This document shows, in pieces, positions 1-38,441 of a stretch of 38,441 bases of DNA. Below the pieces are notes generated by a model. That model searched no databases. It was not told the DNA's origin and saw nothing but the letters and a program-made list of their open reading frames with translations. Each line of letters opens with the position of its first letter. Position 1 is the stretch's first letter. The position numbers and the translations under genes were made by a program. This stretch comes from Streptomyces viridosporus (lineage in GTDB: Bacteria > Actinomycetota > Actinomycetes > Streptomycetales > Streptomycetaceae), in assembly GCF_002078235.1 (NCBI RefSeq), contig NZ_MSGP01000023.1, positions 1 to 38,441 of the forward strand, written 5' to 3'.

Positions 1-640
1 TCGCCGTCGAAGTCGGCTCGGGCGACGTGGGGGCCGGCGGGGTGGTCGTGGAGGTCTCGGTGGGGGTCGGGGCCGGCGTGGCCGTCCGCACGACCGTCAG
101 CGGGTCGCCCGCCGCGCCCTCGTAACTCGCGCTGCCGAGGACCTCCGCGGCCTCCTTGGTCAGCTTGGTCTCCATGTCCTTCATCGCGCGGGTGACCGTG
201 ACGGTCGCGAGCGGGACGTCGTCCTCGGTCGTGCCGTTCCGCGTCACGTCCGCGGTGATCTCGGCGTCCGCGCTGTCGAACTTGACGTCGGAGAGCCCGA
301 TTTCGAAGCGGTGCGCCTCGGACTTAACCGTCAGCCCGCCCTTGAAGGCGAGGGACATCGTGTGCGCGGTGGAGTCGTAGCGGCCGGTGCCGTCCGTGAA
401 GGTGAACGGGCCGTTGCCGTCGGCCTGCGAGGCGCCGTCCGCGGGGGTGAAGGTGCCCTTCGCGAAGTTGGCGACGTAGGTGCGGTAGGACTCCTTGATG
501 CCCCAGGTCAACTCGTAGCCGGTGAGCGGAACTTCGGCCGCCGAGGCGGAGGTCGCGCCGGCGAGCGCGGTGGCGCCGAGGGCGGCGGCCGTGGCCGCCG
601 CGGCGGCGACTGCGGTGGAGCGGCGACGTCTGGCGGGCAT
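1..640 (-). CDS. HtaA-domain secreted haem-binding protein, C-terminus outside the window
   Basis: The ATG at 640 follows an AAGGAG ribosome site, and the frame stays open to the window edge, so at least 213 residues are present and the C-terminus is missing. The N-terminus is a signal peptide: arginines in MPARRRRS, an Ala-rich core, and likely cleavage after ASA. One HtaA domain follows, starting with the typical WGIKESYRTYV and running to about residue 190. After it comes a Thr/Pro/Ser-rich stretch like a cell-wall spacer. HtaA domains in Corynebacterium bind haem at the cell surface and pass it to an ABC transporter. It lies 29 bases downstream of the larger HtaA gene and probably shares its transcript and iron control. 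Whether it ends in a membrane anchor cannot be seen. Confidence 0.88.
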   Translation of the reverse strand, partial: MPARRRRSTAVAAAAATAAALGATALAGATSASAAEVPLTGYELTWGIKESYRTYVANFAKGTFTPADGASQADGNGPFTFTDGTGRYDSTAHTMSLAFKGGLTVKSEAHRFEIGLSDVKFDSADAEITADVTRNGTTEDDVPLATVTVTRAMKDMETKLTKEAAEVLGSASYEGAAGDPLTVVRTATPAPTPTETSTTTPPAPTSPEPTSTA

Positions 641-669
641 GGTCGGTTTCTCCTTGGGGTTCGAGTGGT

Positions 670-2094
670 TCAGCGGTCCTGCGGGGCGTCCGCGGGAGCG
701 GCCGGGCGCGCGCGGCGCCTGCGGACGAGGAACGCGGCCGCGGCGGCGAGCGCCAGCAGGGATCCGGCCGCGAGGGCGAGGGGAAGGGCGGGGGCGCCGC
801 GGTCGTCCTCCCGCGAGGCGCCCGCGACGGGCTCGGAGGACGGGTCCGGCGGGGCCGGGGAGGTCTCGGCCGGGGTCGGCGCCGAGGTGCTGCCGAGGTC
901 CGGCAGCGCGGGCAGTTCGGCGTCCCCGGTGAGGGCGACGGCCAGGGAGACCGGGTCCATCCCGGTCCCCCCGGGGTACATGCCGCCGAAGGCGTCGGCT
1001 CCCCGGGAGGTGAGCTTCGCGGGGGCCTCGTCCACCCGGACCAGGCCGTCCTCCGGCTTCAGGTCCTTCGCCGTGAAGGTGACCAGCGGGACCTTCTCGC
1101 CGCTGTGACCGGGGCTCTTCACATCGGCGTACAGGGTGCCCCGGTCGCCCTCGACGGTGACGCGGACGCCGCCGAGTTCCAGGTCGAGGCCGTGCGCGCC
1201 GGTGAAGCGGACCACGCCCTCGAAGGAGGCGGTCAGTTCGCCGCCCCGGTACGTCCCCTTCCCGCCAGGGAAGCGGAAGAGGGCGCCGCCGTCGAGGGCT
1301 CCCGAGGACAGGGTCCACTTCCCCTTGGCGATGTCACCGGTGACGTACTCCCGGAAGGTGCGGCGCACGCCCCAGTCGACGGCGCCGTCGGCGAGTTCGC
1401 TCCCGGAGTCGTCCGCGGACTTCTTCGGCCGGGGCGCCTCGGACGTCGGCGTGCTCGACGGCTGCCGCCGCTCCGCCTGCCGTACGTCCGCCGAGAGGCT
1501 GACCGGGTCCAGGGCGGTGCCGGCCGTGTAGTACCCGGCGAAGGACCGGGCGCCCTGGGCGGTGAGCGTGGCGGGGAGGTGGTGGAGGACGACGGAGGTG
1601 CCGCCGCCGCGCATGTCGATCCCGCCGAGGGAGAGGGAGGCGAAGGGCACCTGTCGGGACGTCGTGACCGCCCCGGTGTCCTTCGCCTTGCCGGTGACGT
1701 CCACGTAGAGCGTGCCGGTGGAGCCGGAGATGCTCACGGTGGGACGGCTGAGGGTGAGGTCGAGTTGGTGCGTCCCGGTCCCGGTCCGGTGGCCGACGAA
1801 GCGCACCCCGCCGGAGAAGGCGGCGCGGAAGGCGCCCGTGCCGCCGTCGTAGGTGCCCGTCGCCGAGTGGAAGCGGAAGCCGCTGCCGCCGACGGTGGCC
1901 GCGCCGCCGGTGAGGGAGTAACTCCCCTGCGCGACGGGGCCGGTGACGTAGCGCTGGAAGGACGTCTTGATGCCCCAGTCAAGCCGGCCGCCCTGGACCG
2001 CGCGGCTCTCGGCGTGCGCCGCGGCGGCCGGCAGGAGCGCTCCCAGAACGGCCGCGCAGACCACGGTGACCAGGGCACGTAGGCGGGTGGGCAT
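670..2094 (-). CDS. htaA: HtaA-domain haem-binding surface protein with two domains and a C-terminal anchor
   Basis: 474 residues. The signal peptide ends near AAAHA (residues 1-28). Two HtaA domains follow: the first starts at LDWGIKTSFQRYV (about 37-205), the second at VDWGVRRTFREYV (about 238-395). A Pro/Ser/Thr spacer leads to a hydrophobic segment near 440-460 and an RRRR stop-transfer tail. There is no LPXTG, so the protein is membrane- rather than sortase-anchored. Family knowledge: HtaA proteins take haem from haemoproteins and hand it to HmuT. It is the first gene of a leftward pair and diverges from hmuT across a 103-base region that holds an iron box, so induction under iron starvation is expected. 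The symbol is given by family; the orthology is inferred. Confidence 0.9.
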   Translation of the reverse strand: MPTRLRALVTVVCAAVLGALLPAAAAHAESRAVQGGRLDWGIKTSFQRYVTGPVAQGSYSLTGGAATVGGSGFRFHSATGTYDGGTGAFRAAFSGGVRFVGHRTGTGTHQLDLTLSRPTVSISGSTGTLYVDVTGKAKDTGAVTTSRQVPFASLSLGGIDMRGGGTSVVLHHLPATLTAQGARSFAGYYTAGTALDPVSLSADVRQAERRQPSSTPTSEAPRPKKSADDSGSELADGAVDWGVRRTFREYVTGDIAKGKWTLSSGALDGGALFRFPGGKGTYRGGELTASFEGVVRFTGAHGLDLELGGVRVTVEGDRGTLYADVKSPGHSGEKVPLVTFTAKDLKPEDGLVRVDEAPAKLTSRGADAFGGMYPGGTGMDPVSLAVALTGDAELPALPDLGSTSAPTPAETSPAPPDPSSEPVAGASREDDRGAPALPLALAAGSLLALAAAAAFLVRRRRARPAAPADAPQDR

Positions 2095-2129
2095 GACAGG
2101 TCCTCCGGAGGCGACAGCCGGTAGCGAAC

Positions 2130-2148
2130 GAAGGTAAGGCTAACCTAA
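2130..2148. promoter_or_regulatory. Iron box (DtxR/IdeR/DmdR-type operator) in the divergent htaA-hmuT promoter
   Basis: The 19 bases GAAGGTAAGGCTAACCTAA match the palindromic DtxR-family consensus TTAGGTTAGGCTAACCTAA at 16 of 19 positions. The right half-site is perfect. It lies 36 bases upstream of the htaA start and 50 upstream of the hmuT start, so one site could repress both directions. The repressor is not in the window; DmdR1/IdeR is inferred from the genus. Confidence 0.85.
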
Positions 2149-2197
2149 GCTGCACCTCAGGCAACATCCACCACGGACGGAAGGAACGGACGGGACC

Positions 2198-3229
2198 GTG
2201 CGACGCTTGCGCACCCAACTGGCGGGAGCACTGCTGTCCGTGCTCGCCCTCACGTTCACCGCGACCGCCTGCGAAGGCTCCTCCGGTGCGGCCGCGCCCA
2301 CCGGACCGGGCACGACCGCGAAGGCGGGTACGACCGCGGAGCCCGACCGCGTGGAACCCCTCGCGACCCCGCCGAGACCCGACTTCCCGGTCACCGTCCG
2401 CTCCGCGGACGGCAGGACGGTGAGGATCGAGCGGGCCGAGCGCCTGGTCCCGCTCTCCGGCGGCCTCAGCGAGATCGTGTTCACGCTCGGCCTCGGGGAC
2501 CGGGTCGTGGCCCGTGACGTCACCGCCACCTTCGCGCAGGCCGCCGAACTCCCCGTGGTCACCCGGGGACACGACGTCTCCGCCGAGAGCGTGCTGTCGC
2601 TCCGGCCGGACCTGGTGATCGCCGAGTCCACCACCGGCCCGGCGGAGGCCATGGACCAGATCCGCGCCGCCGGGACACCCGTCCTCGTCGTCGACCCGGC
2701 CACCGGCCTCGACGACGTCGGCCCGCGCATCGCGTCCGTCGCCGAGGCGCTCGGCGTACCGGCCGCGGGCGAGGAGCTGACCCGCCGCACCGAGCGGCGG
2801 ATCGCGGCCGTGACCGGGTCGGTTCCGCGGAAGGGGCCCCGGCCGCGGGTCGCCTTCCTCTACCTGCGCGGCTCCGCCTCCGTGTACCTCATCGGCGGCC
2901 GGGACTCGGGCGCGACCTCGCTGATCGAGGCGGCCGGGGCGGTCGACGCCGGGGCCGCGTCGGGACTGGAGAAGGACTTCACCGCCATCACCGGCGAGGC
3001 ACTGGTGAAGGCGGCACCCGACGCGATCCTGGTGATGGCCGCGGGACTGGAGTCCGTCGGGGGCGTGGACGGGCTGGTGGAGATCCCCGGTGTGGCGCAG
3101 ACCCCGGCCGGGATGGACCGGCGCATCGTCTCCGTGGAGGACGGCGTGCTGCTCACCTACGGGCCGCGCACCGACCGGGTGCTGAAGTCGGTCGTCGCGC
3201 AGCTGTACGGCGAGGACGGTGACGCGTGA
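2198..3229 (+). CDS. hmuT: Haem ABC transporter substrate-binding lipoprotein
   Basis: 343 residues from a GTG start. It has a lipoprotein signal peptide with a lipobox at about residues 22-25 (TATAC, acylated Cys25), then a flexible Thr/Ala/Gly-rich tether. The body is a type III periplasmic-binding fold: SGGLSEIVFTLGLGDRVVARD is the usual first lobe motif of the FecB/HmuT group, followed by SLRPDLVIAES and a long inter-lobe helix. The domain order and length suit the family. It overlaps the permease gene by 4 bases (GTGA), so translation is coupled. The adjacent HtaA genes make haem a more likely substrate than a siderophore. It diverges from htaA behind the iron box. Confidence 0.9.
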   Translation: MRRLRTQLAGALLSVLALTFTATACEGSSGAAAPTGPGTTAKAGTTAEPDRVEPLATPPRPDFPVTVRSADGRTVRIERAERLVPLSGGLSEIVFTLGLGDRVVARDVTATFAQAAELPVVTRGHDVSAESVLSLRPDLVIAESTTGPAEAMDQIRAAGTPVLVVDPATGLDDVGPRIASVAEALGVPAAGEELTRRTERRIAAVTGSVPRKGPRPRVAFLYLRGSASVYLIGGRDSGATSLIEAAGAVDAGAASGLEKDFTAITGEALVKAAPDAILVMAAGLESVGGVDGLVEIPGVAQTPAGMDRRIVSVEDGVLLTYGPRTDRVLKSVVAQLYGEDGDA

Positions 3230-4317
3230 GCGTCCTGGAGAAGACCGTGCGCGAGGCACCGTCGCCGAAGGCCGAACGGCCCGCCCGGCGGCGCGGCACG
3301 GCCTGGCTGCTGACCGCCGGGCTCGTCGCCGCCCTCCTCGTGCTCGTCCCCGTGGCCGCCGGCACCGGCGCCTACCCCGTGCCGGTCGGCGACGTCCTCG
3401 CCTCCGTGCAGCACCGGCTCGGGCTCGGCGGCACGGAACTGGACCGGGTCGCCGATTCGGTGCTGTGGAACGTGCGGTTCCCCCGGATCGTGCTCGCCCT
3501 GCTCGTCGGTGCCTCGCTGGGCTGCGCGGGCGCGCTGATGCAGGGCGTGTTCGGCAACCCGCTCGCCGAGCCGGGCGTCATCGGCGTCTCCTCCGGCGCG
3601 GCGGTCGGCGCGGTCGCGGCGATCGCGCTCGGGCTGGACTTCCTCGGCACCTGGACGGTTTCGGTGCTGGCCTTCTTCGCGGGCCTGGTCACCGTCCTGC
3701 TGGTGTACGCGATGTCGCGCTCGGGCGGCCGCACGGAGGTGGTGACGCTGATCCTCACCGGCATCGCGGTGAACGCCTTCGCCGGCGCGCTCATCGGGCT
3801 GTTCCTGTTCTTCGCGGACACCGCGGCCGTCAACCAGATCACCTTCTGGCAGCTCGGCTCGCTCTCCCAGGCCACCTGGCCGAAGGTGCTCGCCGTCCTG
3901 CCGTGCGCGGTGCTCGGGCTGGCCGTGGCCCCGCTGTACGCCCGCCGGCTGGACCTGCTGGCGCTCGGCGAGCGTCCGGCCCGGCACCTGGGCGTGGACG
4001 TGGAGCGGCTGCGGATCGTGCTGGTGCTGGTCATCGCGCTGCTGACGGCGGCGGCGGTAAGCGTGTCGGGGATCATCGGGTTCGTCGGTCTGGTCGTGCC
4101 GCACCTGCTGCGGATGGCGGCCGGTCCCGGACACCGGTTCCTGCTCCCGGGCAGTGCGCTGCTCGGCGCGCTGGTGCTGCTGGCGGCCGACCTGACGGCC
4201 CGTACGGTCGCCGAACCCGCCGAGCTGCCGCTCGGTGTCCTCACGGCGCTGATCGGCAGCCCGTTCTTCTTCTGGCTGCTGCGCCGCACCCGGCGCAGGC
4301 AGGGAGGCTGGGCGTGA
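3226..4317 (+). CDS. hmuU: Haem ABC transporter permease (FecCD family)
   Basis: 363 residues, starting with a GTG whose last two bases begin the hmuT stop (GTGA). It is a polytopic membrane protein with about nine or ten hydrophobic helices after a charged N-terminus of about 30 residues. FecCD landmarks are clear: WNVRFPRIVLALLVGASLGCAGALMQ, then FGNPLAEPGVIGVSSGAAVGAV, and near the C-terminus SGIIGFVGLVVPHLLRM, the coupling-helix region that contacts the ATPase. Two copies would form the haem channel with HmuV. It is followed after 28 bases by the ATPase gene. FecCD permeases also serve siderophores and cobalamin; haem is inferred from the neighbours. Confidence 0.92.
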   Translation: MSVLEKTVREAPSPKAERPARRRGTAWLLTAGLVAALLVLVPVAAGTGAYPVPVGDVLASVQHRLGLGGTELDRVADSVLWNVRFPRIVLALLVGASLGCAGALMQGVFGNPLAEPGVIGVSSGAAVGAVAAIALGLDFLGTWTVSVLAFFAGLVTVLLVYAMSRSGGRTEVVTLILTGIAVNAFAGALIGLFLFFADTAAVNQITFWQLGSLSQATWPKVLAVLPCAVLGLAVAPLYARRLDLLALGERPARHLGVDVERLRIVLVLVIALLTAAAVSVSGIIGFVGLVVPHLLRMAAGPGHRFLLPGSALLGALVLLAADLTARTVAEPAELPLGVLTALIGSPFFFWLLRRTRRRQGGWA

Positions 4318-4345
4318 ACCGGCCCCGTCGACAAGGAGGCCGGGC

Positions 4346-5179
4346 ATGATCCGCCTGCGCAACCATCCCGTCCCGCCGGCCGCCCCCGAGCCCGGTGACG
4401 TCCTCGCCGAGGCCGAGGGGCTGTCCGTCCGGCTCGGCGCCCGCGAGGTCCTCGCCGACGTGGACATCGCCGTCCGGGCCGGCGAGGTGCTCGCCCTGGT
4501 CGGCCCCAACGGGGCGGGTAAATCGACCCTGTTGAGCGCCCTCGCCGCCGATCTGCCGCCTACCGCCGGGACGGTGCGGATCCACGGGCGCCCGGCGCCG
4601 TCCTGGTCCGCGCCCGAACTCGCGCTGCGCCGTGCCGTGCTGCCCCAGTCGGCCTCCCTCTCCTTCCCGTTCACGGTCGAGGAGGTGGTCCGCATGGGCC
4701 GGGCGCCCTGGGCCGCCGCCCGTCCCGAGGACGACGACGCGATCGTGGCCGAGGCGATGGCCGCCACCGAGGTCACCGGTTTCGCCGCGCGCCCCTTCTC
4801 CGCGCTCAGCGGCGGCGAGCGGGCCCGGGTCGCGCTCGCCCGGGTGCTCGCCCAGCGCGCTCCCCTGCTGATGCTCGACGAGCCGACCGCCGCGCTGGAC
4901 CTCAGGCACCAGGAACTGGTGCTGCGGTTGTGCCGGGCGAGGGCGCGCGCCGGGGACGCGGTGGTCGTGGTGGTGCACGACCTCGGTCTCGCGGCGGCCC
5001 ACGCGCACCGGGTGGCGGTCCTGCGCGGCGGCCGGGTCGCGGCCGACGGACCACCGGAGGAGGTCTTCACCGAACGGCTGCTGTCGGAGGTGTACGACCA
5101 GCCCGTCGAGGTGTTCCCGCACCCGCGGACCGGGGCGGTGCTGGTGCTCCCGGACCGGGGCGGACCGGTCTCCGCCTGA
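4346..5179 (+). CDS. hmuV: Haem ABC transporter ATP-binding protein
   Basis: 277 residues from ATG, preceded by an AAGGAGG ribosome site. It has all the motifs of an ABC ATPase: Walker A GPNGAGKST at about 53-61, Q-loop LPQSASLSF, signature LSGGERARVALARVLAQ at about 152-168, Walker B LLMLDEPTAALD at about 174-185, and the switch His in VVHDLGLAA. The YDQPVEVFPHPRTGAVLVLP tail is typical of HmuV. It powers haem import through HmuU. It is the last gene of the hmuTUV set; the next gene starts 215 bases away and looks unrelated. Confidence 0.93.
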   Translation: MIRLRNHPVPPAAPEPGDVLAEAEGLSVRLGAREVLADVDIAVRAGEVLALVGPNGAGKSTLLSALAADLPPTAGTVRIHGRPAPSWSAPELALRRAVLPQSASLSFPFTVEEVVRMGRAPWAAARPEDDDAIVAEAMAATEVTGFAARPFSALSGGERARVALARVLAQRAPLLMLDEPTAALDLRHQELVLRLCRARARAGDAVVVVVHDLGLAAAHAHRVAVLRGGRVAADGPPEEVFTERLLSEVYDQPVEVFPHPRTGAVLVLPDRGGPVSA

Positions 5180-5394
5180 CCGGCGGCCCGGCCGTTCCGC
5201 GGCTTCCGCCGGGCCGTTCCGCGGCCGTCACCCGTCCGGCGAGCGGCCGGGGAGCGGCCGGTGGACGGCCGGTGGGCGGCCGGGCGGGCCCGCGTGTCAC
5301 GTCACGGTGCGGCCGCGGTATCCGGTCCCGGCGCTCGCGCCGTTTCCCGCCCCGGTAGGGTTCGCCCCCGGGAAGGGGAAGGTGAAGGAACCGA
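5180..5394. repeat. GC-rich intergenic spacer with short imperfect repeats
   Basis: The spacer holds a direct repeat (CCGTTCCGCGG twice) and a run of GCGGCCGG-like units between about 5235 and 5290. These can form several GC-rich stems and may end the hmuTUV transcript, but no single clean terminator stands out. The last 20 bases give the AAGGAA ribosome site of the lipoprotein gene. Confidence 0.4.
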
Positions 5395-6384
5395 ATGAGC
5401 AGGGATCTCGGCCTTCGAAGGCTCCGCGGGCTCGACCGGGGCGTCCTGATCGCGGCCTGTGTGACCGCTTTGTCGTTGACGGCGAGCGGCTGCGTGGTGG
5501 TGCACGGCGAACGCGAGGTGCTCCCGGCCACCACGCGCGCCGAAGCCGCCGAGGCGCTCCGGGAGTTCACCGCCGCGTACAACGCGGCCGACAAGGCGTA
5601 CGACAGTTCCCTGGACGCCGACCACACCACCGGCGCGCTCGCCGCCATCGACGCGGCGCGGCTGAAGGCCGGGCGGGTCAACAACCCGCAGGGCAACCCC
5701 GGGCACGCGCCGCTGAAGCTGACGGACGCACAGTTCACCATCCCCAAGAAGGCCGGCTGGCCCCGCTGGTTCCTCGCCGACGCGGCCGGCAACAAGGGCG
5801 GCGACGTGCGCTGGCTGCTGGTGTTCACCCGGGACGGCCTGGACGAGACCTGGGAAGCGGCCTATCTGACCCTGGTCGCCCCGGACGACGTACCGGAGTT
5901 CAGGACGGACCGGGACGGCTGGGCCGAGGCCGTTCCCGCCGACGCCGGCGACCTCGCCGTGCCGCCGGGCGAGTTGAGCGAGGAGTACACGGCGTACCTG
6001 AAGGACGGCGGGGACGCGTTCGCCGAGGGTCCGCACACCAGCGCGTGGCGGACGCTGCGCGAGAAGAAGTCGACGCGGCCGGGCCTGGCCACGCAGTACA
6101 TCGACGAGCCGGTGACCAACGGCGACTACGCGCCGCTGGCGCTGCGCACGGAGGACGGCGGGGCGCTGGTGTTCTTCACCACGCGCCACTTCGAGAAGCA
6201 GACCGCCGCGGCCGGGGCGTCGGTGCCGACGCCGAACAAGAGCGTGCTGGCGCTGACCACCGGTGAGATCCGGCAGTCCCTGACGATGGAGTTCGTCTCC
6301 AACGAGGTCGCCCTGGCTCCGGCCGAGGGCGAGGTGGAGGTCCTGGGGCGGATCCAGGGGCTGACGTCCGCGAAGGGCGAGTAG
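5395..6384 (+). CDS. Conserved actinobacterial lipoprotein, function unknown
   Basis: 329 residues from an ATG behind AAGGAA. The N-terminal helix ends in a lipobox (LTASGC, about residues 28-33), so the mature protein should be lipid-anchored outside the cell. The rest is soluble, about 290 residues, starting with an amphipathic helix (TRAEAAEALREFTAAYNAADKAYD). Several segments (WPRWFLADAA, RWLLVFTRDG, ETWEAAYLTLV) suggest an NTF2-like or related cone fold. I recognise it as a recurring Streptomyces lipoprotein type but can give no function. It stands alone between the haem locus and a convergent gene. Confidence 0.85.
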   Translation: MSRDLGLRRLRGLDRGVLIAACVTALSLTASGCVVVHGEREVLPATTRAEAAEALREFTAAYNAADKAYDSSLDADHTTGALAAIDAARLKAGRVNNPQGNPGHAPLKLTDAQFTIPKKAGWPRWFLADAAGNKGGDVRWLLVFTRDGLDETWEAAYLTLVAPDDVPEFRTDRDGWAEAVPADAGDLAVPPGELSEEYTAYLKDGGDAFAEGPHTSAWRTLREKKSTRPGLATQYIDEPVTNGDYAPLALRTEDGGALVFFTTRHFEKQTAAAGASVPTPNKSVLALTTGEIRQSLTMEFVSNEVALAPAEGEVEVLGRIQGLTSAKGE

Positions 6385-6465
6385 GCGCGCGGGCGGACGG
6401 CGGGTGCGCGGTGGCGGAGGCGGCGCCTCGGGGCGCCGGTGGCGCGGGCGTGCGGCGCGGTGGGA

Positions 6466-7200
6466 TCAGCGGTGCAGCGGCCAGGCCGTGCCCGCGTGGT
6501 CGGACTGCTCGCCGACGTGGCGGGCGCAGGAGTCGGTGAGGACCTCCAGCAGGCTCAGCGGGTCCGGCAGCGGGTGCTCCGGGCCGCGGACCCAGTGCAC
6601 CGACCGGTCGTCGTCGCCGGGCAGACGGGCCGGGGGCACGAGGACGTAGGAGCCGCGGCAGTGCCAGCGCAGGCCGGGGTGCTCGTCCATGGTCTCCGGG
6701 TGGCAGTCCAGCTCGCACGGCCACCACTCGTCCTCGTCCTCGGGGGTGCCGCGGGTAAGGGTGAAGAACAGCATCCGGCCGTCGTCGCTCTCGGCGACGG
6801 GGCCGACCTCGATCCCGGCCTCGAGCAGGCGCTCGAGCGCCTCCCGGCCGGCGTCCAGGGGGACGTCGAGGACGTCGTGCATCATGCCGGTCGCGGTGAT
6901 GAAGTTCGCCTGCGGCTGGTGGCGGGCCCAGCGCTCGATCTGGGCGCGGTCGGTGGTCGACTGGGTCTGCCAGGCGAACGACACCGGGTGCCGGGCGGGG
7001 GTGGGACAGCCGACCCGGTCGCAGGAGCACTGGTAGCCGGCGGGGTGGGCGGCGGGTGCCAGCGGCAGTCCCGCGTCGGCGGCGGCGAGCAGCAGGGCCT
7101 CGCGGCCGCCTTCGTCGGCGGCCTGCTTCGGGCGGCGTTTCTGCAGCCACTGGGAGAGTTTGCCCTGTCGGCCGGTTCGGCCTCCGAACGCCGCGCTCAT
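6466..7200 (-). CDS. Prim-pol N-terminal-domain-like protein (bifunctional DNA primase/polymerase family)
   Basis: 244 residues from ATG at 7200 behind GGAG. The sequence resembles the short stand-alone prim-pol-like proteins of Streptomyces: ALLLAAADAGLPLAPAAHPAG, a Cys cluster (CSCDRVGCPTPARHPVS), then WARHQPQANFITATGMMHDVLDVPLDAGREALERLL, and a C-terminal block with HCRGSYVLVPPA. In prim-pol proteins the D-x-D and His residues of the AEP fold bind metal; here DVLDVPLD is the likely counterpart. No helicase domain is attached, so a replication role is doubtful. It is convergent with the lipoprotein gene and divergent from the phosphodiesterase gene. Confidence 0.75.
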   Translation of the reverse strand: MSAAFGGRTGRQGKLSQWLQKRRPKQAADEGGREALLLAAADAGLPLAPAAHPAGYQCSCDRVGCPTPARHPVSFAWQTQSTTDRAQIERWARHQPQANFITATGMMHDVLDVPLDAGREALERLLEAGIEVGPVAESDDGRMLFFTLTRGTPEDEDEWWPCELDCHPETMDEHPGLRWHCRGSYVLVPPARLPGDDDRSVHWVRGPEHPLPDPLSLLEVLTDSCARHVGEQSDHAGTAWPLHR

Positions 7201-7418
7201 CTATCTCCTCGCCTCGCCGTCGTGCGGAACAGCATGCCCTATGGTCCCACGATCGTGCGCATCGGGGGGCCGGAGCCCACAATCGGCGCAGGTGGGATGA
7301 GGGTGCCCGGACAGGACGAGGGGTACCACGCGGGGCGAAGGGGACACATGCCGCACGGCGCGACGGACCGGGTGTCCTTGCACGCCGTGTCAGGACGTGC
7401 GCACCTACCGTGGTCGTC

Positions 7419-8297
7419 ATGGTCACAAGGATCGCGATGACGGGCCTGGCGGCCGCGGCCTCCGCGGTCTCGCTGGCCCTCACGGGCCACGGCGGCGGCC
7501 CGGCAAAGCCGCTGGAGTGGGGCCGCGGCCCGCTGACGGTGGACGCGCTGCCCCGCGTCACCTACGTCGCGCACCGCGGCGGGGCCCGCGAGGTCCCCGA
7601 GAACAGCATGTCGGGGCTGATGGCGGCGTACCGGCGCGGGACGGCGCAGGTGCTGGACTTCGACACCCGGCTGCTGCGCGACGGCACACCGGTCGTCCTC
7701 CACGACGCGACCCTGAACCGCACCACCTACCTGGGCGGCGAGGTGAGCGCCCTGGACGCCCGGGAGTGGCGGGGCGTCCGGCTGCGGCCGCGCGCCTCGC
7801 TGCCGGGGAGCTGGCGCTCGGAGCGGCCGCCGACGGTCGCCGAGGTGCTGGACCGTCTCGGCGGGCGGATCGTGCTGATGCTGGAGGCGAAGGACCCGCG
7901 CGGCCTGGACCGGCTGGCCGCGCTGATCCGCGCCCGCGGCCTGACCCGCTCGGTCCTCGTGAACACCAACGACCCCGAGGTCGCCCGCCGCATCCACCGC
8001 CTGGGCCTGCCGACGCAGCTGTGGCGCTCGGCCCGCCAGTTGCGCACGGACCGTCCCGAGCGCTGGCGTGCCCACGTCGACGTGCTCGACGTCGACATCA
8101 AGGCGCGGGACGTGGACCTGATGCGCGCGGTGCGCTCCGGCATCCCCCGGGTGTGGGCCCACACGGTCGTCTCCCCCGGTCAGCGGGACCGGGCGCTGGC
8201 CCTCGGCTGCAACGGGATCATCACGGACGCCCCGGGGCGGCTGGCCCGGCACCCGGTGCGCCCGATCGGGACGGTGAGCCGCGCGCTGGGGCGGTGA
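7419..8297 (+). CDS. Glycerophosphodiester phosphodiesterase, secreted
   Basis: 292 residues. The GDPD motifs are plain: AHRGGAREVPENSMSGLMAAYRRG, with catalytic His-Arg and the Glu of PENS, then DFDTRLLRDGTPVVLHDATLNRTT (second acidic residue and His). LMLEAKDP supplies the metal-binding Glu and Lys. The C-terminus has WAHTVVSPGQRDRALALGCNGIITDAPG. GDPD enzymes hydrolyse glycerophosphodiesters to glycerol-3-phosphate and an alcohol. The ATG at 7419 gives a signal peptide with a positive N-region. A second ATG at 7437 has the better ribosome site (AAGGA, 5-base spacing) but loses that charge. Start uncertain, family call firm. Confidence 0.9.
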   Translation: MVTRIAMTGLAAAASAVSLALTGHGGGPAKPLEWGRGPLTVDALPRVTYVAHRGGAREVPENSMSGLMAAYRRGTAQVLDFDTRLLRDGTPVVLHDATLNRTTYLGGEVSALDAREWRGVRLRPRASLPGSWRSERPPTVAEVLDRLGGRIVLMLEAKDPRGLDRLAALIRARGLTRSVLVNTNDPEVARRIHRLGLPTQLWRSARQLRTDRPERWRAHVDVLDVDIKARDVDLMRAVRSGIPRVWAHTVVSPGQRDRALALGCNGIITDAPGRLARHPVRPIGTVSRALGR

Positions 8298-8361
8298 GGC
8301 GTCCCGCGGAGACCGGGCCGGCGGAGACCAGGCCGGCGAACTGCTCCCCCGAGGGGTGCGG

Positions 8362-9003
8362 TCAGCGGGGTGCGAGGCCGCCCAGGGCGTAGTCGACGAG
8401 GGTGTCGGTGTACTCGTAGGAGATCGGCCCCGTGTACTGGAGCCAGCGCTGGGCGAGCGGGGAGACGAAGAGCTCCAGGGCGATGCGCGGGTCGACGTCG
8501 GCACGGACGTCGCCCGCCGCCTGCGCGGAGCGCAGCCGGTCGACGTACAGCTGGAGCTGCGGTTCCAGCAGCTTGGCCACGAACCTGCGGCCGAGTTCCT
8601 CGTTGACGACGCCCTCGGCGGCCAGTGCGCGCGACGGCGCCTCGAAGGCCGGGTCGTACAGCTCGTCGACCGTGGCGCGCAGGACGAGCTTGAGGTCGGC
8701 GGCGAGGTCGCCGGTGTCCGGCAGGGCGTACGCCTCCTGCCCGGCGGCCCGGGCGGCCTGCTCGCTCAGGTCGAGGAACGCCTCCAGGACGACGTCGGCC
8801 TTCGACGGCCACCACCGGTAGATCGTCTGCTTGCCGACACCGGCGCGGGCGGCGATGCCCTCGATCGTCGTCCTGGGGTAGCCGACCTCCGCGACCAGGG
8901 CGAGTGCGGCGTCGTAGATGGCCCGCCGGGAGCGCTCGCTGCGGCGGGTGGCGTCGGGGGTGTGCTTGTCCCGGGTGGACCGGGCGGATTCGTTCGGGGC
9001 CAT
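8362..9003 (-). CDS. TetR-family transcriptional regulator
   Basis: 213 residues from ATG at 9003. The N-terminal TetR HTH is clear: RRAIYDAALALVAEVGYPRTTIEGIAARAGVGKQTIYRWWPSKADVVLEAF at about 25-75. The C-terminal ligand domain has the LFVSPLAQRWLQYTGP-type pattern of a common Streptomyces TetR group. No strong ribosome site precedes the ATG and a GATAAAT -10-like element lies just upstream, so the transcript may be nearly leaderless. It diverges from a small protein gene across a region with two matching inverted repeats, consistent with autorepression and control of the neighbour. Ligand unknown. Confidence 0.92.
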   Translation of the reverse strand: MAPNESARSTRDKHTPDATRRSERSRRAIYDAALALVAEVGYPRTTIEGIAARAGVGKQTIYRWWPSKADVVLEAFLDLSEQAARAAGQEAYALPDTGDLAADLKLVLRATVDELYDPAFEAPSRALAAEGVVNEELGRRFVAKLLEPQLQLYVDRLRSAQAAGDVRADVDPRIALELFVSPLAQRWLQYTGPISYEYTDTLVDYALGGLAPR

Positions 9004-9020
9004 GGGCCGAATTTATCAGG

Positions 9021-9082
9021 TTGACAAGACGCTCCGTCTCGCCTGACAGTGGGGAGCGTCAGGAGCGAGACGATACGTCTCG
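9021..9082. promoter_or_regulatory. Divergent promoter with twin TetR operators
   Basis: TTGACA at 9021-9026 is a consensus -35 for rightward transcription, with TGACAG at 9044-9049 as a possible -10 (17-base spacing). Operator 1 (9027-9039, AGACG ctc CGTCT) fills the spacer. Operator 2 (9066-9082, CGAGACG ata CGTCTCG) is a perfect 7-base inverted repeat downstream. Extended, operator 1 reads CAAGACG ctc CGTCTCG, one mismatch from operator 2's arms. Both probably bind the adjacent TetR protein. Confidence 0.75.
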
Positions 9083-9122
9083 TCAAGGGTGCCTTGCACG
9101 GCACGCACCGAAGGAGATCACC

Positions 9123-9365
9123 ATGGCCCGAGGCGGAGCCGGAAACATGCTGGGCGTCGGCGGCAGCCGGCGGCACCTCGGCCGCGCGGCCCTGCGCGGC
9201 GGCGGACGCGGCGGACGCGTCGGCGGCGGACACGACCCGCAGGCGCAGAAACGGGAACTGCTGCGCGCGCTCCAGGAGAAGCGGCAGGAGCAGCGGCGGC
9301 GGCAGGAGGAGGAAGAGAAAGAGGGACAGGAGGGACAGGAGGGACAGGAGGGCCAGGATCGGTAG
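9123..9365 (+). CDS. Small basic/acidic protein, DUF6243-like
   Basis: 80 residues from ATG behind a strong AAGGAG site. The N-terminus MARGGAGNMLGVGGSRRHL and the Gly/Arg-rich block that follows resemble a small protein family common in Streptomyces (I believe DUF6243). The second half (about 40-70) is a highly charged predicted helix rich in Arg, Gln and Glu. The C-terminus is built from a 9-base tandem repeat encoding EGQ four times. No catalytic motif or signal peptide is visible. The divergent TetR gene and the operator between its -35 and -10 suggest it is the regulated target. Function unknown. Confidence 0.75.
   Translation: MARGGAGNMLGVGGSRRHLGRAALRGGGRGGRVGGGHDPQAQKRELLRALQEKRQEQRRRQEEEEKEGQEGQEGQEGQDR
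9321..9356 (+). repeat. 9-base tandem repeat, four units, inside the small protein gene
   Basis: GAGGGACAG occurs three times and then once as GAGGGCCAG, in frame, encoding (EGQ)x4 near the C-terminus. The unit is a multiple of three, so copy-number slippage would change length without breaking the frame. Confidence 0.9.
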
Positions 9366-9444
9366 GAGGGACGAGACGATCGGGCCCTGCTCGGCCGGTG
9401 CCGCGACCGCGCAGGTCCACCGGGTGAGGAGAACGGCCGGAGCG

Positions 9445-10440
9445 CTAGCCGGCCGGCGGCCAGGCGTCGCCCCAGTCGGTGTCCCGGGCCGCCCGGTACA
9501 GGTCGCCGTGGCGCTTGGTGACGGTGGTCCGGCGCAGGGACGGGTCCGTCTCGCACAGGTCGAGCAGGACCTGCCCCTTGCGGATCTGCGGCTTGCGGAC
9601 GACGCGGGCGGCGGCGGGGGTCGCCGGGAGCCGGGTGGCGGCGACGTAGCTGAACTTCTCGTCCTCGTAGGCGAGGGAGCCGCCCTTGACCTGGCGGTGC
9701 AGCGAGGAACGGCTGACCCGGGCCGAGAAGTGGCACCAGTCGGTGCCGGGGGCGATGGGGCAGGCGGCGCTGTGCGGGCAGGGGGCGGCGACGCGGAACC
9801 CGGCGGAGACCAGGCGGTCGCGGGCCTCGATGACGCGGGCGTAGCCGTCGGGGGTGCCGGGCTCGACGATCACGACGGCCCGCGCGGCCCCGGCGGCGGC
9901 GTCGACGAGGGCGGCGCGGTCGGGGGCGGTCAGCTCGTTGAGGACGTAGGAGACGGTGACGAGGTCCGTGCTCCCGAGGGTGAGTTCCGCCGTGATGCGG
10001 GCGCGCTGCCACCGGGCGTCCTCCAGCGCGGGGTGCGCGGCGGCGAGTTCCCGGCCGAGGGCGAGGGCGGGCTCGGCCCAGTCCAGGACCGTCACGGGGC
10101 GTTCGCCGTCCCAGGTCGCGCTCACCGCCCAGGCCGCCGCGCCGGTGCCGCCGCCCACGTCCACGTGGTCGCCGGGCGTCCATCCGGGCACCGCGCGGGC
10201 GAACGCCTCCAGCGCCGACCGCACCGCCTCGAACGTCGCGGGCATGCGGTACGCGGCGTACGCGGCCACGTCGGCGCGGTCCCGCAGGATGGGGGCCCCG
10301 GTCGGGGTGGCGCCCCGGTAGGTGGCGATCAGCCGCTCGACGGCCTGGGCGGCCTGCCGCGGCGGAAGCCCGTCGAGCAGCCCGGCGAGGGCGGCGCGCA
10401 GGGTCTCGGCGGGGGTGAGGGAGGCGGCGGGGGCGTTCAC
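9445..10440 (-). CDS. Rsm22-like small-ribosomal-subunit-associated methyltransferase
   Basis: 331 residues from a GTG at 10440. The middle holds a SAM-binding Rossmann fold: GDHVDVGGGTGAAAWAVSA (motif I), PVTVLDWAEPALALGRELA (motif II), and DLVTVSYVLNELTAPDRAALVDAA (motif IV region). The second half has the Rsm22 Cys/His signature: CPHSAACPIAPGTDWCHFSARVSRS, then FSYVAATR and PQIRKGQVLLDLCE. Mitochondrial Rsm22/METTL17 binds the small ribosomal subunit; the bacterial role is less clear. It is the last gene of a leftward run after an MFS exporter and a serine hydrolase and converges on the small protein gene. Confidence 0.88.
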   Translation of the reverse strand: MNAPAASLTPAETLRAALAGLLDGLPPRQAAQAVERLIATYRGATPTGAPILRDRADVAAYAAYRMPATFEAVRSALEAFARAVPGWTPGDHVDVGGGTGAAAWAVSATWDGERPVTVLDWAEPALALGRELAAAHPALEDARWQRARITAELTLGSTDLVTVSYVLNELTAPDRAALVDAAAGAARAVVIVEPGTPDGYARVIEARDRLVSAGFRVAAPCPHSAACPIAPGTDWCHFSARVSRSSLHRQVKGGSLAYEDEKFSYVAATRLPATPAAARVVRKPQIRKGQVLLDLCETDPSLRRTTVTKRHGDLYRAARDTDWGDAWPPAG

Positions 10441-10474
10441 CCCACGATTCTCTCAGCTCCGCCGGACCGCCCGG

Positions 10475-11620
10475 TCACCGTGCCGCCCCGGCGCCCCGCA
10501 CCGCCCGGGCCACCCGGGTTCCCGCGTCCGCCCGGGGCGCGTTGTCGGGGGCCTGTCGGCGGCGGGGGTGGACGGTGTTGGCGAGGAGCACCAGATAGGT
10601 GTCCGTGGCCCGGTCCAGCACCAGCGACGTCCCCGTGAAACCGGTGTGCCCCGCCGCCCCGCGCCCCGCCAGTTCGCCCATGAACCAGGGCTGGTCCAGG
10701 GCGAAGCCCAGCCCCGGCGGGGTGAACAGCAGGTCCACGAAGTCGGGGCCGAGGATGCGGGCGGGACCGTACGAACCGCCCGCCAGCAGCGCGCGGCAGA
10801 ACACCGCCAGGTCCCGTCCCGTGGAGAACAGCCCGGCGTGGCCCGCGACCCCGCCCAGCGCCCAGGCGTTCTCGTCGTGCACCTCGCCCCGCAGCATTCC
10901 CCGGTCCGCCTTGGCCCACGGCCGCCGCTGGTCCTCGGTGGCCGCCGCGCCCGGGCACGGCCCGAAGCCGGTCGCCGTCATGCCGAGCGGGCGGGTGATG
11001 CCGTCCCGGACCAGCGTGTCGAGCGTGCGGCCGGTGAGGCGTTCCAGGACGTGCTGGAGCAGCAGCATGTTGAGGTCGGAGTAGCAGTACGTGCCGGGCA
11101 CGCCGACGGGCGGCTCGGCGCGCAGCAGCGCCAGGCGCTGCGCGTCGTCGGCGCAGTCGTACAGCGGGAGTTCGGGGCGCAGCCCGGAGGTGTGGGTGAG
11201 CAGTTGCCGGACGGTGACGCCGTGGCGCGCCGCCGCGGTGAAGTCCGGCAGGTACGCGCCCACGCGCGCGTCGATGCCGAGCGTGCCCCGCTCGATCTGC
11301 TGCACGGCGGCCACCGAGGTGAACAGCTTGGTGAGGGAGGCCAGGTCGAAGGGCGTGTCCACGGTCATCGGCACACGGGCGCCCGGCGGCAGCTCCACCG
11401 CGGTGTCCGTCCTCTCGTCGTACGCCGCGTACCGCACGGCCCAGCCCGCCGCCTCCTGCACGGCGAGCACCGGGCCCCGGCCGACGACCACGACGGCCCC
11501 GGCCGCCCAGGGGCGCTCGCCGGCGGTGCGGGCGTGGACCTCCCGGACCAGCAGGCGCAGTTCCCCGGGGTCGAGTCCGGCCCGTTCCGGTGTGCCGTGA
11601 CGCAGCCTCGGGGCGCTCAG
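10475..11620 (-). CDS. Serine hydrolase, beta-lactamase/penicillin-binding-protein family
   Basis: The family motifs are SLTK (catalytic Ser and Lys, in DTPFDLASLTKLFTSVAAVQ), YSD in GTYCYSDLNMLLLQHVLERL replacing YxN, and HTG in AAGHTGFTGTSLVLD. These place it in the class C/esterase group of cytoplasmic serine hydrolases; it has no signal peptide. The start is a puzzle. The first ordinary start codon is GTG at 11491, but the frame upstream reads a typical N-terminus (LRHGTPERAGLDPGELRLLVREVHA). It is open only back to a TGA at 11629-11627. The sole upstream candidates are CTG codons, the first at 11620, forming CTGA with the MFS stop and preceded by GGAGGG-like sequence. Coordinates assume that CTG. 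The length would then be 381 residues. The substrate is unknown. Confidence 0.8.
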   Translation of the reverse strand: MSAPRLRHGTPERAGLDPGELRLLVREVHARTAGERPWAAGAVVVVGRGPVLAVQEAAGWAVRYAAYDERTDTAVELPPGARVPMTVDTPFDLASLTKLFTSVAAVQQIERGTLGIDARVGAYLPDFTAAARHGVTVRQLLTHTSGLRPELPLYDCADDAQRLALLRAEPPVGVPGTYCYSDLNMLLLQHVLERLTGRTLDTLVRDGITRPLGMTATGFGPCPGAAATEDQRRPWAKADRGMLRGEVHDENAWALGGVAGHAGLFSTGRDLAVFCRALLAGGSYGPARILGPDFVDLLFTPPGLGFALDQPWFMGELAGRGAAGHTGFTGTSLVLDRATDTYLVLLANTVHPRRRQAPDNAPRADAGTRVARAVRGAGAAR

Positions 11621-12981
11621 AAGCCCTCACCCTCCGCACTCGCCCGCCCCTTCCAGGGACGGCACAGGCCGGTGAAGCAGGCCAGCGCCGCCAGCGCGGC
11701 GACCAGTTGGACGACGGCCATCGGGACGGCGGTGTCCTCCCCGGCGATCCCGACCAGCGGGGAGGCGATCGCGCCGACGAGGAAGGACGCCGTGCCGAGC
11801 AGGGCCGAGGCGGCACCGGCGGCCTGCCGGGTGCGCATCAGGGCGAGGGTCTGGGTGTTGGGCATGGTGATGCCCATCGCGGACATCAGCACGAACAGCG
11901 CGGCGGCCACGGGCACCAGCCCGACCTCGCCGAACACGCCCAGCGACATCAGCAGCAGCACGACCGCGGCGACGAGCACGACGCAGAGCCCGAATCCGAG
12001 CACCCGGTCCAGCCGGACCCGGCCGACCAGCACCTTGCCGTTGATCTGCCCCACGATCATCAGGCCGATCGAGTTGAGCCCGAACAGCAGGCTGAACGTC
12101 TGCGGGGAGGCCCCGTAGATCTCCTGGACGACGAACGGGGAGGCCGCGACGTAGGCGAAGAGGGAGGCGAAGGCGAATCCGCCGGTGAGCATGTAGCCGG
12201 CGAAGACCCGGTCGGCGAGCAGCCGGCGCATCGAGCCGAGGGCCGCGCCGACGCCGCCGCCGTGGCGGTCGGCGGGGGCCAGCGTCTCCGGCAGCTTCGC
12301 CCAGACCAGGGCCGCCAGCAGCACCCCGAGGACGGCGAGGACGACGAACACGCCCCGCCAGTCCGTCACCCGCAGGACCTGCCCGCCGATGAGCGGTGCC
12401 ATGATCGGCGCCAGGCCGGAGATCAGCATGAGGTTCGAGAAGAAGCGGGCCATGGCCACACCGTCGTACAGGTCGCGGACCACCGCCCGCGCGATGACGA
12501 TGGCGGCCGCGCCCGCCAGGCCCTGCAGCAGCCGGAGGGCGACGAGGAGTTCGACGGTCGGCGCGAACGCGCACAGCACGGTGGCGACGACGTAGACCGC
12601 GAGGCCGACGAGCAGCGGGCGGCGGCGTCCCCACCGGTCGCTCATCGGGCCGACCACCAGTTGTCCGAGCGCCATGCCGGCCAGACAGGTGGTGAGCGTG
12701 AGCTGGACGGTGGCGGCGGACGTGTGCAGGGACCGGGTGACCTCCGGGAGGGCGGGGAGGTACATGTCCATCGCCAGCGGGGGCGTGGCGGTCAGGCCGC
12801 CCAGGAGGAAGGTCACCAGCAGACCGGTGCGGCCGGCGGTCGCGCGGAGCGCCGATGGCGCGTCCGGCGCCGGGTTCGTCGCCGGACGCGCCGCCGGGTT
12901 CGTCGTCGTTTCTTCCGTCGAGTCCCTTTTCGCCGTCGAGTTCGCCGTCGGATTCGATATGGACGCCCCGCCCTCGGGCAT
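11617..12981 (-). CDS. MFS multidrug exporter, Bcr/CflA (DHA1) family
   Basis: 454 residues from ATG at 12981 behind GGGAGGGG. After about 45 disordered, Ser/Thr/Pro/Ala-rich residues come roughly twelve membrane helices. Bcr/CflA marks are clear: TPPLAMDMYLPALPEVTRSL in helix 1, the loop motif GPMSDRWGRRRPLLVGL between helices 2 and 3, and LRLLQGLAGAAAIVIARAVVRDLYDG in helix 4. Members export drugs such as bicyclomycin, chloramphenicol or florfenicol, or cysteine; the substrate here cannot be told. Its stop overlaps the likely start of the serine hydrolase. The N-terminal tail is longer than usual for the family. Confidence 0.92.
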   Translation of the reverse strand: MPEGGASISNPTANSTAKRDSTEETTTNPAARPATNPAPDAPSALRATAGRTGLLVTFLLGGLTATPPLAMDMYLPALPEVTRSLHTSAATVQLTLTTCLAGMALGQLVVGPMSDRWGRRRPLLVGLAVYVVATVLCAFAPTVELLVALRLLQGLAGAAAIVIARAVVRDLYDGVAMARFFSNLMLISGLAPIMAPLIGGQVLRVTDWRGVFVVLAVLGVLLAALVWAKLPETLAPADRHGGGVGAALGSMRRLLADRVFAGYMLTGGFAFASLFAYVAASPFVVQEIYGASPQTFSLLFGLNSIGLMIVGQINGKVLVGRVRLDRVLGFGLCVVLVAAVVLLLMSLGVFGEVGLVPVAAALFVLMSAMGITMPNTQTLALMRTRQAAGAASALLGTASFLVGAIASPLVGIAGEDTAVPMAVVQLVAALAALACFTGLCRPWKGRASAEGEGF

Positions 12982-13059
12982 GTGACCCCTCCCTTTCCGC
13001 GTCGTCGGCTCCCTATGCTCTCAGCTCGTACGGAGTGCTCGGCGTCGACGACGATGCCA

Positions 13060-13073
13060 TGGGAGCGCTTCCA
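13060..13073. promoter_or_regulatory. CebR-box-like LacI-family operator
   Basis: TGGGAGCGCTTCCA differs at one base from the Streptomyces cellobiose-repressor site TGGGAGCGCTCCCA as I recall it. It sits at the centre of a longer near-palindrome at 13057-13076 (CCATGG at both ends, one mismatched pair). It lies about 50 bases upstream of the Gfo/Idh start, a usual position for repression. No LacI-family gene is in the window, so the regulator would act in trans. Confidence 0.7.
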
Positions 13074-13121
13074 TGGACGTTCTCGGCCGAGGTGCCGACG
13101 ACACGAGCAGGGGTGGGACGG

Positions 13122-14123
13122 ATGACGGGGCGGAACGTGCGCTGGGGGGTCCTGGCGACCGGCGGGATGGCCGCGACCTTCACGGCGGACCTGGTGGACC
13201 TGCCGGACGCGGAGGTGGTGGCGGTGGCGTCGCGGTCGCCGGAACCGGCGAAGGCGTTCGCCGAACGGTTCGGGATACCGCGGGCGTACGGCGACTGGGA
13301 GTCGCTGGCGTGGGACGAGGAGGTCGACGTCGTCTACGTCGCCTCGCCGCACTCGGCGCACCGCGCGGCGGCCGGACTGTGCCTGGAGGCCGGGCGGAAC
13401 GTGCTGTGCGAGAAGCCGTTCACGCTGAACGCGCGCGAGGCGGCGGAACTGGTCGCGTCGGCGCGGGAGAACGGGCGCTTCCTGATGGAGGCGATGTGGA
13501 TGTACTGCAACCCCATGGTGCGGCGGCTCAAGGCGCTGGTCGACGACGGCGCGATCGGCGAGGTGCGCAGCGTGCAGGCGGACTTCGGGCTGGCGGGGCC
13601 GTTCCCGGCCTCGCACCGGCTGCTGGACCCGGCGCTGGGCGGGGGCGCGCTGCTGGACCTCGGGGTGTACCCGGTGTCGTTCGCGCAGTTGCTGCTCGGG
13701 GAGCCGACGGACGTGGTGGCGCGGGCGACGCTCTCGGAGAGGGGCGTCGACCTCCAGACGGGGGCGCTGCTCTCCTGGGACGACGGCGCTCTCGCCTCGG
13801 TGCACTGCTCCCTCGTCGGCGGCACGGCGACCTCCGCCTCGGTCACCGGGTCGAAGGGCCGGATCGACGTCCCGTACGGCTTCTTCTTCCCGGACCGGTT
13901 CGTGCTGCACCGGGACGGCCGGGACGCCGAGGAGTTCACGGCCGACCCGGCGGACGGCCCCCGCAACACCCTCAAGCACGAGGCCGCGGAGGTGATGCGG
14001 GCCCTGCGGGCCGGTGAGACCGAGTCCCCGCTCGTCCCGCTCGACGGCACCCTCGCCGTGATGCGGACGCTCGACGCGATCCGGGACCGCGTCGGCGTCC
14101 GCTACCCGGGGGAGCGCCGCTGA
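13122..14123 (+). CDS. Gfo/Idh/MocA-family NAD(P)-dependent sugar oxidoreductase
   Basis: 333 residues from ATG at 13122. The Rossmann domain opens with VRWGVLATGGMAATFTADL and continues with AVASRSPEPAKAFAERFGI; VDVVYVASPHSAHRAAAGLCLEAGRNVLCEKPFTLN contains the conserved EKP motif with the likely catalytic Lys. The C-terminal half (MEAMWMYCNPMVRRLK, GGGALLDLGVYPVSFAQLLLG) is the usual alpha/beta substrate domain, with D and Y/H positions as in dimeric dihydrodiol or glucose-fructose oxidoreductases. It probably oxidises a sugar or cyclitol. A CebR-like operator upstream suggests control by cello-oligosaccharides. An alternative GTG start lies three codons upstream. Confidence 0.88.
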   Translation: MTGRNVRWGVLATGGMAATFTADLVDLPDAEVVAVASRSPEPAKAFAERFGIPRAYGDWESLAWDEEVDVVYVASPHSAHRAAAGLCLEAGRNVLCEKPFTLNAREAAELVASARENGRFLMEAMWMYCNPMVRRLKALVDDGAIGEVRSVQADFGLAGPFPASHRLLDPALGGGALLDLGVYPVSFAQLLLGEPTDVVARATLSERGVDLQTGALLSWDDGALASVHCSLVGGTATSASVTGSKGRIDVPYGFFFPDRFVLHRDGRDAEEFTADPADGPRNTLKHEAAEVMRALRAGETESPLVPLDGTLAVMRTLDAIRDRVGVRYPGERR

Positions 14124-14150
14124 GCGGGGACCGCCGATCGGCTCCGGGGC

Positions 14151-15188
14151 TCAGGCGGGCTCGAGCCCCGGTCCTCCCGCCGCGGTGACGAAGGACGCCG
14201 CCGCCGTGACCGGCGCCCCGGGCCGGGTCACGTACGGCACCGTCCGGAAGTCGGCGCGTGCGGCCTCGCGGCCCAGCGCGACGGTCACGTAACCGCGCCG
14301 TCCGTCGTAGAACCGCAGGTGCGGGTTGGCCGCCAGGTAGGTGTCCCGGTTCGCGCCCGCCCCCTCGCCGAAGCCCCGCAGCCAGGCGGGCGGCCTGCTG
14401 CGGATGTCCCCGGCCCCCAACGGGCGCCGGTCGGCGTGCTTTCCGGTGAGCAGGCCCATGGCGAGCGGGCTGCGGTTGACGGAGGCGAGGCCCGCCTCCT
14501 CGCACGGCCGGAGCATCTCGGGCGCGTCCGTGAGCACGTTGAGCGCGTGCTGCGCGGCGGCGCAGTGCGGCCCCTTCACGAACACGGCGGCGCGGGCCGG
14601 GTCGTCGGTGCTCCAGGCGTAGGCCCGGATCAGTCCCCGCGCCACCAGTTCCTCGCACGCGTCACGGAGCCCGGCGGCCCGCTCGGGGTCGGCGTCGGCG
14701 AGGTGGAGCTGGTACAGGTCGATCCGGTCGGTGCCGAGGCGGCGCGGCGAGGCGGTCGGGGCCCGGCGGAGGCGCTCCGGCGAGTCGTCGCCGCCGGTGA
14801 GGGTGCGGGTGTCCGCGTCGAAGGTGTTGCCCCACTCGGTGGCGACGACGACCTCGTCCCGGCGGCGGCCGAGGGCCCGGCCGAGGACGCGTTCGCCGTG
14901 CCCGGTGCCTCCCCCGGGCTCTCAGCTTCGTTCGAGCAGGGAGGTACCCCCCTCGTCGGCGGTGTCGAAGAAGGTGACGCCGAGGTCGAGGGCGCGCCGG
15001 ACCGCCCGTACGGACTCCTCGTCGTCGCCCCTGCCCCGGCCCAGCGGTTGCCCCGCGGAGTCCTGCCACTCACCGCCGATCACCCGGCAGCCGAACCCGA
15101 CGGCGCTGACCTCGATACCGCCGCGTCCCCGTGTCCGTGTGCTCTCCGTGCCCGGGGACGCCAGGACTTCGAGCGCGCGCGAGGGCAA
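14151..15188 (-). pseudogene. Aldo/keto reductase interrupted by a small palindromic element
   Basis: Reading leftward from a TTG at 15188, the frame gives a typical aldo/keto reductase N-terminus (GIEVSAVGFGC, then RRALDLGVTFFDTAD). It then hits TGA at 14924-14922. The same frame resumes at once with GTGHGERVLGRALGRRRDEVVVATEWGNTFDADTR, DRIDLYQLHLADAD and a complete C-terminus to 14151. The stop lies inside a 45-base palindrome that replaces the usual VY of DVYG, so the catalytic Tyr is lost. The catalytic Lys of ATKWG is Glu here (ATEWG). Asp and His of the tetrad remain. The frame is otherwise intact, so inactivation may be recent. It lies 25 bases downstream of an NTF2-like gene on the same strand. 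Confidence 0.85.
14904..14948. repeat. REP-like palindromic element inserted in the reductase gene
   Basis: An imperfect inverted repeat of 45 bases. The left end reads GGTGCCTCCCCCGGGCTCTC and the right end GAGCAGGGAGGTACC, with AGCTTCGTTC between. The ends pair as GGTGCCTCCC with GGGAGGTACC (one mismatch). Sequences of this pattern recur, as far as I remember, in many Streptomyces genomes, often between genes. This copy sits inside a coding frame and supplies its stop codon. Confidence 0.75.
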
Positions 15189-15213
15189 GCCCCCCGTACA
15201 AGCGTGGAGAGGA

Positions 15214-15540
15214 TCAGGCCTGACCGGTCTCGAAGCGGGAGATCCGGCCGTCGTCGTCCACGGTGAAGGTCCAGCGGGTGCGCATCTCGCCCCAGGTGTC
15301 GTTGCGGTAGCGGGCGACGAGAGTGCGTCCGCCGTCGGACTCGTTGTCGACCTCCATGTGGCCGTTGGCGGAGAAGATCTCGCGGTCGATCCAGTCGGCG
15401 AGGTCGCGGTCGCTGCCGTCGTCCGCCATGGTCGCGCCGGGTGCGAGGAGGGCCATGAAGCCCTCGCGGTCGTGGTTGTTGACGGCGGTGACGAAGGCCC
15501 GGACGGCCGGGTCGCTGAGACGGGTGGTCTGAATCGTCAT
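15214..15540 (-). CDS. NTF2-like / SnoaL-like small protein
   Basis: 108 residues from ATG at 15540. The pattern is the NTF2 cone fold: an N-terminal helix (DPAVRAFVTAVNNHDREGFMALLAPGATMADDG), then strands DLADWIDREIF, GHMEVDNESDGGRTLVARYRND, MRTRWTFTVDDDGRISRFETGQA. Members include polyketide cyclases, isomerases and many ligand-binding proteins of unknown role. No catalytic residue can be named with confidence. It diverges from the DoxX gene over 127 bases and is followed on its own strand by the broken reductase, with which it may once have formed an operon. Confidence 0.85.
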   Translation of the reverse strand: MTIQTTRLSDPAVRAFVTAVNNHDREGFMALLAPGATMADDGSDRDLADWIDREIFSANGHMEVDNESDGGRTLVARYRNDTWGEMRTRWTFTVDDDGRISRFETGQA

Positions 15541-15667
15541 GCCTGCCAGCGTCGTCCCGGCCGCGGGGCCCCGCCACCCGTGCCACCCGAACGGCGTCCG
15601 GCGGCGGGCCGGGCCGACGGCGGACTGCGACGGTGGTCACGGCGAAGCGACTGCTCCGGGAGACGAC

Positions 15668-16210
<543 letters not shown>

Positions 16211-16258
16211 CGCACCGGACACCGGGGGCTGTCGGTGCCCTGTGCCAGGCTCTGTCCC

Positions 16259-16642
16259 ATGAGCGATCCTCTGCCCCCTCCCCCGGTCACGCCTCCGGCT
16301 CCGGCCGTCGATCTGTGGGACGCCGTCGACGACCTGTGCGCGTGGCTGGACGAGAACCGTCCGGTCGAGGGCCGGGAGGGCCTGCTGCTGCGGATCGTCA
16401 AGCTGTCCGAGGAGGTCGGCGAGGTCGCCGAGGCCGTGATCGGCGCGACCGGTCAGAACCCGCGCAAGGGCACCACGCACACCTGGGACGACGTCCGGTC
16501 CGAGCTGTGCGACGTCGCCGTCACGGCCCTGGTGGCCCTGCGCACGCTCTCCCCCGACGCCCGCGAGGTCTTCGCCCGCCACCTGGCCCGGGTCACGCAG
16601 CGCTCGCTCGGAGCTCCCCGCCGGGACCCGTCCGACGGTTGA
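16259..16642 (+). CDS. MazG-like nucleotide pyrophosphohydrolase
   Basis: 127 residues from ATG at 16259. The MazG metal site is plain: LLLRIVKLSEEVGEVAEAVIG gives EExxE, and WDDVRSELCDVAVTALVAL gives the ExxD pair on the following helix. Length and single-domain form match the all-alpha NTP pyrophosphatase superfamily, which hydrolyses (d)NTPs to monophosphates and pyrophosphate, often as house-cleaning enzymes. The N-terminus has a proline-rich stretch (PLPPPPVTPPAPAV). It ends about 100 bases before a long terminator hairpin. Confidence 0.9.
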   Translation: MSDPLPPPPVTPPAPAVDLWDAVDDLCAWLDENRPVEGREGLLLRIVKLSEEVGEVAEAVIGATGQNPRKGTTHTWDDVRSELCDVAVTALVALRTLSPDAREVFARHLARVTQRSLGAPRRDPSDG

Positions 16643-16742
16643 TCCCGTGGCGGGCCGTGGGAGCCGGCGTCCGCGGGACGTGCCGGTGGGGCGCCGCCCC
16701 GGTGGGCCGCCCCTTCGGCGCTCGGCGCCGATCATGCGAAAG

Positions 16743-16810
16743 GGCGGGGCCGGCCACCGATGTGAACCGTCCGTCGTTGCGGACGGTTCACATCGGTGGC
16801 CGGCCCCGCC
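16743..16810. terminator. 31-bp perfect inverted repeat, bidirectional terminator
   Basis: Arms at 16743-16773 and 16780-16810 are exact reverse complements over 31 bases, with a 6-base loop (TCGTTG). The repeat lies between the converging MazG-like and LPMO genes. There is no T-run on either side, as is common for Streptomyces terminators. The stem is unusually long and perfect for a terminator. Confidence 0.85.
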
Positions 16811-16880
16811 GAACCGGTGCGGCGGGCGCCGCGTGGGGCTGGCGTGCCGCACCGGTCTCGCTCAGCGGATCCGAGCGGGT

Positions 16881-17615
16881 CTAGCAGGCGCCCAGGTCTT
16901 CCCAGACGTCGGCGGAGCCGGGCCGCTCGTTCGTCGTCCACCACTTGGCGCGGTAGGTGCGACCGTCGTGGGTGACGGTGTCGCCGCCGTGGTAGACGGT
17001 GCCGGTGCTCCAGACCGGCGCGGCGCAGGAGTCCGACCCGCCGCCACCGTTGTTGCCGCCACCGTTGCCGCCGCCGTTGTCGCCACCGCCGTTGCCGCCG
17101 CCGGCGATGTCGACGTCGATGCAGGCGTAGAAGGCGTTGTTGGTGTCGGCCACGTTCCAGACGGCCAGGACCTTCTGGCGGCCCTTCAGGTCACCGAAGT
17201 CGACCTGGTGGCTGACCTGGGCGGGAGGCTGCGCACCCCGGTCGTTGAACTCGGCGATCTTCCGGTCGCCGACGAAGTACTGCCAGGTGTCGGTGGAGTG
17301 GCGCGCAGTGAGCTTCCAGGTGAAGGTGTGCGATGCGCCGACCGGCGTGACCCGCCAGGCCTTGCGGTCGTCGTCGAGGTCGGCGAACTGGGCGTTGCCG
17401 CCGCTGCAGCTGCGCAGGCCCTTCGGGCCCTCGACGCTCTGCGGCTCGTACTTGATCTGGCCGCAGTCGACGACGCCCTGGGCGCACTGGTCCTGACGGC
17501 TGCCCGGGTCGGTCACCCAGCCGTGGGCGTTGGCCGTACCGGCCGGAAGGGTGATGGCGAGGAGGGGGGCGACCATGGCTCCGACAGCCAGGGACGCTCG
17601 CCTTTTCATGTCCAT
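16881..17615 (-). CDS. Lytic polysaccharide monooxygenase (AA10) with C-terminal CBM5/12
   Basis: 244 residues from ATG at 17615 (a second in-frame ATG follows at 17609). The signal peptide ends at TANA, leaving the N-terminal His required for the copper His-brace (HGWVTDPGSRQ). The second His is in FTWKLTARHSTDTWQYFV. Paired Cys residues occur in RQDQC/CGQ and CSGG/YAC. A Gly/Asn-rich linker (about 180-200) joins a CBM5/12 module with WSTGTVYHGGDTVTHDGRTYRAKWWT. Such enzymes cleave chitin or cellulose oxidatively; the CBM and two DasR sites upstream favour chitin. It converges on MazG with a long hairpin between. Confidence 0.93.
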   Translation of the reverse strand: MDMKRRASLAVGAMVAPLLAITLPAGTANAHGWVTDPGSRQDQCAQGVVDCGQIKYEPQSVEGPKGLRSCSGGNAQFADLDDDRKAWRVTPVGASHTFTWKLTARHSTDTWQYFVGDRKIAEFNDRGAQPPAQVSHQVDFGDLKGRQKVLAVWNVADTNNAFYACIDVDIAGGGNGGGDNGGGNGGGNNGGGGSDSCAAPVWSTGTVYHGGDTVTHDGRTYRAKWWTTNERPGSADVWEDLGAC

Positions 17616-17802
17616 GTAATGACTCTTTCTTCGGTGTACATGAGAACCGGCCACGGAGCACGACATCGCTGACGCACACGGTGTGCACCGCATGTGTCCT
17701 GCGCGCCTCGCCGACGAGGCGAGGGCGGAGCGCGCGGTCGCGCCGCCGCGGCGGACACCACACTTCGCCCCGGCCCGTGAAGGCACCGGGACGCGGGCGA
17801 GC

Positions 17803-17838
17803 ACTGGCCTAGACCTGTGCTCGCCGGTCTAGACCATA
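17803..17838. promoter_or_regulatory. Two DasR-responsive elements (dre sites) upstream of the LPMO gene
   Basis: ACTGGCCTAGACCTGT (17803-17818) and GCCGGTCTAGACCATA (17823-17838) both carry the GGTCTAGACC core of the Streptomyces dre/chitinase direct repeat, the first with one change. Their centres are 20 bases apart, two helical turns. This spaced pair is the known arrangement in chitinase promoters. It sits about 190-220 bases upstream of the LPMO start, so the leader is long. N-acetylglucosamine-linked control by DasR is inferred. Confidence 0.88.
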
Positions 17839-17981
17839 GCGGGGAACCGGGAACCGTCAAGTGCTCTTCACCCAAGGGAAGTTGACAACGACTGCGCCGA
17901 CGGACCTCGGAGCATCGCTCCAGCGGCAGCGGAAACGACATACGGGCAGGTGAGGAGGGAGGAGGAGGACACCGACACCCG

Positions 17982-18314
17982 GTGGTGACCTCCACGTCCC
18001 CGTTGACGGGGGGTGGGGATGTTCACGCCCGACGGGACCGGGCCGTCGGGCCGGGCCGGGCCGGGAGACGACATCGTGGCGGTGTCGCCGCGGAGTTCAC
18101 CGAGGCCGCCGGAGCGCACCCGTGCATCCATGGTGCGGCCCGCGCCGTGCGGGTCGACGGCGGCTACCGCCGGGAGCCGTCCCGGGGCCGACGTGCCGGA
18201 CCGGCTCGGGAGGACTGGAAGACGGCGCACAAGGAGATCGTGGACCTCGGCATCGTCCCGGAACACCACGGAGACGAACCACCGGTCGTCGAGTACGTCT
18301 GCACGGTCGACTAG
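17982..18314 (+). CDS. Possible small hypothetical protein, perhaps degenerate
   Basis: The frame from GTG at 17982 gives 110 residues. Only the last 34 or so look like real protein: EDWKTAHKEIVDLGIVPEHHGDEPPVVEYVCTVD, with sensible composition and predicted helix and strand. The first 75 residues are Arg/Gly-rich and look like out-of-frame reading of GC-rich DNA. Either the true N-terminus lies in another frame and has been lost through a frameshift, or the start is misplaced. No family recognised. A GAGGAGG-rich sequence lies 10-30 bases before the start. Confidence 0.3.
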   Translation: MVTSTSPLTGGGDVHARRDRAVGPGRAGRRHRGGVAAEFTEAAGAHPCIHGAARAVRVDGGYRREPSRGRRAGPAREDWKTAHKEIVDLGIVPEHHGDEPPVVEYVCTVD

Positions 18315-18643
18315 GCCGTCCGGAGGCATCCGGATGGTGATCCGAATGACCAACCCGGACGATGGTGCTCGAGTCCCGGCGCGGCACCAGGTCTCCTGAT
18401 CCGTTGCGGGGACCGGATGCTCCGCGACGCCACCGCGAGGTAGGTGCCGCAGGAAGTCGGCAGGGGCTCGCCGGACGGCGCTTCACCCGTGCGGGGCCGC
18501 AGTGACGGTCGAAGTCGAAGGAGAACCCCGTGGATCCAGTTGACATAGGCCGGCGCCTACCGGCGGCGGAACTCTTCACGGTCGGCTTGAGCGTGCGTTC
18601 CGGTCGCGGTCACCGTCAGCGCTGGTGGACGGCCTGCGGCGTC

Positions 18644-18656
18644 AGGAGGTGATCAC
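18644..18656 (+). promoter_or_regulatory. Near-perfect extended ribosome binding site
   Basis: AGGAGGTGATCAC directly precedes the GTG at 18657. Its first 11 bases or more are complementary to the 3' end of 16S rRNA (GATCACCTCCT), much longer than a usual 4-6 base match. It fixes the start of the membrane-protein gene. Confidence 0.85.
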
Positions 18657-19958
18657 GTGAGGACTCCCTCCGGGGCCGGCGTCGGCTCGCGCCTGCGGGC
18701 CCTGCTGTTCACGACGAGCACCGGGAAGTCGCCGGCCGCCCTGGCGTTGATCCTGCTGGTCCTCCTCCCGACGGCGCTGCTGCTGGGTTGGTGGGGCCTC
18801 GAAGACCTCACCGAGGCCCTGACCTACACGGGACGCATCACCGGTGCCGTCCTCCTTCTGGTCTCGGCCCTCTCGCTGCTGGGCGCTGCCGCGGTCGTGG
18901 ACCACTGGGGCCGGAACGTCTTCCCCTATTCCGGAATGGTCGCACTGATCGGCACGGTCGCGGCGTTGTTGGCCAACACCATGCTTCTGCTCGAGGCATT
19001 CAGGGACGGCGATTCCACGCTTTACCGGGCGCTGTTCAGCCTGCTCACGGCGGGTTCCGTAGGGGCCGTCTTCACGGTGTGGCGGACATCGGTCGTGATC
19101 CCCTCCCCGAAGCGGGTGGCCGCGGCACTGATCGTCTCCTCGGCTCTCGCGGTGGCCAATTTCGGCTACCAGCACCTCTACCAGCCGTCCCAGCACGGCG
19201 CCAAGCCCCTCGTCAGCATCACCGTGGGAGAGCCCGTACTGAGCAAGGACCGCAAGGAATTCGCCGTACCGGTCGACATCAGGATCGACAACCGCAGCGA
19301 TATGGGCTTTTACGTGCTCGGCACCGAATTCCACGCCATGGGCGAGCAGGTGTCGCTCAGCCGGACGGACCGGCCCCGCGAGCAATGGCGTGCGGATGCC
19401 GAGACGTTCCGTGACTTCTACGTGCAACACCCACTCTCCCGAAGGGAGATCTACCAGCCCGGCCAGTTGGTGTTGGCGCAGCCATGGATGTCTGCCGGAA
19501 GATGGATCGAGGCGAACGACGCGTTCGCCACCCGAATGGTTGTGCAACTGCCCATCGACACACCGTATGACCAGTTGGCGCTCTACGCCTCCGCGCAATT
19601 GACACGAAAGGACCGGGGCGGTGTGGAGCAGATCCAGATAACGGGAAACTCCTGGAGCGGCGGCAAAATGCCCCAGTGGGTCACGAGGAACAAGAACTTC
19701 GACTCCGTCGCCTACCGCGGCCGGGTGTACGAAAACAATGCGATCGACCAGCACACGAGGGATCCCCGCTACGTGTCTGTCTACTGGCAGTTCGGCGCGC
19801 ATGGCGCAACCCTGTCGGTATCCATCACGCGAAAAGGTGAGGAAAACCGCGTCCTGTCCAGAGCGGAAATAACCGAGACGTCGAACCGGTACGGCTTGGT
19901 CGGCGCCGAAACGGGTCCGATCAAACGGACCCTCTGGGACATCAAGGACAAGGTGTGA
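18657..19958 (+). CDS. Four-helix membrane protein with a large C-terminal domain, unknown function
   Basis: 433 residues. Four hydrophobic helices fill the first 175: about 25-48 (ALALILLVLLPTALLLGWWG), 60-85 (TGAVLLLVSALSLLGAAAVV), 95-115 (MVALIGTVAALLANTMLLL) and 155-172 (VAAALIVSSALAVANFGY). The remaining 260 residues are soluble and beta-rich (VSITVGEPVLSKDRKEFAVPVDIRIDNRSDMGFYVLGTEFHAM), probably extracellular. The base composition is less GC-extreme than the neighbours, with codons such as AAT, GAA and ATA, suggesting acquired DNA. Its end overlaps the end of the convergent lasso cyclase gene by 17 bases. No family recognised. A role in lasso peptide immunity is possible only by proximity. 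Confidence 0.85.
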   Translation: MRTPSGAGVGSRLRALLFTTSTGKSPAALALILLVLLPTALLLGWWGLEDLTEALTYTGRITGAVLLLVSALSLLGAAAVVDHWGRNVFPYSGMVALIGTVAALLANTMLLLEAFRDGDSTLYRALFSLLTAGSVGAVFTVWRTSVVIPSPKRVAAALIVSSALAVANFGYQHLYQPSQHGAKPLVSITVGEPVLSKDRKEFAVPVDIRIDNRSDMGFYVLGTEFHAMGEQVSLSRTDRPREQWRADAETFRDFYVQHPLSRREIYQPGQLVLAQPWMSAGRWIEANDAFATRMVVQLPIDTPYDQLALYASAQLTRKDRGGVEQIQITGNSWSGGKMPQWVTRNKNFDSVAYRGRVYENNAIDQHTRDPRYVSVYWQFGAHGATLSVSITRKGEENRVLSRAEITETSNRYGLVGAETGPIKRTLWDIKDKV

Positions 19959-21762
19959 CCGGCATGGCCGCACGGGGCACGCGGGAGCGCCGGTCCGATC
20001 GCTCCAGCCACGCCACGAGGGCGAGGGAACTGTTCACGCGGTCACAGGAGTAGGAGTCCCCCATGCCGAACTGCGCCTCCCTCACCGCCCGGCACAGCGT
20101 CTCGACGTCGAACATCTCCGTGATCAGCGGATGCCTCGCGGAGCGGCAGAGGTCGATGAGTTCGTCACCGTGGGTCCGCAGGCCGCGGGCGTAGAGCTGG
20201 TTGAAGGGGACCTTGGCCACCCGGCCACCGATCCGGGGCGGCAGCAGATCCGCCATCGCCTCGCGCAGTACCGCCTTCGGACGGCCCGGCTGGAACGCGG
20301 TCTCGGCGGGGAGGCGGCGCATCGTGGCGACGACCTCCGGGTCGAGGAAGGGGTGCGAGAGGAAGAACCCGTCCTGCCGTGCGCGGCGCCAGGACAGCGG
20401 ATCGGGAGCGGCGAGGTAGTTGGCGGCCTCGTAGAGCGACTGTTCGGGCTCGCGCCCGAACACGAAGCGGCTCTCCGCGATACCGGCCTCACGGTAGCCG
20501 TGGGCCCGCGCGAATCCGGAACGCAGCCATGGGGGGCGGGCGAAGCCGCCGAGGCCACCGAGCACCGTTCCGCGGCGGCGGACGAGCGCCGTGACCCGTT
20601 CGGCGGTCAGCGGAAGAGTCGGCCGCACCACGTAGGCGGAGACGACGTCCCACAAGCCCCGCTCGCTGCCCGCGGCCCAGTCGCGTGCCTGCCTCGTCAT
20701 CTGCCGGAGCCGTCCCGTGCGGGCCAGCCGGTGCAGGTGGAACGGGTTGGCGTCCACGATCGGATCGGCCCCGCAACCGGTCAGGAGGGTGTCACAGCCC
20801 AGATCCGCCGCAGCGGCATGGAGCCTGCTCCAGAACGGGGCGCGGAAGGCGTGCGCATGCGGCTCGTCCGGGTCTCCCGCGTGGTGCTGGAAGTCGTCGA
20901 AGTCGGCCACGTCGTCGGCGTCGACGATCACCGGGCGGGCGGCGGGCGCGTGCCGGCGGATCTCCGCCATCGCCTCGTCCAGGTAGGGCTGTTCGGCAGC
21001 GAGTTCTCCCCGTCCGAAGCGCCCGGCGAGCAGGACGAGGTCCCCGGGGCAGCCCTGTCCCGCGGCCGGCGGGCGTGCCGCGAGCAGCGCGACGCTGGTG
21101 GAGTCGGTGCCGCCGGAGACATGGCACGCCGTCACCCTGCCCATGCGACGCCCGACGGCGTTCTCCAAGGCGGTGCGCAGGTCCTTCGCGGCCCCGCCGA
21201 GGCCGGGTCCGTCCGCTGCCGGTACCGACGGGTCGTGGGCCCGACGGACGTGTCGCAGCGCCCGACCGCGCATCCGCCCCGTGAGCGAGAGTTCCACCAC
21301 CTCGCCGCCGAGGACGCGGTGCACCCCGGCGAAGGGGGTGAGTTCCGTGTGGGGTTGCGCCATGTTCCCGGTCAGGTACCGGCAGAAGTAGCGCCGGTCC
21401 AGCTTCGCTCCGCCGCCCAGGTGGCGCGCCGAGGTGCTCACCGCGGTGACCCGATCACCGGCCTCCCTGAAGAACAGGGGAATGCGGGCCTGTTCGTCCC
21501 GCATCAGCAGGATGCGGTCGCGGCACACCAGGACGGCCGCATAGTCGCCGGTCGGCAGAGGTGGTACGGCTTGCGACCGGCCCCAGTCGTCGAGGAGGCC
21601 GCGCGCTCCCGCCACGCGCTCACGGACGGAGCCGACCCAGCCGGCGACCACCGCGGTCCCGGCCCGTGAGGAAACCGTCGTCACGAGCCCTTGCCGCGCC
21701 ATGGCTTCGGCCGCCCAGAGCTTCGGGACGTCCCCGTGCCACTCGAGGCGGAGCGCTTCCAC
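19942..21762 (-). CDS. Lasso peptide macrolactam synthetase (asparagine-synthetase-like, C protein)
   Basis: 606 residues from a GTG at 21762 with GGAGGG seven bases upstream. The frame is open further up but overlaps the B gene. The protein has a degenerate N-terminal glutaminase-like half (PTGDYAAVLVCRDRILLMRDEQARIPLFF) and an ATP-pyrophosphatase half with ACHVSGGTDSTSVALLAA (PP-loop SGGxDS variant). The DTLLTGCGADPIVDAN block and FFLSHPFLDPEVVATMRRLP match lasso cyclases. It would adenylate the Asp side chain of the core peptide and join it to the N-terminal Gly amine. It follows B with start and stop nearly touching. No ABC transporter (D) gene lies nearby. Confidence 0.9.
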   Translation of the reverse strand: MEALRLEWHGDVPKLWAAEAMARQGLVTTVSSRAGTAVVAGWVGSVRERVAGARGLLDDWGRSQAVPPLPTGDYAAVLVCRDRILLMRDEQARIPLFFREAGDRVTAVSTSARHLGGGAKLDRRYFCRYLTGNMAQPHTELTPFAGVHRVLGGEVVELSLTGRMRGRALRHVRRAHDPSVPAADGPGLGGAAKDLRTALENAVGRRMGRVTACHVSGGTDSTSVALLAARPPAAGQGCPGDLVLLAGRFGRGELAAEQPYLDEAMAEIRRHAPAARPVIVDADDVADFDDFQHHAGDPDEPHAHAFRAPFWSRLHAAAADLGCDTLLTGCGADPIVDANPFHLHRLARTGRLRQMTRQARDWAAGSERGLWDVVSAYVVRPTLPLTAERVTALVRRRGTVLGGLGGFARPPWLRSGFARAHGYREAGIAESRFVFGREPEQSLYEAANYLAAPDPLSWRRARQDGFFLSHPFLDPEVVATMRRLPAETAFQPGRPKAVLREAMADLLPPRIGGRVAKVPFNQLYARGLRTHGDELIDLCRSARHPLITEMFDVETLCRAVREAQFGMGDSYSCDRVNSSLALVAWLERSDRRSRVPRAAMPVTPCP

Positions 21763-21763
21763 G

Positions 21764-22399
21764 TCACTGCCCTCCGCCGCCGACCGAGAGGACCGGCGCG
21801 AACGCGTGTCCGCGCGGATCGGCGTCGGGGATGCACAGGCCGGCCGAAGACGTCCAGGCGTGCAGGGCGAACGGGTGCTCGCGCACACCGACGTGGAGTA
21901 CGGCCTCCAGGCCGCGCCGCCGTAACAGGACGAAGGCCGTCATGGCCTCGGCCTTGCAGTCGCCGTTGACGAACCAGCTTCTGCGACCGTGTGATCGCAC
22001 TGCCCGTTTCAGCCGTTCGACGTCCTCCGTGGCGGCGGGGTCCGCACGGACGTAGGCCGGGGCCGCCAAGGACAGGAGCCGAAGGGCGCGCCCGAACCCC
22101 ACGGTGCGGATCAACAGGTGCACTCCGCGCAGCCAGAGCCCGACCGCGGCGTCCGACTGCCGCCTCGGGCGGGCCGTCGCACACCCGGCGCGGAGGAGAC
22201 CGGTGACGATTTCGGCGCGTTCCCCGGAGGCTCCCCCGGCGAACTTCCGGATGTCCGCCGTCGTCACCCCGAGGAAACGCGTCCGCCGCCAGTCCGCGAT
22301 CAGCGCTCCGTCGGACATCCTGGTGACACGGCAGTGCGGTGACAGGATCCGCACCATGGCCACCAGGGCATCGGTGTCCTCTGCCGCGTCCTCTGCCAC
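21764..22399 (-). CDS. Lasso peptide leader peptidase, apparent RRE-transglutaminase fusion (B protein)
   Basis: 211 residues from a GTG at 22399 behind GGAGG. The C-terminal half is the transglutaminase-like protease of lasso B2 proteins: catalytic Cys in FVNGDCKAEAMTAFVLLRRRGL, His in HPFALHAWTSS, and Asp in CIPDADP. The first 80 residues (VRILSPHCRVTRMSDGALIADWRRTRFLGVTTADIRKF, then a helix ending GLLRAGCA) resemble the PqqD-like RRE that binds leader peptides. In actinobacteria these two parts are normally separate genes (B1, B2); here no separate B1 is seen. A TTA codon at 21925-21923 makes translation dependent on the bldA tRNA. B lies 66 bases after the precursor gene. Confidence 0.88.
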   Translation of the reverse strand: MAEDAAEDTDALVAMVRILSPHCRVTRMSDGALIADWRRTRFLGVTTADIRKFAGGASGERAEIVTGLLRAGCATARPRRQSDAAVGLWLRGVHLLIRTVGFGRALRLLSLAAPAYVRADPAATEDVERLKRAVRSHGRRSWFVNGDCKAEAMTAFVLLRRRGLEAVLHVGVREHPFALHAWTSSAGLCIPDADPRGHAFAPVLSVGGGGQ

Positions 22400-22465
22400 C
22401 GCACATCCTCCAAGGTCGGTCTGACACCGTTCCTGCGGCGGACCCGGCCCGACGTGGGGGCGGTG

Positions 22466-22582
22466 TCAGTACTGGTATCCGTGACCGTCGTAGTAGGCGC
22501 CGCTGTAGCCCCGGATCAGACGGCCGTTGCCGAGCAGGACGAGCCCATGCGGCATGCGACGCCGCAGCAGTCGGAGGAACAT
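22466..22582 (-). CDS. Lasso peptide precursor (A), predicted core GYSGAYYDGHGYQY
   Basis: A 38-residue ORF missed by length cut-offs. ATG at 22582 has an excellent GGAGGT site six bases upstream. The leader is residues 1-24, starting MFLRLLRRRMPHG and ending GLVLLGNGRLIR, which keeps the Pro...LVxLG pattern of lasso leaders. The predicted core is the last 14 residues, with Gly at position 1 and Asp at position 8 for an 8-membered-residue macrolactam ring, and a six-residue tail GHGYQY. Five of 14 residues are Tyr. The leader lacks the near-universal Thr at -2 (Ile is there). From residue masses, the cyclised peptide would be 1581.62 Da neutral. It is immediately upstream of B and C. No other candidate precursor is visible. 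Confidence 0.85.
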   Translation of the reverse strand: MFLRLLRRRMPHGLVLLGNGRLIRGYSGAYYDGHGYQY

Positions 22583-22677
22583 CGCCTACCTCCATAAATC
22601 AGGTAGTATCGATAAAATTTAGGTTACTCTTTCCTGGGTGTCCCGCAACCGGACTGCCGGCGCCCGCGCACCCGCGC
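22583..22677 (-). promoter_or_regulatory. AT-rich promoter region of the lasso operon
   Basis: Reading leftward, about 25 AT-rich bases (CCTAAATTTTATCGATACTA) lie just before the precursor ribosome site, in sharp contrast to their surroundings. They contain TATCGATA, a palindrome, and TATCGATACT or TACCTGAT as possible -10 elements. Two partly matching motifs on the plus strand (AAATCAGGTAGT and AAATTTAGGTTACT) could be operator half-sites. Confidence 0.5.
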
Positions 22678-24189
<1,512 letters not shown>

Positions 24190-24204
24190 CTATATGTTGA
24201 GAGT

Positions 24205-24240
24205 GGCAAGGAGTGAGTGACCTCCTTGCCTTTCTCTTTT
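24205..24240 (+). terminator. Intrinsic-terminator-like hairpin with a U-rich tail
   Basis: GGCAAGGAG (24205-24213) and CTCCTTGCC (24222-24230) form a 9-bp perfect stem with an 8-base loop. It is followed by TTTCTCTTTT, a rare U-rich tail for this genome. It would end rightward transcripts, yet no rightward gene lies before it. It may protect the rox promoter region or end an antisense RNA. Confidence 0.65.
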
Positions 24241-24306
24241 CCCGCGTCTTCCCGCGCCTTCCTTCGCCTTCCTTCGTCTCTTTCCTCGCCCTTTTTCTTT
24301 CGCCGT
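24231..24306 (+). repeat. Long pyrimidine tract with CCTTCCTTCG repeats
   Basis: About 75 bases are nearly all C and T with only scattered G: runs of TTTCTCTTTTCCCGCGTCTT, then CGCCTTCCTTCGCCTTCCTT, then CTCTTTCCTC and CCTTTTTCTTTC. The CCTTCCTTCG unit is repeated. Such tracts can form triplexes. Any frames through it are low-complexity and not convincing as protein. Confidence 0.85.
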
Positions 24307-24337
24307 CCGCCGCGCAGGCGCCCGGCCGCGCCACGAT

Positions 24338-24391
24338 CGGCCCGGACGTCGCGATCGACTCGGACGTCGCATTCGGCCCGGACATGGCGGA
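24338..24391 (+). repeat. 18-base imperfect tandem repeat
   Basis: CGGACGTCGCGATCGACT is followed by CGGACGTCGCATTCGGCC and CGGACATGGCGGAGCCCG, three 18-base units. In one rightward frame they read IGPDVA-IDSDVA-FGPDMA, like left-handed beta-helix hexapeptide repeats. No complete acyltransferase gene surrounds them, so this is a remnant or a coincidence. Confidence 0.6.
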
Positions 24392-24419
24392 GCCCGGGAG
24401 TCGTATCCAGCTCCCGGGC
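24392..24419. terminator. GC-rich hairpin downstream of the permuted tRNA-like elements
   Basis: GCCCGGGAG and CTCCCGGGC form a 9-bp perfect stem with a 10-base loop. For leftward transcription through the two tRNA-like elements this is the first strong stem, so it is the likely 3' end of that RNA. There is no T-run. Confidence 0.6.
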
Positions 24420-24461
24420 CCCTGGGGATGCCACCCAGTTGCGCACGCCGGCGGCGTTTAA

Positions 24462-24569
24462 GAGGACGGATCAGTCATCATGCCGTCGTGTTCTTCCGTT
24501 GAACTACCGCACCAGGCAAGAGGTGCAGACGAGAGTCGAACTCGCATCCGACGGCGTTCGTCCGTCCCC
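24462..24569 (-). ncRNA. Circularly permuted tRNA-like element B
   Basis: Reading leftward, the parts of a tRNA occur in the order 3' half, linker, 5' half. T arm: GCGAG (24545-24541), loop TTCGACT, CTCGT (24533-24529). Acceptor 3' strand CTGCACC (24528-24522) is followed by linker TCTTGCCT. Acceptor 5' strand GGTGCGG (24513-24507) pairs with it over all 7 positions (one G-T). D arm: GTTC (24504-24501), loop AACGGAA, GAAC (24493-24490). Anticodon stem: CGACGG (24488-24483) pairs with CCGTCG (24554-24549) before the T arm. The anticodon loop is open, and the two outer ends pair again: GGACGGA (24567-24561) with TCCGTCC (24470-24464), extendable to 9 bp. No U33 or clear anticodon and no encoded CCA. 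Chance seems very unlikely for all these stems together. Confidence 0.72.
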
Positions 24570-24594
24570 GGTCGATCCGGCGATCGGCGGCGAT

Positions 24595-24739
24595 GCTGAG
24601 ACTGGAGCGAGAGTCTGAGATTGACCGCGGCTGCCTCTGCCGTGTTGGGCCACCCCGGCCCGGTGTCGGGCTGTTGTGCCGGGGGAAGGACTCGAACCTT
24701 CACTGTCACCGCTTCTTCAGGCTGAACTTCAGTGTCAGC
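24595..24739 (-). ncRNA. Circularly permuted tRNA-like element A
   Basis: Same permuted order as element B, read leftward. T arm: GAAGG (24701-24697), loop TTCGAGT, CCTTC (24689-24685). Acceptor 3' strand CCCCGGC (24684-24678) with A as discriminator, then a 17-base linker. Acceptor 5' strand GCCGGGG (24659-24653) is a perfect 7-bp partner. D arm: GCC (24650-24648) and GGC (24635-24633), loop containing GG. Anticodon stem: GCCGC (24631-24627) with GCGGT (24712-24708), one G-T. The outer ends close the element: GCTGACACTG (24739-24730) pairs with CAGTCTCAGC (24604-24595) except at one position. The sequence before the anticodon stem contains CTGAAGA, like a Phe (GAA) anticodon loop, but the loop is not continuous. 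Confidence 0.72.
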
Positions 24740-24790
24740 TTGCGCTCATCACGCGAACCGGTCCTCAATCCGGCCCGCGCCTGTCGCGCA

Positions 24791-24812
24791 CCCCCGCGCT
24801 CGCACGCGGGGG
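24791..24812 (-). terminator. Hairpin terminator after the leftward gene ending at 24841
   Basis: CCCCCGCG (24791-24798) and CGCGGGGG (24805-24812) form an 8-bp perfect stem with a 6-base loop, about 30 bases past the stop codon. It would separate that gene from the tRNA-like elements. Confidence 0.75.
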
Positions 24813-24840
24813 CGTTCGTGGATGTTGCTCGCGGCCGGTG

Positions 24841-25572
24841 TCAGCCGAACAGGTAGCCGAACACCGCCTCGCCGACCCGCTGGTCGGTGACCTCGGCGCC
24901 GTTGGCCTCCTCGCGGGCGAACTTCACCGCCTGCTGGAGCTTCTCGACCCGCTCCACCAGTTCGTTCACCCGCCGCGCCGGGAGCGCCCCGGAGAACTTC
25001 ACGGTCGTCCAGTACCCGATGGGCACGTCCTCGTAGTACACCTCGACCTGCGCCGGGTGCTTGTCGGTCGCCTCCGCCTTGACGTGGTTGCGCGGGACCT
25101 TCTTGGTGCGGATCGTGCGCACCGGGTCCGTCTTCCACCAGTCCGTGGACGGGTCGCGGGACCAGGACTCGGCGGTGTCGAGCGTGGGGAGCTTCCTGAC
25201 GAAGGTGTGGAGGTCGGTGAGCTGCTTCTCCAGGAACAGCAGGTGGCTCACCGGGACGTCGGCGAGGATCGTCCGCCCGTCGACCGTGACGTCCGCGCGG
25301 GCCGTGCAGTTCGCCCAGTCCTTGGTGGCGGTCACGTCGAACAGCCGGGTCAGCGACGCGGACATCTCCCGCAGCACGTCCTCGGCCTGCACCTGCACCC
25401 GCGTGGACTCGGGCGGCAGTTGCTCGCCCTCCTCGTCCTTCGGCTGGTACGTGCGCGAGATGCCGGACAGCAGCGCCGGCTTCTGCACCTTGTGGTGCGC
25501 CGCGGTGATGTCCTGGAGCGACTTGCTCTTGACGCCCTTTTCGACAGCGATGATCTGATTGAGCTTCGCCAC
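24841..25572 (-). CDS. Conserved hypothetical protein (DUF7873-like)
   Basis: 243 residues from a GTG at 25572 behind AAGGGGG; an upstream in-frame extension lacks a sensible ribosome site. It starts VAKLNQIIAVEKGVKSKSLQDITAAHHKVQKPALLSGISRTYQP, a conserved opening of a bacterial family I believe is called DUF7873. The rest is mixed alpha/beta with VPVSHLLFLEKQLTDLHTFVRKLPTLD in the middle and a coiled-coil-like helix near the end (RRVNELVERVEKLQQAVKFAREEANG), followed by a short C-terminal segment. Soluble, no signal peptide, no catalytic motif that I can name. It stands alone, with a terminator behind it. Confidence 0.82.
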   Translation of the reverse strand: MAKLNQIIAVEKGVKSKSLQDITAAHHKVQKPALLSGISRTYQPKDEEGEQLPPESTRVQVQAEDVLREMSASLTRLFDVTATKDWANCTARADVTVDGRTILADVPVSHLLFLEKQLTDLHTFVRKLPTLDTAESWSRDPSTDWWKTDPVRTIRTKKVPRNHVKAEATDKHPAQVEVYYEDVPIGYWTTVKFSGALPARRVNELVERVEKLQQAVKFAREEANGAEVTDQRVGEAVFGYLFG

Positions 25573-25999
25573 TGGGCCCCCCTTCGAACAAGCGGGAACG
25601 TACCCCACCCGATGGCACGCGTGCATTCCTTTTATCCCGAGGGGGCGTGCTGCGGCCGGTCACGTACGCGGCCCGGATCTCGGAACCCCGGTGATCGCCG
25701 GGGGCCCGGGGAGGCGCGGCGCGATGTGGGCAGACTCCTTCCGGGGAAATCCGCTCGGCGGGTCCACCCCTTTCCTCGGCCCGCCCTTCCCCTCGGCGCA
25801 CACCGCTCGCCCGGGCGGAAAACCCACGGGCCGTTCCCGGCCCTTCTCAAAAGATCCCCCTTTTCCGTGCTCACACGGCCGGCTTTTCTGTCAAGGGCGA
25901 CGTTTCCCACATCCGGGGGCCCTTGAGCAGCACCCCTGACCAGTGAGGGCGCGGTGTTACGGTGGATATCGCCAGCTCTCAACGTCTGAGGTCGGAGAA
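25573..25999. other. Intergenic region, divergent promoters
   Basis: About 430 bases between the leftward hypothetical gene and the rightward sigma-factor unit. No coding frame looks real. The last 60 bases hold GTGTTACGGTGGATATC, with GATATC as a possible -10 for the leader ORF. Elsewhere I see only GC-rich sequence. Confidence 0.5.
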
Positions 26000-26131
26000 A
26001 TGAGTAATCGGCTCGTCGTCCAAGGCGCCCGCCGGCACCATTCCCCTGACGCGTCCGTCGTCCTGTCCCGGGAATCGCCGATCGCATTCATGCAGAATTC
26101 CGGATCCGAAAACCCGACGGAGACCCGATGA
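26000..26131 (+). CDS. Leader ORF translationally coupled to the sigma factor
   Basis: 43 residues from ATG at 26000 with GGAG at good spacing. The peptide starts [19 protein letters not shown] and ends with ENPTETR. Its TGA overlaps the sigma-factor ATG (ATGA). That junction and the ribosome site suggest it is translated and feeds ribosomes into the sigma gene. It has no known domain. It may be a regulatory uORF rather than a functional protein. Confidence 0.55.
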
Positions 26132-27135
26132 ACGCCACGAACGCGCCGACCCCCGAGGGCCTCCTGCTCGCCGAGGACGACGAGACCGACGCGCCCGCGC
26201 CCCGGCTCTCCTCCGACCTCGGCACGGCCGACCAGGTCAAGGACTACCTCCGGCTCATCTCCCGGGTCCGACTGCTCACCGCCGAGCAGGAGGTGGAGCT
26301 GGCCCAGCGCATCGAGGCCGGGTTGTACGCCGAGCGGCTGCTCGCCGAGGAACCGGTCCTCGACCCGCGGTACGGCCGGGAACTCGGCCTCCTCGCCGAG
26401 GACGGACGCCGCGCCAAGAACCACCTCACCGAGGCCAACCTCCGCCTGGTGGTGTCCGTCGCCAAGCGCTACACGGGGCGCGGACTGCAGTTCATGGACC
26501 TCATCCAGGAGGGCAACGCCGGACTCATCAGGGCCGTGGAGAAGTTCGACTACACCAAGGGCTTCAAGTTCTCGACCTACGCCACCTGGTGGATCAAGCA
26601 GGGGATCACCCGGGCCATGGCCGACCAGAGCCGCACCATCCGCATCCCGGTGCACGCGGTGGAGGTCATCAACCGCGTGGCACGGGTCCGCCGCGAACTG
26701 ATCCGCGCCACCGGCACCGAGCCCGCCCCGGAGGACGTGGCCGAGCGGGCGTCGATCACCGTGGAGAAGCTGGCCGAACTCGACGCGTACGCCAGGGAGC
26801 CCGTTTCCCTGGACCTTCCCCTGTCCGAGGAGGGCGGCGGCGAGTTCGGCGACCTCATCATGGACAGCGACTCGCCCTCCCCCTGGGAGGTGGTCGCCTT
26901 CGGGCACCTCCAGCGCGCCGTCCGGAGCGTCCTGGCGGACCTGAGCCCGCGCGAGGCCGGCGTCATCTCCCTGCGGTACGGCCTCTACGGCGAGCGGCCG
27001 CGGACCCTGGAGGAGATCGGGCAGGTCTACGGCGTGACCCGCGAGCGCATACGCCAGATCGAGTCCAAGACGATGAGCAAGCTCCGGCACCCCGCCCGCT
27101 CGCACGCGCTGCGGGACTACCTCACCGACGCGTGA
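26128..27135 (+). CDS. Hrd-type group 2 sigma-70 factor
   Basis: 335 residues. After a short acidic N-terminus come region 1.2 ([29 protein letters not shown]), region 2 ([61 protein letters not shown], with the -10-binding 2.4 segment), region 3 ([20 protein letters not shown]), and region 4 with the [34 protein letters not shown]. There is no long region 1.1, so it is a non-essential paralogue of HrdB such as HrdA, HrdC or HrdD; which one cannot be decided. The recognition residues suggest HrdB-like promoter preference. Its translation appears coupled to an upstream 43-residue ORF. Confidence 0.92.
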
Positions 27136-27266
27136 CGCGGGCCGGCGGACGAGCCGGGCCGCACACCGGGGGCAGCCGGATCGGCGCGGCCGCGTGCCGG
27201 GGCGGGTCCGGCCCGCCCCGGCACCGGGCTGCGACGTCCGACCTCCGACGGGGAACCGACGGCCCG

Positions 27267-27296
27267 ACTCCTTCGAACTCCTTCGAGCTCCTTCGA
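27267..27296 (+). repeat. 10-base tandem repeat, three units
   Basis: ACTCCTTCGA occurs twice in a row, followed by GCTCCTTCGA. It lies in the 283-base spacer between the sigma factor and the dioxygenase gene. Nothing else is evident in that spacer except the ribosome site at its end. Confidence 0.85.
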
Positions 27297-27418
27297 CGCG
27301 TGGCCGGGCGTGGCCGGGGCGGTCGAACGGGGGATTGACCACCAGCCCGCCTGGGCACATCCCCCGTGACGAGCCGCTCACCGGCGGTGAAGGAACCACC
27401 ACGAGGGGGCAGGAGACC

Positions 27419-28195
27419 GTGGAGGGGCAGGGGGAGCCGTCGTTGAGGACCCATGGATTCGAGCAGTTCCGATTGTCGGAGGAGTTCGAACCCACCCTCG
27501 TCGACACGTGGTACGAGGATCTGAAGGCCGAGTTCGCCGACCTGCCGCCGGACCCGTACGGCGACCCCCGGCTGAACCGCTACCGCCGGCACTCCGCCGC
27601 GGTGCTGCTCCCCTGGGAGGGCAGGCTGCACTGGATTCCGAAGACGCACCACGCGCGCCACGGCACGGTCACGCGCTACTTCCAGGGCGGGTACAACCCG
27701 GAGCACCGCGATCTGGACCGGTGGTTTCCCGCCGTCTCGCAGCGGACGGAGAACAATCCCCTGCTGGAACGGATCGTCCTCTTCGACTTCACCCAGACGT
27801 GGTGGAGCGAACGGGAACGTGCCGCTCCCCTGCACGTGGGCGTGCACCTCATCAAACTCTCCGTCGCGGAAGGGGACGGTTCGGCCGTGTCGTCACCGAA
27901 CTTCCTGCACCAGGACGGTGAGCCCTTTCATTTCGCCCATCTGGTCTACAAGAAGAACGCGGTGGGCGGCACCAACTACGTCGCCGACGCGGCCTGCGCG
28001 GGCGCGCAGCCGGGCGATGTGCCCGCGCACCGACTCCGGGCCGTCTTCGACCTGGAGCAGCCACTCGACTCGTACGGAATCCACGACGAACGCGTCAGTC
28101 ACCACGTCGATCCCATCCGCCGGGGCGACGAGCAAGGACCGGGTGAACGCGCCGTGGTCCTCGTGGACATCACACCCATGACGAAAGTGATGTGA
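27419..28195 (+). CDS. 2OG-Fe(II) dioxygenase, amino-acid hydroxylase-like family (PF10014 type)
   Basis: 258 residues from GTG at 27419 (AGGAG close upstream). A TTG at 27443 with a GGGGGAG site is an alternative. The metal-binding His-x-Asp is in SSPNFLHQDGEPFHFAHLVYKKNAVGGTNYVAD; the distal His is probably in GIHDERVSHHVDPI, and ERAVVLVDITPM ends the jelly roll. This pattern is that of the 2OG-Fe_Oxy_2 family, which includes the L-isoleucine 4-hydroxylase of Bacillus and other free-amino-acid hydroxylases. It lies upstream of the NB-ARC/TIR gene, same strand, 168 bases away, with an inverted repeat between. A joint pathway with the dehydrogenase and aminotransferase downstream is inferred only from position. 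Confidence 0.82.
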   Translation: MEGQGEPSLRTHGFEQFRLSEEFEPTLVDTWYEDLKAEFADLPPDPYGDPRLNRYRRHSAAVLLPWEGRLHWIPKTHHARHGTVTRYFQGGYNPEHRDLDRWFPAVSQRTENNPLLERIVLFDFTQTWWSERERAAPLHVGVHLIKLSVAEGDGSAVSSPNFLHQDGEPFHFAHLVYKKNAVGGTNYVADAACAGAQPGDVPAHRLRAVFDLEQPLDSYGIHDERVSHHVDPIRRGDEQGPGERAVVLVDITPMTKVM

Positions 28196-28205
28196 CTATC
28201 TAATA

Positions 28206-28253
28206 AGCCGTCAGCTCCCTTTTTCACAGCAGGAGTTGGCACGATCGACGGCT
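28206..28253. other. Inverted repeat between the dioxygenase and NB-ARC genes
   Basis: AGCCGTC (28206-28212) and GACGGCT (28247-28253) enclose a 34-base, AT-richer loop that itself has CTCC/GGAG arms and a CTTTTT run. It may end the dioxygenase transcript or be a control element for the NB-ARC gene. The remaining bases to 28363 carry the GGAGGT ribosome site. Confidence 0.45.
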
Positions 28254-28363
28254 CACTGAAGGCATGGCACGGCCCGATACAATCGCGCCCGCCGCCGCCC
28301 GGCCCGGACGGTGGCGCGTCGTCGCGCCCACGTCCTCTCCTGGGCTGTCCGGAGGTGAGAGCC

Positions 28364-31300
28364 ATGTCCATCTCGTACCTGTTCAGCACCTACCACGTGC
28401 CGCCGGACGGCTTCGTCGACCGCACCAGAGAGGTCAGCAGACTCCTCAACTTCATGGAGTCGGGCTGTCGGGTCTGCACGGTGTACGGACTGGGCGGCGT
28501 CGGGAAGAGCGCACTCGCCTACCGGCTGGCGCAGACCGGGGGCACCTCGTCGCGCCGCACGATCTGGGTCTCCCTCACCAACGCGCCCCCGGCCGACGCA
28601 TTCCTGCACGGGCTGCTGTCGCTGTTCACCGACCGGGACACCGCGTCCCCGGGGACACCGCTGGAACAGCTCATCACCTGCCTCGACGACGAGCCGTCCC
28701 TCATCGTGCTGGACAACCTGGAGGTCCTCCTCGACTCGGAGCGGTTCTCCGGGGAGTTCCGGCCCGGGTACGAGGAGTACGGCACCCTGCTGCGCTGCCT
28801 GGCGTCCGAACCCCACCGCTCGACGGTACTGATCACCTCGCGTGAGAACCCGTCGTTCCTGCGGGAGACGAGCGCCAGCGTGCGCGCCATGCACCTGCAG
28901 GGCCTGCCCAAGGTGCCGGCCCGGACGCTCCTGGCCCGGCGCGGCCTGCGCGGCGACGTACGGCTGCGCCGGGACCTCGTCAGCAGGTACGACGGCAACC
29001 CGCTGGCCATACAACTCGTCTCCGACCTGATCCTCGACATACACGACGGGAGCATCGCCCGCTTCGTGGAGTCCGGCGAATTCCTCTTCGGGGAACTGGA
29101 AGGACTGTTCCACCAGCACTTCGAACGGCTGACGCACGCCGAGCGACTGGTGCTGTTCCGGCTCGCCGCGGCCCGCCGCCCCCTCACGGTCCGCGAGATC
29201 TCGGCCGAACCGCGGATCGGCACCCCGTCGTCCGCGGCGACGCTGCTGCAGCGTCTGCGGCGCAGGTCCCTGGTCCAGGAGAGCAACGGCTCCTTCTACC
29301 TCCAGTACATGATCCAGGAGTTCGTGACGGCACGGCTCAACCTGGCCTGCGTCGAGGAGGTCCGCACCGGCGAACCGGACGTGCTCACCCGGTTCGCGCT
29401 CGTGGACGCCGCCATGCCGGAGCACGTACGGGAGGCCCAGCGCCGCTTCCTGTCCCAGCCGATCATGAACATGCTGCAGGACCGGCTGGGCTCCGCCAGC
29501 CAGGTCGCCCCGCGGCTGCTCTCCCTGCTGGACGCCTCCCGCGTCGGCTCGGAGGCGTACGGCACGTTCCTCGCGGCGAACGCCCTCTCGATCCACCACG
29601 CGTGGACCAGCGACCTCTCCGGCCTCGACCTCTCCCACCTGGTGCTGCGCCAGGTGGACCTGTCCGGCATCCGGCTCTCGCACGCCACGGCCCGGATGAC
29701 GGAGTTCTCCGGATGCCGCTTCCCCGGCGTCTACCACTACGTCTTCGGCATGGACTTCTCGCCGGAGGGCAAGGCCGCGGCGATCGGGCAGAGCGGCGGT
29801 TCGGTCCTGCTGGTCAACGTGCCGGACGGCACGCCGCTGCGCACCCTCCCGTGGGAGGCGGACTGGATCAGGGCCGTGGCCTTCTCCCCCGACGGCGGAC
29901 GGCTCGCCTGCTCCGACGAGAAGGGCCGGCTGCGCGTGTGGGACCTGGCCACCAACCTCCCCACCGACTATCCCGGCCACGACCGGCAGACCCGCAGCCT
30001 GGTCTTCTCGGCCGACGGGCGCGTCCTGTTCAGCGCGGGCGAGGACCGGCGCATCCTCGCCTGGTCCGTCGAGCCCCGGGCGAGCGAACCACGGGTGCTG
30101 TGCGCGATCGACGCGGAGATCTGGGGACTGCACAGCGCGCCGGCTTCGACCCTCATCGCCGCCGCCTGCGACGAGGTGTGCGTACGCATGTGGGACACCG
30201 CCACCGGCGAGGAGGTCTCCCTGGAGGGGCGCGCGCCGGTGGCCGGCCGGTGCCTGCGCTTCTCCACTGACGGCAGGCACGTGTTCGTCGGATGCGACGA
30301 CGGCGCGATCCGGGTCTGGAACACCGAGAGCCGCAAGCTCGTCGGCACCCTCCTCGGACACACCTCGTCGGTGTGGGCCGTCGCGGTGACCCGGAACGCC
30401 TCCGGGGAAGTGCTCATCACCGGCAGCCACGACGAGACGATCCGGGTGTGGAACATCGCCGACCCGTCGGCCGCGCGCTGCGAGCGGGTGATCAACAGCC
30501 TCGACGGCCCGGTGTGGCCGGTCTCCGCCGACAGCGAGGGGCAGTACTTCGCCACCGTCGGCCGCAACTCCACCATCCGTTTCTGGGACACGGCCGACGC
30601 CGAATGCCTGGAGGTACTGGCCGGCAGCTCGGGGACGGTACTGAGCGTGGCGTCGTCACCGGACGGCCGCTTACTGGCCTCGGGGGGCCACGACCGACTC
30701 GTGCGCCTCTGGGACGCCGCGACCGGCGACTGCCTGGCCGAACTGGGCGGCCACACGGCGGGGGTGCGGGCGGTCGCGTTCCGCCCGCAGGGCAACGTCC
30801 TGGCGACGGCGAGCGAGGACTGGGACGTACGCCTGTGGGACCTGCGGACGAACCAGCCGTCCGCGGTGCTCACCGGTTCGCGCAACTGGCTGTGGACGGT
30901 CGCCTTCGAACCGAACGGGCACAGTCTGGCGGCCGCCGGCGCCGACGCCGTCATCAGGATCTGGGACATCCAGGGGCGGGGCGGCGTACGGGCGTTCACC
31001 GGGCACGAGGCACGGGTACGGGCCGTCCAGTACACCGGGGACGGACAGCGTCTGGTGTCGGTCGGGGAGGACGGGCAGACCCGCCTGTGGCAGGTCGCGA
31101 GCGGCGGCTCCGAACTCCTCGGCACCGTCGAGGGCCACGTCACCAGTGTGTGCGTCCTCGCCGGCGACCTGTGCGTGACCGGGAGCAGTGACGGGGCGCT
31201 GCGCCTGTGGGACCTGACCTCCCGGACGCTGCTCCGCCAGGCCCGGGCGCACGAGGGCGCGGTGCTGGCCCTGCTGGCCGCGCCCGGCGGGAACACCTTC

Positions 31301-32170
31301 CTGAGCGCGGGCCAGGACGGCCACCTGCGGGTGTGGGGGCAGGACGGGCTGCGCCTGCACGGGATGTCCCGCACGGCCGCCGGCACGGTCCGCTCCCTCG
31401 CCTGGCACTCCGACGGCGCGTACGTGGCGGCCGCGGGCGGCGACGAGGCGATCCGCCGTTACACCTACCCGGACCTGGAAGAAGTCGAGCCCTTCCGGGT
31501 GCCCAGGCAGTTCGAGGGCTTCGACATCAGCGGCTGCCAGGGCATCACCCCCGCCGAGCACCACTCGCTCGTCGCCCTCGGAGCGATCGACTCGCCGTCC
31601 GTCGCGAGGCCGGCCGTCCCCCACCGCACCACGCGTCCCGCACCGCGGCACGAGGAGCCCCGGGCCCCGAGGGCGCTCACCAGGCCGGCCCGGATGTTCA
31701 TCTCGTACTCGCACCGTGACGACGAGTTCCGCTCCCAGCTGGAGAAGCACCTGAGCACTCTGCGCTACCGCGGGCTGCTCGACTCCTGGTCCGACCGGCA
31801 GATCCGGCCGGGCGACGACTGGGCGGGTTCGATAGACGAGAACCTGGAATCGGCCGACATCATCCTCCTGCTCGTCAGCGCCGACTTCCTGGCCTCCGAG
31901 TACTGCCGGGACGTGGAGATGCGCAGGGCCCTGGAGCGGCACCGGGAAGGGACCGCGCGCGTCGTCCCCGTGGTGCTCCGCGCGTGCGACTGGAACGGCT
32001 TCCCCTTCGGCTCGTTCCAGGCCCTGCCGCGGGACGGCCGGCCGGTCACCGCCTGGCCGAACCCCGACGAGGCCTTCACCGACATCGCCGTGTGGCTGCG
32101 CACGACGCTGGAGGACATCGCCCAGTCCCACCGACCCGGCGGGACCACCACGGAACGGAGCCAGTCTTGA
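28364..32170 (+). CDS. NLR-like STAND protein: NB-ARC ATPase, WD40 propeller, C-terminal TIR
   Basis: 1268 residues from ATG at 28364, seven bases after GGAGGT. The NTPase has Walker A GLGGVGKS (42-49), Walker B SLIVLDNLE (about 112-120), and a sensor TVLITSRE (about 154-161); a winged-helix region follows to about 330. A short pentapeptide-like link (LSGLDLSHLVLRQVDLSGIRLSHA) leads to about 13 WD40 repeats (460-1070) with recurring RLWD/RVWN ends. A Pro/Ala linker joins the TIR domain (about 1111-1250): RMFISYSHRDDEFRSQLEKHLS, then SADFLASEYCRDVEMRRALE, with likely catalytic Glu1185. Such STAND-TIR proteins act in bacterial immunity: the repeats sense, the NTPase oligomerises, the TIR degrades or modifies NAD+. 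A TTA codon at 30671 implies bldA dependence. TIR at the C-terminus is less common than at the N-terminus. Confidence 0.92.
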   Translation: MSISYLFSTYHVPPDGFVDRTREVSRLLNFMESGCRVCTVYGLGGVGKSALAYRLAQTGGTSSRRTIWVSLTNAPPADAFLHGLLSLFTDRDTASPGTPLEQLITCLDDEPSLIVLDNLEVLLDSERFSGEFRPGYEEYGTLLRCLASEPHRSTVLITSRENPSFLRETSASVRAMHLQGLPKVPARTLLARRGLRGDVRLRRDLVSRYDGNPLAIQLVSDLILDIHDGSIARFVESGEFLFGELEGLFHQHFERLTHAERLVLFRLAAARRPLTVREISAEPRIGTPSSAATLLQRLRRRSLVQESNGSFYLQYMIQEFVTARLNLACVEEVRTGEPDVLTRFALVDAAMPEHVREAQRRFLSQPIMNMLQDRLGSASQVAPRLLSLLDASRVGSEAYGTFLAANALSIHHAWTSDLSGLDLSHLVLRQVDLSGIRLSHATARMTEFSGCRFPGVYHYVFGMDFSPEGKAAAIGQSGGSVLLVNVPDGTPLRTLPWEADWIRAVAFSPDGGRLACSDEKGRLRVWDLATNLPTDYPGHDRQTRSLVFSADGRVLFSAGEDRRILAWSVEPRASEPRVLCAIDAEIWGLHSAPASTLIAAACDEVCVRMWDTATGEEVSLEGRAPVAGRCLRFSTDGRHVFVGCDDGAIRVWNTESRKLVGTLLGHTSSVWAVAVTRNASGEVLITGSHDETIRVWNIADPSAARCERVINSLDGPVWPVSADSEGQYFATVGRNSTIRFWDTADAECLEVLAGSSGTVLSVASSPDGRLLASGGHDRLVRLWDAATGDCLAELGGHTAGVRAVAFRPQGNVLATASEDWDVRLWDLRTNQPSAVLTGSRNWLWTVAFEPNGHSLAAAGADAVIRIWDIQGRGGVRAFTGHEARVRAVQYTGDGQRLVSVGEDGQTRLWQVASGGSELLGTVEGHVTSVCVLAGDLCVTGSSDGALRLWDLTSRTLLRQARAHEGAVLALLAAPGGNTFLSAGQDGHLRVWGQDGLRLHGMSRTAAGTVRSLAWHSDGAYVAAAGGDEAIRRYTYPDLEEVEPFRVPRQFEGFDISGCQGITPAEHHSLVALGAIDSPSVARPAVPHRTTRPAPRHEEPRAPRALTRPARMFISYSHRDDEFRSQLEKHLSTLRYRGLLDSWSDRQIRPGDDWAGSIDENLESADIILLLVSADFLASEYCRDVEMRRALERHREGTARVVPVVLRACDWNGFPFGSFQALPRDGRPVTAWPNPDEAFTDIAVWLRTTLEDIAQSHRPGGTTTERSQS

Positions 32171-33093
32171 CCCTCGCCTTCTCCGACACCCGGGCCCCGA
32201 GCGCGCTGCTCCTGATCGATCCGGAGGAGGTGCCCGAGGACCTGCGTCCCCGCCTGGAGTCCCTGGTCCGCGCGGTCCGGCACACCGACGGCCTGCCGGA
32301 GCGCGCGGACGGCGTGGAGATCCTCGTCACCGCCAACCGCGACCTGAGCGGACCGGTCCTGGAGAAGCTCCCGGACCTGCGGCTGATCGTCACCACGGGC
32401 ACGGCCTACGACTACGTGGACCTCGCCCACTGCGAGGCGAACGGCATCGCCGTCTGCAACACGCCCGGCTACACCGGCTCCTCGGTGGCCGAGCACGCCA
32501 TCGCGCTGTATCTGGCCGCGAACCGTCACATCGTCGCGCTGGACCGGGAACTGCGCACCGGCGCGGACACCGGCGGCCACCTCGCGCTGGAACTGGAAGG
32601 CAGGACCGCGGGAGTCATCGGTGCCGGCGACATCGGGGCGCGCATCCTCGCCATCGCCCGGGGCTTCGGGATGCGGGCACGGTTCACCAACCGCAGCCCC
32701 AGGACCGTGCGGGGCGCGGAGCAGGTCGGCCTCGAGGAACTGCTGCGCACGTCCGACGTGGTCTTCCTGTGCCTGCCGCTGACGCAGGAGAGCCACCACC
32801 TGCTGAATCGCGACACCTTCGCCCTGATGCAACCCCATGCCTTCGTCGTCAACATCTCCTCCGACGAACTCATCGATCCCGACGCGCTGGCCGAGGCCCT
32901 GCGCAACGGAACCGTGGCCGGGGCGGGCCTCGACGTCATCGGTTCGGCCGCCCCGTACACGGGGCTGCCGAACACCGTCCTGACGCCGGCCCACGGCTGG
33001 TACACGGCGGAGGGAGTGCACCGGCGGGCAGCCACGTGGATCGACACGATCGCGAGCGCGCTCGCGGGCCGACCGGCCCACCGCATCATCTGA
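32167..33093 (+). CDS. D-2-hydroxyacid dehydrogenase-like protein lacking catalytic Arg and Glu
   Basis: 308 residues from TTG at 32167, overlapping the NB-ARC/TIR stop (TTGA), so translation is coupled. GGAG lies ten bases upstream. The fold is clear: PDLRLIVTTGTAYDYVDLAHCEANGIAVCNTPGYTGSSVAEHAIAL, then the NAD(P) motif TAGVIGAGDIGARIL, and SDVVFLCLPLTQESHHLLNRDTFALMQPHAFVVNIS. Catalysis in this family needs an Arg (NxARGxxVD), a Glu (DVFxxEP) and a His. Here the Arg position reads NISSDELID and the Glu position LDVIGSAAP, so both are missing; His survives in LTPAHGWYT. It may bind NAD(P) and a ligand without normal oxidoreductase activity, or use another chemistry. The next gene follows by 15 bases. 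Confidence 0.87.
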   Translation: MTLAFSDTRAPSALLLIDPEEVPEDLRPRLESLVRAVRHTDGLPERADGVEILVTANRDLSGPVLEKLPDLRLIVTTGTAYDYVDLAHCEANGIAVCNTPGYTGSSVAEHAIALYLAANRHIVALDRELRTGADTGGHLALELEGRTAGVIGAGDIGARILAIARGFGMRARFTNRSPRTVRGAEQVGLEELLRTSDVVFLCLPLTQESHHLLNRDTFALMQPHAFVVNISSDELIDPDALAEALRNGTVAGAGLDVIGSAAPYTGLPNTVLTPAHGWYTAEGVHRRAATWIDTIASALAGRPAHRII

Positions 33094-33108
33094 CCCGGGG
33101 GGACCAGA

Positions 33109-34173
33109 ATGATCATTCCGCCTGCCCAGATACTGGGACTTCACCGCGGCCTCGACTCCACCTCACGCACCAACCGGACCGGACGCTTCCTGTCCGGCTG
33201 GCAGACGACGCACCCCTTCTCGGGCCACTACCTCAACGGAACGGAGAGCCTGCCCCAGGGGCTCTCCACGCTGGAGAACTACAGCTTCCTCTCCGACTCG
33301 GCCGCGCTCACCGACTCGATCACGGCGTTCCACACCGCGACCGACGGCGTGACCTACCCGGGTGACGGCGTGTACGTGTCCAGTGGATCGAGCCCCCTGC
33401 TCCTCGGCTTCTTCCTCGCCCTGCGCGAGATGGGCGTCGAGGAGGTCTGCTACGTGCCTCCGGTCTACTACACCTGTTACTACTTCTGCGGCGCACTGGG
33501 CATACCGATGCATCGCATCGGCGACGGCCTGCTGCACGGCGAGCACACCGAACTCGAGCTTCCGGAACGGCGCTCGGCGCTCATCCTGTGCGATCCGATC
33601 TGGGTGTTCGGCACCACGGTGCACCCGCGACAGATCGAGCGGATCGCCGAGTGGCAGCGCCGCACCGGGTCGTTCGTCCTGGTCGACGGCACGTTCCAGT
33701 ACGCGCGCTGGGACCGCTCCTCGCGGGCCGAGCCCACCGCGCGGCTGGAGCAGGACCTGACCTTCCGCATCGTCTGCCCGACCAAGAGCCTGGCCGTGCA
33801 CGGCACCCGGTTCGCCTATCTCCTCCTGCCCCCGGAGTTCCGCGAGTCGATCCGCTACGCGTGCGCCAACACCACCGGCGCCACCGGTGCGGCGAACGAG
33901 CACTTCGCCCTGCGGATCATGGAGGTGATGCGCTCCGAGGGGTCCAACGACGCGTTGGTGGAGCACATCCAGCGGGAGCGGGAGCGGCTGCTGGCGACCG
34001 GGGTGATCCGCTCGGAGGCCGCGCTCCCGGAAGCCGGTTACTACACCTTCGCGGTCCTGGACCAGGCGGCGATGAAGGACGCGATCGTCATGGACCAGCG
34101 CTTCTTCGGCATCGAGGGCTTCGCCGACCACGTCCGGGTGAACCTCCTCTACCCCGGCTGGACACAGCCGTAG
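33109..34173 (+). CDS. PLP-dependent aminotransferase-like enzyme, fold type I
   Basis: 354 residues from ATG behind GGGGGGA. Fold type I marks: the phosphate/ring-binding loop YVSSGSSPLLLGFFLALREMG, an aromatic stacking region VPPVYYTCYYFCGALG, the Asp that holds the pyridine nitrogen in ALILCDPIWVFGTTVHP or LVDGTFQYARW, and the Schiff-base Lys in VCPTKSLAVHGTRFAYLLLP. The C-terminal small domain ends with VRVNLLYPGW, with the usual substrate-binding Arg. It would transfer or remove amino groups from a small amino acid. It is the third gene of a unit with the TIR protein and the dehydrogenase. It is a diverged member and not a named aminotransferase that I can recognise. Confidence 0.82.
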   Translation: MIIPPAQILGLHRGLDSTSRTNRTGRFLSGWQTTHPFSGHYLNGTESLPQGLSTLENYSFLSDSAALTDSITAFHTATDGVTYPGDGVYVSSGSSPLLLGFFLALREMGVEEVCYVPPVYYTCYYFCGALGIPMHRIGDGLLHGEHTELELPERRSALILCDPIWVFGTTVHPRQIERIAEWQRRTGSFVLVDGTFQYARWDRSSRAEPTARLEQDLTFRIVCPTKSLAVHGTRFAYLLLPPEFRESIRYACANTTGATGAANEHFALRIMEVMRSEGSNDALVEHIQRERERLLATGVIRSEAALPEAGYYTFAVLDQAAMKDAIVMDQRFFGIEGFADHVRVNLLYPGWTQP

Positions 34174-34192
34174 GTCCGGGCCGCCGGACGGG

Positions 34193-34219
34193 CCCGGGTC
34201 CGGCCGAGGCCGGCCCGGG
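34193..34219. terminator. Bidirectional terminator hairpin
   Basis: CCCGGG, a bulged T, and CCGGCC on the left pair with GGCCGG and CCCGGG on the right, around a tight GA turn. It lies 20 bases past the aminotransferase stop and 67 bases past the convergent SLATT gene's stop. Confidence 0.65.
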
Positions 34220-34285
34220 GGCCCTCCTGCCCGAGGGTCTCTCCCGCCCGGGGCCCGAGGTGCCGCGCGGGGTGTCTCCCGGGGC

Positions 34286-35194
34286 TCAGGCGGTCCGCGA
34301 CGCCTGCCACATCGTGTGCTCGCGGCTGATGGCGTCCTCCGCGTCCTTGACCGCGTCGCCCCAGGACTCCTCGGAGTGCGGCGCGGCCAACCGGACCCGC
34401 ACCACGGCGAGTTCCTGGGCGGTCACCGTGTAGGCACGGCTCAGGGTGGAGTGCTGGCGGGTCTCCAGCCAGGCCGCGGCGGCGGCGACCACGGTCGCGG
34501 CCAGACCCGCGAGATCGACCTCCAGCACCTCCGTCGCCCGCAGGGTGGCGAACAGCAGCCCGACCGCCTCGCCGGACAGCATCACGACCCGCCAGAGCAC
34601 GGCGCGGCGCCGGTGGTAGTGCGCCTTGGCCAGGTACCACGCGTGCTGGCCCTCGAGCCGCCCCCGCACGTACGCGCGCTGCCGCGCGTCAAGGGGGGCG
34701 GACCGCAGCGCCCGCATGCGCTCACCCACCTGGACGCCCCCGTCCGGGAGCAGTCCCGCCTCCGGGCGGGCGGTCGTGAGCAGCTCCTCCAGCCGGGAGG
34801 AGAGAAGCTCGTCGGCCCGTCCGTCGGCGTCCGTCCCGGCGCCGATCCGGAACGGCGCGCCCCCGACCGCGTACTTCCACGCCAGGGTCTTCGCGGACTC
34901 GGCCAGGGCTCGCCCGTCGTACCAGACGCGTTCCGGACCGGTCTGGATCAGGACGACCTCGGTGATGATGCTCGCGCACAGGGCGACGGCGGCCAGCAGG
35001 GCGGCCCAGTCGATCCGAACGTCGCCGAAGTGGACGGACGTCAACGAGCCCAGGGCCGCGACCAGCACCAGCGCGAGCCGGAGGCGGGTGCCTGCGAGGT
35101 AGTGGCGCTGTCCGGCCAGCGATCCCCGGTCGGCCGCCTGGAACAGGCTCGGCAGATCCTCCTCGCGCAAGCCTGCGTCCGCATGATCGGACAC
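34286..35194 (-). CDS. SLATT-type membrane protein (DUF4231-like)
   Basis: 302 residues from GTG at 35194 with a G-rich Shine-Dalgarno. A longer in-frame ORF upstream runs into rnpB and is spurious. Two paired-helix modules are visible: about residues 40-90 (LRLALVLVAALGSLTSVHF, WAALLAAVALCASIITEVVLI) and about 205-260 (VVMLSGEAVGLLFATLRATEV, LAGLAATVVAAAAAWLETR). The sequence after the first pair, VWYDGRALAESAKTLAWKYAVGGAPF, is typical of SLATT domains, with a basic RARGKLE-like linker (RQRAYVRGRLEGQHAWYLAKAHYHRRRA) before the second. SLATT proteins are predicted pore-forming effectors in nucleotide-dependent conflict systems. It converges on the TIR gene unit. Whether it acts with that unit is inference; no cyclase or SLOG gene is adjacent. 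Confidence 0.83.
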   Translation of the reverse strand: MSDHADAGLREEDLPSLFQAADRGSLAGQRHYLAGTRLRLALVLVAALGSLTSVHFGDVRIDWAALLAAVALCASIITEVVLIQTGPERVWYDGRALAESAKTLAWKYAVGGAPFRIGAGTDADGRADELLSSRLEELLTTARPEAGLLPDGGVQVGERMRALRSAPLDARQRAYVRGRLEGQHAWYLAKAHYHRRRAVLWRVVMLSGEAVGLLFATLRATEVLEVDLAGLAATVVAAAAAWLETRQHSTLSRAYTVTAQELAVVRVRLAAPHSEESWGDAVKDAEDAISREHTMWQASRTA

Positions 35195-35359
35195 GTCCCG
35201 CCCCCTCCCCCGTCGCCACGCACCGACGCTCCGTCCGTCAACAGCGTGGTCGGCGAAGGCCCTGCTGTCCAGCGGGAGTTGATCCGGAAAGGCCGCGGGC
35301 CGACGCGGGGTCCCGGGAGCGACGTCACCGCTCGGGGTGCGGTCCCCGCCCACGGCGGG

Positions 35360-35769
35360 GGCAGACGAGTCGGGCTGTACGCCGGGTTCTGTTCCCCGGG
35401 GTCCTCGCGGGCCCCGGGGCGACGGCCATCCATCTAGGACCGGTGTCGCCACCGGCCTCGTGCGGTCTACCCGCGGACTCGGGCGGGCAGCCCTCGAACG
35501 TCCGCGCAGAGCGCTTTTCACGGCGCTCCTCTTGACCTTGCTCCGGGTGGGGTTTACCTAGCCGCCTGAGTCACCTCAGGCGCTGGTGGTCTCTTACACC
35601 ACCGTTTCACCCTTACCGGGGACCGAGGTCCCCGGCGGTCTGCTTTCTGTGGCACTGTCCCGCGGGTCACCCCGGGTGGCCGTTAGCCACCACCCTGCCC
35701 TGTGGAGCCCGGACGTTCCTCGGGAAGCCCCTGGGGGCTCCACGCGGCCGTCCGCCCGGCTCGTCTGCC
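35360..35769 (-). ncRNA. rnpB: RNase P RNA
   Basis: Catalytic RNA that trims the 5' ends of precursor tRNAs. Ends are set by stem P1: GGCAGACGAG near 35769 pairs with CTCGTCTGCC near 35360. The leftward reading shows the bacterial type A core: GGGGCTTCCCGAGGAACGTC and CGGGCTCCACAGGGCAGGGTG near the 5' end, the GACCGCC region, ACAGAAAGCAGACC, AGGTAAGGGTGAAACGGTGG and, near the 3' end, the GGCGTACAGCCCGACTC segment. The length is normal for Streptomyces. TAGCAT about ten bases upstream of the 5' end is a probable -10. The exact ends are estimated from P1 pairing. Confidence 0.95.
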
Positions 35770-36076
35770 GTGCCGACCATGCTACCCGGCGTGGGAGCCG
35801 CCTCCGCTGCGCGGCCGTGGCGGGACCGGACCCGTCAGGATCGAGGACCGGGCCCGTCAGGGTCGGAGGGGGCTCCGGGGTCCGGGGCGAGAGAGCGCCC
35901 GCCGGCAGGGCGTCCGCCCGCGGGAGCGGCCCGCGGGCCGTGGCAGTCGTCTCACGCCCCTCCTCCGGCCGCTCGCCGGACCGGGGCGTCGGCCGACCAC
36001 CTGTCCGTGGGACCGGGAGCCGTTCCCCGATCGCGGCGCAGGACCGCGGGCCCCGTCGGACGCCACGGCTGTCCGC
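35770..36076. other. Intergenic region between rnpB and the MerR gene
   Basis: About 300 bases. The first 30 hold the rnpB promoter, with TAGCAT as -10. Two similar segments (GGATCGAGGACCGGGCCCGT and GTCAGGGTCGG) and GC-rich stems lie beyond. No gene or other recognisable signal is seen. Confidence 0.5.
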
Positions 36077-36107
36077 TTGACCCTGCCGCGACGTCAACGT
36101 CTCTACT
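36077..36107 (+). promoter_or_regulatory. MerR-type promoter with a 19-base spacer; leaderless start likely
   Basis: TTGACC (36077-36082) and TCTACT (36102-36107) are separated by 19 bases, the stretched spacing typical of MerR-controlled promoters. The spacer holds the partner half-site of a TTGAC...GTCAA inverted repeat. The -10 ends 6 bases before the ATG at 36114, so the transcript probably starts at or near the A of ATG. Confidence 0.7.
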
Positions 36108-36113
36108 GATCCC

Positions 36114-36869
36114 ATGCGGATCGGAGAACTCGCCGCCGCCGTCGGCGTCACCACGCGGACCGTGCGGCACTACCACCATCTGGGGCTGCTGCCGGAGCCG
36201 GAGCGGCGGGCCAACGGCTATCGGGACTACACCCTGCGGCACGCCGTCGTGCTGGCGCGGATCAGGCGGCTGACCGAGCTGGGGCTGGGGCTCGCCGAGG
36301 TGCGGGACGTCCTCGCGGACGACGCCGGGAAGGACCTCGTCGAGGTGCTGACGGAGCTGGACGAGGACCTGGCGCGGCAGGAGGCGGCGCTGCGGGACCG
36401 CCGGGAGCGGCTGCGGGCGCTGCTGGAGTCGGAGGGCGGGGCGGTCCCCGAGGGGCCGGTCTCGCCGGAGCTGGCCGCGCTGTTCCAGGACATGGGGCAC
36501 ATGACGGACTCCCCCACGGCCGCCAAGGACCGGGAGGTGCTCGCGCTCATCGAGACGGCGATGCCGCCGGAGGAACGGGAGCGGATGATGGGCCTGCTCG
36601 GCGGGGTCGTGGGCGCGCCGGGCGGGGTGGAGCGGGCGCTCTCCCTGTACGGCCTGCTCGACGCGCTCGCCGACGCCGCACCGGACGACCCGCGCGTGGA
36701 CGAGGCCGCCCGCGCGCTCGCCGCGTGCGTACCCGCCGAGCTGATCCCGGAGGGGACGTGGATCGACCAGGGGCACAGCTTCCTGCGCGCGCTCTACGCC
36801 GACTTCGCCCCGGCCCAGGCGGAGGCGGTCCGCCGGGCGCTGCGGATCGCCGCGGAGGGACGGTCGTGA
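36114..36869 (+). CDS. MerR-family transcriptional regulator
   Basis: 251 residues from ATG at 36114. The N-terminal winged helix is standard: MRIGELAAAVGVTTRTVRHYHHLGLLPEPERRANGYRDYTLRHAVVLARIRRLTELGLGLAEVRDVLAD (1-70), then a coiled-coil dimerisation helix (LTELDEDLARQEAALRDRRERLRALLES). The C-terminal 150 residues are a helical effector domain of the type seen in many Streptomyces MerR proteins (MPPEERERMMGLLGGVV, YGLLDALADAAPDDPRVDEAARALAACVP). It has no Cys motif for metals, so an organic ligand is more likely. It overlaps the next gene by 4 bases (GTGA), which is its probable partner or target. Confidence 0.93.
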   Translation: MRIGELAAAVGVTTRTVRHYHHLGLLPEPERRANGYRDYTLRHAVVLARIRRLTELGLGLAEVRDVLADDAGKDLVEVLTELDEDLARQEAALRDRRERLRALLESEGGAVPEGPVSPELAALFQDMGHMTDSPTAAKDREVLALIETAMPPEERERMMGLLGGVVGAPGGVERALSLYGLLDALADAAPDDPRVDEAARALAACVPAELIPEGTWIDQGHSFLRALYADFAPAQAEAVRRALRIAAEGRS

Positions 36870-36895
36870 GAGGGGCGGTCGTGAGAGGGGCGGTC
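36866..36895 (+). repeat. 15-base tandem repeat at the translation start
   Basis: GTGAGAGGGGCGGTC occurs twice in direct succession and is followed by GTGAAGG. Each unit starts with GTG and carries a GAGGGG purine block suited to the next start, so three candidate starts are stacked in frame (VRGAV-VRGAV-VKG). Confidence 0.9.
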
Positions 36896-37513
36896 GTGAA
36901 GGGCCCGCGGATCGCCCGGGTCATCGCCCGGCACGAGCTGCGGCTGCTGGTGAGCCTGGTGCTGTGGGGGGCGCGGCGCACCCACGGGGTCCGCGGCGGG
37001 AGGGCGTTCGGGTACGCGCAGGGGCAGGCGGCCGTGATGTTCGGGCTCGCGTTCGTGTGCGTGGTCGAGACGGTGGTGATGTCCGTGCTGCTGAGGGACT
37101 GGCCGACCGTGCACGCGGTGGTGCTCCTGCTGGACGTGTACACGGTCGTCATCGTCGTCGCCCTGCACGCCGCCTCCGTCGTACGCCCCCACGTGCTGGA
37201 CGCCCGCGCGCTGCGGATCCGCCGGGCGACCCACGTCGACCTGCGGATACCGCGGGAGCGGATCGCCTCCGTCCGGCGGGAGACGCGCATGACCCACGAG
37301 AAGGCCGACGGCGAGCTGCACGTCGACGTCGGCTCCCGGACGAGCATCACCGTCCACCTCACCGAGCCGGTCACCCACGTCACCTTCTTCGGCCGCCGCC
37401 GTGAGGTCCGCGTGGTCCGCTTCCACGCCGACGACCCCGACGGGCTGGTCCGGGCCCTGACCACCGGGGAGCAGGCCGGCGGGCGGCCCGGGGGGCACAC
37501 CGCGCAGGCGTAG
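36866..37513 (+). CDS. Small membrane protein with a PH-like C-terminal domain, coupled to the MerR gene
   Basis: 215 residues if it starts at the GTG of the GTGA overlap (36866). Two further in-frame GTGs occur at 36881 and 36896 because of a 15-base repeat. Two membrane helices lie at about 65-83 (MFGLAFVCVVETVVMSVLL) and 92-110 (VVLLLDVYTVVIVVALHAA). After them is a soluble, beta-rich domain (VLDARALRIRRATHVDLRIPRERIASVRRE, then TSITVHLTEPVTHVTFFGRRREVRVVRFHADDPDGLVRAL), which looks like a PH-type fold used in several small actinobacterial membrane proteins. Function unknown; coupled translation suggests joint control with the MerR protein. Confidence 0.8.
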   Translation: MRGAVVRGAVVKGPRIARVIARHELRLLVSLVLWGARRTHGVRGGRAFGYAQGQAAVMFGLAFVCVVETVVMSVLLRDWPTVHAVVLLLDVYTVVIVVALHAASVVRPHVLDARALRIRRATHVDLRIPRERIASVRRETRMTHEKADGELHVDVGSRTSITVHLTEPVTHVTFFGRRREVRVVRFHADDPDGLVRALTTGEQAGGRPGGHTAQA

Positions 37514-37561
37514 GGCGCGGGCGTCGTACTCTGGCGGCCGGGTTCCACCGAAGGAGTACGT

Positions 37562-38344
37562 GTGCTTGTCCTGCTGCCGCCGTCCGAAGGCAAGGCCGCT
37601 TCCGGCCGCGGTGCCGCGCTGGAGCTCGGGTCGCTGTCGCTGCCCGGGCTGACGGCCGCCCGGGAGGCCGTCCTCACCGAGCTGGTGGACCTGTGCGCCG
37701 GCGACGAGGACAAGGCGCGCGAGGTGCTCGGGCTGAGCGAGGGGCTGCGGGGCGAGGTCGCGAAGAACGCGGAGCTGCGGACGGCCGGCGCGCGGCCCGC
37801 CGGGGAGATCTACACCGGGGTGCTGTACGACGCCCTGGACCTGGCCTCCCTCGACGCGGCGGCGAAGGAGCGGGCCGCGGCCTCCCTGCTGGTCTTCTCC
37901 GGGTTGTGGGGGGCGGTCCGGGTCACCGACCGGATCCCCTCCTACCGCTGCTCGATGGGGGTGAAGCTGCCCGGGCTCGGCGCGCTGGGCGCGCACTGGC
38001 GTGCGGCGACGGCCTCCGTGCTGCCCGAGGCGGCCGGGAGCGGGCTGGTGCTGGACCTGCGGTCGGCGGCGTACGCGGCGGCCTGGAAGCCGAAGGGCGA
38101 GACGGCCGCGCGGACGGCGACGGTGCGGGTGCTGTACGCGCCGACCCGGAAGGTGGTCAGCCACTTCAACAAGGCGACCAAGGGGCGGATCGTCCGGAGT
38201 CTGCTGACCGCCGGGGCCGCTCCGGCGGATCCCGCCGAGCTGGTGGAGGCGCTGCGGGACCTCGGGTACGAGGTGGAGGCGGCGGCGCCGGCCAGGGCGG
38301 GGACGGCCTGGACGCTGGACGTGCTGGTGACCGAGGTGCACTGA
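37562..38344 (+). CDS. yaaA: Peroxide stress protein YaaA family (DUF328)
   Basis: 260 residues from GTG at 37562 behind AAGGAG. The YaaA signature opening MLVLLPPSEGKA is present, as are PAGEIYTGVLYDALDL, LLVFSGLWGAVRVTDRIPSYRCSMGVKLPG, VLDLRSAAYAAAWKP, and the C-terminal SHFNKATKGRIVRSLL. YaaA in E. coli limits intracellular iron during peroxide stress and binds DNA; a basic Lys/Arg patch near HFNKATKGRIVR fits that. The length matches the family. It stands alone and is followed by a gap of about 75 bases before another gene start. Confidence 0.93.
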   Translation: MLVLLPPSEGKAASGRGAALELGSLSLPGLTAAREAVLTELVDLCAGDEDKAREVLGLSEGLRGEVAKNAELRTAGARPAGEIYTGVLYDALDLASLDAAAKERAAASLLVFSGLWGAVRVTDRIPSYRCSMGVKLPGLGALGAHWRAATASVLPEAAGSGLVLDLRSAAYAAAWKPKGETAARTATVRVLYAPTRKVVSHFNKATKGRIVRSLLTAGAAPADPAELVEALRDLGYEVEAAAPARAGTAWTLDVLVTEVH

Positions 38345-38359
38345 CACCCACCGCCCTCT

Positions 38360-38378
38360 CGTTGCAGTGTGCGCAACG
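38360..38378. promoter_or_regulatory. Inverted repeat, probable operator
   Basis: CGTTGC and GCAACG form a perfect 6-bp inverted repeat with a 7-base spacer (AGTGTGC). It lies 41 bases upstream of an ATG at 38419. The TTGC...GCAA pattern resembles TetR/MarR-type operators in Streptomyces. The regulator is outside the window. Confidence 0.5.
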
Positions 38379-38418
38379 ACCTTTGCGGAGAGCGCTTCGG
38401 TGCGGGCAGGATGCCGCC

Positions 38419-38441
38419 ATGAGCTCTCCCCTGCCCTCCCC
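38419..38441 (+). CDS. Start of a gene running off the window
   Basis: ATG at 38419 opens MSSPLPS before the edge. Purine-rich GGGCAGG upstream is a fair ribosome site, and an operator-like inverted repeat precedes it. Product unknown. Confidence 0.4.

Follow-up and report, generated by a model that had tools for sequence, protein, structure and literature searches.

The window, that is, the whole stretch of 38,441 nucleotides of Streptomyces viridosporus DNA that was analysed, carries on its minus strand a gene of the uncharacterised, phage-type family DUF7873 (PF25283). Directly 3' of this gene lies a single non-coding element, conserved and about 430 nt long. Two permuted tRNA-like domains at 24425-24744 (minus strand), each atop a long basal stem of its own, are the modules of this element, and in both the parts follow one another in the order T arm, acceptor 3' strand, loop, acceptor 5' strand, D arm. 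The conserved parts extend beyond the interval 24462-24739 described in the earlier note: module 2 reaches 24425, and hairpins lie at 24389-24422 and 24789-24814. The features are listed here; percentages give the share of paired cells in the alignments described below.

24841-25572, minus strand: DUF7873 gene (PF25283), 243 amino acids; Pfam E value 6e-122, 406.5 bits (gathering cutoff of 27 passed)
24789-24814, minus strand: 5' hairpin, between DUF7873 and module 1; fold z score -4.08
24595-24739, minus strand: module 1, basal stem plus domain 1 (element 1); 32/32 consensus pairs in the unconstrained fold
24685-24701, minus strand: T arm of domain 1, with TTCGAGT as its loop; all cells (100%) have a paired T stem
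24678-24684, minus strand: acceptor 3' strand of domain 1, pairing with 24653-24659 (7/7; 98.3% of cells; 7/7 pairs change on both sides)
24653-24659, minus strand: acceptor 5' strand of domain 1, pairing with 24678-24684
24633-24650, minus strand: D arm of domain 1, placed by sequence; in the register counted, 88.9% of cells are paired
24430-24591, minus strand: module 2, basal stem plus domain 2 (element 2); full match to model R1 at 24425-24593 with 160.8 bits, the window being an R1 training sequence
24529-24545, minus strand: T arm of domain 2 (loop TTCGACT); 99.5% of cells paired
24522-24528, minus strand: acceptor 3' strand of domain 2, pairing with 24507-24513 (98.9% of cells; 7/7 pairs change on both sides)
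24507-24513, minus strand: acceptor 5' strand of domain 2, pairing with 24522-24528
24490-24504, minus strand: D arm of domain 2; 89.5% of cells paired
24389-24422, minus strand: 3' hairpin with a GGATA loop; fold z score -4.68

Architecture of the element and its neighbour gene

The earlier note had reported two permuted tRNA-like elements on the minus strand, and the base-pair counts hold. Element 1, a term used here for the permuted domain of that note, runs from 24739 down to 24595. Its T stem GAAGG/CCTTC pairs at 5/5 positions, its acceptor strand CCCCGGC (24684-24678) pairs with the later GCCGGGG (24659-24653) at 7/7, the D stem GCC/GGC pairs at 3/3 with two registers possible, and the anticodon-type stem (24712-24708 with 24631-24627) pairs at 5/5, including one G-U pair. 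In element 2 (24569 to 24462), the T stem is paired at 5/5 positions including one G-U, the acceptor strands CTGCACC (24528-24522) and GGTGCGG (24513-24507) at 7/7 including one G-U, the D stem GTTC/GAAC at 4/4 and the anticodon-type stem (24553-24549 with 24488-24484) at 5/5. Neither domain has an anticodon loop; at its place both strands diverge into the long, imperfect basal stem. The unconstrained minimum-energy fold recovers every consensus pair of module 1 and, for module 2, 36 of 44. Folding energy by itself says little about the modules, with z scores of -0.06 for 24595-24739 and -2.45 for 24462-24569, the inner part of module 2.

The domains had been proposed to be either tRNA-mimicking RNAs or permuted tRNA genes of a new kind. 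The first description is borne out by the permuted order, the covariation of the arms, the missing anticodon loop and the acceptor ends, which are closed by loops of no more than 4 nt in some loci, whereas the second finds no support: ARAGORN found no tRNA in the window, the anticodon strands enter basal stems, and the nearest Rfam family is YrlA. In the permuted tRNA genes of algae and archaea the 3' half is likewise encoded before the 5' half (PMC3978253). Here, in contrast, an anticodon loop is not possible, the strands continue into covarying basal stems, and no such gene is called by ARAGORN.

A hairpin at the position of the 5' hairpin was seen by eye in other bacteria and in several actinophages, though not in all phages. 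The strongest 3' hairpin carries GGNTA in 92 of the 109 loci examined and is likely the end of the RNA or a protein site. In many loci the basal strands of module 1 (24593-24744, minus strand, in the window) show a period-3 pattern of alternating CTN-like and purine-rich triplets; this pattern, which can be read as alternating basic and hydrophobic residues, is probably a by-product of the helix. Simple-consensus scans of 24350-25650, which cover Streptomyces signals poorly, revealed neither a sigma-70-type promoter nor a T-tailed terminator.

The start of the DUF7873 gene, a GTG at 25572, was set by comparison with homologues and gives a protein of 243 amino acids. The AlphaFold model (pLDDT 91.7, pTM 0.75) predicts a compact alpha-beta protein in which a long beta hairpin bears a conserved ATDKHPAQ segment. 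A search with this structure gave no convincing match among solved or viral structures; the protein had no PHROG match and no sequence relative in the PDB, and a Pfam scan of it gave no TROVE match. At least 7,423 homologues were found among the 7,997 candidates scored. In the open-licence literature we found neither the name DUF7873 nor a description of a DUF7873-linked or Ro60-free permuted RNA.

Conservation and covariation

We collected 162 DUF7873 loci (116 bacterial and 46 viral) by searching genomes, annotated phages and IMG/VR. The bacterial loci are the best-scoring ones (for example, the best 80 of 534 in one search; all 80 best named relatives of the gene come from Streptomyces), and six pairs share their downstream DNA, leaving 110 distinct loci. 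The viral loci comprise 14 from 73 phage records and 32 from IMG/VR; two had no downstream DNA, and the other 44 correspond to 39 distinct loci. Domains were scored by a strict rule that asks for a TTCRA loop, a T stem of at least 4 pairs, a permuted acceptor paired at 7/7 and a perfect D stem of 3 to 4 pairs. By this rule, every one of the 116 bacterial loci (110 distinct) has at least one permuted domain after DUF7873, as do 38 of the 46 viral loci: two domains were found in 87 bacterial and 23 viral loci, one in 29 and 15, and none in 0 and 8, respectively. In the first 560 nt after DUF7873 of all 162 loci, the strict finder detected 264 domains on the sense strand versus 1 on the opposite strand, and five dinucleotide shuffles of the same stretches yielded 0, 0, 1, 1 and 0. 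Across the 38-kb window it returned exactly two matches, and these are the two reported domains.

Domain 2 was kept in 115 of the 116 bacterial loci as scored, whereas domain 1 was deleted or replaced by a plain hairpin in 27 of them (L032, L072, L030 and others), and therefore two mimics are not always needed. The exception, L085, was scored as lacking domain 2 since the expression for the core motif matched elsewhere; if its single strict domain is taken as domain 2, the loss of domain 1 rises to 28/116.

The earlier note had named stems without covariation as an outcome that would speak against it; compensatory changes were looked for, and the result supports the note. Column covariation was calculated from 70 non-redundant two-domain loci (of 110). 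The strongest covarying columns belong to acceptor, T and D stems, for which the choice of loci was biased, but also to pairs of the basal stems, on which loci were not selected. Alignments were then evaluated for module 2 (38 sequences, from 69 extracted) and module 1 (33 sequences, from 65 extracted). Changes on both sides of the pair were observed for 42 of 44 pairs in module 2 and for 22 of 32 pairs in module 1. Module 2 contained 406 double-sided cells, versus 143.2 ± 11.0 in shuffled alignments and 87 to 145 in slid controls; module 1 contained 118, versus 33.4 ± 5.1 and 27 to 42. The slid controls weigh more, since shuffles do not keep relatedness. The basal helices of both modules covary. 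Pairing was weaker in the outermost helix (69% of cells) and the anticodon-type stem (58%) of module 2, and in the anticodon-type stem (72%) and one further pair (59%) of module 1.

A covariance model, R1, was built from module 2; its E values are only approximate, and tandem tRNAs can produce partial matches that are about as strong. Among the 44 viral loci for which downstream DNA was available, R1 matched the full-length module in 40 and part of it in the other 4 (L122, L136, L151 and L161). In a held-out set, made by removing 20 training loci and 3 duplicates (L141, L143 and L155) from the 44, full-length matches were obtained in 18 of 21 loci, the weakest in two Vibrio phages and a Microcoleus phage (rough E values from 3e-6 to 7e-6). 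No strict domain was present in eight viral loci, namely L126, L136, L137, L145, L146, L157, L158 and L159; among them, R1 matched L126, L137, L145, L146 and L159 at full length and L136 in part. We regard it as virtually certain that the permuted element is a real conserved structure.

Linkage to DUF7873 in bacteria and phages

Gene and RNA are linked in both directions, in bacteria as well as in phages, and this constant partner gene and the spread through phages go beyond what the earlier note had described. Of 61 related genomes, 32 carry DUF7873, and an R1 match adjoins the gene in all 32; 30 of these matches are full length, and the partial ones are in G010 and G051 (at a contig end in G051). 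In the 29 DUF7873-negative relatives there was no full-length R1 match among the matches listed. One more, weak full-length match (G028:C1097, E value 1.4e-5) lies away from DUF7873. When viral contigs were scanned for the RNA motif first, 16 matches were found, of which R1 confirmed 9; DUF7873 adjoins 9 of these 9, and 5 are on contigs that had not been collected earlier. No DUF7873 was present in the DNA examined around the 7 unconfirmed matches. From this locked pairing alone, we infer that DUF7873 may bind RNA.

When 65 Streptomyces loci were compared over long flanks, no family other than DUF7873 and the RNA occurred in more than 12 of them, and the window's own neighbours did not recur in 80 loci, except for one distant match to an oxygenase (1/80). 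Therefore, the DUF7873-RNA unit appears to travel alone. The pairing ranges from soil bacteria to giant phages, and in several phages the unit lies inside tRNA arrays. One relative has two units in a single genome (G038:C1, 3313518-3314596 and 6402157-6403222).

If the element is transcribed, this would probably often occur jointly with DUF7873, because the basal strand of module 1 starts no more than about 20 nt from the DUF7873 stop codon in several phages. Cotranscription is not universal, since the RNA of L137 (4935-5217) is on the strand opposite DUF7873, about 1.2 kb downstream, and that of Microcoleus phage My-WqHQDG (L126, 4738-6939) has its best R1 match at 6787-6939, about 1.8 kb from the gene. 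In the latter locus, DUF7873 and the RNA are set apart by a HEARO RNA (4941-5150) and a gene of 1278 nt, as if a mobile element had come between them.

Relation to Y RNAs and competing explanations

Y RNAs are known to associate with Ro60, and one of them, YrlA, carries tRNA-type modifications. YrlA (RF02553) is also the Rfam family nearest to the element, with 32.4 bits (E value 5.9e-5) for element 2 and 20.0 bits (E value 0.24) for element 1. Both scores are below the gathering score of 69, but this score was passed in 0 of the 61 genomes, copies adjacent to TROVE included, and therefore discriminates poorly here; annotation that relies on the Rfam threshold would miss such RNAs. The element shares with YrlA a permuted tRNA-like domain with a closed acceptor end, a long, covarying basal stem formed by the 5' and 3' ends, and the frequent tandem arrangement beside a partner gene. 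It differs in that the neighbouring gene is DUF7873 and not a TROVE (Ro60) gene, in that it scores 32.4 and 20.0 bits where TROVE-adjacent copies reach up to 58.4, and in having conserved basal stems, a core motif and a 3' hairpin of its own. A Y-RNA-like architecture is, in our view, highly probable.

In YrlA, Ro60/Rsr is bound by the basal stem and PNPase by the tRNA-like domain (PMC8394870), and PMC7790460 describes an rsr-yrlBA-rtcBA operon. By analogy, the basal stems of the element may hold DUF7873, and its mimics may recruit or occupy tRNA-handling enzymes. We favour, with a probability of roughly 0.6, one element of about 430 bases that is paired with DUF7873 and whose predicted transcript, a Y-RNA-like RNA, likely binds the DUF7873 protein and would offer two tRNA-shaped handles to tRNA-binding proteins of the host. 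On this view the unit most likely does without Ro60 and represents either a relative or an analogue of the Y-RNA particle that phages have spread. Judged from the sequences, a DUF7873-RNA ribonucleoprotein is predicted with fair confidence. Putative handles or decoys for tRNA-binding proteins, suggested by analogy with YrlA, are a more tentative role for the mimics. The fuller version has slightly better than even odds: a second, Ro60-free Y-RNA particle, composed of DUF7873 and an obligate twin mimic RNA and spread by phages of actinobacteria, proteobacteria and cyanobacteria, would capture tRNA-handling enzymes by means of its closed permuted mimics. The most likely benefit would be control of tRNA or of RNA decay during infection, because the unit often lies inside phage tRNA arrays, and bacteria such as S. 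viridosporus may have kept a copy from phage-type elements. If this is true, the permuted Y-RNA layout is a reusable module able to take another protein partner, DUF7873 with its thousands of homologues gains a concrete, testable role, and experiments could address why tRNA mimics occur in phages that have tRNA arrays.

If these were normal Y RNAs of the YrlA type, working for Ro60 in trans, DUF7873 would be an auxiliary neighbour. The identical permuted layout and the best Rfam match fit this explanation, and Ro60 could indeed act in trans in 22 of the 32 DUF7873-positive relatives, because a TROVE match is present elsewhere in these genomes (11 of the 29 negative relatives have one as well), although the matches cover only a short part of the model. 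However, no TROVE match was found in the genome of S. viridosporus itself, in 10 of the 32 positive relatives or in 25 of 30 DUF7873 virus records, some of which are fragments; 5 of the 30 had one. Moreover, relatives with TROVE have separate permuted RNAs close to it, and linkage is with DUF7873 and not with TROVE. We consider service to Ro60 in trans unlikely. In L179, for example, tandem permuted RNAs (1299-1358 and 1526-1579) are located just upstream of a frame at 1665-3101 within which, by coordinates, the TROVE match (2505-2687) falls, and L180 and L187, from the same genus, have tandem permuted YrlA-like RNAs near TROVE matches, below the Rfam gathering threshold. The earlier note knew of no permuted tRNA-like RNA in Streptomyces; since same-genus genomes also bear tandem copies beside TROVE (Ro60-type) genes, the genus holds two kinds of twin RNA, one with TROVE and one with DUF7873.

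In permuted two-piece tmRNA, too, the T arm and the acceptor 3' strand precede the acceptor 5' strand. The element could be a permuted, tmRNA-like precursor whose acceptor ends are cleaved by RNase P and by 3' processing, which would leave an RNA of several pieces with CCA ends that might be aminoacylated. The base next to the acceptor strand is a discriminator A in 103 of 110 first domains. Among first domains, 30 of the 87 bacterial and 11 of the 23 viral ones encode NCCA; among second domains, 1 of 87 and 10 of 23 do so, respectively. For first domains and viral second domains this is far above chance, which we estimate at a few per cent. The encoded NCCA may be a relic of tRNA genes from which the domains descend, or a sign that the RNA is processed to end in CCA. 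On the other hand, NCCA is absent from 57 of 87 bacterial and 12 of 23 viral first domains, and in some loci the acceptor loops are as short as 4 nt, which leaves no room for an NCCA tail and points to a closed end there. The tmRNA covariance model had no match in the window, and there are two domains per element here. Such a precursor is a somewhat poorer candidate than YrlA in trans.

The element might instead be chiefly a cis-acting 3'-untranslated structure that controls the DUF7873 mRNA, the RNA having no function of its own. This would agree with the constant place 3' of the gene and with its near contact with the stop codon in several phages, but not with the opposite strand of the RNA in L137 or the distance behind the HEARO element in L126, and two tRNA-shaped domains would probably exceed the needs of such control. 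We therefore assign this explanation only a small chance.

Decayed or rearranged tandem tRNA genes, or mere chance, have next to no probability left: true tandem tRNAs do imitate the pattern, but the window has no tRNA, tRNAs have no basal stems that covary, and for the alignment as a whole both are refuted by basal-stem covariation and the shuffles. Ordinary tRNAs disrupted by rearrangement, which the earlier note had itself raised against its proposal, are thereby not borne out, whereas descent from tandem tRNAs is possible. The imitation was seen in the genome of S. viridosporus outside the window, where the two remaining R1 matches are false ones produced by a tRNA-Asn pair (L210, G000:C9) and a Val-Val-Val-Cys cluster (L211, G000:C722), which also gave false YrlA-type matches; covariance searches can thus mistake tandem tRNAs for permuted RNAs.

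GOLLD and ROOL are large structured RNAs in Rfam that are carried by phages and whose function is unclear. The element resembles them in being a large, structured, phage-borne RNA of unclear function but differs in that neither family matched at the gathering level, whether in the window or in the 20 loci scanned; the only matches there were tRNA, tRNA-Sec, tmRNA, HEARO and RNase P RNA, and for the window itself RNase P RNA alone was listed. The tmRNA-model match (89 bits) in Gordonia phage Phendrix (L118, 2063-2591) lies within a tRNA array and is unannotated in the record. Elsewhere in the window, a class A RNase P RNA (35362-35763, minus strand, 290 bits) is encoded about 10 kb from the element, and a 1271-amino-acid frame (28355-32170, plus strand) that combines WD40 repeats with a TIR domain at its C terminus is possibly a defence or signalling protein.
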